Shown one piece after another: positions 1 to 64,000 of a stretch of DNA of 64,000 bases. The position numbers and the translations under genes were made by a program. The notes beneath the pieces were generated by a model. It ran no database searches and was not told the DNA's origin. It saw nothing but the letters and a program-made list of their open reading frames with translations. Numbering within the stretch: position 1 is the first letter of the stretch; every line of letters begins with the position of its first letter. This DNA comes from Phenylobacterium sp. LH3H17 (GTDB lineage: Bacteria; Pseudomonadota; Alphaproteobacteria; Caulobacterales; Caulobacteraceae), in NCBI RefSeq assembly GCF_024298925.1, contig NZ_CP101283.1:62001-126000 (forward strand). Direction: 5' to 3'.

Positions 1-582
1 GTCCGCGAGACCTTGTCGAAGGACGGGGTGGGCCTCGACGCCCAGGCCCTGCAGCTGTTCGTCAGCCGCATGCCCAAGGAGCGCGGGGTAGCCCGCCAGG
101 AGATCGAGCGCCTGGCCCTCTATCTCGAGCCAGGCAGCGGCCGCACCGCCTCGCCGAAGGACCTGAAGGACTTCCTGGGGGTCGAACCCGAGGCCTCCCT
201 GTCCGACGCCGCCGCCGACGCCTTCGGCGGCCGGCTTGCCGAGGCCCAGGCCGGACTGCGCCGCGCCGCCGCCGAGGGTGAGGCTGGGCCTGCCGCGGTC
301 CGCGCCATCGGCATGTACCTCGGCCGCATGCGCCGCACCCTCACCCTGGCCAAGAACGGCGCCGGCCTGCAGGAGGCCGCCAAGGCCAGCGGCGTGTTCT
401 GGAAACAGGAGCGCGAGTTCCTCCGCCAGGCGCGGTCCTGGACCCTCGACGACCTTGACCGGCTGCAGCCGGAGGTGCTCGCCGCCGACAAGGCCTGCAA
501 GACCGCCGGCTCGCCGGACGGCCTGATCGCCGAGCGGCTGGCGCTGACCGTGGCGGGCCGGGCGCGGCGGCTGGGGCTGTAG
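1..582 (+). CDS. holA: DNA polymerase III subunit delta, C-terminal part (5' end outside window)
   Basis: The frame is open from base 1, so the gene starts upstream; about 193 of the usual roughly 340 residues are present. Delta opens the beta sliding clamp inside the clamp loader. The visible part has the helical pattern of delta domain III, including a segment reading ERGVARQEIERLALYL, which matches the region after the AAA-like domain, and an all-alpha Arg/Ala-rich C-terminus. Finding it next to parB agrees with the Caulobacterales order. It converges on parB across a 232-bp gap containing repeat copy 1. Confidence 0.85.
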   Translation, partial: VRETLSKDGVGLDAQALQLFVSRMPKERGVARQEIERLALYLEPGSGRTASPKDLKDFLGVEPEASLSDAAADAFGGRLAEAQAGLRRAAAEGEAGPAAVRAIGMYLGRMRRTLTLAKNGAGLQEAAKASGVFWKQEREFLRQARSWTLDDLDRLQPEVLAADKACKTAGSPDGLIAERLALTVAGRARRLGL

Positions 583-583
583 G

Positions 584-665
584 CCCCCTCCGTCACGTCG
601 CCGAAGAGGGCGACGCTCCCCTCCTGGGGGAGCTGTCAGCGAAGCTGACTGAGGGGGACTTTGAC
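584..665 (+). repeat. Intergenic hairpin repeat, family A, copy 1 (partial)
   Basis: This copy holds the block CCCCCTCCGTCACGTCGCCG, then a GGGGGAG stem and the inverted pair GTCAGCGAAGCTGAC followed by TGAGGGGGACTTTGAC. The same blocks recur near 5090, 11981, 47031 and 61752, always between genes. This copy lacks the second G-rich hairpin seen in the longer ones. It sits between the convergent holA and parB genes. Confidence 0.85.
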
Positions 666-814
666 TCGCGGCGGATGGCCCAAAGCCGCCCTCGGAAAAC
701 TGCCTCTCACGCGCACAGAGGACCGACCGTCCGTACTCGTACACGGTCGTTTCGCCACAGGTCGAATTCCGAAAACGCGCCCTTATAAATCAAGGACTTA
801 GCGGAGGGTGAAAA

Positions 815-1678
815 TCAGCCTCGGGTGGTCAGCCGGCGGCAGAGCTCGTCGAGCTGCTCCAGGGTCGCGTACTTGATCCGCAGCTCGCCCACGCCGCCCC
901 GATCGACCACCTCGACGTCGAGACCCAGCACATCCGAGAGGTCGCTCTCCAGGGCCAGGGTGTCGGTGTCCTTGGTCGGTCTCGACCTGGCCTTGCCGGC
1001 GGACGGCTTGCGGACCAGGGCCTCGGCATCGCGCACCGAGAGGCCGCGGGCGACGATCTCCTGCGCCAGCCGCGCCGGGTCCTCGGCGGTGAGGATGGCT
1101 CGGGCGTGGCCCGCGGTGAGCTTGCCCTCCAGCACCAGGTCACGGACCGAGGCCGGCAGGTTCATCAGCCGCAGGGTGTTGGCCACATGGCTGCGGCTCT
1201 TGCCGACGCTCTGCGCCACCTCGTCCTGGGTGTGGCCGAACCGATCGACCAGTTGCTGGTAGGCCGCGGCCTCTTCCATCGGGTTGAGGTTGGCCCGCTG
1301 GACGTTCTCGATGACCGCGATCTCGAGGACCTGCCGGTCGTCCAGCTCGCGGATCAGGGCCGGCATAACCCGCAGGCCGGCCTTCTGGCTGGCGCGCCAG
1401 CGGCGCTCGCCGGCGACGATCTGGAAACCGCCGGCTGCGCCGGGATCGGGCCGCACCAGGATCGGCTGCAGCACGCCCTTGCCGCGAATGGAGTCGGCCA
1501 GCTCGTCGATCTCGGCGGCTGCGAAGTGGGTGCGCGGTTGGTCGGGGTTGGCGTGGATCAGCTCGATGGGGATTTCGCGCACGCTCGCGGCCTCGCCGGT
1601 CCCCGTGGCGAGGTTGGTCTCCTCGACGTCGCCCAGCAGGGCCGACAGGCCCCGGCCCAGTCCGCGTTTCTCGGCCAT
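815..1678 (-). CDS. parB: Chromosome-partitioning protein ParB
   Basis: A parS-binding CTPase clamp that loads at centromere sites and works with ParA to segregate the origin region. It has the conserved N-terminal RGLGRGLSALLG, the CTP-binding GERRWRA motif near residue 90, an ENVQR motif near 125, a helix-turn-helix at about 150-170 (TQDEVAQSVGKSRSHVANT) and a C-terminal dimerisation segment. I chose the inner ATG because AGGGA lies six bases upstream, whereas the outer ATG two codons earlier abuts that sequence. It lies 9 bases downstream of the parA stop, so the two are one operon. The length (287 aa) is normal. Confidence 0.97.
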   Translation of the reverse strand: MAEKRGLGRGLSALLGDVEETNLATGTGEAASVREIPIELIHANPDQPRTHFAAAEIDELADSIRGKGVLQPILVRPDPGAAGGFQIVAGERRWRASQKAGLRVMPALIRELDDRQVLEIAVIENVQRANLNPMEEAAAYQQLVDRFGHTQDEVAQSVGKSRSHVANTLRLMNLPASVRDLVLEGKLTAGHARAILTAEDPARLAQEIVARGLSVRDAEALVRKPSAGKARSRPTKDTDTLALESDLSDVLGLDVEVVDRGGVGELRIKYATLEQLDELCRRLTTRG

Positions 1679-1687
1679 GCTCATTCC

Positions 1688-2497
1688 CTACGCGGCTTCC
1701 TTGGCGCGGCGGTCGCGCTCACGCACCACCACCTCGCGGGCGAGTTTCAGATAGGCCTGCGAGCCCCGGCACTTCAGGTCATAGACCAGCACCGGCTTGC
1801 CGAAGGACGGCGCCTCGGAGACCCGCACGTTCCGCGGGATCACGGTCTGGTAGACGGTGTCGCCGAAGTGACCGCGCACGTCGCGCGCCACCTGTTCCGA
1901 CAGGCTGTTGCGGCGGTCGTACATGGTGAGCACCACGCCCTGGATATCCAGGGCGGGGTTCAGGCTGCCCTTGACCAGCTCCACCGTGCGCATCAGCTGG
2001 GTGAGGCCTTCCAGGGCGAAAAACTCGCACTGCAGGGGCACCAGGACCGCGTCGGCGGCAGCCATGGCGTTGACCGTCAGCAGGTTCAGCGACGGCGGGC
2101 AGTCGATCAGCACATAGGTGTAGGCCTTTGACGCCCGGACTGGCTCCAGGGCGTCGCGCAGCTTGAAGGAGCGCCGCGGCATCTGGCCCAGCTCCAGCTC
2201 GACCCCGGAAAGGTCCGGGTCCGAGGGCGACAGGTCGAGGCCGGGGATGGCGGTCTTGATCACCGACTCCGCGAGGGAATGCTCGCCCATCAGAACGTCG
2301 TAGAGGGTCACCTTGCGCAGGGCCCGGCCGATGCCCAGGCCCGTCGAGGCGTTGCCCTGCGGATCGGAATCGATCAACAGCACCCGCTCGCCGACGGCGG
2401 CGAGCGCCGTGCCCAGGTTGATGGCCGTGGTGGTCTTGCCCACCCCGCCCTTCTGGTTGGCGATCACCAGCACGCGCAGTTTTCGTTCAGCGGCCAC
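1688..2497 (-). CDS. parA: Chromosome-partitioning ATPase ParA
   Basis: A Walker-type ATPase of the MinD/ParA family that moves ParB-parS complexes along the nucleoid. It shows the deviant Walker A motif KGGVGKTT at residues 16-23, a DSDPQGNAS switch I and an IDCPPSL Walker B-type segment. I place the start at the GTG at 2495-2497, because a perfect AGGAGG lies seven bases upstream and the protein then matches the usual 265-270 aa. A longer in-frame ATG at 2536 adds 13 poorly conserved residues. The start overlaps the end of rsmG by 11 bases, suggesting translational coupling. Confidence 0.97.
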   Translation of the reverse strand: MAAERKLRVLVIANQKGGVGKTTTAINLGTALAAVGERVLLIDSDPQGNASTGLGIGRALRKVTLYDVLMGEHSLAESVIKTAIPGLDLSPSDPDLSGVELELGQMPRRSFKLRDALEPVRASKAYTYVLIDCPPSLNLLTVNAMAAADAVLVPLQCEFFALEGLTQLMRTVELVKGSLNPALDIQGVVLTMYDRRNSLSEQVARDVRGHFGDTVYQTVIPRNVRVSEAPSFGKPVLVYDLKCRGSQAYLKLAREVVVRERDRRAKEAA

Positions 2498-3158
2498 GGC
2501 CGAGCCTCCTGACGCGCACGATCCGGCCTCTGGCATCGCTTAAGCTGGGCAACACGTCCGCCTCGAAATCCCAATATCTCGTAGCGTCTTCGAGTTCGGA
2601 CGCAACATCTTGGCCTTTGAGGAACAGCGCCACGGCGCCACGCTTCAGGTAAGGCTGGCCATACCCCAACAGCCGGTGCAAGGGCGCGCAAGCCCGGGCG
2701 GTGACGATATCCACAGTCAGGGACAAGTCCTCCGCACGAGAATTGTGAACGGTGGCCGGCAGCTTCAGTCCGTCCACCACCTCGGTGAGGAACCGGCAGC
2801 GCTTGGCCAGGCTGTCGACCAGATGCACGTGAAAGCCGGGGCGATCTTTTTGCAGGATCGCCAGAACGATACCGGGCAATCCTGCACCCGTGCCGAGGTC
2901 GGCCCAGGTCAGGGCGTCGGGCGCCAGGGGAAGGATCTGGGCCGAGTCCCAGGCGTGCCTCGACCAGAAGACGTCGAGGGTCGCGGGGCCGACCAAGTTC
3001 ATCCTCTGGTTCCAGTCGACCAGGTATGACCGGTATTGCTCGAGATCGGCCAGGGCGGCAGGACCGGCGCCGGTGGCGGCCGCAAAATCGGCGGCGTCAG
3101 CCACCTCGATCACGCGGCCAGGCTCTGGGGCGGGGTCAGGCCGCGTGGCGACGGACAT
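2487..3158 (-). CDS. rsmG: 16S rRNA (guanine-N7) methyltransferase RsmG
   Basis: Methylates G527 of 16S rRNA with S-adenosylmethionine. The family motif WNQRMNLVG lies at about residues 49-57 and the SAM-binding loop [10 protein letters not shown] at about 87-96. The length of 223 aa is typical. It overlaps the mnmG stop by 23 bases and parA by 11, so mnmG-rsmG-parA-parB read as one operon, the standard arrangement next to many bacterial origins. Confidence 0.95.
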
Positions 3159-4995
3159 GGGCCAGCAGGGCTGTGAGCGCGCCGGGGGTGACGCCTTCGA
3201 TGCGGGCCGCCTGGCCCAGGGTCAGGGGGCGGACAGCGCCCAGCTTCTCGCGGACCTCGTTCGAGAGACCGCCGACCCCGGCGTAGTCCAGCTCGGCCGG
3301 CAGGCGCAGGTTCTCGTCGCGGCGGAAGGCCGCGGCGTCGGCCGCCTGACGGTCCAGGTAGCCTGCATAGGCCGCGTCGATCTCCACCTGCTCGCGGATT
3401 TCCGGGGCCCAGGCGGCGATCTCTGGCCAGATGATCGAGAGGTCCTCGAACCCGATGGTCGGGTAGGCGAGGAGCTGGGTCAGGTCTCGGACGACGCCGT
3501 CGGCCTTGACCGGCAGGCCGGCCTTGGCCGCGACATTGGGGGTGAGGGTCAGTTCGGCGGCGCGGGATCGCGCCTGGGCCAGGGCGTCCGACTTTCGCTT
3601 CCATGCTGTTTCACGTGAAACACCGACGACGCCCAGGGCGAGGCCGCGATCGGTCAGCCTCTGGTCGGCGTTGTCGGCGCGCAGGGACAGACGGAACTCC
3701 GCCCGGCTGGTGAACATGCGGTAGGGCTCGGTCACACCGCGGGTGACCAGGTCGTCGATCAGGACGCCGATATAGGCCTCGTCGCGACCGAAGGCGGCGG
3801 CGTCGAGGCCCGAGGCGGCCCGGGCAGCGTTGAGTCCGGCGACCAGCCCCTGGGCGCCCGCCTCCTCGTAGCCGGTGGTGCCGTTGATCTGGCCGGCCAG
3901 GTAGAGGCCGGGCAGCCGCTTGACCTCCAGGCTCGGGTAAAGTTCGCGGGGGTCCACATAATCGTATTCGATGGCGTAGCCGTAGCGGCGCACCTGGACG
4001 TTCTCCAGCCCCGGAATGGTCCGCAGGAACAGGTCCTGGGTCTCTTCCGAGACCGAGGTGGAGATGCCGTTAGGATAGACCGTGTCGTCGTCGAGGCCTT
4101 CCGGCTCCAGGAAGATCTGGTGGCTGTCCTTGTCGCCGAAGCGCACCACCTTGTCCTCGATGGACGGGCAATAGCGCGGCCCGCGCCCATTGATCCGGCC
4201 GCCGTAGACCGCCGACTCCGTCAGCCGCTCGGCGATGATCCTGTGGGTGGCCGCGGTCGTGTAGGTCACCCCGCATTCGATCTGGCGCGTGGTGATCTTG
4301 TCGGTCAGGAAGGAGAACGGGATGGGCTCCGCGTCAGCCGCCTGCATCTCCAGCCCGTCCCAGGCGATGGTCGAGCCGTCCAGCCGCGCGGGCGTGCCGG
4401 TCTTCAGCCGCCCCATGGAGAGCCCGCTGGCATAGAGCCGGTCCGACAGCCCGATGGCGGGGGCGTCGCCCACCCGGCCGGCAGGGATCCGCATCTCGCC
4501 GCGATGGATCAGGCCCTTGAGGAAGGTTCCCGTGGTCAGGACCACGCGTCCGGCCCGGTACTCGGTCCCCGTGGCCCCCACGACGCCCAGGACCACGCCG
4601 TCCACGACGATGAGATCCTCGACCGCCTCGGCCAGGACGGTGAGGTTCGGGGTCTGGGCGAGCTCGGCCTGCATGGCCTGGCGATAGAGCTTGCGGTCGA
4701 TCTGGCTGCGCGGTCCGCGCACGGCCGCGCCCTTGGAGCGGTTCAGCATGCGAAACTGGATGCCGGCCTGGTCGGCCAGCCGGCCCATCAGGCCGTCCAG
4801 GGCGTCGATCTCGCGGACCAGATGACCCTTGCCCAGCCCGCCGATGGCCGGATTGCAGCTCATCTCGCCGATGGTTTCCAGCTTGTGCGTCAGCAGCAGG
4901 GTGCGGGCGCCGAAGCGCGCCGAGGCCGCCGCGGCCTCACAGCCGGCGTGCCCTCCCCCGATGACGATGACGTCCCAAGCGCTCAAGCTTCGCAT
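3136..4995 (-). CDS. mnmG: tRNA uridine 5-carboxymethylaminomethyl modification enzyme MnmG (GidA)
   Basis: The FAD-dependent partner of MnmE, which together modify the wobble uridine of several tRNAs. The N-terminus carries the FAD dinucleotide-binding motif [10 protein letters not shown], followed by CNPAIGG. The start is placed at ATG 4993-4995 (619 aa), which puts that motif at the usual distance; the longest open frame adds 41 residues without family resemblance. A perfect parS palindrome lies inside the coding sequence at 3607-3622, so segregation DNA and protein sequence overlap here. Confidence 0.96.
3607..3622. promoter_or_regulatory. parS site 1 (perfect palindrome, inside mnmG)
   Basis: The sequence TGTTTCACGTGAAACA is an exact 16-bp match to the bacterial parS consensus bound by ParB. 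It lies within the mnmG coding region, 1.9 kb from parB. Confidence 0.96.
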
Positions 4996-5059
4996 CCCGA
5001 AGAAAGACGCCCCCGGCGGACCGGGGGCGAGCGAGGCCTGTATAGCGAAGGGCGTGCCA

Positions 5060-5075
5060 TTTTTCACGTGAAAGG
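5060..5075. promoter_or_regulatory. parS site 2 (near-match)
   Basis: This site keeps the 12-bp core TTTCACGTGAAA but differs at three flanking positions, giving 13 of 16 consensus matches. It lies 65 bases upstream of the chosen mnmG start. The intact core makes ParB binding likely, though weaker than at sites 1 and 3. Confidence 0.75.
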
Positions 5076-5088
5076 TTGGCCGGTTTCG

Positions 5089-5231
5089 ATGCTCCCCCTC
5101 TGGGGGAGCTGTCAGCAAAGCTGACTGAGGGGGCTTTGGCTCGCTTTAACGCGCTTCAACCCCCTCCGTCTCGTCGCGAAGCGGCGACGATCCACCTCCC
5201 CCAAACCGCGCTCCGCGCTGGGGGAGGATCT
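5089..5231 (+). repeat. Intergenic hairpin repeat, family A, copy 2 (full length)
   Basis: It has the full architecture: hairpin GCTCCCCCTCTGGGGGAGC, the inverted pair GTCAGCAAAGCTGAC, a CCCCCTCCGTC spacer, then CCTCCCCC paired with GGGGGAGG around a CGCGC-rich loop, ending in ATCTAG. It sits between parS sites 2 and 3 in the mnmG-mnmE gap. Confidence 0.9.
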
Positions 5232-5242
5232 AGACGGTCCCC

Positions 5243-5258
5243 TGTTTCACGTGAAACA
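5243..5258. promoter_or_regulatory. parS site 3 (perfect palindrome, mnmG-mnmE gap)
   Basis: A second exact copy of TGTTTCACGTGAAACA, ending two bases before the mnmE stop codon. Confidence 0.96.
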
Positions 5259-5260
5259 GC

Positions 5261-6595
5261 CTATTTTCCAATGCAGAAGCTGGAGAACACCCGGTCGAGG
5301 ACATCCTCGGGGTCGATGCGGCCGGTGATCCGGTCCAGGGCGCGGCCGGCGAGGCGCACGTCCTCCGCCGCCAGCTCGAGCTGGTCGTCATAGGCTTCGG
5401 CCCGCTGGAGTCGCTCCAGCGCCTCCCCCAGCAGCTCCCGGTGCCGCAGGCGGGTGGCGGTGGGCGGCTCGGCCCCGGCCAGCGCCTCGACCACTCGGCG
5501 TTCCAACGCGGCCTCCAGGGCGGCGATGTCGGCGGTTTCACGGGCGCTGAGCCGCAGGACATCAATCCCCAGCGCCCGGGCCTCCACCAGGGCGTGACCG
5601 GTCTCCGCCCCCGCCGGCAGGTCGGCCTTGTTGATCAGGCAGAGATCGTGCGGATGCAGGTCGCCTGGGGCGCTGGCCCTGGCGTCGCTGGCCCCGTCCA
5701 CCACCCAGACCCGCAGATCGGCCTCGTGGGCCCAGGCGCGGGCCCGGCGCACGCCCTCGGCCTCGATCTCGTCATTGGTTTCGCGCAGGCCAGCGGTGTC
5801 GGCCAGCAGGACCTTGTAGCCCGCGAACCGCATGGGAACCTCGATGATGTCGCGGGTAGTGCCCGGGGTGGCAGTGACGATGGCCGCCTCCCGGCGCGCC
5901 AGGGCGTTGAGGATGGTGCTCTTGCCGGCGTTCGGCGCGCCGATCAGAGCGACCTTGAAACCCTCCCGTACCCGCTCACCCCGCCGGGTGTCGGCAAGTG
6001 CGTGTTCCAGTTCGCCGATCAGCCCAGCCAGGATCGGCTTGGCGCGGGCCGCCACGTCCGCCGGCACCTCCTCGTCAGGGAAGTCGACCGCCGCTTCAAA
6101 CATGGCCAAGGCCTCGATCAGGGCGTCGCGCCAGCGGGTCTGGGCCTGGCCCAACGCCCCACCCAGCTGATCCAGGGCCTGGCGGCGCTGCGCCTCGGTC
6201 TCGGCCTCTATGAGGTCGGCCACGCCCTCGGCCTGGGCCAGGTCCAACTTTCCGTGCTGGAAGGCGCGGCGGGTGAACTCCCCCGGTTCGGCCAGGCGTA
6301 GGCCAAGGCTGTTAAGGGCCTCCAGCAGCCCGGTCATGACCGCGGGCCCGCCATGCACATGAAACTCTGCGCAGTCCTCGCCCGTATAGCTGTGCGGCCC
6401 CTCGAACCATAGGACCAGGGCCTGGTCCAAGATCGCGCCTTCGTGCCTCAGGGTTCGCAGGGCCGCCTGGCGCGTGCGGGGACGGCGGCCGGCCAGGGCG
6501 TCGACCGCCCCGCCCGCCTTCGGACCGGACAATCGCACGACGCCCACCGCCGCGCGGCCCGGGGCGGTGGCGGCGGCGAAGATCGTATCCGTCAT
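5261..6595 (-). CDS. mnmE: tRNA modification GTPase MnmE (TrmE)
   Basis: A GTPase that forms a complex with MnmG for wobble-uridine modification. The N-terminal tetrahydrofolate-binding domain is followed by an inserted Ras-like G domain with P-loop GAPNAGKS (about 219-226), TTRD (246-249) and DTAGL (266-270), and the protein ends in the diagnostic FCIGK containing the conserved cysteine. The start ATG overlaps the stop of the upstream DUF6489 gene (ATGA), so the two are translationally coupled. The length of 444 aa is normal. Confidence 0.97.
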
Positions 6596-6843
6596 TTCGG
6601 GCGGGTGTTGCCCATGCCCGCGTCGACCGCAGCGGACATCAGCTTGCGGAACTGCTCCTGGGCGCCGACCCCGAAGGCGGTCCAGTTCTTCATCAGCTCA
6701 TCGGGCGAGAGCATGGCCATGTTGGAAGTCATGCGGCTCTGCATCTCCTCGACCAGCTTCTCGTTGAGGGCTGTGACATCCGGCAGACCCAGGAAGGCGC
6801 GGGCTTCCTGCGCGGAACAGTCGACTTCGATCGTCATCTTCAT
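6592..6843 (-). CDS. Small conserved protein, DUF6489-like
   Basis: An 83-residue soluble protein without signal peptide or membrane segment. It begins [20 protein letters not shown] and has a predicted amphipathic helix (residues 27-60) that resembles phasin-like or DUF6489 proteins of alphaproteobacteria. It lies directly upstream of mnmE with a four-base ATGA overlap and is the first gene of that operon. The function is unknown; the position beside mnmE is conserved in related genomes as far as I recall. Confidence 0.75.
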
Positions 6844-6916
6844 CTCAAATCCTCCGGCGTCCTGACGACATTGTTATGGCCGGTGTCGCCGCCCGCGCGC
6901 TAGTAGCCCCCGCGAG

Positions 6917-6932
6917 GGCTTCACGTGCAACG
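6917..6932. promoter_or_regulatory. Degenerate parS-like site
   Basis: A CACGTG-centred site with 12 of 16 consensus matches, just before the dienelactone hydrolase start. It may be a weak ParB site or chance. Confidence 0.3.
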
Positions 6933-6942
6933 GGAGATGGCC

Positions 6943-7647
6943 ATGGGCGAGACGATCACGATCAAGGGTGAGGACGGCGACTTCACCGCCTATCTGGCGC
7001 GACCGGCCAAGCCCAAGGCGCCGGCCGTGGTGGTGATCCAGGAAATCTTCGGGGTCAACGCCGTCATGCGGGATATCTGCGACGGCCTGGCGGCCGAGGG
7101 ATTCCTGGCGGTCTGCCCGGACCTGTTCTGGCGGATCGAACCCGGCATCGACATCACCGACCAGTCCGAGGCCGAGTGGAAACGGGCTTTCGAGCTGTTC
7201 AACGCCTTCGACGTGGAGGCCGGGATGAAGGACATCGCCGCGACCATCGACCAAGTGCGAGCCATGGCCGAGGTCAACGGAAAGGTCGGGGCGGTGGGCT
7301 TCTGCCTGGGCGGGCTGCTGGCCTTCCTGACCGCGGCGCGCACCGACTCCGACGCTAGCGTTTCCTACTATGGCGTCGGGATCGAGGGTCGGCTGGCCGA
7401 GGCTGAGAAACTGGCCAATCCCCTGCTGATGCACATCGCTGAGGAGGACCAGTTCGTCCCCAAGGAAGCCCAGGCCCTGATCCTGACCACCCTGAAGAAC
7501 CACCCGCAGATCCAGATCCACACCTATCCGGGCCGCGACCACGCTTTCGCCCGGGTGGGCGGGGAGCACTATAACGAGGCCGACGCCAAGTCGGCCGGGG
7601 GCCGCACCCTGGCCTTCTTCCAACAGCACCTGGGAGACGACCAGTGA
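6943..7647 (+). CDS. Dienelactone hydrolase family protein
   Basis: An alpha/beta hydrolase of the carboxymethylenebutenolidase type. It has the VVVIQEIFG segment with its conserved Glu, the nucleophile elbow GFCLGG with a catalytic Cys, an Asp in EEDQF and a His in GRDHAFAR, so the Cys-Asp-His triad is complete. ATG 6943 is preferred because CGGGAG lies six bases upstream; the in-frame ATG at 6937 abuts that sequence, and a GTG at 6925 is also in frame. The end overlaps the following oxidoreductase by four bases (GTGA). The natural substrate is unknown. Confidence 0.85.
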   Translation: MGETITIKGEDGDFTAYLARPAKPKAPAVVVIQEIFGVNAVMRDICDGLAAEGFLAVCPDLFWRIEPGIDITDQSEAEWKRAFELFNAFDVEAGMKDIAATIDQVRAMAEVNGKVGAVGFCLGGLLAFLTAARTDSDASVSYYGVGIEGRLAEAEKLANPLLMHIAEEDQFVPKEAQALILTTLKNHPQIQIHTYPGRDHAFARVGGEHYNEADAKSAGGRTLAFFQQHLGDDQ

Positions 7648-8615
7648 AGGCGATCCGCTTCGAGACCACGGGCGGCCCCGAGGTCCTGCAGGTCGTCGAC
7701 CTGCCCACCCCGACGCCCGGCCCAGGCCAGGTCCTGGTCCGGCACGAGGCCGTGGGTGTCAACTTCATCGACACCTACCATCGCTCCGGCCTCTATCCGC
7801 TAAAGCTGCCCAGCGGCCTGGGCATGGAGGCGGCGGGCGTCGTCGAAGCCCTGGGCGAAGGCGTGACCCGGTTCAGGGTGGGCGACACCGTGGCCTATGC
7901 CTCGGGGCCCATGGGGGCCTATGCCGAGTACAACACCCCGGCGGCGGCGCGGACCATCCTCCTGCCCCCGGGCGTCAACGCCCGGACCGGCGCGGCGGCC
8001 CTGCTGAAGGGTATGACCGCCGAGTTCCTGCTGCGCCGCTGCTATCCGGTGCAGGCGGGCGAGACCATCCTCATCCACGCGGCGGCCGGCGGCGTCGGCT
8101 CTATCGCCGTGCAGTGGGCGAAGCACCTGGGCGCCCGGGTGATCGCCACCGCCGGGTCGGAGGCCAAGGCCGATCGGGCCCGAGCGCTTGGGGCCGATCA
8201 CGTCATACTCTACCGGGACCAGGACGTGGCCGCCGAGGTCCGCCGCCTGACCGACGGCAAGGGCGTCCCCGTGGCCTATGACTCCGTCGGGGCGGCCACC
8301 TTCGAGGGAACGCTGGGCAGCCTGGCGCGGCGCGGCCTGTTCGTCTCATTCGGCAACGCCTCTGGGCCCGTCCCGCCGTTCGCCCCGCTTCGCCTGAGCC
8401 AGGCGGGCTCGCTGTTCTTCACCCGACCGACCATGGGCGACTACCAGACCACCACCGAGGAGCTCGACGCCAGCGCCGCGGCCCTGTTCGAGGTCATCGC
8501 CTCCGGCGCGGTGAAGATCGAGATCGGCCAGACCTTCCCACTGGCGCAGGCGCGCGCCGCGCACGAGGCATTGGAGGGGCGTGAAACGGTTGGCGCGAGT
8601 TTGCTCATCCCGTAG
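7644..8615 (+). CDS. NADPH:quinone oxidoreductase (zeta-crystallin type)
   Basis: A zinc-free medium-chain dehydrogenase/reductase of 323 aa. The N-terminal GroES-like fold is followed by the nucleotide-binding AAAGGVGSIAVQWAK (about residue 147) typical of quinone reductases. It likely reduces quinones or related carbonyl compounds with NADPH. The GTG start overlaps the preceding hydrolase stop, so the two form a two-gene operon that converges on rho. Confidence 0.88.
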   Translation: MKAIRFETTGGPEVLQVVDLPTPTPGPGQVLVRHEAVGVNFIDTYHRSGLYPLKLPSGLGMEAAGVVEALGEGVTRFRVGDTVAYASGPMGAYAEYNTPAAARTILLPPGVNARTGAAALLKGMTAEFLLRRCYPVQAGETILIHAAAGGVGSIAVQWAKHLGARVIATAGSEAKADRARALGADHVILYRDQDVAAEVRRLTDGKGVPVAYDSVGAATFEGTLGSLARRGLFVSFGNASGPVPPFAPLRLSQAGSLFFTRPTMGDYQTTTEELDASAAALFEVIASGAVKIEIGQTFPLAQARAAHEALEGRETVGASLLIP

Positions 8616-8620
8616 GCCGG

Positions 8621-8636
8621 CGTTTCACGTGGAATT
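8621..8636. promoter_or_regulatory. Degenerate parS-like site
   Basis: CGTTTCACGTGGAATT matches the parS consensus at 12 of 16 positions. It keeps the left half-site but not the right, and sits between convergent genes. Confidence 0.35.
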
Positions 8637-8668
8637 TGAGTTACTTCAAATGGTTAGCTCACGTATGG

Positions 8669-8693
8669 TCCCGGGCTTGCTGCGCAACCCGGG
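8669..8693. repeat. Small intergenic hairpin
   Basis: CCCGGG at 8670-8675 is repeated at 8688-8693 around a 12-base loop and followed by ATGACGACG. It resembles short GC-rich palindromes common between alphaproteobacterial genes. There is no T tract, so it is not a clear terminator. Confidence 0.5.
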
Positions 8694-8740
8694 ATGACGA
8701 CGGTGGATGAGCCGGCGGCCGACACGTGGCGCCGCCTACG

Positions 8741-8771
8741 CAAAAGGGGCCCGCATCGCTGCGGGCCCCTT
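8741..8771 (-). terminator. Intrinsic terminator of rho
   Basis: An 11-bp stem (AAGGGGCCCGC paired with GCGGGCCCCTT) with a six-base loop. On the minus strand it ends in TTTTG. It lies about 27 bases past the rho stop codon. Confidence 0.85.
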
Positions 8772-8797
8772 CTTCGTTTCGGTGGGTCGACGCCCGG

Positions 8798-10222
<1,425 letters not shown>

Positions 10223-10464
10223 GGGATTACTCTGATAGGTCCCCGCCGGCCGAACGGTTTTCGGGCGCGGGGAGAATCGTCGGGGGCGTTAGGGGGACGC
10301 CGATTTATGTTCGAGGGCCGGGCCGATGCGGCTTTGACAAGCGCGCGGCGCACGGAGGTAGGGCGGGGCGCGGCTTCGGAAATCCGACGCCACGTGGGAT
10401 GAGCCGAACCACATGCTGGGCCCGGGGTCAAGCCGCGCGGTCGCCGTCGCCGAGACAGATAGGG

Positions 10465-10926
10465 TCAGCGCTGGCCGAATTGAAGGGTCACGGCGAGCAC
10501 CGCGACGACCGCCGCCAGGAACGGCAGCTCGTTGGTGGCGCGCCAGAATTTCGCGGACTTCGAGCGCTCGCCGGCCAGGAATTTCTTGTACGACCCGGCC
10601 AGAAAGCCATGCCAGCCCGAGAGGAAGATCACCGCCGCCAGCTTCACGATCATCCAAGGCTGAGCCAGGAAGGCCCAACCCTCCTTGGCCGCATGGACGT
10701 GCCAGAAGATCAGGCTGACGCCCAGGATCCAGGTCAGGATCATGGACGGATTGATGATGATCTTCAGGAGCTTGCGCTCCCAGACCAGGAAGTTCGCGTC
10801 GAACTCGCTGCCGGGCGGCGCGGTTTCGGTGTGGTAGGCGTAGAGCCGCGGCAGGTACATCATCCCAGACATCCAGGCGATGACTGCGATGATGTGCAGG
10901 CCCCGCAAGGTATCGAAGAGGTTCAC
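10465..10926 (-). CDS. hemJ: Protoporphyrinogen IX oxidase HemJ
   Basis: A membrane enzyme that oxidises protoporphyrinogen IX to protoporphyrin IX in haem synthesis. The 153-aa protein has four hydrophobic helices and the family pattern RGLHIIAVIAWMSGMMYLPR, with its conserved His near the N-terminus. The start is the GTG at 10924-10926, which overlaps the hemH stop (GTGA) and has GGGAG seven bases upstream. An in-frame ATG ten codons earlier is less well placed. Much longer open reading on this strand is the out-of-frame shadow of hemH. Confidence 0.92.
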   Translation of the reverse strand: MNLFDTLRGLHIIAVIAWMSGMMYLPRLYAYHTETAPPGSEFDANFLVWERKLLKIIINPSMILTWILGVSLIFWHVHAAKEGWAFLAQPWMIVKLAAVIFLSGWHGFLAGSYKKFLAGERSKSAKFWRATNELPFLAAVVAVLAVTLQFGQR

Positions 10927-11963
10927 GCCGCAGCTCCCATGGTCTGACAGGCGCATTTCGCATAGTCCTGCGGGCAGCGCCACGGGCCGTCTGGCCGGGC
11001 GCCGCCGGGCCGGGCGAGCGCATTGGTCACGGCCGTCGTCAGGGCGCCGATAAAACGGGGCGCCGTCCCGAGCGCGGGCGCGCGGAGATAGGGGGCGCAT
11101 CCGACCTCGCGGGCCAGCTCGCCGTATTCGTGATCCAGCTCCACCAGGGTCTCGACGTGCTCGGAGACGAAGGCGATCGGGCAGATCAGCACGCCCTTGC
11201 CCTCGGCGCCGGCTCGCCGGATTTCGTCGTCGGTGGAGGGACCGATCCATTTCAGCGGCCCGACGCGGCTCTGGTAGCAGACGTTCCAGTCGGTGAACTC
11301 CGGCAGCCGGAAGACCACCGCCTGGGCCGTGGCCTGCACCTGGGCCTGGTAGGGATCGCCCGCGGCGATGACCTTTTCCGGCAGGCCGTGGGCGGAAAAC
11401 AGCAGCCGGACACTGGCAGGGCTTCCGGCCTGCTCCCAGGTCGCGCGGATCGCCGCGGCGTGGGCCTCGGTGAGGCCCGGCGCCGTGGGGAAGCAGCAGA
11501 CCGTTCGGCTGGTCCCCGGACCGGCATAGGCGGCCTCCCAGTCCTTCAGGGACGAGGCCGAGGTGGTGGTCGAGAACTGCGGGTAGAGCGGCAGGAGCAC
11601 GATCTGGTCCGGCGCGAAGGCCGCGACCTCCTTGGCCGTCTGGCCGGCGAAGGGTTTCCAGTAGCGCATGGCGATGAAGACCTTCACCGTCAGGTCCGGC
11701 CGCGCCGCCGCCAGGCTGGCCTCGAGCGCCGCGGCCTGCTTGCGCGTCTCCGGCAGCAGGGGCGAGCCGCCGCCCATGAGCGCGTAGTTGGCCTGGGCCG
11801 CCTTCTCCCGCCGCTTGGCGATCCACCAGGCGAGCGGCCCGCGCGCGATGGCCGGCAGGTCGAGGATCGCCGGGTCGCTGAACAGGTTCTGCAGGAAGGG
11901 ACGGACCGTGGCCTGGTCATCGGGGCCACCGAGATTGAAGAGGACGACGGCGAGCCTGGTCAT
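10923..11963 (-). CDS. hemH: Ferrochelatase
   Basis: Inserts ferrous iron into protoporphyrin IX. The conserved SAHGLPEK with the active-site His and the FVSEHVETLVELDHEY segment with the catalytic Glu are both present, and the N-terminus VVLFNLGGPD is typical. It is 346 aa, the normal size. The gene lies between hemE and hemJ on the same strand, so three consecutive late steps of haem synthesis are clustered beside the origin. Confidence 0.96.
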   Translation of the reverse strand: MTRLAVVLFNLGGPDDQATVRPFLQNLFSDPAILDLPAIARGPLAWWIAKRREKAAQANYALMGGGSPLLPETRKQAAALEASLAAARPDLTVKVFIAMRYWKPFAGQTAKEVAAFAPDQIVLLPLYPQFSTTTSASSLKDWEAAYAGPGTSRTVCCFPTAPGLTEAHAAAIRATWEQAGSPASVRLLFSAHGLPEKVIAAGDPYQAQVQATAQAVVFRLPEFTDWNVCYQSRVGPLKWIGPSTDDEIRRAGAEGKGVLICPIAFVSEHVETLVELDHEYGELAREVGCAPYLRAPALGTAPRFIGALTTAVTNALARPGGARPDGPWRCPQDYAKCACQTMGAAA

Positions 11964-11980
11964 GATCCGGCCGCGCTAGA

Positions 11981-12120
11981 GTCAAAGTCCCCCTCAGTCA
12001 GCTTCGCTGACAGCTCCCCCAGGAGGGGAGCACCTGAGTTACGCCAATCCAGATCCTCCCCCAGCGCGCAGCGCGTTTTGGGGGAGGTGGCTCGGAGCGA
12101 AGCGGAGAGACGGAGGGGGT
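11981..12120 (-). repeat. Intergenic hairpin repeat, family A, copy 3 (inverted orientation)
   Basis: The same blocks as copy 2 in the opposite orientation: CAAAGTCCCCCTCAGTCAGC and GCTGACAGCTCCCCC, then CCTCCCCC...GGGGGAGG around CGCGC, then GACGGAGGGGGT. It lies between hemE and hemH, so it interrupts the haem operon without breaking a gene. Confidence 0.9.
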
Positions 12121-12123
12121 CTC

Positions 12124-13155
12124 TCACCGTCCCGTCACCCGGCGGATGGTGCGCTCGATGTGTTCGATGGGCGTGTCGGGCAGGACGCCGTGGCCCAGGT
12201 TGAAGATGTAGGGCCTGTCGTTCCACTGGGCGATCAGGGCGTCGACCCGGGCGTCCAGGGCCGGACCGCCGGCCCGCAGCAGCAGGTTGTCCAGGGCGCC
12301 CTGGATGGTCTTGCCCCCCGCCTGGATCTTGCGGCCGAGCGCGGCCGAGGCCTGGGTGTCCAGGGCCACGGCCTGGACAGGGACCTTCTCGGCATAGGTC
12401 TCGACCAGCGCGCCGGCCCCGCGCGGGAAGCCGATGAACGGGGTGTCGATCCCCGCGGCGCGGACCTGCTCGATGATGGCGATGTGCGGCCTGATGACGA
12501 TCCGCTCGAAGACGTCCTCCGCCAGGCCTTCCGCCCAGCTCTCGAACAGCTTCAGCACCTGGGCGCCGGATTTCGCCTGCATGACCAGGTAGCGCGCGGT
12601 GGACTCCACCAGTATGTCCAGCAGCCGGTCCAGCTTCTCGGGGTGTTCGTAGGCGTAGGTCCTCGCCCCGGTGCGGTCGGACCCCCGGCCCTCGATCATG
12701 TAGGTGGCCACGGTCCAGGGCGCGCCCGCGAAACCTATCAGGGCGCGGTCGGGCTCCAGCTCGGCGCGGACCCGGGCCAGGGTCTCTCCGATGGCGCTCA
12801 GGCGTTCCGTGGAAGCCTCGACCTGGTCCGCCAGGCTTTCCAGGGGCGGCAGTTCGCCCAGGCGGGGCCCCTCGCCGGCCTCGAACCAGACCTCCTGGCC
12901 CAGCGCCCGCGGGATCAGCAGGATGTCGGCGAAGACGATGGCCGCATCCAGCGGGAAGCGGCGCATGGGCTGCAAGGTCGCCTCGGCCGCCATCTCCGGA
13001 TTGTGGCAAAAGGCGATGAAGTCCTTCGCCCGGGTGCGCAGCTCACGGTACTCCGGCAGGGAGCGTCCGGCCTGGCGCATGAACCAGACCGGGGGCCGGT
13101 CCAGGGTTTCGCCGGCGAGCGCCCGCAAGAGGCGCGGTTTTGAACCTTCTGACAT
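12124..13155 (-). CDS. hemE: Uroporphyrinogen decarboxylase
   Basis: Decarboxylates uroporphyrinogen III to coproporphyrinogen III. It shows the signature PPVWFMRQAGRSLPEYR near residue 21, the GFAGAPWTVATYMIEG strand-loop and FESWAEG. At 343 aa it is full length. It reads away from the adjacent origin region, as hemE does in Caulobacter crescentus, where its promoters lie within the origin and are controlled by CtrA. Confidence 0.97.
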   Translation of the reverse strand: MSEGSKPRLLRALAGETLDRPPVWFMRQAGRSLPEYRELRTRAKDFIAFCHNPEMAAEATLQPMRRFPLDAAIVFADILLIPRALGQEVWFEAGEGPRLGELPPLESLADQVEASTERLSAIGETLARVRAELEPDRALIGFAGAPWTVATYMIEGRGSDRTGARTYAYEHPEKLDRLLDILVESTARYLVMQAKSGAQVLKLFESWAEGLAEDVFERIVIRPHIAIIEQVRAAGIDTPFIGFPRGAGALVETYAEKVPVQAVALDTQASAALGRKIQAGGKTIQGALDNLLLRAGGPALDARVDALIAQWNDRPYIFNLGHGVLPDTPIEHIERTIRRVTGR

Positions 13156-13379
13156 GGGCGCCGTTAAACCGGCTTAGCGCGCCGGGCTCAAGGCCTGGGC
13201 TCAAACCCGCCTGCCTTCTTCCTAATTAGAATCTTGAATCTAAGCGGAAGGGGTAGAAGCAGGGCCGCCGATCAATGGGGACAAGTCGCGCCCCGCACAT
13301 GCCGCGAAGCCTTCGCCCACAAGCCATACGACGGTTTCGAGACGCTCACGGTAAAGCCTGTGAATTGCGGGGAGCGTCG

Positions 13380-13394
13380 TTAACCCCTCGTTAG
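13380..13394. promoter_or_regulatory. CtrA-like box a
   Basis: TTAA, seven bases, TTAG: one mismatch from the TTAA-N7-TTAA CtrA consensus. It is separated by only two bases from box b. Confidence 0.7.
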
Positions 13395-13396
13395 GG

Positions 13397-13411
13397 TTTA
13401 CCTTTTGTTAA
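13397..13411. promoter_or_regulatory. CtrA-like box b
   Basis: TTTA, seven bases, TTAAC: one mismatch from the CtrA consensus. Boxes a and b form a tight pair, as expected for cooperative CtrA binding at an origin. Confidence 0.7.
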
Positions 13412-13453
13412 CCCCTGACCGGGGGCCGATCGTGGCTGAACGCCGGTCGCTGG

Positions 13454-13457
13454 TTAA
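13454..13457. promoter_or_regulatory. Isolated CtrA half-site
   Basis: A lone TTAA (GGTTAATCC) without a good partner at seven-base spacing, midway between boxes b and c. Weak on its own. Confidence 0.3.
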
Positions 13458-13475
13458 TCCTTTGGTCATACCTTG

Positions 13476-13490
13476 GTAAGACTTCATTAA
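13476..13490. promoter_or_regulatory. CtrA-like box c
   Basis: GTAA, seven bases, TTAAC: one mismatch from the consensus with the favourable trailing C. Confidence 0.6.
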
Positions 13491-13500
13491 CCTCCCAGAG

Positions 13501-13509
13501 CGTGGATCA
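13501..13509 (-). promoter_or_regulatory. DnaA-like box 1
   Basis: The minus strand reads TGATCCACG, one base from the TGATCCACA form used by Caulobacter DnaA. It is the best DnaA box in the segment. Confidence 0.65.
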
Positions 13510-13569
13510 GTCGGACTCAAACCGGGCCAGTTCTCCCATCCGTCCACCGCTGGCCGGCCGGCGGCGTGG

Positions 13570-13578
13570 CTATCCCCA
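13570..13578 (+). promoter_or_regulatory. DnaA-like box 2 (weak)
   Basis: CTATCCCCA matches the TTATCCACA consensus at seven of nine positions. Confidence 0.4.
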
Positions 13579-13614
13579 ATTTCGTTCGCCTTCGCTAAGA
13601 AGGTATCGACTCTT

Positions 13615-13623
13615 TGATCCCCA
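13615..13623 (+). promoter_or_regulatory. DnaA-like box 3 (weak)
   Basis: TGATCCCCA matches TGATCCACA at eight of nine positions and TTATCCACA at seven. A further weak match lies on the minus strand at 13276-13284. Confidence 0.45.
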
Positions 13624-13667
13624 GATTTCCGCCTAAGCCATTTCGTCGCAGCCAGCCTTAGGATCCG

Positions 13668-14516
13668 ATGACCTCGCCCTCGCGCATCGCCACCTACTTC
13701 CATGTGCACCTGGTGTCGGACTCCACCGGCGAAACCCTCAACGCCATGGCGCGCGCCGTCTGCGCCCGGTTCGAGAACGTGCTGCCCATCGAGCACATCT
13801 ACGCCCTGGTGCGCTCGCCCCGGCAGCTGGAGCGGGCGCTGACCGACATCGAGGAGGCGCCCGGCGTCGTGATCCATACGATCGTCGACGACCAGCTGCG
13901 CACGGCGCTCGAAGAAGGGGTTCGGCGGCTGGACATGCCCTGCATCGCCGCCCTGGACCCGCTGGTCTCGTCCCTGCAGCGCTATCTGGGCGCCTCGATC
14001 AGCCGCCGGGTGGGGGTGCAGCACGCGCTCGACAACGACTATTTCAACCGCATGGACGCCCTGAACTACGCCATCGGCCATGACGACGGCCAGGGCGGCC
14101 AGGATCTGGAGCAGGCCGACGTGGTGCTGGTGGGGGTCTCGCGGACGTCGAAGACCCCGACCTGCATCTATCTGGCCCACCGCGGCGTGCGGGCGGCCAA
14201 TGTGCCGCTGGTGCCGACGCGGCCGCCGCCGGAGAAGCTGTTCGAGCTGAAGAACACCCTGGTGGTGGGCCTGACCATCTCGCCGGACCGGCTGATCCAG
14301 ATCCGCCGCAACCGGTTGCTCAGCCTCAAGGAAGACCGGGAATCCTCCTATATCGACATCGAGGCGGTGCGCGAGGAGACGGTGAAGGCCCGGCGGCTCT
14401 ATGAGCGCCAGGGCTGGCCGGTGATCGACGTCACCCGCCGCAGCGTCGAGGAGACCGCCGCGTCGGTCCTCAACCTGCTGCACGGCGGCCACGGCCAGGT
14501 GGAAGTGCTCGGATGA
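13668..14516 (+). CDS. Pyruvate, phosphate dikinase regulatory protein (DUF299 kinase/pyrophosphorylase)
   Basis: A bifunctional ADP-dependent kinase and Pi-dependent pyrophosphorylase that switches pyruvate phosphate dikinase or PEP synthase off and on. It starts with the family HLVSDSTGETLNAMARA and carries the P-loop-like GVSRTSKTPT near residue 155. The length is 282 aa. It is the first gene on the right of the origin (the position called RP001 in Caulobacter) and overlaps maf by four bases (ATGA), opening a five-gene run. Confidence 0.93.
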   Translation: MTSPSRIATYFHVHLVSDSTGETLNAMARAVCARFENVLPIEHIYALVRSPRQLERALTDIEEAPGVVIHTIVDDQLRTALEEGVRRLDMPCIAALDPLVSSLQRYLGASISRRVGVQHALDNDYFNRMDALNYAIGHDDGQGGQDLEQADVVLVGVSRTSKTPTCIYLAHRGVRAANVPLVPTRPPPEKLFELKNTLVVGLTISPDRLIQIRRNRLLSLKEDRESSYIDIEAVREETVKARRLYERQGWPVIDVTRRSVEETAASVLNLLHGGHGQVEVLG

Positions 14517-15112
14517 GCGCGGAGCCGATCATCCTGGCCTCCAAGAGCGCTGCGCGTCGCGCCGTGCTGACCGGCGCCGGCGTGCCGTTCGAGGTGTCGG
14601 TGGCCGGGGTCGACGAGGACGCCGTCAAGACCGCCATGCTGGCGCAGGGCGCGAGCCCGCGCGACGTGGCCGACGCCCTAGCCGAACTGAAGGCCATCCG
14701 GGTGTCGCGCTCGCAGCCCGGCTTCGTGATCGGCTCGGACCAGACCCTGGAGTTCGAGGGCCGGCTCTATGACAAGGTCGAGACCATGGAGGCCGCCGCC
14801 GAGCGGCTGAAGGCGATGCGGGGCAAGCCGCACAAGCTGCACTCCGCCGTGGTGGTGGCCAAGGACGGGGCGCCGATCTGGCGCGAGGTGGTCTCGGCGA
14901 CGCTGACCATGCGCGACTTCTCCGACGATTTCCTCACGGCCTATCTGGTCACCGAGGGCGACCAGGCTCTTGGCTCGGTGGGCTGTTACCGGCTGGAAGG
15001 TCCCGGCGCCCAGCTGTTCTCGAAGATCGAGGGCGACTATTTCGCCATCCTCGGCCTGCCCCTGATGGGCCTGCTGGACCTGTTCCGCAGGCATGGGGCG
15101 CTTAAGGCATGA
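14513..15112 (+). CDS. Maf-like nucleoside triphosphate pyrophosphatase
   Basis: A Maf/HAM1-fold house-cleaning pyrophosphatase that hydrolyses non-canonical nucleotides. It shows [12 protein letters not shown] at the N-terminus, the [10 protein letters not shown] segment with its catalytic Asp, and the C-terminal [14 protein letters not shown]. It is 199 aa. Four-base overlaps join it to the gene on each side (ATGA at both junctions). Confidence 0.92.
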
Positions 15113-15951
15113 TCAGCGGCGCGACCTTGCTGGCCGGGGTAGTGGGAAACCCCATCGCTCACTCCATGAGCCCGATCCTGCACAACGCCTGGCTGGCGGC
15201 GGCGGGGATCGACGGGGCCTATGTCCCGTTCCGGGTCGCCGAGGACCGGTTTACGGGCTTCGTGGAGTCCTTGCGTGGCGGCTCCGTGCGGGGGCTCAAC
15301 GTCACCATCCCCTTCAAGGAGCAGGCCCTGGCCCTGGCCGATCGGCCGGGCGAGCGGGCGACCATGGCGGGCGCGGCCAATGTGCTGGTCTTCGAGGCGG
15401 ACGGTGGCATTCTCGCCGACAACACCGACGGCCTGGGCCTGCTGGCCGCCCTCGCGGGGCAGGCGCCGGGCTTTGATCCAGGATCCGGGCCGGTGGCGAT
15501 CCTGGGCGCCGGCGGCGGCGCGCGGGGCGCGGCGGCGGCCTTCACCGCGGCCGGCTGCCCCGAGGTGCGCATCGTCAACCGAACCCAGGCCAGGGCCCAG
15601 GCGATCACCGACGTGCTGGGCGGCGAGGCCTTCGGCCTGGACCGGGCGGCGGCCGCCTTCGAGGGGGTTATCGCGGTGGTCAACGCCACCTCGGCGGGAC
15701 TGGCGGGCGAGGGCGAACTGGACGCACCGCTGGAGGCAACCCCCACGACCTGCGTGGTGATGGACATGGTCTACAAGCCGCTGCTCACGCCGTTCCTGGC
15801 GCGGGCCCAGGCGCTGGAACGCCGCACGGTCGACGGCCTGGCCATGCTGATCGGCCAGGCGATCCCGTCATTCGAGGCTTTCTATGGCCGACCGCCACCG
15901 GCCGATGTCGATGTCCGCGCCCTGGCGCTGAAATTCCTGGAGGGGCGTTGA
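15109..15951 (+). CDS. aroE: Shikimate dehydrogenase (NADP+)
   Basis: Reduces 3-dehydroshikimate to shikimate in aromatic amino-acid synthesis. It has [19 protein letters not shown] (substrate site with its Ser pair), NVTIPFK with the catalytic Lys, DNTDGLG and the NADP-binding loop GAGGGARG near residue 131. It is 280 aa. The start overlaps the maf stop, and the stop overlaps the coaE start by one base (TGATG). Confidence 0.95.
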
Positions 15952-16598
15952 TGCTGGTCCTTGGGCTCACCGGCTCCATCGGCATGGGCAAGTCGACCAC
16001 GGCGGCCATGTTCCGCGAGGCCGGCATTCCGGTCTATGACGCCGACGCGGCGGTGGCCGACCTCTATGTGCAGGGCGGCGCGGCGGTCGGACCGCTGGAA
16101 GCGGCGTTTCCCGGCGTCACCAAGGACGGGGCGGTGGACCGCGAGGCCCTGCGGACCCGGGTCCTGGGCGACGACGCGGCCATGGCCAAGCTAAATTCCA
16201 TCGTCCATCCGCTGGTGGGCGCCGACCGAGGGCATTTCTTCAGGGCGGCGGAGGCGGCCGGCGCCGACATGGTCGTGCTGGACATCCCCCTGCTCTACGA
16301 GACCGGCGGCGACGCCAACATGGACGCGGTGGTGGTGGCCTCGGCCCCCGCCGACCAGCAGCGCGAGCGGGTCCTGGCGCGGCCCGGCATGACACCGGAA
16401 CGGCTGGACGCCATCCTCTCGCGCCAGACGCCCGACGCCGAGAAGCGCGCCCGGGCCCATTTCGTGGTCGACACCGGGCGCGGCTTGGAGCCGGCGCGGG
16501 CCCAGGTGGCCGAGATTATCGCCACGATGCGCGATCCACAGAAGCGTCCCACGCGACAACAGGCCCCGCTTGAAGGCCAGGCCAAACGGGGCGATTGA
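15951..16598 (+). CDS. coaE: Dephospho-CoA kinase
   Basis: Catalyses the last step of coenzyme A synthesis. The P-loop is [11 protein letters not shown] at residues 6-16, with [10 protein letters not shown] and the lid segment [23 protein letters not shown] 15951 is preferred over a TTG one codon earlier, because GGAGGGG lies at good distance. It is 215 aa, the usual length. Confidence 0.94.
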
Positions 16599-16604
16599 TC
16601 GGCC

Positions 16605-17312
16605 ATGGCGCGTGAGATCGTCCTCGACACCGAAACCACGGGCTTCGAGCCGCACCTGGGGCACCGGCTGGTGGAACTGGCCTGCCTGGAGATCGAGGAC
16701 TTCGTCCCGACCGGGCGGACCTTCCACGTCTATATCGATCCCGAGCGCGACATGCCGCCCGAGGCCCAGCGCGTCCACGGCCTGTCCATCGATTTCCTGC
16801 GCGGCAAGCCGAAGTTCGCCGACCTGGAGATCCACCACGCCTTCCTGGAATTCGTCGGCGAGGCCCCGATCATCGCCCACAACGCCGGCTTCGACCGGGC
16901 GTTCGTGAACCACGAGCTGACCGTCTGCGGCCGGGAGATCATCCCGGAGCACCGCTGGGTCGACACCCTGGCCCTGGCGCGCACCCGGTTTCCGGGCATG
17001 CACAACTCGCTGGACGCGCTCTGCAAGCGCTTCAAGATCTCGCTGGCCGACCGCGAGAAGCACGGGGCGCTTATCGACGCCCGGCTGCTGGCGGCGGTCT
17101 ATCTGGAGCTGAAGGGCGGGCGCGAGCGCCGCCTGGAGCTGACCACCAGCCAGGCCCTGGCCCAGGCGGTGTCCATCGCGACCCAGGGGGCCTATGGCGC
17201 GCGCCCGAGGCCGCTGGCCTTCCGTTCGACCGACGCCGAACGCGAACTGCACGCCAGCTTCATCCGCGAGGTCGTGAAGAGCGACCTGCTCTGGAAGAAG
17301 CACGGCCTGTAG
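16605..17312 (+). CDS. dnaQ: DNA polymerase III subunit epsilon (proofreading exonuclease)
   Basis: A DEDDh 3'-5' exonuclease. Exo I is LDTETTG (residues 7-13), Exo II is AHNAGFDRAFV and Exo III is KHGALIDARLLAAVY, so all catalytic Asp, Glu and His residues are present. At 235 aa it is normal. It ends the run from the PPDK regulator and converges on secB. Confidence 0.95.
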   Translation: MAREIVLDTETTGFEPHLGHRLVELACLEIEDFVPTGRTFHVYIDPERDMPPEAQRVHGLSIDFLRGKPKFADLEIHHAFLEFVGEAPIIAHNAGFDRAFVNHELTVCGREIIPEHRWVDTLALARTRFPGMHNSLDALCKRFKISLADREKHGALIDARLLAAVYLELKGGRERRLELTTSQALAQAVSIATQGAYGARPRPLAFRSTDAERELHASFIREVVKSDLLWKKHGL

Positions 17313-17319
17313 CCACCCG

Positions 17320-17351
17320 TCGTCATCCTCCGGTCAGCCGAAGGATGACGA
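17320..17351. repeat. Intergenic hairpin, family B, short copy
   Basis: CGTCATCCT at 17321 pairs with AGGATGACG at 17342 around a 12-base loop containing CCGGTCAGC. The same arm CGTCATCCTCCGGTCAGC occurs at 33851. It lies between the convergent dnaQ and secB genes and could act as a two-way terminator, though it has no T tract. Confidence 0.7.
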
Positions 17352-17357
17352 CGTGGT

Positions 17358-17855
17358 TTAGGCGTTGCCCATGGCCGGGCCCTGGATCTCGCCGCCGGCC
17401 TTGCGGGCGGCATAGACGCCGGCGAAGTCGATGGGGTCCAGCAGGAAGGGCGGATAGCCGCCGTCCGAAGTCACGTCGCCGATCACCCGGCGGGCGAAGG
17501 GGAACAGGAAGCGCGGGCATTCCACCAGCAGCACGGGCTCGATATCGGCCGGGGCGACGCCGGTGATCTGGAAGACACCGCCGTACAGCAGCTCCACATG
17601 AAAGACCGGACCGTCCTCGCGGGTGGCCCGGGCCGAGAGCTTCAGGTCCACCTCGAACAGGCCGTCCTCGCGGCCCCGGGCGTTCATCTCGACGCCCATG
17701 TCGATCTGCGGCTGACCCGCCGACTGGGTGCGCAGGGTCTCGGGCGCGCGGGGATTCTCGAAGGACAGATCGCGGATGAACTGGGCCAGGATGCGGATGC
17801 CGGGCTCTTCGGTATCGGCGCCGTTGGTCTCGGGGGCCACGTCGGTATCGGTCAT
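17358..17855 (-). CDS. secB: Protein-export chaperone SecB
   Basis: Keeps preproteins unfolded for SecA and the Sec translocase. It shows the family strand [16 protein letters not shown], a Gly-rich YGGVFQITG and [18 protein letters not shown], followed by the [15 protein letters not shown] signature. ATG 17853-17855 gives 165 aa, the usual length; the open frame continues 28 codons upstream without similarity. It diverges from the Tim44-like gene, as in other Caulobacterales. Confidence 0.96.
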
Positions 17856-18007
17856 GTTCTGGAAAATCCGGTTGATCGGACGTCCATTCACGTCCTGTTT
17901 GTGGCGCGGGCTGCTATCATGTGGCCTAAGCCGATGCAACGTCGCCCCTGACGGGGGCGTTCCGCTGTCCTATATTGAGCCTTTCCCGTTTCTACGAGCC
18001 CTAACCG

Positions 18008-18622
18008 TTGTCCAACGTTCTCGAGCTGATCATCTTCGCCGGCCTGGCTGCTGTGGTGCTTTACCAGCTGTATTCGGTGCTGGGCCGCCGTGTGGGCCGC
18101 CAGCCCGAGGACACCGCCGCCGACAAGGCCGCGGTTTCCGGGGCGCCCGCGACGCCGGTGCTCGACGCCCCGGACGACGGGGTCGGGCTCACCGGCCTGC
18201 CGGCGGTGAAGCACCGCGACCCCTCCTTCGACCTCTCGCGGTTCCTGGCGGGGGCCAAGGGCGCCTATGAGATGATCGTGCGCGCCTTCGCCGCGGGCGA
18301 CCGCGAGACGCTGAAGAACCTGCTGGCGCCCAACGTGATGTCCAGTTTCGAGGCCGGGATCGACGCGCGCGAGGCCAGCGGCGCCACGGAAACCGTGGAA
18401 TTCCTGCACGCCCCCCGCGCCGACATGGAGCGGGCCGAGCTGGTGGGCGACGCCGCCCGCATCACGGTACGTTTCCTGGCCGAGTTCCGCAGCCGCTCCA
18501 AGGGCCCCGAGGGCGAGGCCGTGGACGACAAGCGCACCGCCGAACTCTGGACCTTCGAGCGCAATCTCAAGAGCCGCGATCCCAACTGGATGCTGGTTCA
18601 CGTCGACGCCGCCGAGGCGTAG
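18008..18622 (+). CDS. Tim44-like domain inner-membrane protein
   Basis: A 204-aa protein with one N-terminal membrane helix (LELIIFAGLAAVVLYQLYSV), a charged linker and a C-terminal Tim44-like domain from about residue 90. Alphaproteobacterial members are relatives of mitochondrial Tim44, and a link to protein export is an inference. The start appears to be TTG at 18008, since no ATG or GTG gives the conserved N-terminus. It heads an operon with mltA and an Smr gene. Confidence 0.88.
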   Translation: MSNVLELIIFAGLAAVVLYQLYSVLGRRVGRQPEDTAADKAAVSGAPATPVLDAPDDGVGLTGLPAVKHRDPSFDLSRFLAGAKGAYEMIVRAFAAGDRETLKNLLAPNVMSSFEAGIDAREASGATETVEFLHAPRADMERAELVGDAARITVRFLAEFRSRSKGPEGEAVDDKRTAELWTFERNLKSRDPNWMLVHVDAAEA

Positions 18623-18653
18623 GACCGCCCGTTTCCCGATTGGAGGGGTGATC

Positions 18654-19808
18654 TTGGCCCGCAGACTCACGCCCCGCGCGCCATGGAGCGTCCTCGCCGC
18701 GGTCCTGCTGACGCTCAGCCTGGCCGCCTGCGCCACGCCCCGGCCCACCGCGCCGGTTCGTCCGTCGCCCGTCAGCCCCCTGCCCGCGCCGGCGCCGACG
18801 CCGCCGCCCGAGCGACTGGAGCGTTTCGAGGACCTGCCCGGCTGGGCGAACGACGACCACGCCGCGGCCTTCGACGCCTTCCGCGCCACCTGCGGGGTGG
18901 CCCGCGATGCGGCCCTGGCGGAGATCTGCCGTCGGGCCCGGGGCCTGCCGCCGCTCAGCGCGCCGGCCGCCCGCGCCTTCTTCGAGGACAGCTTCCGGCC
19001 CGAGCTGGTGGCCGGCGAAGGGGTGCTGACCGCCTATTTCTCGCCGGTCTATGAGGCCCGCGATCGGCCCAACGCCGAGTTTTCCGCCCCGCTGCGCCCC
19101 AAGCCCGCCGACCTGGTGACCTCGGGCCCCGGCGCCAAGGACGCGCTCAAGCGCGGTCCCGACGGCAAGCTCGCCCCCTATCCCGACCGCGCGGCCATCG
19201 AGGCGCAAAGCGGCGGCCCGGTGCTCGCCTGGATGCGGCCGGAGGAGAAGTTCTTCCTGCAGATCCAGGGCTCGGGGGTGCTGACCTATCCCGACGGGCG
19301 GCGGCTCAAGGCGGTGTTCGCCGCCACCAACGGCCTGCCCTTCGCCGGCATCGCCAATCCCATGCGCGACCGAGGCCTGCTAGCGGCCAACAACACCTCG
19401 GGCGAGGCGATCCGGACCTGGCTGGCCAGCCATCGCGGCGCCGACGCCCAGCAGGTCATGGCGCTCAATCCCCGCTACGTGTTCTTCACCCTGGCGCCGG
19501 ACGACGGGCGCCAGCCGGTGGGCGCGGCGGGGGTTCCCCTGCCCCCGGGCCGGGCGATCGCCGTCGATGTGAGCCGCAACACCCTCGGCCAGCCCTTCTT
19601 CATCGACGGCCAGGCGCCCACCCTCAGCGGCGCCTTCCCCAGCTATCGCCGCACGGTCGTGGCGCTCGACGTCGGCGGGGCGATCAAGGGCCAGGTGCGC
19701 GCCGACCTCTATCTCGGTCAGGGCCCCGAGGCCGGGGTCGAGGCCGGACGCGTGCGTCATACGCTGCGGATGCACCGCCTGGTTCCCAAGGTTGGTCCGG
19801 GACGGTGA
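18654..19808 (+). CDS. mltA: Membrane-bound lytic murein transglycosylase A (lipoprotein)
   Basis: Cleaves the glycan strands of peptidoglycan to 1,6-anhydro products. A signal peptide ends in the lipobox LAAC at Cys 26, so it is a lipoprotein, followed by a Pro-rich linker. The MltA barrel and 3D domain follow (VLTAYFSPVYEA, then FLQIQGSGVL, and a C-terminal ALDVGGAIKG with catalytic-type Asp). TTG 18654 is chosen because GGAGG lies seven bases upstream; GTG 18648 is too close to it. Confidence 0.93.
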   Translation: MARRLTPRAPWSVLAAVLLTLSLAACATPRPTAPVRPSPVSPLPAPAPTPPPERLERFEDLPGWANDDHAAAFDAFRATCGVARDAALAEICRRARGLPPLSAPAARAFFEDSFRPELVAGEGVLTAYFSPVYEARDRPNAEFSAPLRPKPADLVTSGPGAKDALKRGPDGKLAPYPDRAAIEAQSGGPVLAWMRPEEKFFLQIQGSGVLTYPDGRRLKAVFAATNGLPFAGIANPMRDRGLLAANNTSGEAIRTWLASHRGADAQQVMALNPRYVFFTLAPDDGRQPVGAAGVPLPPGRAIAVDVSRNTLGQPFFIDGQAPTLSGAFPSYRRTVVALDVGGAIKGQVRADLYLGQGPEAGVEAGRVRHTLRMHRLVPKVGPGR

Positions 19809-20371
19809 AACGCCCCATCAGGCCAGACGAGCACCGGCTCTGGTCGATGGTGGCGGCCACGGTCCACCCCCTGCCGGGCCGCAAGCCCGCGCCCGTCCCG
19901 AAAGCCGAGTCCGCCCCGATAGCTCCGCCCAGGGCGACGGCCGATCCGCTGCCGACCCCGCGGTGGGACGGCGCGGCCTTCGCGGTCGGCGAGCTCGCGG
20001 GGCGCCGGCCCGCGCTGCGGGCGAGCAAGGCGGACGCCGAGGACAGGGCCATCGAGCCGCGCCGCAAGCATCGCATCGCCCGGGAGCGCGACCCCATCGG
20101 CGGACGGATCGACCTGCACGGCATGACCCAGGACCGCGCACGGGCGGCCCTGGAGGCCTTCCTGCGCCGCAGCCATGACGACGGCGCCCGGGCCGTGCTG
20201 GTGATCACCGGCAAGGGCGTGCAGGGCGACGGCATATTGCGCCGCCGCACGCCGGAATGGCTGGCCGATCCCGCCCTGCGCGACGTGGTCGCCGGGATAT
20301 CCGAGGCCCACCGCCGCCACGGCGGCGAAGGCGCGCTCTATGTGGCGCTGAAGCGCAAGACGCGGGGATAA
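19805..20371 (+). CDS. Smr/MutS2-domain protein
   Basis: A 188-aa protein with a disordered Pro/Ala-rich N-terminal half and a C-terminal Smr domain containing RIDLHGMTQDRARAALEAFL and VLVITGKG. Smr domains are usually nucleases acting on DNA or RNA. The GTG start overlaps the mltA stop by four bases, so translation is coupled. The exact role is unknown. Confidence 0.88.
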   Translation: MKRPIRPDEHRLWSMVAATVHPLPGRKPAPVPKAESAPIAPPRATADPLPTPRWDGAAFAVGELAGRRPALRASKADAEDRAIEPRRKHRIARERDPIGGRIDLHGMTQDRARAALEAFLRRSHDDGARAVLVITGKGVQGDGILRRRTPEWLADPALRDVVAGISEAHRRHGGEGALYVALKRKTRG

Positions 20372-20433
20372 GCGGGTAGGTCCTGGCGCCAATCGGCCGG
20401 CTAAGGCGTTATAGCTGGTTCAGGAGGACACCC

Positions 20434-20742
20434 ATGGCCAAGCCGATCACCGTCAGCATCCCCCACGACCTCGGCAAGGCCGAGGCCCGCAAGCGCGTCG
20501 AGGAGGGCATGGGTCGGATGCTCCAGCAGTTCGGCGAGGGTGTGAGGATGACCCACACCTGGGAAGGCGACCGGCTGAGCTTCGCCGCCAAGGTGGTGGG
20601 TCAGGCCGTGTCCGGCCGCCTGGACGTCCTGGAGGAGGCCGTGAAGATGGAGGTCGACCTGCCGCCCTTCTTCGCGATGATCGCCGATAAGGTGAAGGGT
20701 CGCCTGAAGAAGGAAGGCCAGCTCATGCTGGAGAAGAAATAG
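20434..20742 (+). CDS. Polyhydroxyalkanoic acid system family protein
   Basis: A 102-aa soluble protein that begins AKPITVSIPHDLGKAEARKRVEEG, matching the family annotated as putative PHA-system or granule-region proteins. An alpha-beta-beta-alpha pattern and a Lys-rich C-terminus are visible. A Shine-Dalgarno-like AGGAGGA lies nine bases upstream. Its last 20 bases overlap the convergent CPBP gene. The family name does not prove a role in polyester storage. Confidence 0.8.
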   Translation: MAKPITVSIPHDLGKAEARKRVEEGMGRMLQQFGEGVRMTHTWEGDRLSFAAKVVGQAVSGRLDVLEEAVKMEVDLPPFFAMIADKVKGRLKKEGQLMLEKK

Positions 20743-21586
20743 CGCCCGTCAGGTTCGGTCGGCGGCGCAGGAGTTCGACGATCCAGACCGTGTAGGCGGC
20801 CAGCGCCACCTCCCCCACGACCTCGTCCAATCCGCCAGCCGCCACCGGGTCCTCGGGCAGCATCGGCGCCTGGAAGAGGGCCAGCATCAGGTTGGCCGCC
20901 AGGTGCGCGCCGATGGCGAACTCCAGCCCGCCCAGCCGCAGGGCCGCCCAGGCGAAGGCCGCCCCGGCCAGCGCCCGCGCCGCCAGGGCCGAGGGGTCGA
21001 ACTCCAGGTGGAACAGGGAGAACAGCACCCCGTTCACCGCGACGATCACCCAGATATTGCGGGTGAAGGCGGCGGTCTGCTGCAGCACATAGCCCCGGAA
21101 CACCACCTCCTCGGCGGCGGCGGCCACCAGCAGGCCGACGACCATGGCGCAGAGATAGCCGAGCCGCAGGTCCAGGCCTCCGGGCTCAAGGATCGGGAAC
21201 TGCAGGTCGCCGCCGAACGCCAGGGCGTCGATCGCCATCAGCACGGCCACGGCCGGCAGGGTCGCCGCGGCGCCCAGGAGCAACAGGGATTTGCGGAACC
21301 GCGGCATGGCGGTGACCCAGGTGGCCACCGGCCGGCCGAAGATCACCCGGGCGGCCAGCACCACCCCGGCCGCCAGTGAGCCGAGCATGAGGGCGAGCTG
21401 CAGGACATAGAGCGCAGAACGCTGCAGCCGGGGTCCTTCCGGCTCCGCCGCCCCCAGGGCGTACAGGGCGATCATGACGGGGAAGCTGATCAGCAGGCCC
21501 GCCACGGGCGCGGACACCAGCATGACGATCACCCGCGGCCAGTGGCGGTCATGCGGGGTCAGGGACTGGAGGAATGGTGAGGTCAC
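20723..21586 (-). CDS. CPBP-family intramembrane metalloprotease
   Basis: A 287-aa protein with about eight membrane helices. The glutamic-type Abi/CPBP catalytic motif EEVVFRGYVLQ and a second motif FSLFHLEFDPS with conserved His are present, followed by AANLMLALFQ. The start is put at GTG 21584-21586, where hydrophobic sequence begins; the open frame upstream codes for an Arg-rich, unconserved stretch. The substrate is unknown. Confidence 0.85.
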   Translation of the reverse strand: MTSPFLQSLTPHDRHWPRVIVMLVSAPVAGLLISFPVMIALYALGAAEPEGPRLQRSALYVLQLALMLGSLAAGVVLAARVIFGRPVATWVTAMPRFRKSLLLLGAAATLPAVAVLMAIDALAFGGDLQFPILEPGGLDLRLGYLCAMVVGLLVAAAAEEVVFRGYVLQQTAAFTRNIWVIVAVNGVLFSLFHLEFDPSALAARALAGAAFAWAALRLGGLEFAIGAHLAANLMLALFQAPMLPEDPVAAGGLDEVVGEVALAAYTVWIVELLRRRPNLTGAISSPA

Positions 21587-21941
21587 GTCGGCGACTATGC
21601 GGCCGCGCGACGCGGCCGGTCGAGCCCGAAACCCTTTCGCCGCAACAATTTCTCCCGACCCGCCAGCCGACGGCGTAAAGGGGCAGATAGTTCGCCTGTC
21701 AGGCGAAACCGGCCTTGACCGTGGACCTTCGCGCGCAGGACCTGGGCCCATGCGAGGGCTGGGCGACCTGAACTTGCCGGACCGGTTGACCGGCGTCGCG
21801 CCTCGACGGGGGGGTCGAGGTCGCCTGCGCGGGAATCTGTCTGGCCGGCGCGACCCGGAACGCGCCACGTCCTGGTGTTGCCGGACTAGCATGACCCAGC
21901 CTTAACTTGCCGGGCCGCGAAGCTCGGGCGAAAACCGACCC
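21587..21941. other. 355-bp divergent intergenic region
   Basis: Lies between the CPBP gene (minus) and the AraC regulator (plus). A hairpin TTCGCCTGTCAGGCGAA is visible near 21690. I see no conserved RNA, repeat-family copy or clear promoter hexamers. It probably holds promoters for both genes. Confidence 0.4.
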
Positions 21942-22625
21942 ATGGTCGCCGAACCTCCCGTCCGCCAGAGCCTGGCCCCGCGCGAGCGGTTCGGCCGCCA
22001 TCGCCATGAGCGGGCCTATGTCGCCCTGGTGCTGCGCGGCGGCTACGAGGAGGGGGGCGAGGCCGGTCGGCGGCGCCTGGCGCCCGGCGACGTGGCGATC
22101 CATGAGATGTTCGACGGCCACTTGAACGCTGTGGACCGGACCGGCGCGGTGGTGCTGAACCTGGAGACGGGCGGCCTGCCGGGCGGCTTCGCGACCATCG
22201 CCGACCCGGACGCCGTCGCGCGGCTGGCCGAGCGCGACGCCGCCGCCGCCGCCGACTTGCTCCGGGCCGGCCTGGTCCCGATGGCCGCCCAGGTGCTGGA
22301 CTGGCCCGATCTGCTGGCCCGCGACCTGGCCGCCGATCCCGGCCTGGCCCTGGGCGACTGGGCCCGCGCCCGCGGCCTGGCGGTGGAGACGCTCTCGCGC
22401 GGCTTCGGCCGGGCCTTCGGGGTCAGTCCCAAGCGGTTCCGCTACGAGGGGCGGGCGCGGGCGGCCCTGCGCGCGGTGTTCGGCGGCGCCGCGCCCCTGG
22501 CCGGCCTGGCGCTCGACGCCGGCTTCGCCGACCAGGCCCATATGAGCCGCGCGGTGAGCGACCTGACCGGCCACGCCCCCGGCGCCTGGCGGCGTTGGTC
22601 AAGTGGGTGCAAGACGGCCGCCTGA
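21942..22625 (+). CDS. AraC-family transcriptional regulator
   Basis: 227 aa with a short cupin-like N-terminal half (HRHERAYVALVLRGGYEE, LAPGDVAIHEMFDGH) and a C-terminal double helix-turn-helix: LALGDWARARGLAVETLSRG, then LAGLALDAGFADQAHMSRA with the usual AraC second-helix pattern. The N-terminal half suggests sensing of a small ligand. It lies 21 bases upstream of the putative metallopeptidase gene, a possible target. Confidence 0.85.
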   Translation: MVAEPPVRQSLAPRERFGRHRHERAYVALVLRGGYEEGGEAGRRRLAPGDVAIHEMFDGHLNAVDRTGAVVLNLETGGLPGGFATIADPDAVARLAERDAAAAADLLRAGLVPMAAQVLDWPDLLARDLAADPGLALGDWARARGLAVETLSRGFGRAFGVSPKRFRYEGRARAALRAVFGGAAPLAGLALDAGFADQAHMSRAVSDLTGHAPGAWRRWSSGCKTAA

Positions 22626-22646
22626 GCCTGGGCCCAAACTTGGCTC

Positions 22647-23792
22647 ATGCTCAGACGCACCCTCCTGGCCACGACCCTGGCCCTCATCGCCGCGCCCGCC
22701 CTGGCGCAGACCTCGATCCGCACCCGCTGGACGGTGAAAAGCTCCGAGGGGCTGGACGCCATCGCCATCCTGGGCCCGCTGTCGGGCAAGCCCTTCTACG
22801 CCCGCTATTGCGAGGCCGAGATGGCGGTCTTCAAGCCGCGGCTCCCCGCCGCGGCGGCCGAGGCGCTGACGAGCCTGCACGCCGAGGCCGACGCGGCGGG
22901 CGGCCTGCTCTGGCCCGGCCTGACCCTGGTGTTCTCCGGCGGGCCGACGGCGACGCTGGGCGATCTGCTGGCGAGCCTCGACGCCGCCGAGACCGTGCTG
23001 AAGCCGCCCTTCCAGGCCAGTGTCTATTGGGACGCCGCCGACTGGGCCCGCTTCCTGGCCGGCCGCGACCGGTTGCGCCTGGTGCTGACCGGCCTGCGCG
23101 ACGCGGGCTTTCCCGAGTTCCGCAGGAGCCTGGCCGAGGCGCCGGCCGCCAGGCGGATCGCGGAACTCAACCCGCTGCTGGCCCGCCTCGACATCATCGC
23201 CGAGCAGGAACGGCTGCTGGGCCGACGACTGGACCCGCGGATCGAGATCGACCTCTCGTGGTTCTGCCGGCCGCACGGGGTCAAGGTGCAGGGCCAGAGG
23301 TTCATCGCCCATGTGGGAGCCAGCGACCAGGTCATGGTCCTGACCGCCGCCCACGAGATCCTGCACCCGCCCTTCGACATGGCGGGACCGACCGCCAGGG
23401 CCTGCCTGGCGGTGCTGGAGAAGGACGCCCTCTTCACACGCATCCTGGCGGAGAAGGACAAGGGAACCGGCTATAACGAGCTGGACGGCATCCTCAATGA
23501 GGACACCTGCCAGGCGCTCGACCAGATCATCCAGGAACGGCTGGGCTATGTGGTGCGGCCGGCGGCCGAGCGCTGGACGAAGAACGACCAGGGGATGCAC
23601 GTGCTCGCCGCAGGCCTCTACGGCCTGCTGAAGGCCGACGGCTACGACCGGACGGGCGGCGATCTGGAGGCCTGGATGTCGGCGGCGGCCAAGGGCGGCA
23701 AGCTCGCCCCGGCCAGCCTGCACGCCGCGGCGGCCAGGGTGCTGGGCAGGCCGGCGGATCAGTTGTGGGTAACGCCGGCCGCGAAGACCTAG
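22647..23792 (+). CDS. Exported protein of unknown function with HEILH putative zinc-peptidase motif
   Basis: 381 aa with a clear N-terminal signal peptide (LLATTLALIAAPALA, cleavage near residue 20). Residues 236-240 read HEILH, within TAAHEILHPPFD, which fits the HExxH zinc-binding motif of metallopeptidases. A following NED at 284-286 could supply a third, gluzincin-like Glu ligand; that is inference. I do not recognise the family. It would act in the periplasm. It may be co-transcribed with the AraC gene upstream. The stop shares CTAG with the convergent hisE. Confidence 0.75.
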   Translation: MLRRTLLATTLALIAAPALAQTSIRTRWTVKSSEGLDAIAILGPLSGKPFYARYCEAEMAVFKPRLPAAAAEALTSLHAEADAAGGLLWPGLTLVFSGGPTATLGDLLASLDAAETVLKPPFQASVYWDAADWARFLAGRDRLRLVLTGLRDAGFPEFRRSLAEAPAARRIAELNPLLARLDIIAEQERLLGRRLDPRIEIDLSWFCRPHGVKVQGQRFIAHVGASDQVMVLTAAHEILHPPFDMAGPTARACLAVLEKDALFTRILAEKDKGTGYNELDGILNEDTCQALDQIIQERLGYVVRPAAERWTKNDQGMHVLAAGLYGLLKADGYDRTGGDLEAWMSAAAKGGKLAPASLHAAAARVLGRPADQLWVTPAAKT

Positions 23793-24121
23793 GTCGACTT
23801 CTTGCGCCAGGCCTTTTCCTCAAGGCCCGAGCGGCCCTCGCGGCTTTCCAGCCAGGCGGCGACCTCGTCCAGGCTGACGCCGGAGCGGGCCAGCAGGACC
23901 AGCCAGTGGTAGAGCAGGTCGGCGCTCTCGGCGGCCAGGCCGTCCTTGTCGCCCTGCATGGCCGCGATCACGGTCTCGAAGGCTTCCTCGCCGAACTTCT
24001 TGGCCGCGCGGTCGGGACCCTCGGACAGCAGCTTGGCGGTGTAGGAACTCGCCGGGTCGCCGCCGCGACGGCTCTCGATGGTGGCCGCCAGGCGGTCCAG
24101 GGTCTCAGAGAAACGGCTCAT
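23789..24121 (-). CDS. hisE: Phosphoribosyl-ATP pyrophosphatase
   Basis: Second step of histidine synthesis. At 110 aa it is a stand-alone HisE with the MazG-like motif [14 protein letters not shown] and the [14 protein letters not shown] helix carrying the acidic metal ligands. It is the last gene of the his cluster and overlaps hisF by four bases. Confidence 0.95.
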
Positions 24122-24912
24122 GCGGGCTCCACCATGCGGACCGGGATGGCGGCGGCGGCCATCGCCTGTTTGACCTCGGACACCGAGACCTCGCCGAAAT
24201 GGAAGATGGAGGCGGCGAGCACCGCGTCGGCGCCGCCCAGGGTGACGGCCTCGACCATGTGCTGCGCGTTCCCGGCCCCCCCCGAGGCGATGACCGGCAC
24301 GTTGACCGCGTTCGTCACCGCTTTCAACAGGTCGAGATCGTAGCCGGTCTTGGCGCCGTCGCGGTCCATGGAGGTGAGCAGGATCTCTCCGGCCCCCCGC
24401 CTCACCGCTTCGACGGCGTATTCGATCACATCGAGGCCCGTATCGTTGCGTCCGCCATAAGTGAACACTCGCCAGCCGTCGTTGCGTGCGCCGCGGCCGG
24501 AGACCGAGGGACCATGCTTGGCGTCGATGGCCACGACCACGGCCTGGCTGCCGAAGGCGTCGGCGCAGGCGCTGATCAGGTCGGGGTTCTCCACAGCGGC
24601 GGTGTTGACGCTGATCTTGTCGGCCCCGGCCAGCAGCAGCCGCCGGGCGTCCTCGACCTGGCGGATGCCGCCGCCGACGCTGAGCGGCATGAAGCAGACG
24701 TCGGCGGTGCGGGCGATGACGTCGAGGATGGCGCCGCGGCGCTCGTGGCTGGCGGTGATGTCCAGGAACATCAGTTCGTCGGCGCCGGCCGCGTCGTAGG
24801 CGCGGGCCTGCTCGACCGGATCGCCGGCGTCGCGCAGGGCCACGAAGTTCACGCCCTTCACCACGCGGCCGTCCTTGACGTCCAGGCAGGGGATGACGCG
24901 CACCCGCAACAT
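24118..24912 (-). CDS. hisF: Imidazole glycerol phosphate synthase, cyclase subunit
   Basis: Uses ammonia from HisH to close the imidazole ring. It has the N-terminal [16 protein letters not shown] with the catalytic Asp, [14 protein letters not shown] and [12 protein letters not shown], all typical of the beta-alpha barrel. It is 264 aa. The start touches the hisA stop, with a one-base overlap. Confidence 0.97.
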
Positions 24913-25643
24913 CAGGCGGCGACCTTCAGGGCTTCCTCGGGCGAGATGGCGCCGTTGTAGAGCGCCCGCCCCAGGACCGCCCCGGCGATCGGCACGCCCT
25001 TGCGAAACTTCAGCCGCACGATGTCGTCCACGCTGGCCAAGCCGCCGGCGGCGATCACCGGGATGGCCACCGCGTCGGCGATGGCCCCGAAGGCCTCGAC
25101 ATTGAAGCCCATGACCGTGCCGTCGCGGTCGATGTCGGTGATGATCAGGGCGCCGACCCCGGCGTCCTCGAAGCGGCGGGCGACGGTGACCGCGTCGAGG
25201 TCGGAGCTCTCGGTCCAGCCCTGGGTCGCAACCTTGCCGGCGCGGACGTCCACAGAGACGGCGATCTGCTCGGGCCAGAGCAGGGCGGCCTCCTTGACGA
25301 TATGGGGTTCGGTGACCGCGATGGTGCCCAGGATCACCCGGCTGACCCCGGCCTCGATCCAGCGTTCGATATCCTTGAGGTTGCGGATGCCGCCCCCGAG
25401 CTGGACGGGGATCGACACCGCCTCGAGGATCGCCTCGACGGCCTTCTCATTGATCGCCCGGCCCTGGACCGCGCCGTTCAGGTCCACCACGTGCACCCAG
25501 TGGAAGCCGCTCTCCACGAAGCTGGCCGCCTGGGCGGCCGGCGAGTTGTTGAACACGGTGGCGGTGTTGAGGTCGCCGTGCAGGACGCGCACGCACTGGC
25601 CGTCCTTCAGGTCGATGGCGGGATAGAGGATCACGGTCGCCAC
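24912..25643 (-). CDS. hisA: Phosphoribosylformimino-5-aminoimidazole carboxamide ribotide isomerase
   Basis: The fourth step of histidine synthesis, a beta-alpha barrel isomerase. It begins [21 protein letters not shown] with the catalytic Asp, then [13 protein letters not shown] and [15 protein letters not shown] with the second Asp. It is 243 aa. It overlaps hisH by 13 bases. Confidence 0.97.
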
Positions 25644-26263
25644 TCCAGGAATCGCGCCAGGAGGGCAAGCCCGGCGCTCTGCGACTTTTCAGGGTGGAAT
25701 TGTACGCCCGCCACATTGGCCTTGGCGACCGCGGCGGGGAACTTCCCCCCGTGGTCCACATAGGCCGCCACGTCGGCGGGGTCGTCCGGATAGAAGGCGA
25801 ACGAGTGGGTGAAATACATCGGCGCCTGTCCGATCCCGGCGATAAGCGGGGGTCCGTGCGGATCGATCAGCTCGTTCCAGCCCATGTGCGGGACCTTGGC
25901 GGCGGGATTGTCGGGCTCGATGCGGCGCACGTCGCCGGCGATCCAGCCCAGGCCCTTGGTCTCGCCGAACTCCAGGCCGCGGGTGGCGACCAGCTGCATG
26001 CCGACGCAGATGCCGAGGAAGGGCCGCCCCTTTTCCCGCACGGCCTCGTTCAGCGCCGCCTCCAGCCCCGGCCGTGCCTGGAAGGCGCGCATGCAGGCGG
26101 CGAAGGCGCCGACGCCGGGCAGGACGATGCGGTCGGCGGCCAGGATGACGGCGGGGTCGCTGGTGACACGGATCTCCGCCGACCCGTCCGCCGCGCGAAC
26201 GAGCGCCTTTTCGGCCGAGCGGAGATTGCCCGACCCATAGTCGATCAGGGCGACGCTCTGCAT
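25631..26263 (-). CDS. hisH: Imidazole glycerol phosphate synthase, glutaminase subunit
   Basis: A class I glutamine amidotransferase feeding ammonia to HisF. It has LIDYGSGNLRS at the N-terminus, the nucleophile elbow FLGICVGMQL and a C-terminal QFHPEKSQ with the catalytic His and Glu. The start is ATG 26261-26263, giving 210 aa; an ATG 15 codons further upstream lacks family similarity. It sits between hisB and hisA in one operon. Confidence 0.96.
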   Translation of the reverse strand: MQSVALIDYGSGNLRSAEKALVRAADGSAEIRVTSDPAVILAADRIVLPGVGAFAACMRAFQARPGLEAALNEAVREKGRPFLGICVGMQLVATRGLEFGETKGLGWIAGDVRRIEPDNPAAKVPHMGWNELIDPHGPPLIAGIGQAPMYFTHSFAFYPDDPADVAAYVDHGGKFPAAVAKANVAGVQFHPEKSQSAGLALLARFLEWRP

Positions 26264-26273
26264 GGATGAGATC

Positions 26274-26864
26274 CTAGAGCACGCCCTTGGTCGACGGCGC
26301 GTGACCATGGGTCTTGGGGTCCAGCTCGACGGCCGTGCGCAGGGCGCGGGCCAGGGCCTTGAAGCCGCTCTCGGCGATGTGGTGGCTGTTGTCGCCGTAG
26401 AGGGTCTCGAGATGCACGCAGGCGCCGCAGTTCATGGCGAAGGCGTGGTGGAATTCCTTGAACAGCTCGGTGTCCATCTCGCCGATCTTCGGGGTCTTGA
26501 AGGCGACCTTCCAGATCAGATAGGCGCGGTTGGAGAGGTCAATGGCGCAGCGCGTCAGGGTCTCGTCCATGGGGATATAGGCGTGGCCGAACCGCCGAAT
26601 GCCCTTGAACCCGTCCAGCGCCTTTGCGACGGCCTGGCCGATCACGATGCCGGTGTCCTCCACCGTGTGGTGGAAGTCGATGTGCAGGTCGCCCTGGGTG
26701 CGGACATAGAGGTCGATCCCCCCGTGGCGGGCGAACGAGTCCAGCATGTGGTCGAAGAAGCCGACGCCGGTCTCGACATCGGACACGCCCGAGCCGTCCA
26801 GATCGACGCGAACCGTGATCTGGGTCTCTTTGGTGTTGCGGACGACTTCCGCGGTGCGGGCCAT
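26274..26864 (-). CDS. hisB: Imidazoleglycerol-phosphate dehydratase
   Basis: A manganese-dependent dehydratase of 196 aa. It has the repeated GHRP domain motifs [16 protein letters not shown] and [11 protein letters not shown], and the second-repeat FKEFHHAFA. The start codon follows directly on the stop codon of the upstream kinase gene, so the kinase and hisB-H-A-F-E probably share a transcript. Confidence 0.97.
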
Positions 26865-27854
26865 CTAGAGTCCTTTCGCCGCCGCCAGGTCCTTCAGGGA
26901 CACCAGAGGACGCGGGCCGTAGTGCGAGATCACCTCGGCGGCCGCGAGCGAACCCAACTGGCCGCAGACATTGAGCGGCCGGCCCGTCGCGAGGCCGTAC
27001 ATGAACCCGGCTGCGTATTGGTCGCCAGCGCCCGTCGTGTCCACGACTTTCTCCACCGGGAAGACGTCAACGGTGAAGGTTTCCCCGCCTGCGGTGATCA
27101 CCGAGCCCTGGGCGCCCCGGGTGACGGCGGCGATCTTCACCTTGCCGCGCAGCTGGTCGACGGCGGAATCGAAGTCGTCGGTCTGGAAAAGGGCCGTGAT
27201 CTCGGTGTCGTTGGCGAACACCAGGTCGACCTGGGTCTCAAGGAAACCCAGCAGGGCTTCGCGATGACGCTCGACCACGAAACCGTCGGAGAGGGTGATG
27301 GCGATCATCCGGCCTGAGGCGCGGGCCAGGCCCGCGGCCTTGGCGAAGGCGTGGCGGGCGGCCTCCGCGTCGAACAGATAGCCTTCCAGATAGACGATCT
27401 TGGCGCCTTCGATGACGACGGGGTCGATGTCGTCCGGGGCGAACTCGGTCGAGGCGCCCAGGAAGGTGGACATGGTCCGCTCGCCGTCCGGGGTGACGTT
27501 GATCATCGAGACGGCCGTGGCCTTGCCGTTCACCAGGGGCGGGGTGTCGAAGTGGGCGCCGATGGCGCGCATGTCGTGGGTGAAGACCTCACCGAGCTGG
27601 TCGTCGGCGACCTTGCCCAGGAAGGCCGCGCGGCCGCCGAACGAGGCGATCCCGGCGATGGTGTTGCCCGCCGAGCCGCCCGAGGCTTCCAGGCCCGGCG
27701 CCATGGCCGAATAGAGGGCGGCGCTGCGCACCTCGTCCACCAGCATCATGGCGCCCTTGTCCATGGCCTGCTCGCGCAGGAATTCGTCGGTCGCCGGGGC
27801 GATCACGTCGACGATGGCGTTGCCGATGGCGGCGACGTCGTAGAGCTCGGGCAT
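26865..27854 (-). CDS. PfkB-family kinase, adenosine kinase-like
   Basis: A ribokinase-fold sugar or nucleoside kinase of 329 aa. The N-terminal GNAIVDVIA and SGGSAGNTIAGIASFGG are followed by the C-terminal PfkB signature DTTGAGDQYAAGF, which carries the catalytic Asp and anion hole. Similar alphaproteobacterial proteins are called adenosine kinase, and the link to histidine synthesis through AMP/AICAR recycling is an inference. It is the first gene before hisB. Confidence 0.88.
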   Translation of the reverse strand: MPELYDVAAIGNAIVDVIAPATDEFLREQAMDKGAMMLVDEVRSAALYSAMAPGLEASGGSAGNTIAGIASFGGRAAFLGKVADDQLGEVFTHDMRAIGAHFDTPPLVNGKATAVSMINVTPDGERTMSTFLGASTEFAPDDIDPVVIEGAKIVYLEGYLFDAEAARHAFAKAAGLARASGRMIAITLSDGFVVERHREALLGFLETQVDLVFANDTEITALFQTDDFDSAVDQLRGKVKIAAVTRGAQGSVITAGGETFTVDVFPVEKVVDTTGAGDQYAAGFMYGLATGRPLNVCGQLGSLAAAEVISHYGPRPLVSLKDLAAAKGL

Positions 27855-27983
27855 GTGGGGAGGTCAGCTTTTGCGAAGGACGGTGGCGGGGTGACTACAG
27901 GCAAAAGGCCGTTGGGGCAACGCAAGGGCCCTGCAACTCTCGCCGCGCCGGGGCGTTCTCGTGGCTCAGTTGGGAGAACGATC

Positions 27984-28271
27984 ATGCCGACCCACACCCG
28001 CGACACTCCGAGCGACAAGAAGCGCGACCCGATGAAGGGCCAGGGCGGCGGCGCCGCCGACGCGGCCGTCGAGGGCAAGCCGCAGCTGGAGGACCACAAG
28101 AGCTTCGCGCCCCATGCGCGCCGGGTCGAACCCCTCGTCGAGGGCGAGAAGCACGACCAGCTCGCCGACAAGGAGGCCCTGGCGGAGGATCGCCAGGAGG
28201 CCCTGCTGGACGAGGCGCTGGAAGAGAGCTTCCCGTCGAGCGATCCCGTGAGCGTCAAGCGGATCACCTAA
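27984..28271 (+). CDS. Small hydrophilic protein ending in an LDEALEESFPSSDP motif
   Basis: 95 residues, very rich in Asp, Glu and Lys, with no membrane segment and probably disordered. The C-terminus LDEALEESFPSSDPVSV matches a short motif I recall from many small alphaproteobacterial proteins of unknown function. ATG 27984 follows GGGAG at seven bases. The role is unknown; a stress-related function is only a guess. Confidence 0.75.
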   Translation: MPTHTRDTPSDKKRDPMKGQGGGAADAAVEGKPQLEDHKSFAPHARRVEPLVEGEKHDQLADKEALAEDRQEALLDEALEESFPSSDPVSVKRIT

Positions 28272-28317
28272 GGGTTGGCCGGCCCTACCCGTTCGTAATC
28301 CTCGCCGGGCATTCGCC

Positions 28318-28343
28318 GGGACCGACAACTCCTAGTCGGTCCC
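28318..28343. terminator. Hairpin over the kinase-like gene stop codon
   Basis: GGGACCGAC at 28318 pairs with GTCGGTCCC at 28335 around an eight-base loop that contains the stop codon of the minus-strand gene. It is a strong stem between convergent genes, without a T tract. Confidence 0.5.
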
Positions 28344-28874
28344 GTGGTCGGCCTCTGTGCATTTCGACAGAATATCGTCGACGACGCGGGCGATCGGCGC
28401 CGTAGCGTCAATGCTCATCGCGTTCTTCGGAATATCCTCTTTCGTCGCATACAATCGCGCAATGAGCTCACGTTCCTCCGGTTTTCCGCCGAAGTCAGTT
28501 GGATCCAGCGCCACTCGCTCATCAATCCGCCGGTTCATGGTCGCCAAGTCGACTTCCAGGACAAAAACGCCGTCGAGCAAGTCGATGAATTTTGAAAAAT
28601 TCCGGGAGCCGCCGCAGAAGAAGGTGACCGCCTCATCCTGGTTGGCGACGTAGGCTTTTACTTTGTCTACATCCCAGATCTGGTGGTCGGACATCCAGAT
28701 AGCCGTCGGCGTGCCCGTTTCCGGGGCCATCGGAAGACCCGTCTTCGGATCGCCGCGATACGCCAATTCCCGGTCACCATGGATGGCCTGGTAGCCGCGC
28801 CGCTGCAGTTCTGTGGCGACTGCCGTTTTCCCGGCGCCCGAAACGCCTTCGATCAAGTAATTTCTGACGCCCAT
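28332..28874 (-). CDS. P-loop NTPase, kinase-like (AAA or adenylate-kinase-like)
   Basis: 180 aa starting with a Walker A motif in YLIEGVSGAGKTAVATELQRRG (residues 6-26) and a downstream GDRELAYRG, the layout of small nucleoside or shikimate-type kinases. No family-specific substrate motif is recognised. The base composition is visibly lower in GC than the flanking genes, which suggests recent acquisition. It stands alone, with its own hairpin at the stop codon. Confidence 0.72.
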   Translation of the reverse strand: MGVRNYLIEGVSGAGKTAVATELQRRGYQAIHGDRELAYRGDPKTGLPMAPETGTPTAIWMSDHQIWDVDKVKAYVANQDEAVTFFCGGSRNFSKFIDLLDGVFVLEVDLATMNRRIDERVALDPTDFGGKPEERELIARLYATKEDIPKNAMSIDATAPIARVVDDILSKCTEADHGTD

Positions 28875-29009
28875 TCCTGCTCCGGTTGATCGGCCATTTG
28901 TCGGCGGTTGGGGCCACTCGCGCGTAGCAGGTATTTCCCGGAGCGCCGCGTCAACGATGCGACGGTACGGAGGCCGGCCGTGACGACCTGGGGATCGGTC
29001 CGTCGGGCC

Positions 29010-31019
29010 TCAGTACGGAATCTCGGACCACGCATCGGGCTCGCGGGCGGAGACGTCGGCGAGGTCGAGGCTGTCGGGTGAGACGGCGTACTCCCGGCGC
29101 ACCGGGATGACCCGCGGCCGCTCCGGCTGCAGCACCGGAACCGCGGGCGGCAGTATGGCCGGGAACCAGTCGAAGCCACGGACGGGCAGGCCGCGATGGG
29201 CCTCGACCATGAAGCGCCGCCAGATGTCGGCCGGAATCTGGCCGCCGGTCACCTTCGACATCGGCCGATTGTCGTCATTGCCCACCCAGACCGCGCAGAG
29301 CCAGTCGGGGGTGAAGCCCACGAACCAGGCGTCGCGATGGTCCTGGCTGGTGCCGGTCTTGCCGGCGGCCGGACGGCCGAAGCCCGCGCCGCGCGCCGTG
29401 CCTGAGCTGATGACACCCTCCATCATGCGCACCATCTGGGCGGCCTCGAACACCGGATAGACCGGGATCGCGTCGCTGGCGGGGTGGGCGTAGAGCAGGC
29501 GGCCCCGCGCGTCGGTGATGCTGGAGATCAGGTAGGGCCGGCTCTGGCCGCCGCCGGTCTGCAGCACCTGGTAGGCGCCGGCCAGCTGCAGCAGGCTGAC
29601 CTCGTAGGCGCCGAGCGCCAGGGAGGGCAGGGGATGGGCCGGGGTCTCCACCAGGCCGAAGCGCCGCGCCAGGGCCCCCACCTCTTCGAGGCCGGTCTCC
29701 CGCGCCAGCCGCACCGAGACGGTGTTGATCGACTGGATGAGCGCCGCCTGGACCGTCACCTCGCCGCGATAGCCGCCGCCATAGTTCTGCGGCCGCCAGG
29801 CGCCCACGCGGATCGCAGCGTCGTCACGCCGGTCGAGAGGCCGCACCCCGCGCTCCAGGGCCGCGGCCCAGATGATGGGCTTGATGGCCGAGCCGGGTTG
29901 GCGGCGGGCCTGAATCACCCGGTTGAAGCGGTCGGTGTCGCGACTGACCCCGCCGATCATGGCGCGGATCGCCCCGTCGGTGGCCATGGCCACCAGGGCG
30001 GCCTGGCGCGCGCCACGCCGGCGTCCGTCCCGGGCCATGGCACCGCGCACGATATTGGCGGCCTTGGCCTGGGCGACCGAATCCACGGTCAGGCGGATGA
30101 TCAGGTCGGGGGTCGCATCGCCCACCAGCGCAAGGGCCTGGGCCTGGGCGGCGTCGAGCGCCCAGCCCATGTCGCCCTCATGGCCCATGGCCTGCTTGAC
30201 GATGGCGGGCGGCGGGCCGGCCGCGGCGGCGCGGGCGGTCCTGGGATCGATCCAGTCCATCTCCGCCAGCCGTTCAAGCACGATGCGGGCGCGGGCCCAG
30301 GCGGCGGCGGGATCGTTGGTGGGGGCGAGTTTGCTGGGGGCGCGGGGCAGGGCGGCCAGCAGCGCCGCCTCCGACAGGGTGAGGTCCGAGGCCGGCTTGC
30401 CGAAATAGGTCTGGGCCGCCGCCGAGATGCCGTAGGCGCGATCGCCGAAATAGATTCGGTTCAGATAGAGTTCCAGCACCTCGTCCTTGGTCAGCATCCG
30501 CTCCAGGCGGGCGGCCAGGATGGTCTCCTGCACCTTGCGCCGCAGGGTCTTGTCCGGCGCGAGGAACAGGGTGCGGGCGAGTTGCTGGCTCAGGGTCGAG
30601 CCGCCCTCGACGGTGTGACCCGCCTGCTGGTTGGTCCAGGCGGCGCGGACGATGGCCCGCAGATCGACCGGGCCATGCTGGTAGAACCGGCGGTCCTCTA
30701 TGGCCAGGAAGGCCAGGGGGACATGGGCCGGCAGCTCGGCCAGCTTCACCGCCTGGCCGTGGCGCGGGCCGCGATAGGCCACGACCCGCCCGTCGGGGCC
30801 GAGGAAGGTGATCCCCGCCGGCCGGCCCATGGCCCATAGCGCTTCGCGCTTGGGCATGGGCGGCAGGTCGCGCAGGAAGGCGAGGTCGAAGGCCGCCCAG
30901 CCGCCCAGCAGCAGGTTGACGATCAGCAGGACGACCGCGCCGGCCAGCGGCCAGCTTATGGGTCGATGGCGGACCGCCGCCTGTCCTTCGCCGGGTATGA
31001 CTGGAGGGGCGTCGGCCAT
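29010..31019 (-). CDS. Bifunctional penicillin-binding protein (class A)
   Basis: Polymerises and crosslinks peptidoglycan. One N-terminal membrane helix (about 22-47) is followed by a glycosyltransferase domain with EDRRFYQH (108-115), GGSTLSQQLART and RKVQETILAARLE. The transpeptidase domain has SAIK (Ser 377 to Lys 380), SIN (430-432) and KTGT (554-557), so both active sites look complete. At 669 aa it is of the compact PBP1A/1C-like type and lacks a large C-terminal extension. Confidence 0.93.
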   Translation of the reverse strand: MADAPPVIPGEGQAAVRHRPISWPLAGAVVLLIVNLLLGGWAAFDLAFLRDLPPMPKREALWAMGRPAGITFLGPDGRVVAYRGPRHGQAVKLAELPAHVPLAFLAIEDRRFYQHGPVDLRAIVRAAWTNQQAGHTVEGGSTLSQQLARTLFLAPDKTLRRKVQETILAARLERMLTKDEVLELYLNRIYFGDRAYGISAAAQTYFGKPASDLTLSEAALLAALPRAPSKLAPTNDPAAAWARARIVLERLAEMDWIDPRTARAAAAGPPPAIVKQAMGHEGDMGWALDAAQAQALALVGDATPDLIIRLTVDSVAQAKAANIVRGAMARDGRRRGARQAALVAMATDGAIRAMIGGVSRDTDRFNRVIQARRQPGSAIKPIIWAAALERGVRPLDRRDDAAIRVGAWRPQNYGGGYRGEVTVQAALIQSINTVSVRLARETGLEEVGALARRFGLVETPAHPLPSLALGAYEVSLLQLAGAYQVLQTGGGQSRPYLISSITDARGRLLYAHPASDAIPVYPVFEAAQMVRMMEGVISSGTARGAGFGRPAAGKTGTSQDHRDAWFVGFTPDWLCAVWVGNDDNRPMSKVTGGQIPADIWRRFMVEAHRGLPVRGFDWFPAILPPAVPVLQPERPRVIPVRREYAVSPDSLDLADVSAREPDAWSEIPY

Positions 31020-31181
31020 ACCGACTCATGGCTGAGCCGGAAAACGGGGGCAAGCCCTCGCGCGTCCCAGGCGAGCGCCGGCGGGCAAGGCGCCCCTGGC
31101 GAGGCGCGACGGAGCTGAGCTTTAGGAACGGCCCGCGCGCCGGACGGTTTAGGCGTCCAGGCCAACAATTGGAGACCCGCC

Positions 31182-31637
31182 ATGGACTCGACCCATCACC
31201 ACGCCGTCAAGGTTCTGAACAGCCTCATCGAAACCACCCTCGACAGCGCCAACGGCTACAAGGAAGCGGCCGAGAACGCCGACAGCAGCCAATACAAGAC
31301 CATGTTCGCCCAGCGTTCGCAGAAGCGCATGGAGATCACCCGCGAGCTGCAGGCCGAGGTCCGCACCTTCGGCGGCGAGCCCGAGGACGACCAGTCGCTG
31401 CTGGGCAAGGCCCACAACAAGTTCGTCGACCTCAAGGCGGCGCTCACCGGCGGCCATGACGACAAGGCGGTGATCACCGAGGTCGAGCGCGGCGAGGACT
31501 TCATCAAGGGCAAGTACGAACACGCGCTGAAGGACGACGACCTGCCGCCGACGGCCCGTCAGGCGGTCCAGCGCGCCTATGTGACGATCAAGGCCGACCA
31601 CGATGAGGTCAGCGCCCTGAAGCACTCGCTGAACTAA
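31182..31637 (+). CDS. DUF2383 ferritin-like four-helix protein
   Basis: 151 aa, all-helical, with the PA2169-family pattern: HHHAVKVLNSLIETTLDSANGYKEAAENA, then a conserved ERGEDF with acidic residues in the third helix. The family resembles ferritin-like bundles, but the function is unknown. TTGGAG lies eight bases upstream of the ATG. The stop shares four bases (CTAA) with the convergent nth gene. Confidence 0.85.
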   Translation: MDSTHHHAVKVLNSLIETTLDSANGYKEAAENADSSQYKTMFAQRSQKRMEITRELQAEVRTFGGEPEDDQSLLGKAHNKFVDLKAALTGGHDDKAVITEVERGEDFIKGKYEHALKDDDLPPTARQAVQRAYVTIKADHDEVSALKHSLN

Positions 31638-32311
31638 GCCGCGACGAACAGCAGCTTCGACGGGCAGAGATCGGCCACCGGGCAATCCTCGCACTTCGGC
31701 CGCCGCGCCACGCAGGTGTAGCGGCCGTGCAGGATCAGCCAGTGGTGGGCCCGGGTCAGGTAGGGCCCGGGGACCAAGGCCATCAGGTCGGCCTCGACCT
31801 GGTCCGGGGTCTTGCCCGTCGACAGCTTCAGCCGGTGGGCGACACGGAAGACGTGGGTGTCGACGGCGATGGCGGGCTCGATACACAGCTCGTTCAGGAC
31901 GACGCTGGCGGTCTTGCGGCCCACCCCCGGCAGGGCCTGCAGGGCCGTGCGCTCTAGGGGCACCTCGCCGCCGTGCTGCTCCAGGATCATCCGGGCGGCG
32001 GCCATGACGTTCCTGGCCTTGGTCCGGTAGAGGCCGATCGAGGCGATGTAGGGGATCAGCCCCTCCTCGCCCAGCGCCACCATCTTCTGGGGGGTGTCGG
32101 CCACGGCGAACAGCCGGGCCGTGGCCTTGTTCACCGAGACATCGGTGGCCTGGGCCGAGAGCGCCACGGCGGTGACCAGGGTGTAGGGGCTGTCATAGTT
32201 CAGCTCGGTGCGCGGATCGTCGGAGAGCGCCAGGAACCGGTGGAAGATTTCCTCGATCCGGGCTCGCTCGGCCTTTGGAAGGGGTTTGCGCTTGGCGGGG
32301 GGCTTGGCCAT
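31634..32311 (-). CDS. nth: Endonuclease III (DNA glycosylase/AP lyase)
   Basis: Base-excision repair enzyme for oxidised pyrimidines. It has SAQATDVSVNKATARLF, the helix-hairpin-helix LPGVGRKTA with its catalytic Lys, the Asp in AVDTHVFRV, and a C-terminal four-cysteine [4Fe-4S] pattern CVARRPKCEDCPVADLC with the expected 6-2-5 spacing. The second in-frame ATG at 32311 is chosen, giving 225 aa. Confidence 0.96.
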   Translation of the reverse strand: MAKPPAKRKPLPKAERARIEEIFHRFLALSDDPRTELNYDSPYTLVTAVALSAQATDVSVNKATARLFAVADTPQKMVALGEEGLIPYIASIGLYRTKARNVMAAARMILEQHGGEVPLERTALQALPGVGRKTASVVLNELCIEPAIAVDTHVFRVAHRLKLSTGKTPDQVEADLMALVPGPYLTRAHHWLILHGRYTCVARRPKCEDCPVADLCPSKLLFVAA

Positions 32312-32451
32312 GGCCGGGACCATCGCTTGCGTCGGCGACGACGCCCAGAGTTTTTGTTTTGGACCGTTTTCTTCGGCGAACCGGGGCCGCTTCGCCGGAA
32401 AACGATCCGGAGCCTTGGCGTCCCGGCAAACAGGTCTATGGTCTGCGGGCG

Positions 32452-32922
32452 ATGGATGGCCTCGTCTATATGGACGCCGTGATCACCCCCAACCGCTCGT
32501 TGTCGCAGCGGGGGTTCATCGTGCTGATCTGCATCGTCACCTTCTTCAACTGCGCCGCCGCCGCGGTCTTCCTGGCCATGGGCGCGACCCTGGTGCCCTT
32601 CTTCCTGGGCCTCGACGTCCTGGCGGTGATCGCCGCCTTCCTGGCCAGCTACGCGGCCGCCCGGCGGGTGGAGCGCGTGCGGGTCACCTCCCGCGAGGTG
32701 CGGGTGGTGCGCGAGACGCCAAGCCATAGCGAGGTGGTCTGGGAGAGCCCGACCGCCTTCACCCGGGTCGCCCTCGAGCTGGACGAGGATGAGGTGGTCC
32801 AGGCGGTGCGCCTGGCGGTCTCCGGCCGCCACGCCTCGGTGGCTATGGCGCTAAGCCCGCCCGAGCGCGCCGACTTCGCGCGGCACCTGGAATGGGCGAT
32901 CTACGAGGCGCGCCGGGGTTAG
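32452..32922 (+). CDS. DUF2244 membrane protein
   Basis: 156 aa with two adjacent membrane helices (about residues 24-62) preceded by the family motif ITPNRSLSQRGF and followed by a beta-rich cytoplasmic tail ending in ALSPPERADFARHLEWAI. That matches DUF2244, which in alphaproteobacteria often lies near nth as it does here. Function unknown. The stop shares TTAG with the convergent gene. Confidence 0.85.
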   Translation: MDGLVYMDAVITPNRSLSQRGFIVLICIVTFFNCAAAAVFLAMGATLVPFFLGLDVLAVIAAFLASYAAARRVERVRVTSREVRVVRETPSHSEVVWESPTAFTRVALELDEDEVVQAVRLAVSGRHASVAMALSPPERADFARHLEWAIYEARRG

Positions 32923-33770
32923 CTGGGGTCGCGCCTCTCGCGCAGGGCCATGCCCTTGACGATCATTAGCTTGGCCAGGTTCGCGCCGGGGATGACCATG
33001 TTCAGCGTCTCGGCCCCGACATCCAGCAGGAACTGCGTGTCCATCACCTTGCCGAGGTGCTGCTCGAAGGTGGCGCCGCCGGTCCGAACCTCGCCGGTCA
33101 CCGCGTCGAACTCCACCACCGCCTCCTTGCCGGCCCGGCGATAGCGGAAGGCGTGGACGGGCCGGTAGTAGAGGTCCACCGCCTCGACACGCACCAGCTC
33201 CTCCAGCACCCGGTCGGCGTCGATCTTGCCGATGGCCGCGGCGATGACGTCGCGCACCACCATGGAGGCCTTGGCCTCGGGCGGCACCACCACCAGGCCC
33301 TCGGCCGTGGCGGCGGCCAGCGCGTCGGCGTCGATCTCGATGGCGTCGTGCTGCAGATAGGCCGACAGGCCGGGCGTCACCTGCTTGGATAGCCCGTCGA
33401 TCAGAGTCTCGCGGCGGGTTTCATCCTTGCAGCTCTCCAGGCCGCGGACCTTGAACTGGCCGGCGACCACCGGCAGCACCTGCTCGCCGATGGTCACCTC
33501 GCGGACCTCAGGCAGGACCTTCATCTCGTAGTCGCGGGCCCGCTCATAGGTCGTGGAGGTCGACACGATCAGCCGCCAGAACGGCTGGAGCCGGCGCTCG
33601 CGATAGACGACCTCGAACTCGTCGTCCTTGGGCTGGGCGAACAGGCCGGTGACCCGGGCCATGGCCCCGAAGGCCTCGATCCGCTTGGACCAGGCGCGGC
33701 CCTCGGCGTGCTCCAGGGTGAACCGGTCGGTCATCCGGAACACCCGCTCCTCGGCGAGTTCGACCTGCAT
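32919..33770 (-). CDS. Conserved hypothetical protein
   Basis: 283 aa, soluble, without signal peptide or membrane segments. It opens MQVELAEERVFRMTDRFTLEH and includes ESCKDETRRETLIDGLSKQ and an ETLNMVIPGANLAKLMIVKG tail; the alternating charged and hydrophobic pattern suggests two alpha/beta domains. I do not recognise the family. ATG 33770 is chosen because the upstream 21 codons look unconserved. Confidence 0.7.
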   Translation of the reverse strand: MQVELAEERVFRMTDRFTLEHAEGRAWSKRIEAFGAMARVTGLFAQPKDDEFEVVYRERRLQPFWRLIVSTSTTYERARDYEMKVLPEVREVTIGEQVLPVVAGQFKVRGLESCKDETRRETLIDGLSKQVTPGLSAYLQHDAIEIDADALAAATAEGLVVVPPEAKASMVVRDVIAAAIGKIDADRVLEELVRVEAVDLYYRPVHAFRYRRAGKEAVVEFDAVTGEVRTGGATFEQHLGKVMDTQFLLDVGAETLNMVIPGANLAKLMIVKGMALRERRDPS

Positions 33771-33850
33771 GCGCGAGTTCCCCTGCGGCGATGGGGAATT
33801 CAGCGCCGAATGCGGCGCGAAGGACAAGCGCAATCGTTCGCCGCCAAAGT

Positions 33851-33961
33851 CGTCATCCTCCGGTCAGCGGAACGCTGGTCCGGGGGACCCAAGCTGAGGC
33901 GCCAGTTGGGCAAGGGCGCATGGGTCCCCCGGATCGCCCTTCGGGCGACCGGAGGATGACG
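33851..33961. repeat. Nested intergenic palindrome, family B, long copy
   Basis: The outer arms CGTCATCCTCCGGTC (33851-33865) and GACCGGAGGATGACG (33947-33961) are exact inverted repeats of 15 bp. Inner arms TCCGGGGGACCCA (33879) and TGGGTCCCCCGGA (33921) form a second 13-bp stem. The outer arm is shared with the hairpin at 17321. Confidence 0.9.
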
Positions 33962-33974
33962 AGTGTAGGGTCGG

Positions 33975-35282
33975 CTAGAGGATGAACCGGCTGAGATCGG
34001 CGTTCTTCGCGAGATCCCCGACCCTGGCCTTCACATAGGCCGCGTCCACCGCCACCGTGTCGCCGCTGCGGTCGGAGGCGGTGTAGCTGATCTCCTCCAG
34101 CACCTTCTCGATCACGGTCTGCAACCGGCGGGCGCCGATGTTTTCCACGGCGTTGTTCACGGTGACCGCGGCGTCGGCCATGGCGTCGATGGCGTCCTCG
34201 GTGAAGGTGAGCGTCACCCCCTCGGTGGCCAGCAGCGCCTGGTTCTGGCGGACCAGATTGGCCTCCGGCTCGGTGAGGATGCGGCGGAAATCGTCGCGGC
34301 TGAGCGCCTTCAGCTCCACCCGGATCGGCAGGCGGCCCTGCAGCTCGGGCAGCAGGTCCGAGGGCTTGGCCACGTGGAAGGCGCCCGAGGCGATGAACAG
34401 CACGTGGTCGGTCTTCACCGGCCCGTACTTGGTGGAGACGGTGGTGCCCTCGATGAGCGGCAGCAGGTCGCGCTGGACCCCCTCGCGGCTGACGTCGGCC
34501 CCGCCGGAGCGCTCGCGGGAGGAGGCCACCTTGTCGATTTCGTCGAGGAAGACGATGCCCTCGTTCTCGGCCAGGGCCAGGGCTTCCTGCACCAGCGCCT
34601 CCTGGTCGAGCAGCTTGTCGCTCTCCTCGGCGATCAGCGGCGCCCAGGCGCCCGACACCGTGGTCTTGTGGGTCTTGGTGCGGCCGCCGAAGGCCTTGCC
34701 CATCATCTCCGAGAGGTTCAGCACCCCCATCGAGGCGCCGGGCTGGCCGGGGATCTCGAAGGCGGGCATGCCGCCGCCGGTGTCGGCCAGGGTCAGCTCC
34801 ACCTCCTTGTCGTCAAGCTCGCCGGCGCGGAGCTTCTTGCGGAAGCTTTCGCGGGCGGCCGTGGAGCCGGGCCCGGTCAGGGCGTCCAGCAGCCGCTCCT
34901 CCGCCGAGGCCTCGGCCCGGGCGCGGACGGCGGCGCGGCGCTTGTCGCGCACCATGGCCATGGCGCTCTCCACCAGATCGCGCACGATCTGGTCGACGTC
35001 GCGGCCCACATAGCCCACCTCGGTGAACTTGGTGGCCTCGACCTTGAGGAAAGGGGCGTGGGCCAGCTTGGCTAGCCGCCGCGCGATCTCGGTCTTGCCG
35101 ACCCCGGTGGGGCCGATCAACAGGATGTTCTTGGGCGTCACCTCGTCGCGCAGGTCGGCGGGGACACGGCGGCGGCGCCAGCGGTTGCGCAGGGCCACGG
35201 CCACGGCCTTCTTGGCCTCGGGGTGGCCGACGATGAAGCGGTCGAGTTCGGAGACGATCTCGCGCGGGGAAAATTCGGTCAT
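33975..35282 (-). CDS. hslU: ATP-dependent protease ATPase subunit HslU
   Basis: The AAA+ unfoldase of the HslUV protease. It begins [33 protein letters not shown], has P-loop GPTGVGKT at about 57-64, an inserted I domain and sensor motifs, and ends in DLSRFIL, the conserved tail that docks into HslV. It is 435 aa, the usual length. Unusually, an exported NTF2-like gene lies between it and hslV. Confidence 0.97.
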
Positions 35283-35326
35283 ACCCGCGATATAGGCGTC
35301 CGCGCGGGCATGTCACCTGTCGACGG

Positions 35327-36166
35327 TCAGGCCGGTGGCCTGGGCGGGCTAGGCAGGATGGCGTCATATACCAGTTTCCAGCCCTCCTTGCGGTCCTGCC
35401 AGACCCGGATGTAGCGGCCCTCGCGCGGCTGGCCGTCGCGGGTCCAGGCCGCCTCGCCATGGGTCCAGACCAGGTCGCCGGCCTGGGAGGCTTCCGAGCC
35501 GACGGCGCGCAGGGTCATGGTCTTCGGCCGCGTCGCCAATTCGCGGGCCTGGCCGGCGGGGCTGTTCTGCGGCGCGGTGCGAGAACCGGCGATCCGGCCG
35601 TCCGGCGCCATTGCCGGCGTGAAGGCCTGGGCGAGGTCGACCGCGGCGGCGGCGTTGAGCCTGGCTTCCAGGGCGGCGACCTCCGACCTGGCCCGCTCCG
35701 GCGAGCCGGCCTTGGCGGTGGCGAGCGGCAGATACGCGACCGGACTTCCCGCCGGCGCCGCGCCGGCCGGATCGCTGCCCGGCCCGCCGTCATAGATCCA
35801 CTTCCAGCCGCCGTCGGGCTGTTTGCGCCAAACCGTGAAGTAGTAGCCGCCCGGCTTGCCGCCCACCGTGTAGGGGCCGGTGGTGAAGCCGAGGTCGCCG
35901 GAGAGCGCGATCCCCGCCCAGAGCGGCCACCAGGCGAGCGGCGGTCCGCCCTTGTCGTCCGGCAGCTTGGGGAAGGTGTCGTGGACCCTGGCCAGGTCCG
36001 GCTGGAAGACGATGGCCTCGGGCGCGGAGTGCTTGAGGAAGGAGTCGCGGACGCCCAGCGTCAGGCCGTCGGCCGCGAAGGCTCGCTCGGCGGCGACCAC
36101 CGGGGCGGGATCCACCTCGGCCGCGACCGGCGTGGCGAACAGGGCGAGGGCGAGGATCAGGCGCAC
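35327..36166 (-). CDS. Exported NTF2/SnoaL-like (DUF4440-type) protein
   Basis: 279 aa. A signal peptide (LILALALFATPVAAEV) is followed by two similar segments, each with a YYFTVWRKQPDGGWKWIYDGG or RYIRVWQDRKEGWKLVYDAI tail, typical of tandem SnoaL/DUF4440 folds. The start is GTG 36164-36166, with GGAG seven bases upstream; an ATG ten codons earlier would put an Arg/His-rich stretch in front of the signal. No catalytic role can be assigned. It separates hslV from hslU. Confidence 0.78.
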   Translation of the reverse strand: MRLILALALFATPVAAEVDPAPVVAAERAFAADGLTLGVRDSFLKHSAPEAIVFQPDLARVHDTFPKLPDDKGGPPLAWWPLWAGIALSGDLGFTTGPYTVGGKPGGYYFTVWRKQPDGGWKWIYDGGPGSDPAGAAPAGSPVAYLPLATAKAGSPERARSEVAALEARLNAAAAVDLAQAFTPAMAPDGRIAGSRTAPQNSPAGQARELATRPKTMTLRAVGSEASQAGDLVWTHGEAAWTRDGQPREGRYIRVWQDRKEGWKLVYDAILPSPPRPPA

Positions 36167-36247
36167 GCGATGTCTCCGATGTCCGAGCGTGACCATGCGC
36201 CGTCCGCCGCGCGGCGAAAACGCGAAAACCCCCAGTCCGGCGCGCGT

Positions 36248-36793
36248 TTAGAGCGTTTCGACGGTCAGTTCGCCGTTGGTGTAGACGCAGATCCTGGCAG
36301 CGATCCCCATGGCCTTGCGGGCCACGTCTTCGGCCGACAACGCGCTGTCGGAAAGCGCCAGGGCGGCGGCCAGGGCGTAGTTGCCGCCAGAGCCGATGGC
36401 GGCGACGCCGGTCTCCGGCTCCAGCACGTCGCCGACCCCGGTGACGGTGAAGATGGCGTCCTTGTCGGCCACCAGCAGCATGGCCTCCAGCCGGCGCAGA
36501 TAGCGGTCGGTGCGCCAGTCCTTGGCCAGGTCCACGCAGGCGCGCGCCAGCTGGTCCGGATACTGCTCCAGCTTGGCTTCCAGGCGCTCGATCAGGGTGA
36601 AGGCGTCGGCCGTGGCCCCGGCGAAGCCCGCCAGGACCTTGCCGCCCGCCAGGGCGCGCACCTTTCGGGCGTTGCCCTTGACGATGGTTTGGCCCATCGA
36701 GACCTGGCCGTCGCCGGCGATCACGGTCTTGCCGTCCTTGCGCACCGCCAGGATGGTCGTGCCGTGCCAGTCCGGAAAATTGTTGTTCGTCAT
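36248..36793 (-). CDS. hslV: ATP-dependent protease subunit HslV
   Basis: The peptidase of the HslUV complex. A short propeptide ends at HG before [19 protein letters not shown], so processing exposes the catalytic N-terminal Thr. GNARKVRAL and the [14 protein letters not shown] segment are typical. ATG 36791-36793 gives 181 aa; an ATG 12 codons upstream is not needed. Confidence 0.96.
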
Positions 36794-36834
36794 GTCCTGC
36801 GATGTGGTCAGGGCCGCGTGTAAGGTCAAGCGCG

Positions 36835-37575
36835 ATGAGTTTCACCGACGACGAAGTCGAACGCTACGCCCGCCATCTGGTGCTCCGCGAGGTGGGCGGT
36901 CCGGGCCAGCAGCGGCTGAAGGCCGCAAGCGTGCTGATCGTCGGCGCGGGAGGGCTGGGCGCGCCCGCGGCCCTCTATCTGGCCGCCGCCGGGGTGGGCC
37001 GCATCGTCCTGGCCGATCCCGACGTGGTCGACGCCTCCAACCTCCAGCGACAGGTGATCTATGCCGACGCCGATGTGGGCCGGCTGAAGGTCGAGGCCGC
37101 CGCCGAACGCCTGCGGGGCCTCAATCCCCACGTCCATGTGGATTGCGCGCCGGTGCATCTGGAGGCCTGCAACGCCGGGCCCCTGGTGGCCGGGGTCGAC
37201 CTGGTGCTGGACGGCACGGACGACTTCGCCACCCGCTTCGCGGTGAACACCGCCTGCGTGGCCCATGAGCGGACCCTGGTCTCCGGGGCGATCGGCCGCT
37301 GGACCGGCCAGGTGGGCGTGTTCCGCGGCAAGCCCTGCTACCGCTGCCTGGTCCCGGAGATCCCGCCCGAGGCCGAGACCTGTTCGGCCGTGGGCGTTGT
37401 CGGGGCCCTGGCCGGGGTGGTCGGCTCGATGATGGCCCTGGAGGCGATTAAATTGATCACCAGCGCCGGCGAGCCCCTGGCCGGCCGTCTGCTGATTTAC
37501 GACGCCCTGGCGGCCGAGACCCGGACGGTCAGGATCGGCGCCGACCCCGAGTGCGAGGTCTGCGGCGGCGCCTAG
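36835..37575 (+). CDS. MoeB/ThiF-family adenylyltransferase (E1-like)
   Basis: Activates the C-terminus of a ubiquitin-like sulfur carrier protein for molybdopterin or thiamine synthesis. It has the nucleotide-binding [30 protein letters not shown], an [10 protein letters not shown] loop with the conserved Cys, and two zinc-binding pairs (CYRC and CEVC). It is 246 aa. Whether it serves MoaD, ThiS or another carrier cannot be told. It diverges from hslV; the stop shares CTAG with the next gene. Confidence 0.9.
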
Positions 37576-38558
37576 AGCATCGAGGTCAGAACCCGGTCCG
37601 GCGGCCGGTGGCCGTCCATCCAGGTCTTGAGGTTGATGATCACCTTCTCGCCCATGTCGGTGCGGGCTTCGACCGTGGCCGAGCCCAGGTGGGGTAGCAG
37701 GACGGCGTTGGGCAGCTTGAGCAGCTTGGGATTGATCGCCGGTTCGAACTCGAAGACGTCGAGGCCCGCGCCGCCGATGGCGCCCTGGGCCAGCAGGTCG
37801 GTCAGCGCGCCCTCGTCGATGATCTCACCGCGGGCGGTGTTGACCACGATGGCGTGAGGCTGCAGCAGCTTCAGCCGCCGCGCCGACAGCAGGTGGTAGG
37901 TGGCCGGGGTGTGCGGGCAGTTGACCGAGATGATGTCCATCCGGGCCAGCATCTGGTCGAGGCTCTCCCAGTAGGTGGCCTCCAGCTCCTCGGCGATCAG
38001 GTGACTGACCGGCTTGCGATTGTGGTAGTGGATCTGCATGCCGAAGGCGCGCGCCCGGCGCGCCACCGCCTGGCCGATGCGGCCCATGCCGATGATCCCC
38101 AGCCGCTTGCCGTTGACCCGGCGGCCCATCATCCATGTTGGAGTCCAGCCGGTGAAGCCGCCGGTCTGGACCACATTGGCCCCCTCCACGATCCGCCGTG
38201 AGACGGCCATGATCAGGGCCATGGTGAGGTCGGCGGTGTCCTCGGTCAGCACGCCCGGCGTATTGGTCACGGCTATGCCGCGGGCGTTGGCGGCGGCCAC
38301 GTCGATGTGATCGACCCCCATGCCGAAATTGGCGATCAGCTTGAGCCTGTCGCCGGCCTCGGCGATCAGGTCGGCGTCGATCCGGTCGGTGATGGTGGGC
38401 ACCAGGGCGTCGGCGCGCTTCACCGCGTCGACCAGGGCCGCGCGGCTCATGGGCGCGTCCTCGAGGTTGAGCTCGGTGTCGAACAACTCGCGCATCCGGG
38501 TCTCCACCACATCGGGGAGTCGGCGGGTGACGATGACTTTCGGCTTGCGGGCGGGCAT
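37572..38558 (-). CDS. D-isomer 2-hydroxyacid dehydrogenase (glyoxylate/hydroxypyruvate reductase type)
   Basis: 328 aa with the NAD(P)-binding GMGRIGQAVARRA and the catalytic set: Arg in NTARGEIIDE, Glu in FEFEP and His in LLPHLGSAT. GMGVDHIDVAAANARGI is typical of glyoxylate and hydroxypyruvate reductases, which handle photorespiratory-type or serine-derived 2-oxo acids. The exact substrate is uncertain. Confidence 0.92.
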   Translation of the reverse strand: MPARKPKVIVTRRLPDVVETRMRELFDTELNLEDAPMSRAALVDAVKRADALVPTITDRIDADLIAEAGDRLKLIANFGMGVDHIDVAAANARGIAVTNTPGVLTEDTADLTMALIMAVSRRIVEGANVVQTGGFTGWTPTWMMGRRVNGKRLGIIGMGRIGQAVARRARAFGMQIHYHNRKPVSHLIAEELEATYWESLDQMLARMDIISVNCPHTPATYHLLSARRLKLLQPHAIVVNTARGEIIDEGALTDLLAQGAIGGAGLDVFEFEPAINPKLLKLPNAVLLPHLGSATVEARTDMGEKVIINLKTWMDGHRPPDRVLTSML

Positions 38559-38632
38559 GGGCGTCTGAAAGGAATCTTTAACTGCGCGCGGCGCGCTTTG
38601 AGTTGTAACCCGGAACCTCTAGCAAAGCCCCC

Positions 38633-39187
38633 ATGGACGGCCAAGGCGAGCCTCAACTGATCGAGCGTAACAATTGGGCGGCGCCTGTCCTGGCGGCGTT
38701 GCTGGTGCTGGCCCTTTCGTGCCTGCCGGCGCGGGCGGCGGAGCGGGCGACCCCGTCCGGCTATCCCGTGCCCCGCTATATCACCCTGAAGTTCGACCAG
38801 GTCTATGCCCGGGCCGGCCCCGGGGAAGACCATCGCCTGCTCTGGGTCTACCGCGTGAAGGGCCTGCCGGTGCAGGTCGTGGCGGAAAACAGCGAGTGGC
38901 GGCGGATCTGCGATCCCTCCGGCGGCATGGCCTGGGTGCACAAGCGGCTGACCGACGGGCGGCGCAATGTCCTGGTGACGCAGGGGGCGCCGGTGGCGAT
39001 CCGCAAGAAGCCCAAGGCCGAGGCCGAGATCGTCGCCTATCTGAACCCGAGATCAATGGCCGCGTTGAACCGGTGCGAAAAGGGCTGGTGCAAGGTCAAG
39101 CTGGACGGCGCGACGGGCTGGACGCCGGCGCGCGGCCTTTGGGGCGTGTCGGGCGCCCTGCAGTGCAAGGCGCCGGCCCGCCGTTGA
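38633..39187 (+). CDS. Exported SH3-domain protein
   Basis: 184 aa. A membrane/signal helix (APVLAALLVLALSCLPARAA) ends near residue 36. Two bacterial SH3-like segments follow: FDQVYARAGPGEDHRLLWVYRVKGLPVQVV, then VTQGAPVAIRKKPKAEAEIVAYL and NRCEKGWCKVKLDGATGWTP. Such proteins commonly bind peptidoglycan in the periplasm. The gene is a small unit upstream of fabA. Confidence 0.85.
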   Translation: MDGQGEPQLIERNNWAAPVLAALLVLALSCLPARAAERATPSGYPVPRYITLKFDQVYARAGPGEDHRLLWVYRVKGLPVQVVAENSEWRRICDPSGGMAWVHKRLTDGRRNVLVTQGAPVAIRKKPKAEAEIVAYLNPRSMAALNRCEKGWCKVKLDGATGWTPARGLWGVSGALQCKAPARR

Positions 39188-39278
39188 CCTCCCTGGCGTT
39201 GAGCAACCGCGTCGGCTCTGATAGGGCCTGACCGTCACAATTCACCGGCCCATCGGGCCGCCGCCAAGAAAGCCGACC

Positions 39279-39794
39279 ATGAGCCAGGGTGTGAAGGCCA
39301 AGGACCACTACAGTTTCGAGGAGCTGATGGCCTGCGCCCGCGGCGAGATGTTCGGCCCGGGCAACGCCCAGTTGCCTGCCCCGCCGATGCTGTTGTTCGA
39401 CCGCATCATCGAGATCACCGATGAGGGCGGCGCACACGGCAAGGGCCGGATCGAGGCCGAGTTCGACATCAATCCCGCGCTCTGGTTCTTCGACTGCCAC
39501 TTCATCAACGACCCGGTCATGCCGGGCAGCCTGGGCCTCGACGCCCTGTGGCAGCTTGTCGGCTTCTATCTCGGCTGGATCGGCGGCAAGGGCCGCGGCC
39601 GGGCGCTCGGCTGCGGCGAGGTGAAGTTCGGCGGCGAAGTGACGCCCTCGATCAAGAAGGTCACCTACAAGGTCGAGATGAAGCGGGTCATCAATCGCCG
39701 GCTGGTCATGGGGATCGGCGACGGCGTGTTGGAAGCCGACGGCGAGCCCATCTACTGGGCCCAAGATCTGCGCGTCGGCCTTTATCAGCGGTAA
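39279..39794 (+). CDS. fabA: 3-hydroxydecanoyl-[ACP] dehydratase/isomerase
   Basis: Introduces the cis double bond for unsaturated fatty acids. It has the active-site His 74 in [16 protein letters not shown] and Asp 88 in LGLDALWQ, and is 171 aa. It is followed 11 bases later by fabB, its usual partner. Confidence 0.97.
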
Positions 39795-39805
39795 GGGATC
39801 GTAGC

Positions 39806-41017
39806 ATGCGCCGCGTCGTCGTCACCGGGATCGGAATCGTCTCCTCGATCGGAAACAACGCCAACGAGGTCCTGGCCTCGCTGCGCGAGGCCAAGTCGGG
39901 CGTGAGCGCCGCGCCGGAATATGCCGAGCTGGGCTTCCGCTCCCAGGTCCATGCCGCGCCCGCCATCGAGTGGGAGAGCATGGTCGACCGCCGCGCCGCC
40001 CGGTTCCTGGCCCAGGGCACGGCCTTCGGCCACATCGCCATGGAACAGGCCATCGCCGATTCCGGCCTGGAGGAGGCGCAGGTCTCCAACGTGCGCACCG
40101 GCCTGATCGTCGGCTCGGGCGGACCGTCCACCAAGGCGATCGTCGAGGCGGCCCACATCGCCAAGGAACGCGGCCCCAAGCGGGTCGGCCCCTTCGCGGT
40201 GCCCAAGGCCATGAGCTCCGGCGCCTCGGCGACGCTCTCCACCTGGTTCAAGATCAAGGGCCTGAACTTCTCGATCTCCTCGGCCTGCGCCACCTCCACC
40301 CACTGCATCGGCTCGGGCTACGAGCAGATCCTGATGGGCAAGCAGGACATCGTCTTCGCCGGCGGGACCGAGGAGCTGGACTGGACCCTGTCGGTGCTAT
40401 TCGACGCCATGGGCGCCATGAGCTCCAACTTCAACGACCGGCCCTCCACCGCCAGCCGCGCCTATGACGTGGCCCGCGACGGCTTCGTGATCGCCGGCGG
40501 GGCCGGGATCGTGGTGCTGGAGGAGTACGAGCACGCCAAGGCCCGCGGGGCCAAGATCTATGGCGAGATCGTCGGCTACGCCGCGAATTCCGACGGCTTC
40601 GACATGGTCGCCCCCTCGGGCGAGGGCGCGGTGCGCTGCATGCGACTGGCCCTCGAAGGCGCCGGCAATCGGACCATCGACTATCTGAACCCGCACGGCA
40701 CCTCCACGCCGGTGGGTGACTCCAAGGAGATGGGCGCGGTGCGCGAGGTGTTCGGCGCCAAGCCGCCGCTGATCTCGTCCACCAAGTCGCTCACTGGCCA
40801 CAGCCTGGGGGCGGCCGGCGCGCAGGAGGCGATCTATTCGCTGCTGATGCTCAACAACGGCTTCGCGGCCAAGAGCGCCCACATCGAAAACCTCGATCCG
40901 GAGTTCGCCGACCTGCCGATCCTTCTCGAGCGCAAGGACGTGGAGCTTCAGACCGTGATGTCCAACAGCTTCGGCTTCGGCGGCACCAACGGCTGCCTGG
41001 TGATGGCGCGGGTTTAG
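39806..41017 (+). CDS. fabB: Beta-ketoacyl-[ACP] synthase I
   Basis: Elongates unsaturated acyl-ACP. The catalytic triad is Cys 161 in [12 protein letters not shown], His in [14 protein letters not shown] (about 296) and His in [13 protein letters not shown] (about 333). ATG 39806 gives 403 aa. The longest open frame starts 86 codons earlier, but that part is the out-of-frame end of fabA. The stop shares TTAG with the convergent small gene. Confidence 0.97.
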
Positions 41018-41340
41018 GACCGCCCTTCCCGCTGCCACTTCATCGAGTACGCATCGAGCGGAAACTCTTCGCCATCTGATGTTAGAGATCCGCCTTTCTC
41101 GACAAAATCGTGCAGTAGGTCCTGCGCTAAGGCGATCGCAAGGCACAGGGCTTGAAACGAGTTTTCTCCCGTGATGTCAGACAGCTTGGCATAGAGGGGG
41201 CGCAGTGACACTGGACACCGCCACGCCCTCGATTGGTCGAGGTAGGGCGCGCCAATCTCCAGGGAAATCTCAAAATCCTCCTGGCCTGGAACCGATGCTC
41301 CCAAGGTGAGGCTTGCTACTGTCATCGACATGCTCCGCAC
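41014..41340 (-). CDS. Small protein, possibly DUF6968-like
   Basis: 108 aa, soluble, acidic, with [24 protein letters not shown] and [24 protein letters not shown]. The mix of beta strands and one long helix resembles small uncharacterised proteins (I tentatively recall DUF6968) and some immunity-type proteins, but no role can be named. GC content is clearly below that of fabB and fabI. It points against its neighbours and splits fabA-fabB from fabI. Confidence 0.6.
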
Positions 41341-41477
41341 TACGCCGAATGGTCGAATTGCGAGGCTAGGGCTTCGGAGGCGCCACGACCAGAGTCGTCG
41401 ACCGGCCCTGGTTGCCGCTTGCGCGCCTGAACGCGCGAGTTCACAAACCTGCTCGAAAAAACGCGAGGGAGACGCGC

Positions 41478-42293
41478 ATGGCCAAGGACGGCTGGGACTT
41501 GCCCACGGGCGAGCTGATGAAGGGCAAGAGGGGCGTCGTGATCGGCGTGGCCAATCATGACTCCATCGCCTGGGGCATCGCCTCGCAGCTCGCCGCCCAG
41601 GGCGCCGAGATGGCCCTCTTCCACCTGCCGGGCATGGAGCGCCGAGTGCAGCCGCTGGGCGAGAGCATCGGGGTGAAGGTCATCGTGCCGGTGGACGTGA
41701 CCCAGGACGACCAGATGGACGCGGCCTTCGCGGCCGTCGAGAAGGCCTTCGGGACCATCGATTTCTTCGTCCACGCCATCGCCTACGCCCCGCGCGACCA
41801 GATCAAGGGGTCGTTCGTGGACAACGCCAGCCGCGAGGGCTTCCTGCAGGCCATGGACATCTCGGCCTACAGCTTCGTCGACTGCGCCCGGCGCGCCGAG
41901 AAGCTGATGCCCAACGGCGGCTCCATCATCTGCCTGACCTATATGGGCTCGGAGCGGGCGATCCCGAACTACAACACCATGGGGGTGGCCAAGGCCGCCC
42001 TGGAGGCCGCAAGCCGCTATGTGGCCCGCGACCTTGGTCCGAAGGGCATTCGTGTCAACGCGTTGTCGCCCGGCGCCATGCGCACCCTGTCCCTGGCCGG
42101 GATCTCCGGCGGCAAGGGCATGCTGGCCAAGGGTCGCGACCTCTCTGCCATGAAGCAGGACACGTCGATGGAAGGCGTCGCCGGCGCGGCCTTGTGGCTG
42201 CTGTCGGACCTCGGCCGCTCGACCACCGGCGAGCTGATCCATGTGGACGCCGGCTTCCACATGATGGGCTTCACCGAGGACGAAGAAGGCTAG
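41478..42293 (+). CDS. fabI: Enoyl-[ACP] reductase (NADH)
   Basis: The last step of each fatty-acid elongation cycle. It has GKRGVVIGVANHDSIAWGIA at the N-terminus and the catalytic Tyr-Lys pair in NYNTMGVAKAALEAASR. ATG 41478 with GGGAG upstream gives 271 aa. It is in the fabA-fabB neighbourhood; the small reverse gene lies between. Confidence 0.96.
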   Translation: MAKDGWDLPTGELMKGKRGVVIGVANHDSIAWGIASQLAAQGAEMALFHLPGMERRVQPLGESIGVKVIVPVDVTQDDQMDAAFAAVEKAFGTIDFFVHAIAYAPRDQIKGSFVDNASREGFLQAMDISAYSFVDCARRAEKLMPNGGSIICLTYMGSERAIPNYNTMGVAKAALEAASRYVARDLGPKGIRVNALSPGAMRTLSLAGISGGKGMLAKGRDLSAMKQDTSMEGVAGAALWLLSDLGRSTTGELIHVDAGFHMMGFTEDEEG

Positions 42294-42898
42294 TCCGCAT
42301 AGGCCTTCATGAACCGCCGCGCCGCCTCGCAGGCGATGCGGTCGATCTCGCCGGCCTCCAGGTCGCTGCCGGCGCCGAGCAGGTGGGCGATCTGGTGCAC
42401 GCCGATGACCATGCCGGCGAAGAACTCGGCCGCCAGGGCCGGATCGTCGACGGCGATTCGACCGGCGGCGGTCTCGAGCTCCAGGAACCGCGCCAGGCGA
42501 CGGCGGGAGGTGACGGGGCCGGCCTCGTAGAAGGCCCGGGCCAAGTCGGGCATCTCCGCGGCGCCCTGCACGGTCATGCGCAGTATGGAGGCCCCGCGGG
42601 GTTTCAGCACCGCCTCGATCATCACGCGGCCGAAGGCGGCCAGCGCCTCCTCGGGATGCTCCTGCGCGCCGGGGACCACCAGCGGGGCGGTGATCTCGGC
42701 CACCCGACGGTCGACCATGGCGCGCATCAGCTCGGCCTTGGAGCCATAGCGGTTGTAGACGGTCTGCTTGGAGACCCCGGCGCGGCGGGCGACCAGGTCC
42801 ATGGAGGCCGACAGCCCGCGCTCGCCGAACACCTCGGCGGCGGCGTCGAGGATCGCCTCGGTCTTGGCCGGGTCGATCTGTCCGGCGACGCGCGGCAT
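42290..42898 (-). CDS. TetR-family regulator of the adjacent efflux pump
   Basis: 202 aa with an N-terminal helix-turn-helix (ILDAAAEVFGERGLSASMDLVARRAGVSKQTVYNRYGSKAEL) and an all-helical ligand domain. It is the last gene of the pump operon, overlapping the permease start by one base, so it probably represses its own operon. The stop shares CTAG with the convergent fabI. Confidence 0.9.
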   Translation of the reverse strand: MPRVAGQIDPAKTEAILDAAAEVFGERGLSASMDLVARRAGVSKQTVYNRYGSKAELMRAMVDRRVAEITAPLVVPGAQEHPEEALAAFGRVMIEAVLKPRGASILRMTVQGAAEMPDLARAFYEAGPVTSRRRLARFLELETAAGRIAVDDPALAAEFFAGMVIGVHQIAHLLGAGSDLEAGEIDRIACEAARRFMKAYAD

Positions 42899-44508
42899 CA
42901 GCGCCCAGCCGCGGGCACGGGCGGGGCCTTGGCCGGCTTGGCCAGGATCCCCAGCGCCGCAGCGGCCGCGCAGGCCAGGGCGAGGAAGGCGAAGCCGTCG
43001 GCGAAGCCCATGACGCTAGCCTCCCGCCGCAGCATCATGCCGAGCGCCTTGTTCGCCGCGCCCTCGGGGTCGGCCATGCCGCGCTCCCTCATCATGCCGG
43101 TCAGGCCCTCCACCATGCCCTGGGCCGCCGGGCTGGCGCTGGTCACCGCCGCCGACAGCTCGCCCAGATGGACGGCGGTCTGGTGACTGAGCACCGTGGT
43201 CAGCACGGCCATGCCCACCGCCCCGCCGACATTTCGCACAAGGTTCACCAGCCCCGAGGCGTCCTTCATCATCGAGGGCGGCAGGGTCGAGACCGAGAGT
43301 TGGGAGGCGGCGATCATCGCGGTCATCACCCCCATGCCGCGGAAGACCTGCAGCAGGGCGAAGTCCCAGAACCCCCAGTCGGCGGTGACGTGAGAGCCCA
43401 GGCCGATCCCGTAGGCGGTGACGCCGAAGCCCACCACAAGGGGAATGCGGGCGTCCAGCGCCCGCACCATGCGGCCCGCCACCGGCGCCATGGCGAACAT
43501 GACCAGGCCGGAGACCAGCATGGTGGTCCCCACCTCGGCGGCGTTGTAGCGCAGCACCTGGCCCAGGAAGAGCGGCAGGATGAAGGTGCCGCCGAACAGC
43601 CCCGCGCCGGCCACGAAGTTCATCACCGCGCCCAGGGCGAAGTTGCGGTCCTGGAACGGCTTCAGCGAGACGATGGGCTGTCGGTAGTTGAGCTCGCGCA
43701 GGATGAAGCTCACCCCGGTGATGACGGCCAGCACGGTCAGGCCCAGGATCAGCTCGTCGTCGAACCAGCTCTCGCTGGCGCCTTCCTCCAGCACATACTG
43801 CATGGAGAGCAGGGCCACAGTCATCAGCACCAGCCCCAGCCAGTCGATGCCGCTGCCCAGGCGCGGATCGCCCCGGTCGAAGTCGGCGTAGCGCGAGACC
43901 AGGAACATCACCACCAGCCCGACGGGGACGTTGATGAAGAACAGCCAGTGCCAGGAGAGGGCGTCGGTCAGGTGGCCGCCGAGGGTCGGTCCGACCGTGG
44001 GCGCGAGCGTCACCACAAGGCCGAACACCACATTGGCCGTGACCCGCTGCTCCTGAGGAAAGACCGTCATGGCCGTGGCGAAGGCGGCCGGTATCATCGC
44101 GCCCGCCGCCAGGCCCTGCAGGGTGCGGGTCAGGATCATCATCTCGATATTGGTCGAGAAACCGGTCATCACCGAGGTGACGATGAAGGCGCCGCAGGCC
44201 CAGACATAGACCGTCCGGGTGCTCCACATCTTCGAGAGGTAGGCGGTGAGCGGGATGATCACGACCTCGGCCAGCAGATAGCTGGTCTGCACCCAGCTGA
44301 TCTCGTCGGCGGTGGCGCCGATCCCGGCCTGGATCTGCGAAAGCGAGGCCGCGACGATCTGGATGTCGAGCACGGCCATGAACTGGCCCAGCACCATGCC
44401 GCCGAAGCCCAGGAAGACGGCGGTCCAGTTGACCTCGCCGGACGGCTTGCGGTGACGCACCAGGGGGTCGGCGTCGTGGGCTCCGTGGGGCAGGGCTTCG
44501 GGGCGCAT
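42898..44508 (-). CDS. DHA2-family multidrug efflux permease (EmrB-like)
   Basis: 536 aa with about 14 membrane helices. It has MAVLDIQIVAASLSQIQAGIGATADEISWV and GRMVRALDARIPLVVGFG, typical of the DHA2/QacA family in inner membrane tripartite pumps. It lies seven bases downstream of the HlyD-type gene. The drug range is unknown. Confidence 0.93.
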   Translation of the reverse strand: MRPEALPHGAHDADPLVRHRKPSGEVNWTAVFLGFGGMVLGQFMAVLDIQIVAASLSQIQAGIGATADEISWVQTSYLLAEVVIIPLTAYLSKMWSTRTVYVWACGAFIVTSVMTGFSTNIEMMILTRTLQGLAAGAMIPAAFATAMTVFPQEQRVTANVVFGLVVTLAPTVGPTLGGHLTDALSWHWLFFINVPVGLVVMFLVSRYADFDRGDPRLGSGIDWLGLVLMTVALLSMQYVLEEGASESWFDDELILGLTVLAVITGVSFILRELNYRQPIVSLKPFQDRNFALGAVMNFVAGAGLFGGTFILPLFLGQVLRYNAAEVGTTMLVSGLVMFAMAPVAGRMVRALDARIPLVVGFGVTAYGIGLGSHVTADWGFWDFALLQVFRGMGVMTAMIAASQLSVSTLPPSMMKDASGLVNLVRNVGGAVGMAVLTTVLSHQTAVHLGELSAAVTSASPAAQGMVEGLTGMMRERGMADPEGAANKALGMMLRREASVMGFADGFAFLALACAAAAALGILAKPAKAPPVPAAGR

Positions 44509-44515
44509 GGGACGG

Positions 44516-45613
44516 CTAGCGGGAGACGCCGTGGCGGGCGAATTGCGGCGCGGCGCTGGTCTCGGCGAAGCTGGGGCCGGTGTCGGCGGTGACGTCGACC
44601 TTGACCTGGACCGAGAGGCCCGGCCGCAGGGCGCCGGCCAGGGGCGATTTGGGATCGACCACGATCTTCACCGGCAGGCGCTGGGCGATCTTGGTGAAGT
44701 TGCCGACGGCGTTCTCCACCGGGATCATGGCGAATTCCGAGCCGGTGGCCGGGGCGAAGCTGTCGATGCGCCCAGAGATGGCCTGCTTGCCGAAGGCGTC
44801 GGCGCGGATGGTCACCGGCTGGCCGATGCGCAGTCGCGAGACCTGGGTCTCCTTGAAGTTGGCCACCACATAGGCCTTGCCCAGCGGCACCACGCTCATC
44901 AGGGCCGAGCCCGGCCGCACATACTGGCCGGCGCGGACGGCGCGGGCGCCGATCACGCCAGCCACCGGCGCGCGGATCTCGGTGCGATCGAGGTCGATCC
45001 GCGCCTGATCGACGGCGGCGTGCGCCGCCTGGGCCTGGGCCAGGGTCTGGGCGCGGGCCGAGCCCAGGGAGGCGGCGGTGCGGCGCTCGGCTTCCAGCGT
45101 GGCGCGAGCCTCGGCGACGCCGGCTGTGGCCTGGCTGGCCGCGGCGTGGGCGGATTGGGCGCGCTGGGGCGAGACCCAGCCCTGGTTGGCGAGCGCCCCA
45201 TAGCGGGCGAGTTCCGACTGGGCCATCAGGGCCTGGGCGTCGGCGCTCTGCACGCCGGCGGCTTTCTGGGCGATCATGGCCTGTTCCAGCCGCGCCTTGT
45301 CGTCCACCCCGCGCACGGCGGCGTCCAGGGCCGCGGCGTTGGCTTCGGCCTGGGCCAGGCGCGCCCTCAACGGCGCGGCGTCCAGCCGGACCACGACCTG
45401 ACCGGCGGCGACCCGGGCGTTGTCGCCCACCAGCACCTCGGCGACATAGCCGTCGACCTGGGGCGCCACCGTGACCTTGTCGGCCTCCACGAAGGCGTTG
45501 TCGGTGCTCTCGTGCTTCTGTTTATCGAACCACCACACGCTGCCGCCCACGATGACGACGACCGCGACCAGGGACGCCGCGGCGATGGGGACGAGGTTCT
45601 TCGGAAGGGGCAT
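44516..45613 (-). CDS. HlyD/EmrA-family membrane fusion protein
   Basis: 365 aa. An N-terminal membrane anchor (IAAASLVAVVVIVGGSVWWF) is followed by a split biotinyl-lipoyl domain (VTVAPQVDGYVAEVLVGDNARVAAGQ), a long Ala-rich coiled coil and a beta-barrel ending in a typical EmrA tail. It pairs with the EmrB-like permease next to it to export compounds through an outer-membrane channel encoded elsewhere. Confidence 0.93.
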   Translation of the reverse strand: MPLPKNLVPIAAASLVAVVVIVGGSVWWFDKQKHESTDNAFVEADKVTVAPQVDGYVAEVLVGDNARVAAGQVVVRLDAAPLRARLAQAEANAAALDAAVRGVDDKARLEQAMIAQKAAGVQSADAQALMAQSELARYGALANQGWVSPQRAQSAHAAASQATAGVAEARATLEAERRTAASLGSARAQTLAQAQAAHAAVDQARIDLDRTEIRAPVAGVIGARAVRAGQYVRPGSALMSVVPLGKAYVVANFKETQVSRLRIGQPVTIRADAFGKQAISGRIDSFAPATGSEFAMIPVENAVGNFTKIAQRLPVKIVVDPKSPLAGALRPGLSVQVKVDVTADTGPSFAETSAAPQFARHGVSR

Positions 45614-45699
45614 CGGAGAGCTCGAAAAGGGTCAAACAGACGAAGGTCAAAAATTGGCCGCGGGCCCAAGGCCCGGGCGCGGTAATGCGCCATACTTAA

Positions 45700-45730
45700 A
45701 GTGGACGGATTAGTCTAAAAATCAACCCGC
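45700..45730 (-). promoter_or_regulatory. Candidate promoter/operator of the pump operon
   Basis: On the minus strand TTGATT and TTTAAG are spaced by about 18 bases, a fair sigma-70 type pair. Between them GGAC and GTCT on the plus strand form an imperfect inverted repeat (GGACGGATTAGTCT), which a TetR repressor could bind. The match is modest. Confidence 0.4.
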
Positions 45731-45765
45731 TTGGCGCCGGCCCCTGAACATCGGCATATCGGCCC

Positions 45766-47019
45766 ATGGCTGAGACGTACGACGCGGACGTGATCATCGC
45801 CGGCGCGGGCATGGCGGGCGCGACCCTGGCCCTGGCGCTGAAGAGCGGCGGCCTGACTCCGATCCTGATCGATCCCATCGTCTTCGACGCCCAGCTGGCG
45901 CCCACCTTCGACGGGCGCGCCTCAGCCATCGCCTTCGCCGCCTTCCGCCAGTGGCGGACGCTGGGCCTGGCCGCCGACATCGAACCCCACGCCCAGCGGA
46001 TCGAGCAGATCCTGGTCACCGACGGCTCCTCGCCGGGCGCCGCGGCCGGCGGGCCGAGCCCCTTCTACCTGCGGTTCGACTCCGGAGAGATCGCCGAGCG
46101 CTCGGAGGGCGAGCCCCTGGGCTACATGCTGGAGAACCGCCGCACCCGCGCCGCCCTGGCCGCCGCCGTGGGCCGGGCCGGGATCAGGGTCCTGGCCCCG
46201 GCCAAGGTCGCCTCCGTCGACTTCGACCCCCGCGCCGCCCGGGTCACCCTGGACGATGGCCAGGTGCTGACCGCGCCGCTGGTGGTGGGCGCCGAGGGGC
46301 GCGGTTCGGTGGTGCGCCGCGCGGCCGGGATCGGCGTGGTCGGCTGGGACTATGCGCAGACCGGAGTCGTGGCCACCGTGCGCCTGGCCAGACCCCATCT
46401 GGGTGTGGCCCACGAATATTTCCTGCCGGGCGGCCCCTTCGCCATCCTGCCGTTGACCGACGACCGCGCGAGCCTGGTCTGGACCGAGCCCACAGCCCGC
46501 GCCGCGGCGCTGAAGTCCGCGCGGCCTGAGGTGTTCCACGCCCACCTGCAACGCCGGTTCGGCGATTATCTGGGTGAGGCGACCCTGGACGGGCCGGTGT
46601 TCAGCTACCCCCTGTCGCTGCAGCTGGCCGAGCGGCTGACCGGTCCGAGGGCGGCCCTGCTGGGCGACGCGGCCCACGGCATCCACCCGATCGCCGGCCA
46701 GGGGCTGAACCTGGGCCTGAAGGGCGCGGCGGCCCTGGCTGAGGTGCTGGTGGAGGCCTCACGCCTGGGCGAGGACATCGGCTCGGAGCTGGTGCTGGAG
46801 CGCTACGCCCGCTGGCGAAATTTCGACACCGTGATGCTGGCCGCCGCCACCGACGTCTTCACCCGCCTGTTCTCCAACGACCACCCGCTTCTGCGGCTGG
46901 CGCGCGGCGCTGGCATGGCGGCGGTGAACCGCATCGCCCCGGCGCGAAGGTTCTTCATGCATGACGCCGGCGGCGCGCTCGGGGATTTGCCAAGGCTGCT
47001 GCGCGGCGAGGCCCTGTAG
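45766..47019 (+). CDS. UbiH/Coq6-family FAD-dependent ubiquinone hydroxylase
   Basis: 417 aa with the FAD-binding IIAGAGMAGATLALAL, a central DG-containing segment and a C-terminal GDAAHGIHPIAGQGLNLGLKG, the set expected of UbiH/UbiF/VisC/Coq6 flavoprotein monooxygenases in ubiquinone synthesis. The ring position it hydroxylates cannot be told from sequence. It diverges from the pump operon. Confidence 0.92.
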   Translation: MAETYDADVIIAGAGMAGATLALALKSGGLTPILIDPIVFDAQLAPTFDGRASAIAFAAFRQWRTLGLAADIEPHAQRIEQILVTDGSSPGAAAGGPSPFYLRFDSGEIAERSEGEPLGYMLENRRTRAALAAAVGRAGIRVLAPAKVASVDFDPRAARVTLDDGQVLTAPLVVGAEGRGSVVRRAAGIGVVGWDYAQTGVVATVRLARPHLGVAHEYFLPGGPFAILPLTDDRASLVWTEPTARAAALKSARPEVFHAHLQRRFGDYLGEATLDGPVFSYPLSLQLAERLTGPRAALLGDAAHGIHPIAGQGLNLGLKGAAALAEVLVEASRLGEDIGSELVLERYARWRNFDTVMLAAATDVFTRLFSNDHPLLRLARGAGMAAVNRIAPARRFFMHDAGGALGDLPRLLRGEAL

Positions 47020-47030
47020 CTGAAAACCCA

Positions 47031-47175
47031 GATGCTCCCCCTCTGGGGGAGATGTCACCGCAGGTGACTGAGGGGACATTGACCCTTGTTTTTGGGATTC
47101 AGCCCCCTCCGTCACGTCGCCGAAGGGGGCGACGCGCCACCTCCCCCAATCCGCGCTGCGCGCTGGGGGAGGATC
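47031..47175 (+). repeat. Intergenic hairpin repeat, family A, copy 4
   Basis: A full-length copy with GCTCCCCCTCTGGGGGAG, the inverted pair GTCACCGCAGGTGAC (a compensated change from GTCAGC...GCTGAC), CCCCCTCCGTCACGTCGCCG and CCTCCCCC...GGGGGAGG around a CGCGC core. It lies between convergent genes. Confidence 0.9.
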
Positions 47176-47181
47176 TGAAGT

Positions 47182-47382
47182 TCAGCCGATCTCGCGGGCC
47201 TCTTCCGGGAGCATGATCGGCACGCCGTCGCGGATCGGATAGGCGAGCTTGGCGCCCTTGGAGATCAGTTCGCCGGCCTTGCGGTCATAGGTCAGGGGGC
47301 CGTGGGTCACCGGGCAGACCAGCACCTCCAGCAGGCGCGGATCAACCTCGACGGTCAGGGAGAGGGGCACGGAGGAGGTCAT
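47182..47382 (-). CDS. Trm112-family protein
   Basis: 66 aa with the conserved [16 protein letters not shown] and [17 protein letters not shown], matching the Trm112/YcaR fold. Such proteins in eukaryotes activate methyltransferases; in bacteria the role is less clear. Only one Cys is retained. It lies just downstream of the Lon-N-domain gene, possibly in one transcript. Confidence 0.88.
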
Positions 47383-47391
47383 GGGCGACCT

Positions 47392-48057
47392 CTACTGCAT
47401 CGAGTGCGGCTCGTCATCGTCGCCCTCCAGGGAATCGATCTCCAGCAGGGCGGTGAGCGCGTCGCAGCGCTCCAGCATGCCGGGCGCCTCCAGCAGGGCC
47501 TGCTTCTCGGCGGGCTCGAAGGGCAGGCCCATGGCCAGGCTGGTGACCAGGGCCTCCAGCGGCGCGGACTCGGCGGTCTCCCAGTCGATGTCCAGCTCGC
47601 GGCGGTTCAGGTAGCGCTTAAGCGCCGCGGCGAACCGGCGACGGTCGAAGGCCGGGATGTCAGCCTCTTCGTCGGCCGTGTCCTCGGCGAAGGGCTCGAA
47701 GGCCGCCCGGACCTGGCGATAGGGGGTGCGGACCGGCACCTCCTCGCCCACCGCGAAGCGGCAGATCCCGGTCAGGGTGATCAGGTAGCGGCCGTCGGAC
47801 GTTTCCGAGAAGCTGGTGATCCGCCCGGCGCAGCCGACATTGGCCAGGTTCGGCCGCGCCCGCTCGCCGCCGGCCCGGGTCTGGACCATGCCGATCATCC
47901 GGTCGCCGGCCATGACGTCGTCGATCATGTTGAGATAGCGCGGCTCGAAGATCTGCAGCGGCAGGTCGCCGCCGGGCAGCAGCATGGCGCCGTCCAGCGG
48001 GAAGACGGGGATGACCTGGGGCAGGTCGGAGGCTCGGCGATAGGGCGCGCCAGACAT
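47392..48057 (-). CDS. LON peptidase substrate-binding-domain protein
   Basis: 221 aa with the Lon N-terminal fold: VIPVFPLDGAMLLPGGDLPLQIFEPRYLNMIDDV, then VGCAGRITSF and GRYLITLTGICRF. It has no ATPase or protease domain, so it is a stand-alone LON-N protein of unknown function. ATG 48055-48057 is the likely start; the frame continues far upstream, but that part is the thioredoxin gene read out of frame. Confidence 0.9.
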   Translation of the reverse strand: MSGAPYRRASDLPQVIPVFPLDGAMLLPGGDLPLQIFEPRYLNMIDDVMAGDRMIGMVQTRAGGERARPNLANVGCAGRITSFSETSDGRYLITLTGICRFAVGEEVPVRTPYRQVRAAFEPFAEDTADEEADIPAFDRRRFAAALKRYLNRRELDIDWETAESAPLEALVTSLAMGLPFEPAEKQALLEAPGMLERCDALTALLEIDSLEGDDDEPHSMQ

Positions 48058-48065
48058 CTTCAGCC

Positions 48066-48962
48066 TCACGAGAACAGAATCGAGGATAGCCGGCGCCGCC
48101 CCGTCCGGGTGATGTCGGAGCCGGCCCCGGCGGCCTCGAAGATGGTGATCAGCTGCTTGCGGGCCGCGTCCTCGTTCCAGGTGCGGTCGGCGGCGATGAT
48201 GTGCAGCAGGTGGTCGCTGGCCTGGGCCCAGGCCCCGCGGCCGGCCAGGGCCTTGGCGATCTCGTAGCGGGCCTCGTGGTCGTTCGCGTCCCTGGCCAGG
48301 CGCTGCTCGAACTCGGTGGTCTCGGCGGGCGCCTCCTCGGCGAGCGCGAGGGCGGCCCGGACGCTGTCGAGATCGGGATCCCTGGCCTCGGGCGGCGCCA
48401 TGGCGGCGATCTCCTTGGCGCGCTCCGAATCGCCGCCGGCGAGATAGCAGCGGGCCAGGCCGCCAAGCGCCTTCACATTGGCCGGATCGGCCTGCAGCAC
48501 CTGGGCGTAGGCCTGGGCCGCGCCGCCGACGTCGCCGACATCCAGCGACTCCTTGGCCATGGCCAGCAACTCGTCGGTCTCGTTGGCCGGGGCCTGGCCG
48601 GCGATGCGGTCGACGAACTGCTTCACCTGGCTGTCGGGCAGGGCGCCCATGAAGCCGTCCACCGGCTTGCCGCCCACGAAGGCGAACACCGCGGGGATCG
48701 ACTGCACCCTCAGCTGACCGGCGAACTGCGGGTTCTTGTCGATGTCGACCTTGACCAGCTTGACCTTGCCCTTGGCGGCCAGGACGGCCTTCTCGATCGA
48801 GGGGCCCAGCTGGCGGCAGGGGCCGCACCAGGTCGCCCAGAAATCGACGATCACCGGTGTGTCGTTGGAGGCCTCGATCACGTCGGCCATGAAGCTGGCG
48901 TCGGTTCCGTCCTTGATCAGGTCGGCGGCGGCATGGGGCGCGGTTTCGCCGATCAGGCTCAT
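48066..48962 (-). CDS. Thioredoxin-TPR protein (YbbN/CnoX-like)
   Basis: 298 aa. The N-terminal thioredoxin domain has the intact active site WATWCGPCRQL and VQSIPAVFAF with the cis-Pro loop; the C-terminal half is TPR-like helices (AAQAYAQVLQADPANVKALGGLARCYLAGGD). This layout matches YbbN/CnoX co-chaperones that protect client proteins. ATG 48960-48962 is chosen; the upstream frame has no similarity. Confidence 0.92.
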   Translation of the reverse strand: MSLIGETAPHAAADLIKDGTDASFMADVIEASNDTPVIVDFWATWCGPCRQLGPSIEKAVLAAKGKVKLVKVDIDKNPQFAGQLRVQSIPAVFAFVGGKPVDGFMGALPDSQVKQFVDRIAGQAPANETDELLAMAKESLDVGDVGGAAQAYAQVLQADPANVKALGGLARCYLAGGDSERAKEIAAMAPPEARDPDLDSVRAALALAEEAPAETTEFEQRLARDANDHEARYEIAKALAGRGAWAQASDHLLHIIAADRTWNEDAARKQLITIFEAAGAGSDITRTGRRRLSSILFS

Positions 48963-49047
48963 AGGGGTGTTTCCCGTCTTGTCTCTTCCCAGGCCACAAC
49001 GCGCCTGGCGGCTAAAATGGTCCCTTCCGGCGCGCTCTTCAACGCCG

Positions 49048-49560
49048 CTAGGCGTCGAGGGCGATCGACATGGCCGCAAAGTCCACCACGAGGGGGGTGA
49101 TCCCCAGGACCTCGAGGAACCGGCGGAAGCCCGCCCTGGACACCCCGGTGGTGGCGGTGTTCTCCAAAGGGTGGAAGTTCACGCGGTCGGCCGCGGCCAA
49201 GGTCTTGTCCAGGACGAAGGTCACGGTGCGGTCCGTGTCGTTGACCAGGGCGAAGGCGGTGACCGATCCCGGCGTGACGCCCAGGGTCTGCGCCATCAGC
49301 TCGGCATTGCCGAACGACAGCCGAGCCGAGCCGATCACCGTGTGCAGGCGCTTGAGGTCGATCTGGGCGTGCTCATGGGCCGAGATCAGCCACAGCCGGC
49401 CCTTGGCGTCCTTCAGGAACAGGTTCTTGGTGTGGGCGCCCTCGATGTCGTCCTTCAGGCCCGGCGCCTCGCCCACCCGGAACACCGCCTGGTGCTCGAC
49501 GGTGGCGTGATCGATGCCATGGGCGTCGAAGAAGGCGAAGAGGTCGGCGCGGGTTTTCAT
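49048..49560 (-). CDS. YbaK/ProX-type prolyl-tRNA deacylase
   Basis: 170 aa of the INS/ProXp family that removes misattached amino acids such as Ala from tRNA-Pro. [26 protein letters not shown] and a C-terminal [21 protein letters not shown] are typical. The conserved Lys and the Asn/Thr in NTATT are visible. It is next to the thioredoxin-TPR gene but probably has its own promoter. Confidence 0.9.
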
Positions 49561-49636
49561 GATCTCCTGATTAGCGAACTGGACGCGGGCGCGACAGCCG
49601 CTCTAGACCTGATCTTCAGTCTGCTGGAGGAGCCCC

Positions 49637-50377
49637 ATGGAGCTCGAGTGCTACCCCACCGCCGAGCGCCCGCCGGAAATCGTGCCCGGCCGCCCGCAAC
49701 GCGCCTGGATGGACCGGTTCTCGGACCGCCACCCCTATCGCTGCCTGCCGCTCAGCATGGCCAACACCACCGGGTGGGAGATCCTCTGCCCCATGGCCTT
49801 CACCGCCGAATGGAACGGCGGCCTGATGCAGGAAGACATCAAGCTCACGTCCGACCGGCCCAATCCGGACTTCCACAATTTCGTGAAGACCCATTTCAGC
49901 CACGGGGTCCTCACCTTCCACCCGGGCTATCTGTTCCGCACCCCGCCCGGCTGGTCGATGATCGCCCAGGGGCCGCCCAACCATATCAAGGACGGCATCC
50001 AGCCCCTGGCCGGCCTGGTGGAGACCGACTGGCTGCCCTTCCCCTTCACGATGAACTGGATCTTCACCCGGCCGGGCAAGGTGCGCTTCGAGAAGGGCGA
50101 GCCGTTCTGCTTCATCACCCTGACCCAGGACCGCCAGCTCGCCGAGTTCCAGCCGGTGATCAAGCCGATGGCGCGCAACCCCGAACTGCGCGAGCAGTAC
50201 GACACCTGGGAGAAGCACCGCAGCGAGTTCAACAAGCGCATCTTCCGCGCCGATCCGGACGCCACCAAGGAGGCCTGGCAGCGGTTCTACTTCAAGGGCG
50301 AGTTCCCGGAGGAGATCGCCGAGCCGCCCAAGGACCACGTGAACAAGCGCCGGCTGAAGGCTCCCAGATTCACCTAG
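49637..50377 (+). CDS. DUF6065 family protein
   Basis: 246 aa, soluble, rich in Trp, Phe and Pro, with RCLPLSMANTTGWEILCPMAF, HGVLTFHPGYLFRTPPGWSM and WIFTRPGKVRFEKGEPFCFI. This corresponds to a conserved family (DUF6065, as I recall) with no known function; some relatives are found near secondary-metabolism genes. GGAGGAG lies five bases upstream of the start. It stands alone before a tRNA. Confidence 0.78.
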   Translation: MELECYPTAERPPEIVPGRPQRAWMDRFSDRHPYRCLPLSMANTTGWEILCPMAFTAEWNGGLMQEDIKLTSDRPNPDFHNFVKTHFSHGVLTFHPGYLFRTPPGWSMIAQGPPNHIKDGIQPLAGLVETDWLPFPFTMNWIFTRPGKVRFEKGEPFCFITLTQDRQLAEFQPVIKPMARNPELREQYDTWEKHRSEFNKRIFRADPDATKEAWQRFYFKGEFPEEIAEPPKDHVNKRRLKAPRFT

Positions 50378-50400
50378 GCCGGATTTGGGGAGGAGGGGTG

Positions 50401-50429
50401 TTGCAAAGGCCCCGACCCTCTGCCATAAG
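50401..50429 (+). promoter_or_regulatory. Candidate promoter of tRNA-Gly
   Basis: TTGCAA at 50401 and CATAAG at 50424 are 17 bases apart, a fair sigma-70 pair, 47 bases before the mature tRNA. Confidence 0.5.
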
Positions 50430-50476
50430 CCCGCTCTCGATTTTCGGGCGGCCGGTCATCCGGCCTCTCGCGGATT

Positions 50477-50551
50477 GCGGGCGTAGCTCAGTGGTAGAGC
50501 ACAACCTTGCCAAGGTTGGGGTCGAGAGTTCGAATCTCTTCGCCCGCTCCA
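50477..50551 (+). tRNA. tRNA-Gly (anticodon GCC)
   Basis: The acceptor stem GCGGGCG pairs with CGCCCGC. The D arm contains AGCTCAGTGGTAGAGC, the anticodon loop TTGCCAA gives GCC, and the T arm contains GAGAGTTCGAATCTC. The CCA end is encoded after discriminator T. Confidence 0.97.
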
Positions 50552-50578
50552 ATTTCCTCCAGGAAGTTGCAGCGATCA

Positions 50579-50603
50579 AAGCGGTCCCTCGGGACCGCTT
50601 TTT
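50579..50603 (+). terminator. Intrinsic terminator after tRNA-Gly
   Basis: A perfect 10-bp stem AAGCGGTCCC/GGGACCGCTT with a two-base loop, ending in TTTTT. Confidence 0.9.
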
Positions 50604-50612
50604 GCGTTCGGC

Positions 50613-51449
50613 TCAGCGGGCCTTGAAGTCCGGCGGGCGCTTCTCGAGGAACGAGGCCATGCCCTCGCGGAAGTCCTGGGTGCGGATCAGCTGCAGGAAT
50701 TGCAGATAGACGTGGTGGACGTGGTCGTTGAACGTCTCGTTCATGCCCATCCGCATCAGCCGCTTGGCCGACTGCACCGCCAGCGGCGCGTTGGCGGCGA
50801 TCTCGGCGGCCAGCTCGCGGGCCCGGGTCATCAGCTCGGCGTCGGGGACCACGTGGGTCGCCAGGCCCATGTCCAGGCTCTGGTGAGCCGACAGGGTGCG
50901 GCCGGTAAAGATCAGCTCGGCGGCCTTCGACCAGCCGATCAGCCGCGGGAGGATCCAGGTGCCGCCCGACTCCGGGACGACGCCGCGCTTGACGAAGGCC
51001 GCGGCCAGCTTGGCGCTCTCGCCCATCATGCGGATGTCGCAGCCCATGGCGGTGTCCATGCCGTAGCCCGCCGCCGCGCCGTTCAGCGCGCAGATGGTCG
51101 GCTTGTCCATGGCGAACAGCACGGTGGGCGGGGTGTTGCGCAGGTCGATATTGACCGAGATGTTCGCCGCCTGGCTCTCCGAGCCGATGCCCGTGCCCTG
51201 GGTGGCCCCCACCAGGTCCAGGCCCGCGCAGAAGGCCCGGCCGGTCCCGGTCAGGATCACCACCCGCACCTCCGGGTCCTCGTTGGCCTTGATCAGCAGT
51301 TGGGTCAGCAGGGCCAGCATCGGGCCGGAAATCGTGTTCAGGCGCTCGGGGCGGTTGAGGGTGATCGTGGCGATCCCGTCGGCCGCCTCATAGATCACTT
51401 CAGGCGCTTCGCGGACCAGTTCGGCCGTCGTGCTGGAGGTCTCGCTCAT
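50613..51449 (-). CDS. Enoyl-CoA hydratase/isomerase family protein
   Basis: 278 aa of the crotonase fold. It has IATITLNRPERLNTI, the oxyanion-hole strand GRAFCAGLDL and AAAGYGMDTAMGCDIRM, and a second motif with GVVPESGGTWILPRLIG; the Glu in PESGG corresponds to a hydratase catalytic residue. The substrate is unknown. The gene converges on the tRNA terminator. Confidence 0.9.
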   Translation of the reverse strand: MSETSSTTAELVREAPEVIYEAADGIATITLNRPERLNTISGPMLALLTQLLIKANEDPEVRVVILTGTGRAFCAGLDLVGATQGTGIGSESQAANISVNIDLRNTPPTVLFAMDKPTICALNGAAAGYGMDTAMGCDIRMMGESAKLAAAFVKRGVVPESGGTWILPRLIGWSKAAELIFTGRTLSAHQSLDMGLATHVVPDAELMTRARELAAEIAANAPLAVQSAKRLMRMGMNETFNDHVHHVYLQFLQLIRTQDFREGMASFLEKRPPDFKAR

Positions 51450-51574
51450 CGCCTTCTCCTTACGTTGTAAGCGCTCAGCCTAGGCCTCGGGCCGCGCGGG
51501 TCAAGCGCCGCGTATTGCCCGCCGCGCGCAATCTCGGCTATAGAGCTGGCGCGATCTTCATCAGCATGGCGGCC

Positions 51575-51706
51575 ATGAGCGCTTCCTTCGACCCACGCCT
51601 GACGACCTCGACGCGCCCCGCGGCGCGTGCGGCCGGCTGCGTCTCGAAAACCATGATGATGATTATTATCCCCATCACAGGAACGGGGCGAACGCGCGCG
51701 ACCTAA
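51575..51706 (+). CDS. Leader peptide with Met3-Ile3 run (ilv-type attenuator)
   Basis: A short open frame ending in MMMIIIPITGTGRTRAT, with codons ATG x3, ATT, ATT, ATC at 51653-51670. It could start at ATG 51575 (43 aa), at 51566, or be the 17-residue tail itself starting at 51653. The III-P-then-G-rich end recalls E. coli IlvL, which also has a III-PP segment. A ribosome stalled on the Ile codons would sit just before the CGGGG arm at 51684. It is followed by an attenuator-type terminator and two small genes. Confidence 0.65.
   Translation: MSASFDPRLTTSTRPAARAAGCVSKTMMMIIIPITGTGRTRAT
51684..51688 (+). promoter_or_regulatory. Candidate antiterminator arm
   Basis: CGGGG can pair with CCCCG at 51736-51740, the left arm of the terminator, which would disrupt the terminator when the ribosome stalls in the leader. 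The pairing is short, and I judged it by eye. Confidence 0.4.
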
Positions 51707-51733
51707 AAACCGCCGACGGATCGCAAGATCAGC

Positions 51734-51767
51734 AACCCCGCTCCCTTCACAGGCAGCGGGGTTTTTT
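51734..51767 (+). terminator. Attenuator terminator
   Basis: A nine-bp stem AACCCCGCT/AGCGGGGTT with a 12-base loop, followed by TTTT. It sits between the leader peptide and the small gene at 51815, the standard place for an attenuator. Confidence 0.85.
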
Positions 51768-51814
51768 ATTGCGCGCCGTCGGTCCCGACACCCTCATCAC
51801 AAGGACCCACAACC

Positions 51815-52123
51815 ATGCCCCAGGACCTATCTCAATCCCCATCCTCATCGGGTGACCCCGACGCCGGGAGCGCCGTGCGCGGCTTCGTGCGCACACTCGT
51901 CTCCCACGCCCTGTTCGAGCACACCGCGCGCCTGGAGGTGACGCTCGGCGGCGGCGGAGCGCTCGAGACCCTGCTGGCCGTGGAGCGCGCCCTGACCTGG
52001 CCGCCGCAAGGCCCCAGCCGTGAACTGATCTGGGCCACCGAGGCCGGAGCCCTGCGGCTCAGCGCCTATGACGAGGCCGGCCGCCTGCTGCTCAAACGCG
52101 ATTATGGCGGTCGCCGTGGCTGA
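51815..52123 (+). CDS. Small uncharacterised protein downstream of the attenuator
   Basis: 102 aa, soluble. A Ser/Asp-rich disordered start is followed by an alpha/beta segment (FEHTARLEVTLGGGGALETLLAVERALTW, ELIWATEAGALRLSAYDEAGRLLLKRDYGG). AAGGA lies nine bases before ATG 51815. I do not recognise a family. It overlaps the following gene and is the first gene after the attenuator. Confidence 0.65.
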   Translation: MPQDLSQSPSSSGDPDAGSAVRGFVRTLVSHALFEHTARLEVTLGGGGALETLLAVERALTWPPQGPSRELIWATEAGALRLSAYDEAGRLLLKRDYGGRRG

Positions 52124-52400
52124 CGGGAGCCCGTTCAAATGGACGGAAGGCCTGGCGGGACGCCGGACCTTCTTCATCGAGGCCGCGCGGGACGGCGACG
52201 TGCTGCTGCGCGTGCTGGGGCCGTTCGCGGTGCAGGGGGCGGAGATCGCCGAGATGACCGCCACCCAGGAGGGCGGCGGCGTCTCCATCCGCCTGGAGGT
52301 GTCGGGCCTCAGCCAGGCGCGCGCCGAGCACCTGGCCGAGCGCCTGCGCGCCCTGGCGGCGGTGTCCGGCGTCGCCCTGGGATGGAGGGCGGCCGCCTAG
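52104..52400 (+). CDS. Small protein resembling an ACT-type regulatory subunit (IlvM-like)
   Basis: 98 aa from ATG 52104 (GTG 52116 is also possible). The segment DVLLRVLGPFAVQGAEIAEM, a Gly-rich turn with VSIRLEVSGLS, then AEHLAERLRALAAVSGVAL matches the beta-alpha-beta-beta-alpha-beta order of short ACT domains such as the acetolactate synthase subunit IlvM. That resemblance, plus the ilv-type leader upstream, suggests control of branched-chain amino-acid synthesis, yet no catalytic ilv gene is adjacent. The stop shares CTAG with the lipoprotein gene. Confidence 0.55.
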   Translation: MAVAVADGSPFKWTEGLAGRRTFFIEAARDGDVLLRVLGPFAVQGAEIAEMTATQEGGGVSIRLEVSGLSQARAEHLAERLRALAAVSGVALGWRAAA

Positions 52401-52984
52401 GGCTTGGGGACCGGCCGCAGGACCCGTGGTCCGATATTGTCCATCACGCCGCGGGCGTCGAAGGCGCGCGCGTCGTCGGCGGGCTTGGGGCCCCTGCGCA
52501 TGACGATCTCGGCGGTGGCCTCGAACTTCTCGACCGTGCGCACGTCCATGCGGTCGGCCCAGAACGGGTCGCCCCAATAGGGGTCCCAGGTGCGCCAGCC
52601 GAAGCCGCCGCCGTAATAGCGCCAGTACGGCCGCCAGTAGCCGTAGGAGGGGCCGTACCAGGGCCGATAGAACGGGTCGCGCTCGACATAGGTGCGCCGG
52701 TCTCGCTCCACGTCGCGTTCGACGATGGTGAACCAGTCGAAACCCTGCTGCACGGTCAGCTCGGCGGCGCGGTACAGCAGATAGGCCTCGACCGTGTCGC
52801 GGGAGGTCAGGCTGTTGCCGGCGAACGTGACCTTGAAGCGGTCGCTCTCCAGCCGCTGTTCGGAGAAGCCGCCGGAGACGGCCTGTCCCGGGATGTTGGG
52901 TTGATAGGGGGTGGCTGTGGCGCAAGCGCTGAGCAGGCCCGCCAGGGCCAGGCTTGCGGCGATAGCGGCGGCTCTGCGTGTCAT
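52397..52984 (-). CDS. CC0125/CC1285-type lipoprotein, aromatic-rich
   Basis: 195 aa with signal peptide and lipobox LLSAC (Cys about 21), then TATPYQPNIPGQAVSGGFSEQ, a pattern I recall from a Caulobacterales lipoprotein family. A Trp/Tyr-rich low-complexity stretch (YGYWRPYWRYYGGGFGWRTW) lies in the middle. ATG 52984 is chosen because the upstream part lacks a signal. Probably anchored in the outer membrane; function unknown. Confidence 0.8.
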   Translation of the reverse strand: MTRRAAAIAASLALAGLLSACATATPYQPNIPGQAVSGGFSEQRLESDRFKVTFAGNSLTSRDTVEAYLLYRAAELTVQQGFDWFTIVERDVERDRRTYVERDPFYRPWYGPSYGYWRPYWRYYGGGFGWRTWDPYWGDPFWADRMDVRTVEKFEATAEIVMRRGPKPADDARAFDARGVMDNIGPRVLRPVPKP

Positions 52985-53069
52985 GGCTGTCGCACCTGAA
53001 AGATGTCCCTCACTGGGATTTTTAAGGAAACACATCGGCTTAATTGTGGTTGCGCTTGTCGGGCCACGA

Positions 53070-53702
53070 CTATCTCGCCTTGCCCGCCATCAGGACGGCG
53101 GCGGTGAGAAGAAGCAAGCCCACCATGATCGAAAATCCCCGGCGGAATCGCGGCTCGCTCATCCGCCTCGCCAGGGCCGCCCCGCCCAGGCCGTAGGCGC
53201 TCATGGACAGCACGTCCATGCTGATGGTCGCCGCGGCGAAGGCGGCGAGTTGGGCCGCCAGGGGCCGCTGCGGATCGAGGAAGGGCGGCAGGACCGCAGT
53301 GAAGAACAGGATGGCCTTGGGATTGGCGATCTGCACGGTGAAGCCGTCCAGATAGGCCGACTTGCCCTGCTTGAAGGCGCCGTGTCCCGGTTCGGCGTCC
53401 TTGCCAAAGGCTCCCAGCAGGGCCTTGATCCCCAGCCAGGCGATATAGGCCGCTCCGGCGTAGGCCAGCAGGTGGAACACCTGGGGGAAGGCCAGGATCA
53501 GGGCGCCCAGCCCCAGGGCCGCGGCGGCGAACCAGACCAGGGTGGCGCTGTTCATCCCGAGCACGCCGGTCAGGGCGGCGGCCTTGCCCTTCTGCGCGCC
53601 GGTGGCGATGGCGAACAGGTTGGCGGGACCCGGCGTTATGGCCATGACCGCCATGACGCCCAGGAAGGTGACATAGCGTGCGGGGTCGACGGGCAGGTCC
53701 AT
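53070..53702 (-). CDS. LysE/RhtB-family amino-acid exporter
   Basis: 210 aa with five to six membrane helices and the family motif TPGPANLFAIATGAQKGKAAALTGVLGM. The family exports amino acids such as lysine, threonine or homoserine lactones. ATG 53702 is chosen; the open frame upstream continues 61 codons with no similarity. It diverges from tauE. Confidence 0.9.
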   Translation of the reverse strand: MDLPVDPARYVTFLGVMAVMAITPGPANLFAIATGAQKGKAAALTGVLGMNSATLVWFAAAALGLGALILAFPQVFHLLAYAGAAYIAWLGIKALLGAFGKDAEPGHGAFKQGKSAYLDGFTVQIANPKAILFFTAVLPPFLDPQRPLAAQLAAFAAATISMDVLSMSAYGLGGAALARRMSEPRFRRGFSIMVGLLLLTAAVLMAGKAR

Positions 53703-53814
53703 GTCTCGGCCGGGCTTGAGGGGAGGGAGCCCAGAGATGCTGGCGCCGCCCTCAGGTAATCCCCATTGCCCAGGTTCGGAAGACCTGCGACCTGCAAAAT
53801 CGAACGGAGGGACG

Positions 53815-54585
53815 ATGGGCCCGGAATTCTGGTTGTTCGCAGCCGTCGGCTTCGCCGCCCAGCTCGTCGATGGCGCGCTGGGCATGGCCTATGGCGTGGT
53901 CTCCACCACCGTCCTGCTGGCCAATGGCGTGCCGCCCGCGGCCGCCTCGGCCAGCGTGCACGCCGCCAAGGTCTTCACCGGCGCGGCCTCGGCCGTCTCC
54001 CACATCGCCCATCGCAACGTCGACTGGCGGCTGCTGCTCCTGCTGTCCCTGGGCGGGGTGCTGGGCGGCGTGGTCGGCACCTTCGTGCTCACCTCCATCG
54101 ACGGCGACCTGATCAAGCCCTACGTCGTCGGATGGCTGGGCCTGATGGGGGTCGTGATCCTCTATCGCGCCTGGAAGGGCGCGCGGCCCAAGCCGTTCTC
54201 CTGGAAGTCGCCCTTCCCACTGGGCCTGGCCGGCGGGTTCTTCGACGCGGTCGGCGGCGGCGGCTGGGGGCCGGTGGTGACCTCGACCCTGCTGGGGACC
54301 GGCGCGGAGCCGCGCAAGGCCATCGGGACAACCAATGCGGCGGAGGCCTTCGTCGCCGCCGCCATCTCAGCGACCTTCCTCGCGGCTCTGCTCAGCGGCC
54401 ATTGGCAGTCGGGCGGCATGAAGCAGTATCTGTGGTCGGTCCTGGGCCTGATCGGCGGCGGGATCGTCGCGGCGCCCGTCGCCGGCTGGATGGTGAAGGT
54501 CCTGCCGTTGCGGGCTCTGACCTGGTTCGTCGGCCTGCTGGTGACCGGCCTGGCGATCTGGCAAGGCGTGGCGCTGCTGCTCTAG
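53815..54585 (+). CDS. Sulfite exporter TauE/SafE-family membrane protein
   Basis: 256 aa with about seven or eight membrane helices. GMAYGVVSTTVLLANG and GFFDAVGGGGWGPVVTSTLLG are the paired motifs of the family, which exports sulfite or organosulfonates. ATG 53815 follows GGAGG four bases upstream. The stop shares CTAG with the end of the pseudogene on the other strand. Confidence 0.9.
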   Translation: MGPEFWLFAAVGFAAQLVDGALGMAYGVVSTTVLLANGVPPAAASASVHAAKVFTGAASAVSHIAHRNVDWRLLLLLSLGGVLGGVVGTFVLTSIDGDLIKPYVVGWLGLMGVVILYRAWKGARPKPFSWKSPFPLGLAGGFFDAVGGGGWGPVVTSTLLGTGAEPRKAIGTTNAAEAFVAAAISATFLAALLSGHWQSGGMKQYLWSVLGLIGGGIVAAPVAGWMVKVLPLRALTWFVGLLVTGLAIWQGVALLL

Positions 54586-54815
54586 ACCTGGCCCGCCAAG
54601 AGGCGGCCGATCTCGATGGGCTTGGCCACCAGGCCGTTGATGCCGGCGGCGTCTTACTCGGCCCGCTGGTGGTTCATGGTGTTGGCGATGAGCAGGGTCT
54701 TGAGCGCCAGCTGGTCGACGTCGTTGTCCTCGGCGGCAGCAGGCCGCGATGCCGCCGCCCATAAGGCGGGCCAGATCGCGGCAGACGGCCAGGCCCAGGC
54801 CCGGTGGCTTCCGGC
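54582..54815 (-). pseudogene. Remnant of a hybrid sensor histidine kinase (ATPase end plus receiver)
   Basis: On the minus strand three fragments of a hybrid kinase survive. PGLGLAVCRDLARLMGG is the G2 box of the histidine-kinase ATPase domain. AEDNDVDQLALKTLL, in a different frame, is the start of a receiver domain. After an in-frame TAA, AAGINGLVAKPIEIGRLL is the end of the receiver. The middle of the receiver is gone, so deletion, frameshift and a stop have all occurred. No functional protein is expected. The upper boundary is approximate. Confidence 0.82.
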
Positions 54816-54917
54816 CATGAGACCCACCTCCGTGCGCCACCGGCGGTGAAAAACCCCGGGATTGCGCCACTCGTTATAGTGGCGCTTGCCTGGCGCTGCT
54901 GTCGCAGATTGAGACGG

Positions 54918-55322
54918 CTAGGCGCCCACGACCGCCAGCGACCAGACGATCCGACCCAAGGCCCCGAACAACAGGATGGCGGTGGCGGTGAACTGGATCA
55001 TGAAGCCGGCCTCGCGCTTGCCGGGGTCGGCGAAATAACCGAGCGCATAGACGATGCGGCCCACGATCCACACCACGCCCAGGCCCGCGGCGACCATGTC
55101 GTTCCAGTAGATGGCGAACAGCCAGAGGCTCGCCAGGAACACCGGCAGGGCCTCCAGGGTGTTGTAGTGAACCCGGATGGTGCGCTCGAGCAGCGGGTCG
55201 CCGACCATGGCCGGGGCGGCGATCCCGCACTTGGCCCGGGCCTGGCCGACGCGGATCGTCATCCAGAGATAGGTGAGGAGCGCCGCGATGGTGACGAGCG
55301 CGACATAGCCGTGTGGTTGCAT
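54918..55322 (-). CDS. MAPEG-family membrane protein
   Basis: 134 aa with four hydrophobic helices and the family signature ERTIRVHYNTLEALPVFL. Relatives include microsomal glutathione transferase-like proteins, but the bacterial role is not known. ATG 55322 is chosen six codons inside the longest frame. Diverges from the KTSC gene. Confidence 0.9.
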   Translation of the reverse strand: MQPHGYVALVTIAALLTYLWMTIRVGQARAKCGIAAPAMVGDPLLERTIRVHYNTLEALPVFLASLWLFAIYWNDMVAAGLGVVWIVGRIVYALGYFADPGKREAGFMIQFTATAILLFGALGRIVWSLAVVGA

Positions 55323-55456
55323 GGATTTTCCCCCGAACAATCATCGGCGGTAGCTTCGCCGTTGCGGCAGACTGCCACGGCGCGCAGAGGAAAGGGAACT
55401 AATCCGCCAAGTCGATGCGTTCTTAAGGTCGGTCCACGGAACGTTGGGAGACCGCC

Positions 55457-55663
55457 ATGCAGGTCGAGTCCGAAGCTATCCGCGACATCCGCTATGACGA
55501 AGCGCGGGCGAAGCTGTTCGTGACGTTCCACGACGGCGACGCCTACGTCTATGTGGGCGTGCCGGGCGAGGTGCACCGCAGCTTCGTCGATGCGGATTCG
55601 AAGGGCCGGTTCTTCGCCTTCGAGATCCGCGACCAGTATCCCTACAACAAGCTCGACGGTTAG
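55457..55663 (+). CDS. KTSC-domain protein
   Basis: 68 aa, essentially one KTSC domain: [47 protein letters not shown]. The domain occurs next to lysyl-tRNA synthetases and in RNA-linked proteins; function unknown. GGGAG lies seven bases upstream of the ATG. The stop shares TTAG with argG. Confidence 0.9.
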
Positions 55664-56889
55664 CCCTTGATGCGCTGGTCGCGCTTGGCGGCCACGCGCA
55701 GGCGCAGCGCATTGAGCTTTATGAAGCCCGCCGCGTCGCGGTGGTCGTAGGCGACCTTGCCTTCCTCGAAGGTGACCAGGTCCTGGTCGTACAGCGAGTA
55801 GGGACTGGTGCGGCCGATAATGGTGACATTGCCCTTGTAGAGCTTCACCCGCACCTGGCCGGTGACCATGGCCTGGCTGTGGTCGATGGCCGCCTGCAGC
55901 ATCTCGCGCTCCGGGGCGAACCAGAAACCGTTATAGACCAGCGATGCGTACTTCGGCATCAGCTCGTCCTTCAGGTGCATGGACCCGCGGTCGAGGGTGA
56001 TGGACTCGATGCCCCGGTGGGCGGCCAGCAGGATGGTGCCGCCGGGGGTTTCGTAGACGCCGCGTGACTTCATGCCGACGAAGCGGTTCTCCACGAGGTC
56101 CAGGCGGCCGACGCCGTTGTCGTGACCGAGATCGTTGAGCCGGGTCAGCAGCGTGGCGGGGCTCATCTTCACCCCGTCGATGGCGATCGGGTCGCCCTTC
56201 TCGAAGTCCATGGTGAAGACGGTCGGCTTGTCCGGCGCGTCCTCGGGGGCGATCGTGCGCATGTGCACGAACTCGGGCGCCTCGACCGCCGGATCCTCCA
56301 GCACCTTCCCCTCTGAGGAGGAGTGCAGCAGGTTGGCGTCGACGCTGAAGGGCGCCTCGCCGCGCTTGTCCTTGGTGATCTGGATCTGGTGCTTCTCGGC
56401 GAAGTCCAGCAGGGCCTCGCGGCTCTTGAAGTCCCACTCGCGCCAGGGGGCGATCACGTGGATGTCGGGCTCCAGGGCGTAATAGCCGAGCTCGAAGCGG
56501 ACCTGGTCGTTGCCCTTGCCGGTCGCCCCGTGGCTGACGGCGTCGGCGCCGGTCTGGCGGGCGATCTCGATCTGCCGCTTGGCGATCAGAGGCCGGGCGA
56601 TGGAGGTGCCCAGCAGGTACTGGCCCTCATAGACCGTGTTGGCGCGGAACATCGGGAAGACGAAGTCGCGGACGAACTCCTCGCGCACGTCCTCGATGAA
56701 GATGTTCTCCGGCTTGACGCCGGCGGCCAGGGCCTTGGCCCGGGCGGGCTCGATCTCCTCGCCCTGGCCCAGGTCGGCGGTGAAGGTCACCACCTCCGCC
56801 CCGTACTCGGTCTGCAGCCACTTCAGGATGATCGAGGTGTCGAGGCCGCCGGAATAGGCGAGGACGACTTTCTTGATCGGCGTGGCCAT
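55660..56889 (-). CDS. argG: Argininosuccinate synthase
   Basis: Joins citrulline and aspartate with ATP in arginine synthesis. It has the PP-loop [19 protein letters not shown] at the start, GCTGKGNDQ-type [12 protein letters not shown] and a C-terminal region of normal length. It is 409 aa. It is not grouped with other arg genes here. Confidence 0.97.
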
Positions 56890-56970
56890 GGGGCGCGGTC
56901 TTTCGGCGAGGGGAATAGAAGCAGGCGAGCGCCTTTAAGGGCGCCGGGGCGACGGTTTCAAGGCCAGAAG

Positions 56971-57327
56971 CTAGGGCTTGAGCACGCCCTCGGCCTCCAG
57001 CGCGTTCAAGGCGCCGCGCAGCCATTGCAGATGCATGATGGCGATCACCGCCGCCAAGGTCGCCCGCAGGCCGAAGAAGATCACGTCGTAGGTGATCTCG
57101 GTGACGCTGCGATGGCCCCAGAGCAGCACCGCGCCGAACAGGAAGGTCAGCCCGATCGGCAGGCCGAGCGCGACATCGCGCTTCAGGCGAAGGGCCTTTC
57201 GGGGATCGCCCTGCATGGGCACGCGGGTGTCCGGGTCCATGCGCCGCCAGGCCGTCAGGCTGGCCGAGGCCATGATCGAGAGGGCGACGATCCAGAGGAT
57301 GTCGGCGGCGATGGAGAGCAGCGTCAT
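56971..57327 (-). CDS. Small membrane protein
   Basis: 118 aa with three or four hydrophobic helices and an Arg-rich cytoplasmic loop (AWRRMDPDTRVPMQGDPRKALRLKRD). I recognise no family. Its ATG follows directly on the kup stop codon with no gap, so it is probably translated from the same message as the potassium transporter and may assist it, which is inference. Confidence 0.75.
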   Translation of the reverse strand: MTLLSIAADILWIVALSIMASASLTAWRRMDPDTRVPMQGDPRKALRLKRDVALGLPIGLTFLFGAVLLWGHRSVTEITYDVIFFGLRATLAAVIAIMHLQWLRGALNALEAEGVLKP

Positions 57328-59247
57328 CTAGACGGTCACCTGGGTTCCGAGCTCGACCACCCGTCCGGGCGGGATCTTGTAGAAGTCGGTGGGATTGGCC
57401 GCGTTCTTCATCAGGAAGATGAAGACCTTGTCCTGCCAGAGCGGCATGCCCGACTGGGCCGAGGGCACGATGGAGCGGCGGCCGAGGAAGAAGCTGGTGG
57501 CCATGATGTCGAACTTCAGGCCGAGTTTGCGGCACAGGCCCAGCGCCTTGGGCAGGTTCGGACTCTCCATGAAGCCGTAGGTGATGAACACCCGCTTGAA
57601 GTCGTCATTGACCGGCTCGATGCGGATGCGGTCGTCGTCCTTCACCCGCGGGGTCTCGGCGGTGAGCACGGTGAGCACGATGTTCTTCTCGTGCAGCACC
57701 TTGTTGTGCTTGAGGTTATGCATCAGGGCGACGGGCGCCATGTCCGGGTCCGAGGTCAGGAAGATCGCCGTCCCAGGCGCCCGGTGCGGGGCCCGGGCCC
57801 TGAGGATTTCCGACAGCTCGATCAGCGGCACGGAGTCGCGCCGGGTCTTCTCGCTGAGGATCTCGGCGCCGCGGTTCCAGGTCCACATGATCACGACCAG
57901 GGCGCCGCCCATCACGAGCGGCAACCAGGCGCCCTGGGGGATCTTCAGAAGGTTCGACCCGAGGAAGACCACGTCGATGGCGCCGAAGCCGATCACCGCC
58001 GCCAGGGCCTGCCACAGCGGACGCTTCCACATGTAGCGGATGATGACGAAGAACAGCAGGGTGTCGACGAACATCGCGCCGGTGACGGCGATGCCGTAGG
58101 CCGCCGCCAGGCCCGACGAGGTCTGGAACATCACCAGCAGGACCAGCACGCCGATCAGCAGATAGGTGTTCACCTGCGGCACGAAGATCTGACCCGCTTG
58201 GGTCTCGCTGGTCCGACGGATGTCGATCCGCGGCAGGAGGCCGAGCTGGACCGCCTGCTGGGTCATGGAGAAGGCGCCGGTGATGACGGCCTGGCTGGCG
58301 ATCACCGTCGCGGCGACCGAGAGCAGCCACACCGGCCAATAGATCGCCTCCGGGATCATCTGGAAGAAGGGGTTCTCGCGGGCCAGCGGGTTGTCGAGCA
58401 CCAGGGCGCCTTGGCCGAGATAGTTCAGGACCAGGGCGGGCAGCACCAGCAGCACCCAGGCCGTGCGGATCGGCTTCTTGCCGAAGTGCCCCATGTCCGC
58501 ATAGAGCGCCTCGGCCCCGGTGACCGCCAGGAAGACGCTACCCAGGATGACGAAACCGAGCAGGCCGTTGGAGAACAGGAACATCACGCCGTAGTGCGGC
58601 AGCAGACCCCGGATGATCGACGGATCGTCGCCGATATGCAGCAGCCCCAGCGCCCCAAGGGTGACGAACCATATGGCCGTGATCGGTCCGAACAGCCGCG
58701 CCACGCTGGCCGTGCCGCGCGACTGCACCATGAAGAGGGCGATGAGGATGGCCGCCGACAGCGGAAGCACCAGGGGCGCAAGCCTGTCGCCCATGCCGGG
58801 GACTTCCTTGAGGCCCTCGATGGAGCCGAGGACCGAAACGGCGGGGGTGATCACGCCGTCGGCGTAGAACAGAGACGCGCCGACCACGCCCAGGATGAAC
58901 ACCGCCCGGGACCGCCGGCCAAGCGAACGCTGGGCCAGGGCCATGAGGGCCAGCGTACCGCCTTCGCCCTTGTTGTCGGCGCGCATCAGGAAGACGACGT
59001 ATTTGATCGTGACGATGAGGATCAGCGCCCAGGTGACCAGCGACACCACGCCGAGCACGGCGAGTTCGTCGGTTCCGCCGCCGCGCGAATGGGCGAGCGC
59101 CTCGCGCATGGCGTAGAGCGGGCTGGTCCCGATGTCGCCGAACACCACGCCCACGGAGCCGAGGGCGAGCGCCCAGAAGCCTTCCTTCTTGTGAGCGGAG
59201 TGCGACTCTTCTCCAGCACCCCGAGGGGCGTCGGCCGGATCAGCCAT
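57328..59247 (-). CDS. kup: Kup-family potassium uptake protein
   Basis: 639 aa with about 12 membrane helices. It has LALGSVGVVFGDIGTSPLYAMREAL near the N-terminus and FFQMIPEAIYWPVWLLSVAATVIASQAVITGAFSMTQQA, both typical of Kup proton-coupled potassium symporters, plus a cytosolic tail. ATG 59247 is chosen; 30 codons upstream are unconserved. Confidence 0.96.
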   Translation of the reverse strand: MADPADAPRGAGEESHSAHKKEGFWALALGSVGVVFGDIGTSPLYAMREALAHSRGGGTDELAVLGVVSLVTWALILIVTIKYVVFLMRADNKGEGGTLALMALAQRSLGRRSRAVFILGVVGASLFYADGVITPAVSVLGSIEGLKEVPGMGDRLAPLVLPLSAAILIALFMVQSRGTASVARLFGPITAIWFVTLGALGLLHIGDDPSIIRGLLPHYGVMFLFSNGLLGFVILGSVFLAVTGAEALYADMGHFGKKPIRTAWVLLVLPALVLNYLGQGALVLDNPLARENPFFQMIPEAIYWPVWLLSVAATVIASQAVITGAFSMTQQAVQLGLLPRIDIRRTSETQAGQIFVPQVNTYLLIGVLVLLVMFQTSSGLAAAYGIAVTGAMFVDTLLFFVIIRYMWKRPLWQALAAVIGFGAIDVVFLGSNLLKIPQGAWLPLVMGGALVVIMWTWNRGAEILSEKTRRDSVPLIELSEILRARAPHRAPGTAIFLTSDPDMAPVALMHNLKHNKVLHEKNIVLTVLTAETPRVKDDDRIRIEPVNDDFKRVFITYGFMESPNLPKALGLCRKLGLKFDIMATSFFLGRRSIVPSAQSGMPLWQDKVFIFLMKNAANPTDFYKIPPGRVVELGTQVTV

Positions 59248-59453
59248 CCAAAGTCTCCGGGAACGACGAGGAGGTTCCCTTGGGCGGCCCGATGCCGTCG
59301 CGGCGGGCGCGATACACCCGATTGGACCGCCATACAATGTCGGCGTGGCCGCGTCACGCTGACGCTCACGGCATCGGAGCGCGCGCGGCTTGACCTTCCG
59401 GGCGCTTTGGCCACCTTCGGGACCTGACCGCTTCGAGAGGTTCGAGGGCCGAC

Positions 59454-60257
59454 ATGGATCGCAGACTGGCGCTGGTGACGGGGGCTTCGGCCGGCATCGG
59501 CGCGGCTTTCGCGCGGATCTTCGCCAGTCATGGTTACGACGTGGCGCTCACCGCCCGGCGCACCGACCGGCTTGACAAACTGGCCGAGGAAATCCGCCTG
59601 CGCTACGGCGTGGAGACCCTGACCGCCACCGCCGACCTGGCCGAGCCCGGCGCGCCGACGGCGATCCTGGAGCGCCTGACCGCCCACGGCCGCGTGGTGG
59701 ACGCCCTGATCAACAATGCCGGCTACGGCATCCCCGGGGGCTTCCTGGAGACCCCGTGGGAGGCCCATGCGGCCTTCCTGCAGGTGATGCTGACGGCGCC
59801 CACCGAACTGGCCCACAGGGTGCTGCCGGGCATGGTCGAGCGCCGCTTCGGGCGGATCGTCAATGTGGCTTCCCTGGCCGGGCTGATCCCCGGGTCGGCG
59901 GGGGCGACGCTCTATGCGGCCACCAAGAGCTATCTGGTGAAGGCCTCCCAAAGCCTGCACCTGGAGAACCAGGCCACCGGCGTGCACGTCAGCGCGCTCT
60001 GTCCGGGCTTCACCTATTCGGAATTCCACGACGTCAACCACACCCGCGACCAGATCAGCCGCGGGGCGCCAGCATGGATGTGGCTGGGCGCCGACGAGGT
60101 GGCCGCCGCCGGCTACGAGGCTGTGGAGGCCAACCGCCCCATCTGCGTCCCCGGCGCGCCGAACAAGGCCATCGCCGCCGTCGCCAAGCTGGTCCCCGAC
60201 GACTGGGCCCTGGCGCTCATGGCCAGCCAGGGGCCGCGGTTCCGTGGGAAGGTCTAG
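59454..60257 (+). CDS. SDR-family NAD(P)-dependent oxidoreductase
   Basis: 267 aa classical short-chain dehydrogenase: ALVTGASAGIGAAFAR cofactor motif, NNAGYG, catalytic Ser in VNVASLAG and YAATKSYL with the Tyr-xxx-Lys pair. The substrate is unknown. Its stop is immediately adjacent to the marC stop. Confidence 0.9.
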   Translation: MDRRLALVTGASAGIGAAFARIFASHGYDVALTARRTDRLDKLAEEIRLRYGVETLTATADLAEPGAPTAILERLTAHGRVVDALINNAGYGIPGGFLETPWEAHAAFLQVMLTAPTELAHRVLPGMVERRFGRIVNVASLAGLIPGSAGATLYAATKSYLVKASQSLHLENQATGVHVSALCPGFTYSEFHDVNHTRDQISRGAPAWMWLGADEVAAAGYEAVEANRPICVPGAPNKAIAAVAKLVPDDWALALMASQGPRFRGKV

Positions 60258-60947
60258 CTACTTCGCGTAGGGCGCGGCGGCTTCGCGCAGGATGACGCCG
60301 GCCGTGGACTCCGCGACGCCCGCCAGGATGAACTGCACCGCGAGCGCGCAGAGGATCAGGCCCAGCACCCGCACCACGATGGTCAGGCCGATACGGCCCA
60401 GCAGCCGGGTGATCACCGGGGTCGCCCAGAAGCTGAGCATGGTGGCCAGCGCCAGGGCGGCGATCACCGCCACCCCCACGGCCGCCCCGGCCAGGCCGAA
60501 CCGCTTGGCCTCGCTGGCGTAGATCACCACCGTCGAGATGGCGCCGGGCCCGATCAGCAGCGGCATGGCGAAGGGGACGATCATGCGCTCGAACCGCGCG
60601 CGAGCCTGAGCCTTGCCGCCCGCCGTGGCGCCGTCGTCGCCCTCGAGGGTCAGGCTGGCGGTGAAGTCGTTGCGCACCATGTCGAGGCCCAGCAGAAACA
60701 GGATCACCCCGCCGGCGATGCGGAAGGCCGCCAACGAAATGCCGAAGAATTCCAGCAGGGCCAGGCCCGAGAAGTAGAAGAAGGTCAGGAAGACCAGGAC
60801 GAACAGCGACAGGTAGACCGCGATCAGCCGGCTCTCGCGGCCCTTGACCCCATTGGTCGCCGCGGCGAACAGCGGGACGTTCCCGATCGGGTCGATCAAC
60901 GCGAAAAGGGCGACGAAGAAGTTGACCGCGAAGTCCCACTGGCTCAT
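60258..60947 (-). CDS. MarC-family integral membrane protein
   Basis: 229 aa with six predicted helices, FALIDPIGNVPLFAA at the N-terminus and FAMPLLIGPGAIST in the middle, matching the MarC/YchE family. The name comes from its position near mar genes in E. coli; it is not an established drug-resistance gene. It diverges from pyrF. Confidence 0.92.
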   Translation of the reverse strand: MSQWDFAVNFFVALFALIDPIGNVPLFAAATNGVKGRESRLIAVYLSLFVLVFLTFFYFSGLALLEFFGISLAAFRIAGGVILFLLGLDMVRNDFTASLTLEGDDGATAGGKAQARARFERMIVPFAMPLLIGPGAISTVVIYASEAKRFGLAGAAVGVAVIAALALATMLSFWATPVITRLLGRIGLTIVVRVLGLILCALAVQFILAGVAESTAGVILREAAAPYAK

Positions 60948-61022
60948 CCCTGGGTCTTAGCCCAATTCGACGCCGCGCCGAACTCCGCTTAGGAGGTCGC
61001 GCGCCCCTGCATGGAGCCCGCC

Positions 61023-61736
61023 ATGAGCCTCGCCGCCGCCGCCGTCCGCTGCGATCCCCGCCTGATCGTGCCGCTGGACCTGCCCACGGTGGAGGAGGCC
61101 CGCGCCCTTACCGTGGCGCTGGGCGACGCGGTGAGCTTCTACAAGGTGGGCCTGGAGCTGTTCGCCACCGGCGGCGGGATGGGCCTGGCCCGCGAGCTGA
61201 AAGGCCAAGGCAAGCAGGTGTTCCTGGACTGGAAACTGCACGACATCGGCACCACGGTGCAGCGGGCCGCCAGCGTGCTGGCCGACACCGGCTGCGACTT
61301 CCTAACCGTCCATGCCGAGCCGCAGGTCATGGAGGCCGCGGTGCGCGGCAAGGGCCGGTCGTCGCTGAAGATCCTGGGCGTCACCGTCCTGACCAGCCTG
61401 GCCGACCCTGACCTGATCGAGATGGGTTTCCAGGAGACCGCCCGGCAACTGGTCGAGCGGCGCATCCACCACGCGGTGAAGGCCGGCTGTGACGGGGTGA
61501 TCGCCAGCCCGCACGAGGCGGCCCTGGCGCGCTCCATCGGCGGCAAGGACTTCCTGGTGGTGACGCCGGGCGTCCGGCCCGACTGGTCGGCCAAGAACGA
61601 CCAGGCCCGCGCCGCAACGCCGGCCGAGGCGCTAAAGGCCGGGGCCAGCCACATCGTCTGCGGCCGCCCGATCAGCGCCGCCAATGACCCGCGCGAGGCG
61701 GCCCTGCGGATCGCCGCGGAGATGTTCGGGGTCTGA
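61023..61736 (+). CDS. pyrF: Orotidine 5'-phosphate decarboxylase
   Basis: The last step of UMP synthesis. It has DPRLIVPLDLPTVEEARAL, the active-site VFLDWKLHDIGTTVQRA with its Asp and Lys, and VTPGVRPDWSAKNDQ near the C-terminus. ATG 61023 with GGAG six bases before it gives 237 aa. The in-frame ATG at 61011 is less well placed. Confidence 0.96.
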   Translation: MSLAAAAVRCDPRLIVPLDLPTVEEARALTVALGDAVSFYKVGLELFATGGGMGLARELKGQGKQVFLDWKLHDIGTTVQRAASVLADTGCDFLTVHAEPQVMEAAVRGKGRSSLKILGVTVLTSLADPDLIEMGFQETARQLVERRIHHAVKAGCDGVIASPHEAALARSIGGKDFLVVTPGVRPDWSAKNDQARAATPAEALKAGASHIVCGRPISAANDPREAALRIAAEMFGV

Positions 61737-61751
61737 CGGGCGAGGTCTCAA

Positions 61752-61885
61752 GATGCTCCCCCATTGGGGGGAGCTGTCGGCGAAGCCGACCGAGGGGGAC
61801 TTTGACCCTTGCCTGTGGGCTGTAGCCCCCTCCGTCACGTCGCCGAAGAGGGCGACGCGCCACCTCCCCCAAAAGGGGAGGATCT
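61752..61885 (+). repeat. Intergenic hairpin repeat, family A, copy 5
   Basis: GCTCCCCCATTGGGGGGAGC, the inverted pair GTCGGCGAAGCCGAC (again a compensated variant), CCCCCTCCGTCACGTCGCCG and a shortened last hairpin CCTCCCCCAAAAGGGGAGG. It lies between pyrF and the convergent Gly-rich protein gene. Confidence 0.9.
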
Positions 61886-61894
61886 AAGAGCGCC

Positions 61895-62533
61895 CTAGCG
61901 CTTGCCGCCGCCGCAGCCGCCCTTGCAGCCGCCCCGGCCGCCGATGCGGACATTGACGCGCGAGGACGAGTAGGCCGAAGCCGAGGCCCGCGACGAAGCG
62001 CCGGCGAAGGCGCCTGCGCCGGCGACGGCGTACCCGCCCCCGCCGCCATAGCCGCCGCCGTCCATGTAGCCGCCGACGCCGCCGTAATCGTAGAAGAGGC
62101 TGGGGTGGACGCCGATCTCGCCTACCACACGGCCGCCGCAGGTCGAGCGGCAGGCCGCGCCGGGCCAGCCGTAGTTCTGCGAAGCGTAGCCATAGGTCGG
62201 GATCTGGTAGCCGTAGCCCCGGGCCTGCTCGCGATGATGGTCGTAGCGCGGCGCCTCGGCATGCCGGCGCTCATGATCGGACGGGCCGTAGCGATCCGGG
62301 TCCACATAGCGTCCGCGCCAGCCGCTGTCGTATTCCTGGTCCTGGATGCTGCGCTCGGCATAGGCCATGCGCCGATCGTCGGCGTAGCCGCCCTGCTCGT
62401 AGCGCTCGTCGTAGCGGCTGTAGGGTCCCTGGTCGGGCCCGCCCATCAGCTCGGGATAACGGTCCTGGGCGAGGGCGGCGCTCGCGCCGCTCACCAGGGT
62501 CAGACCGACAACCGCGCTTAGAATCCGACGCAT
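61895..62533 (-). CDS. Exported Gly/Tyr-rich protein with C-terminal cysteine pairs
   Basis: 212 aa. A signal peptide (ILSAVVGLTLVSGASAALA) is followed by a Tyr/Arg/His-rich middle and a Gly-rich tail ending GGCKGGCGGGKR. A second pair, CRSTC, lies near residue 135. It has no known domain. The composition resembles low-complexity envelope or matrix proteins. ATG 62533 is preferred over an ATG six codons earlier. Confidence 0.78.
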   Translation of the reverse strand: MRRILSAVVGLTLVSGASAALAQDRYPELMGGPDQGPYSRYDERYEQGGYADDRRMAYAERSIQDQEYDSGWRGRYVDPDRYGPSDHERRHAEAPRYDHHREQARGYGYQIPTYGYASQNYGWPGAACRSTCGGRVVGEIGVHPSLFYDYGGVGGYMDGGGYGGGGGYAVAGAGAFAGASSRASASAYSSSRVNVRIGGRGGCKGGCGGGKR

Positions 62534-62622
62534 GACCGCCTCCGCACACACTACTGCAGGGCGAGCCTAGGCGTGGGGCGGCCGCCTCGCGACCGCTTGC
62601 CCCTCAGGCGGGAGCGTTAGGG

Positions 62623-62823
62623 TTAAAAATCAACCGCTATGCCCTTGCGCTCCCAGTCGCCGAAGCGCGTGGGCTCCAGACCCTTTGGGCCGCCCAGCTC
62701 GGCGGCGCGTTCGGCGGCCTCCGCCGCCGCGGCATGGCGCGCCGCGGCCTCTTCCAGCGCCCGTCGGGCGGCGGGGGTGAGGGGCTTGTCCGGCGCCGCG
62801 TTGGGCGGGATCTGATCGGTCAT
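62623..62823 (-). CDS. DUF1674 protein, succinate dehydrogenase assembly factor 4-like
   Basis: 66 aa with an Ala/Glu helix and the conserved tail GLEPTRFGDWERKGIAVDF. That tail defines DUF1674, the bacterial counterpart of mitochondrial SDHAF4, which protects the flavinylated SdhA subunit. The gene diverges from rsmB and stands alone. Confidence 0.9.
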   Translation of the reverse strand: MTDQIPPNAAPDKPLTPAARRALEEAAARHAAAAEAAERAAELGGPKGLEPTRFGDWERKGIAVDF

Positions 62824-62905
62824 GGGGTGAATTTAGGCCTTTCGCGATCCATTCGCCAGCATTGGCGGGCTTGCGTCGGGACGCCTTTGAGGGCACGCCC
62901 CGCCA

Positions 62906-64000
62906 GTGACGACAGATACAGACCTCGGCCTGCCCGCCCGCCGCGCGGCCCTCGACATCCTTTCGGCCAGCCTGGCGCGCCGCGCCGGCCTGGACGAGGC
63001 CTTGAACCGACCTGCCTTCAGCGCCTTGCCGCCCCGCGACCGGGGCTTCGCCATGGCGCTGGCCATGGCGACCCTGCGCCGGTTGGGCGCCGTCGACCGG
63101 GCCCTGGACGCCAGGCTCGCAAAGGCCCCGCCGGACGCGGTGCGCAATATCCTGCGGATCGGGGTGATCCAGGCCTTCGTGCTGGACACCCCGGCCTTCG
63201 CCGCGGTCACCACCAGCGTCGACCTGGCGGCCAGCCATTCCTCGACCCGGGCCTTCAAGGGCCTGGTCAACGCCGTGCTGCGCGGCCTGCTGCGCGACCC
63301 TCCGAACCTGGACGAGCCCGAGACCCTCGCCCCCGGCTGGCTCTACGCCCGCTGGAGCGCGGCGTACGGGCCCCAGGCGGCCCACGACATGGCCGCCCTG
63401 ATCGCCGATGAGCCGGCCACCGACCTGTCGGCCAAGTCGCCCGAGGGTCTCGAGGCCCTGGCCGCCGAGCTTGAGGCGGAGATCCTGCCGGGCGGAACCC
63501 TGCGCACCGCGCGCAAGGGCGACGTGGCCGCCTGGCCCGCCTACGGGGCCGGGTCCTGGTGGGTGCAGGACGCCAGCGCCGCCATCCCCGCACGCCTGCT
63601 GGACGTCAAGGCGGGCGAGACCGCGCTCGACATGTGCGCCGCCCCTGGCGGCAAGACCCTGCAGCTGGCCGCCGCGGGAGCGCAGGTCACCGCCATCGAC
63701 CGTTCCGCCGCGCGCCTGGAGCGGGTGAGGGAGAACCTGCAGCGCATGGGGCTCAGCGCCGAGATCGCGGCGGCCGAGGCCGGCGACTGGGCCGATACGC
63801 GCGAATTCGACGCCGTCCTGCTGGACGCACCCTGCAGCGCCACCGGCACCTATCGTCGCCATCCCGACGTGCTGTGGGCCGCACGCCCCGGCGACGTCGC
63901 CGCCCTGGCGGGGGTGCAGTCACGCCTGCTGGACTCCGCGGCGCGGCGCACCAAGGTCCGCGGGCGGCTGGTCTATTGTGTCTGTTCGCTGGAGCCCGAG
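62906..64000 (+). CDS. rsmB: 16S rRNA (cytosine-C5-967) methyltransferase, 5' part (3' end outside window)
   Basis: Methylates C967 of 16S rRNA. It starts at GTG 62906 and runs off the end of the window after 365 codons. The N-terminal NusB-like domain (RRAALDILSASLARRAGLDEAL) is followed by the SAM-binding DMCAAPGGKTLQLAA, the DAPCSATGTYRRHPDVLW motif with one Cys, and VYCVCSLEPE with the second Cys of the RsmB pair. The Fmu/NOL1 pattern is complete up to the window edge. Confidence 0.95.
   Translation, partial: MTTDTDLGLPARRAALDILSASLARRAGLDEALNRPAFSALPPRDRGFAMALAMATLRRLGAVDRALDARLAKAPPDAVRNILRIGVIQAFVLDTPAFAAVTTSVDLAASHSSTRAFKGLVNAVLRGLLRDPPNLDEPETLAPGWLYARWSAAYGPQAAHDMAALIADEPATDLSAKSPEGLEALAAELEAEILPGGTLRTARKGDVAAWPAYGAGSWWVQDASAAIPARLLDVKAGETALDMCAAPGGKTLQLAAAGAQVTAIDRSAARLERVRENLQRMGLSAEIAAAEAGDWADTREFDAVLLDAPCSATGTYRRHPDVLWAARPGDVAALAGVQSRLLDSAARRTKVRGRLVYCVCSLEPE

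Follow-up and report, generated by a model that had tools for sequence, protein, structure and literature searches.

The window analysed here, a 64,000-nucleotide stretch of the 4.27 Mb genome of Phenylobacterium sp. LH3H17, contains two small genes, A and B, that overlap by 20 bases and lie downstream of a leader reading frame, a compact hairpin and an intrinsic terminator. The features of the locus are as follows:

51515..51543, + strand: promoter-like element TTGCCC-N16-GCTATAG upstream of the leader, spotted by eye
51575..51706, + strand: leader peptide ORF of 43 aa, MSASFDPRLTTSTRPAARAAGCVSKTMMMIIIPITGTGRTRAT, its start picked by comparison with relatives
51629..51771, + strand: whole leader-terminator element, 135.2 bits with covariance model R1, whose training set includes the window sequence itself
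51647..51670, + strand: putative regulatory codons AAA ACC ATG ATG ATG ATT ATT ATC (Lys, Thr, three Met, three Ile), from codon counts in 23 distinct leaders
51680..51688, + strand: arm 2 (GGAACGGGG), predicted by folding to be the antiterminator partner of arm 3
51719..51730, + strand: small hairpin GATC-GCAA-GATC between the leader stop and the terminator, with 98.8% of its cells paired across 43 leaders
51734..51767, + strand: intrinsic terminator, with its stem at 51734-51763, its T-run at 51762-51767 and its left arm AACCCCGCTCCCT serving as arm 3
51815..52123, + strand: gene A, 102 aa, a probable shortened stand-alone ASB (SDH_beta) domain of L-serine dehydratase, from profile and Foldseek
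52104..52400, + strand: gene B, 98 aa, a predicted stand-alone ACT domain of the IlvN/IlvH/IlvM kind, from profile, AlphaFold and Foldseek

The listed leader frame opens at TTG 51515 and stops at 51704-51706, with in-frame ATG codons at 51566 and 51575. Judged against its relatives, the 43-aa peptide starting at ATG 51575 is most likely the one that is made, and its C-terminal end reads KTMMMIIIPITGTGRTRAT. Arm 2 (GGAACGGGG) is complementary to the terminator left arm (CCCCGCTCC) with one mismatch. The terminator was recovered by a scan tolerating one mismatch in the stem, while the strict built-in scan returned zero E. coli-type promoters and zero terminators. The promoter-like element resembles the Caulobacter housekeeping promoter, and similar TTGC...TA pairs, found by eye, also precede most of the 21 leaders that were printed. 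On the strength of the ORF list and the one-mismatch scan, the leader, the CGGGG arm, the terminator and the two overlapping small genes described by the initial annotation are all present where it had placed them.

Gene B is, by its sequence profile and its modelled structure, an ACT protein. Its similarity to curated families is low when single sequences are compared: the match to Pfam ACT_5 (E 0.0045) scores 17.2 bits, under the curated cut-off of 27, and the match to PRK11152 of NCBIfam scores 13.3 against a cut-off of 68. ACT_5 is found in 7 of 13 gene B members, the best at 7.1e-5, and the first match of the gene B profile is the acetolactate synthase (ALS) small subunit IlvH (2f1f, E 0.0024). 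The AlphaFold model (pLDDT 80.8) has the element order beta-alpha-beta-beta-alpha-beta of a ferredoxin-like fold. With this model, the top Foldseek match is IlvN with bound valine (5ypp, E 8e-6), closely followed by the ACT domains of PGDH, Rel and ThrA. Among the named relatives of gene B, the nearest is likewise from Phenylobacterium and is 81% identical. The idea that the 98-aa protein has an ACT fold of the IlvN/IlvM kind is borne out by the profile match to IlvH, the AlphaFold model and the Foldseek match to IlvN, and a fold other than ACT, which would have told against it, is not what structure prediction returned.

For gene A, the likeliest identity is an ASB domain of L-serine dehydratase in shortened form, an assignment with weaker support from profiles and models than the ACT assignment of gene B. 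Alone, gene A has no match in Pfam. A profile of gene A and its relatives is similar to SDH_beta and reaches PDB entry 2iaf with E 5.8e-5 for the whole sequence, and all three matches listed are L-serine dehydratases; the 2iaf match is made of two collinear stretches that are singly weak (0.21 and 8.7) and leaves out the middle of the ASB domain. SDH_beta is found in five of nine gene A members (best E 0.011) and in two of four further relatives (0.034 and 0.041), being absent from the other two. In genome searches, five weak matches of the gene A profile fell in long ORFs and were all read as SdaA (L101 and L113 confirmed), and the window genome itself encodes a complete SdaA. Structure prediction with AlphaFold drew on eight sequences, and a single one of its five models scored well (74.1), the remaining four lying between 47.6 and 55.4. 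The top four Foldseek matches of the good model are L-serine dehydratases, the best at E 6.4e-4. The alternative that gene A is a degenerate ACT domain was rejected, as profile similarity is absent both to gene B and to the ACT-type first gene described next. In most fetched loci of the genus taken as Caulobacter, the first gene encodes a second ACT-like protein instead of A; profile comparison relates this protein to B (probability 94.8) and finds it unrelated to A.

The leader and small-gene system is patchy in Caulobacteraceae. Relatives of gene B at E 0.001 or better occur at 35 places in 34 of 149 genomes of the family, and in five of the 24 genomes listed for the window's own genus. Out of these 35 places, 30 loci were fetched, and all 30 carry a leader of at least 41 codons, counted from the first in-frame ATG, followed by a terminator 24 to 45 bases past its stop. 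A covariance model built from 23 distinct aligned leaders was run over 199 Caulobacteraceae genomes. A count by eye gives 63 matches that exceed 50 bits, spread over 57 of these genomes; the training set supplies 20 of the 63, and the next score below this group is 39.8 bits. In a sample of 240 genomes from the whole class, a score above 40 bits was reached in the window's own genome and in no other.

Forty of the 63 strong matches, together with three leaders from named records (L093, L094 and L099), make up the 43 leaders examined. The same small-gene families lie downstream of all 43, a count in which the link to B is there by construction for the 23 leaders located via gene B; two others (L111 and L112) were located via the gene A profile and 18 (L147-L152 and L162-L173) via the RNA model. 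An ASB gene and then B follow the leader in 17 cases, an ACT-type first gene and B in 18, an ASB gene without B in six and an ACT-type first gene without B in two. One of the 18, L009, is listed in swapped order because frames were taken from stop to stop. An msrA-like gene (peptide methionine sulfoxide reductase) adjoins the operon in L010, where its identity was confirmed, and in L012, L017, L020 and L008, where it was judged by eye. Its vicinity to a Met-rich leader may or may not be meaningful.

Of 385 genomes drawn from across the class, 42 contain matches of the gene B profile; the surroundings of these matches differ, and most lack an upstream terminator (L053-L089). Many of these are short ORFs like B and some are true ALS small subunits (L056 confirmed). 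The same attenuator was sought in front of these class-wide relatives and rejected: 29 of the 32 loci scanned upstream have no terminator-like site at a scan score threshold of 13, as against 10 for the 30 family loci, and in the three that have one (L081-L083) no leader was judged comparable. Weak matches of the covariance model, below 40 bits, account for 22 of 40 fetched loci, 20 of them read as ordinary terminators after genes and the other two being L161 and L175, described below. Four weak matches lie outside the family, three of which likewise look like ordinary terminators.

The fourth, L190, belongs to the order of genome G393. Here, a Lys/Thr-rich leader (for example MKMMTKRTKKTTTKPGRASEAARA) and a GC hairpin with a T-run precede asd, the gene for aspartate-semialdehyde dehydrogenase, and the same is seen in further loci of that order (among L191-L220). 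The asd gene was matched in 92 of 96 genomes of the order, and its identity was confirmed at L190; by our own count of the best 30 asd loci (L191-L220), the leader is found in 24, one of them (L208) without the T-run, and is absent in six. Judged from its sequence, this is apparently an independent attenuator that serves an aspartate-family enzyme in a different order. In another instance, L175 on the reverse strand of genome G135, a leader frame ending in SIALNTLILSVLLGLLAGAAWTLTT and a terminator stand before ilvD (dihydroxy-acid dehydratase), and the arrangement likely represents a branched-chain attenuator. Finally, L161 in the window genome (C1:1163936-1164073) has a short frame MRAAIFMHVTLCTAQAGPVGDVVR, a terminator and then a gene resembling GNAT acetyltransferases; it scores 29.9 bits with the leader model, a resemblance that may be due to chance.

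The codons upstream of arm 2 have a strongly biased composition. In the nine positions from -12 to -4 before arm 2 of the 23 distinct leaders (207 codons), Met occurs 48 times, Ile 45, Thr 44 and Lys 24, together 161 of 207. Against the 7526 codons that 17 long ORFs of the window supply as background, these are enrichments of 9.4-fold for Met, 4.3-fold for Ile, 4.0-fold for Thr and 3.9-fold for Lys, with lesser values for Asn (2.4-fold) and Trp (2.0-fold). Val and Leu each occur once, and Phe, Tyr, Asp and Glu do not occur at all in the 207 codons. The bias persists when a wider set of 38 leaders is reduced to 20 clusters, in which the four favored amino acids take 130 of 180 codons. Met, Ile, Thr and Lys are amino acids of the aspartate family, and the leader likely senses their shortage, to judge from this codon content. 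All four have ANN codons, so that within these leaders alone the choice of amino acid and a bias towards A in the first base are not fully separable.

One way to account for the bias with fewer signals is a plain isoleucine attenuator, in which only the ATT codon or codons beside arm 2 matter and Met, Thr and Lys merely keep the segment A-rich and unstructured. Among Ile codons, ATT accounts for only 10 of 380 in the background and for 43 of 45 in the leaders; it occupies codon -6 in 21 of 23 (51662-51664 in the window) and occurs between -12 and -4 in 41 of 43, including all five leaders with Leu/Val/Ile codons described below. Isoleucine would also connect threonine and branched-chain metabolism. 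The same counts pull the other way as well, in that the most enriched residue is Met, no Phe, Tyr, Asp or Glu appears, and many leaders of the genus taken as Caulobacter have only one or two Ile codons. The codon set furthermore shifts to Leu and Val in paralogues, meaning that composition alone is not the constraint. An attenuator responding to isoleucine only is rather unlikely in our estimation, and sensing of several aspartate-family amino acids is the reading we prefer.

Both sequence features expected of an attenuator are found at the locus: a leader ORF in which codons for apparently related amino acids follow one another, and a terminator whose left arm has an alternative partner in the segment right after the putative regulatory codons. 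Folding provides an account of how these parts could act together. Leaders were folded up to arm 3, mimicking the transcript before arm 4 exists, with a modelled ribosome footprint of 18 bases behind and 12 ahead of the A-site. For the window leader, 0.05 arm 2:arm 3 pairs are expected when it is free and 5.73 when a ribosome sits at the Ile codon. With the ribosome stalled at the conserved Ile codon, at least three such pairs are expected in 22 of the 23 leaders, L099 being the one in which the antiterminator does not form, and the classical ribosome-mediated attenuation that had been proposed for the locus agrees with this result. When the A-site was moved along the leader, 18 to 23 of the 23 leaders reached at least three expected pairs at codons -16 to -5, followed by 14 at -4, 12 at -3 and none from -2 on, where the footprint as modelled lies over arm 2 and so largely dictates the zero. 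In control trials that shuffled the stretch joining arms 2 and 3, 24 of 460 reached three expected pairs. The antiterminator still forms in 12 of the 23 leaders with no ribosome in the model. The fold of the window leader is only modestly better than that of its shuffles (z -1.79), and five relatives range from -1.05 to -3.73.

The terminator stem is 98.3% paired over the 43 leaders. Two-sided changes occur in one of 15 pairs, a number that 478 of 500 shuffles equal or exceed; the covariation score was reached by 2 of 500 shuffles and the share of paired cells by 9 of 500. Weak pair covariation is attributable to stems that hardly vary. The GATC-GCAA-GATC hairpin, almost invariant in the 43 leaders and perhaps a polymerase pause site, illustrates this, as covariation says little where a sequence is mostly invariant. 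The Ile codon and the hairpins, on whose conservation the initial annotation had staked its proposal, are retained in relatives. A conserved hairpin could also signify that the ribosome does not sense amino acids here, either because the element works as a riboswitch or small RNA or because the leader peptide itself is functional. A weak Rfam match to P9 (E 0.0031) could be taken in that sense, and leader peptides can act in trans, as reported for peTrpL of Sinorhizobium. The P9 match has 24.5 bits, under the curated cut-off of 43. Moreover, conservation follows the reading frame, the codon position and the antiterminator geometry, and the codons are exchanged along with the content of the operon, all of which makes a riboswitch, small RNA or functional peptide very improbable. 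Taken together, the element is very likely a ribosome-mediated transcription attenuator, as judged from its conserved parts and their predicted folding.

The exchange of codons is seen in five leaders of the same RNA family that carry Leu, Val and Ile codons. Leu and Val account for 23 of 45 codons in these five, as compared with 10 of 342 in the other 38 leaders, two of which (L029 and L165) were read in a doubtful frame; since the five form only two related groups, the statistical independence of this contrast is overstated. All five precede an ASB gene, and a search of 1.9 kb finds no ACT gene there. In three genomes ilvE comes next (by reading, with L147 confirmed by NCBIfam), and the other two loci adjoin a gene for class II fructose-bisphosphate aldolase (L111 confirmed). 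A sixth ASB-only locus, L152, retains MMITT. Because the Leu/Val/Ile codons occur in paralogues that lack the ACT gene, some with ilvE, the choice of codons appears to follow the operon. The exchange also argues against base composition as a rival explanation, and the paralogues amount to a natural experiment on codon specificity.

A branched-chain origin of the locus had seemed natural from its run of Ile before Pro, which recalls IlvL. Ile is indeed present in the control region, yet only one Val and one Leu are found in the 207 codons of the 23 leaders, and the genes downstream in the window are ASB-like and ACT genes rather than an ilv gene, ilvE being found in the three paralogous loci only. 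The window genome has one match to the ALS large subunit (ilvB) at E 1e-20. It lies about 1.1 Mb away and has its own terminator and its own, different leader with Ile-Leu-Val-Leu codons, and no ALS large subunit adjoins gene B. The leader of the window is accordingly not of the IlvL type. Of the suggestion that it is tied to branched-chain genes, what holds concerns the Leu/Val/Ile paralogues, with ilvE next in three genomes, and the tie fails at the window.

The initial annotation had also considered that the locus might be what remains of an ilvG operon. A decayed ilvGMEDA-like operon with an IlvL leader would explain why the Ile run precedes Pro and why gene B resembles the ALS small subunit. 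It would not explain why the layout is kept in several genera with the small genes open, nor why the first gene most likely encodes a mini ASB domain and no piece of ilvG. The near absence of Val and Leu codons and the separate leader of the genome's only large-subunit match also contradict decay, and we consider such an origin scarcely credible.

Instead, A and B resemble the ASB and ACT regulatory part of enzymes of the L-serine dehydratase and PGDH type, minus the enzyme; in the loci read, no enzyme gene was seen between the leader and B. From the parts, their conservation and geometry, the codon bias and the switch to Leu/Val/Ile in five ACT-less paralogues, as seen by sequence comparison and folding, we infer that these codons would serve to sense Met, Ile, Thr and Lys, and that A and B would be free regulatory domains: they would bind a small ligand and tune some amino-acid enzyme whose gene lies elsewhere. 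The reading we favor, and hold to be probable, is an attenuator whose leader senses Met, Ile, Thr and Lys and controls A (mini ASB) and B (ACT) as such domains. The ribosome would translate the leader through Lys-Thr-Met-Met-Met-Ile-Ile-Ile and would stall if any of these aspartate-family amino acids were short of charged tRNA. Arm 2 would then pair with the terminator left arm and the polymerase would continue into A and B, whereas a ribosome advancing over arm 2 would let the terminator form. The enzyme on which A and B would act could be the acetolactate synthase IlvB, a tentative first guess. If they do act on an enzyme, the system would couple starvation to feedback control.

In a more speculative extension, which we regard as unlikely as it stands, a single leader-terminator chassis with exchangeable codons would be wired to free ASB and ACT domains, and under starvation the loose domains would compete with the built-in ones, releasing a pathway enzyme from end-product inhibition. 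If true, this would constitute a modular starvation-sensing RNA cassette of Caulobacteraceae, in which attenuation acts on allostery and not on the amount of enzyme. In the open-access literature, outside of which most subscription journals lie, no paper on this locus or on such a coupling of starvation and feedback was apparent from titles and the first lines of abstracts.

Most of the amino-acid attenuators described so far govern enzymes or tRNA synthetases and respond to a single amino acid or a small branch of metabolism. The thr attenuator of E. coli is an example in which one leader, ThrL, senses several amino acids of one pathway, through a run of Thr and Ile codons only, and controls the thrABC enzymes. 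It shares with the window leader the use of several amino acids of one pathway and differs in its Thr/Ile run and in the enzymes downstream. Closer to home, the attenuator of C. crescentus ilvBN (ilvL) reportedly goes back to original work by Tarleton in 1994. According to a later source, this attenuator comes from the same family and likewise comprises a leader peptide, a terminator hairpin and ribosome pausing (PMC4117421). In the same account, its Ile and Val codons stand before an enzyme operon, whereas at the present locus Met, Ile, Thr and Lys codons stand before stand-alone regulatory domains (PMC4117421).

The products have precedents too. IlvN, IlvH and IlvM are small stand-alone proteins with an ACT fold, as gene B is predicted to be, its best sequence match being IlvH and its best fold match IlvN; unlike them, gene B does not lie beside a large subunit and falls far under the curated cut-offs. 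In two-chain L-serine dehydratase, the regulatory part is composed of ASB and ACT. Type I phosphoglycerate dehydrogenase likewise has ASB and then ACT as its regulatory part (PMC6300728). Both enzymes have the same pair of domains in the same order as A and B, and the difference is that A and B are separate small proteins without a catalytic part. The proposed mechanism is a known one, and what is unusual at this locus is the codon set for four amino acids, the exchange of codons from one paralogue to another and a controlled product that consists of orphan regulatory domains.
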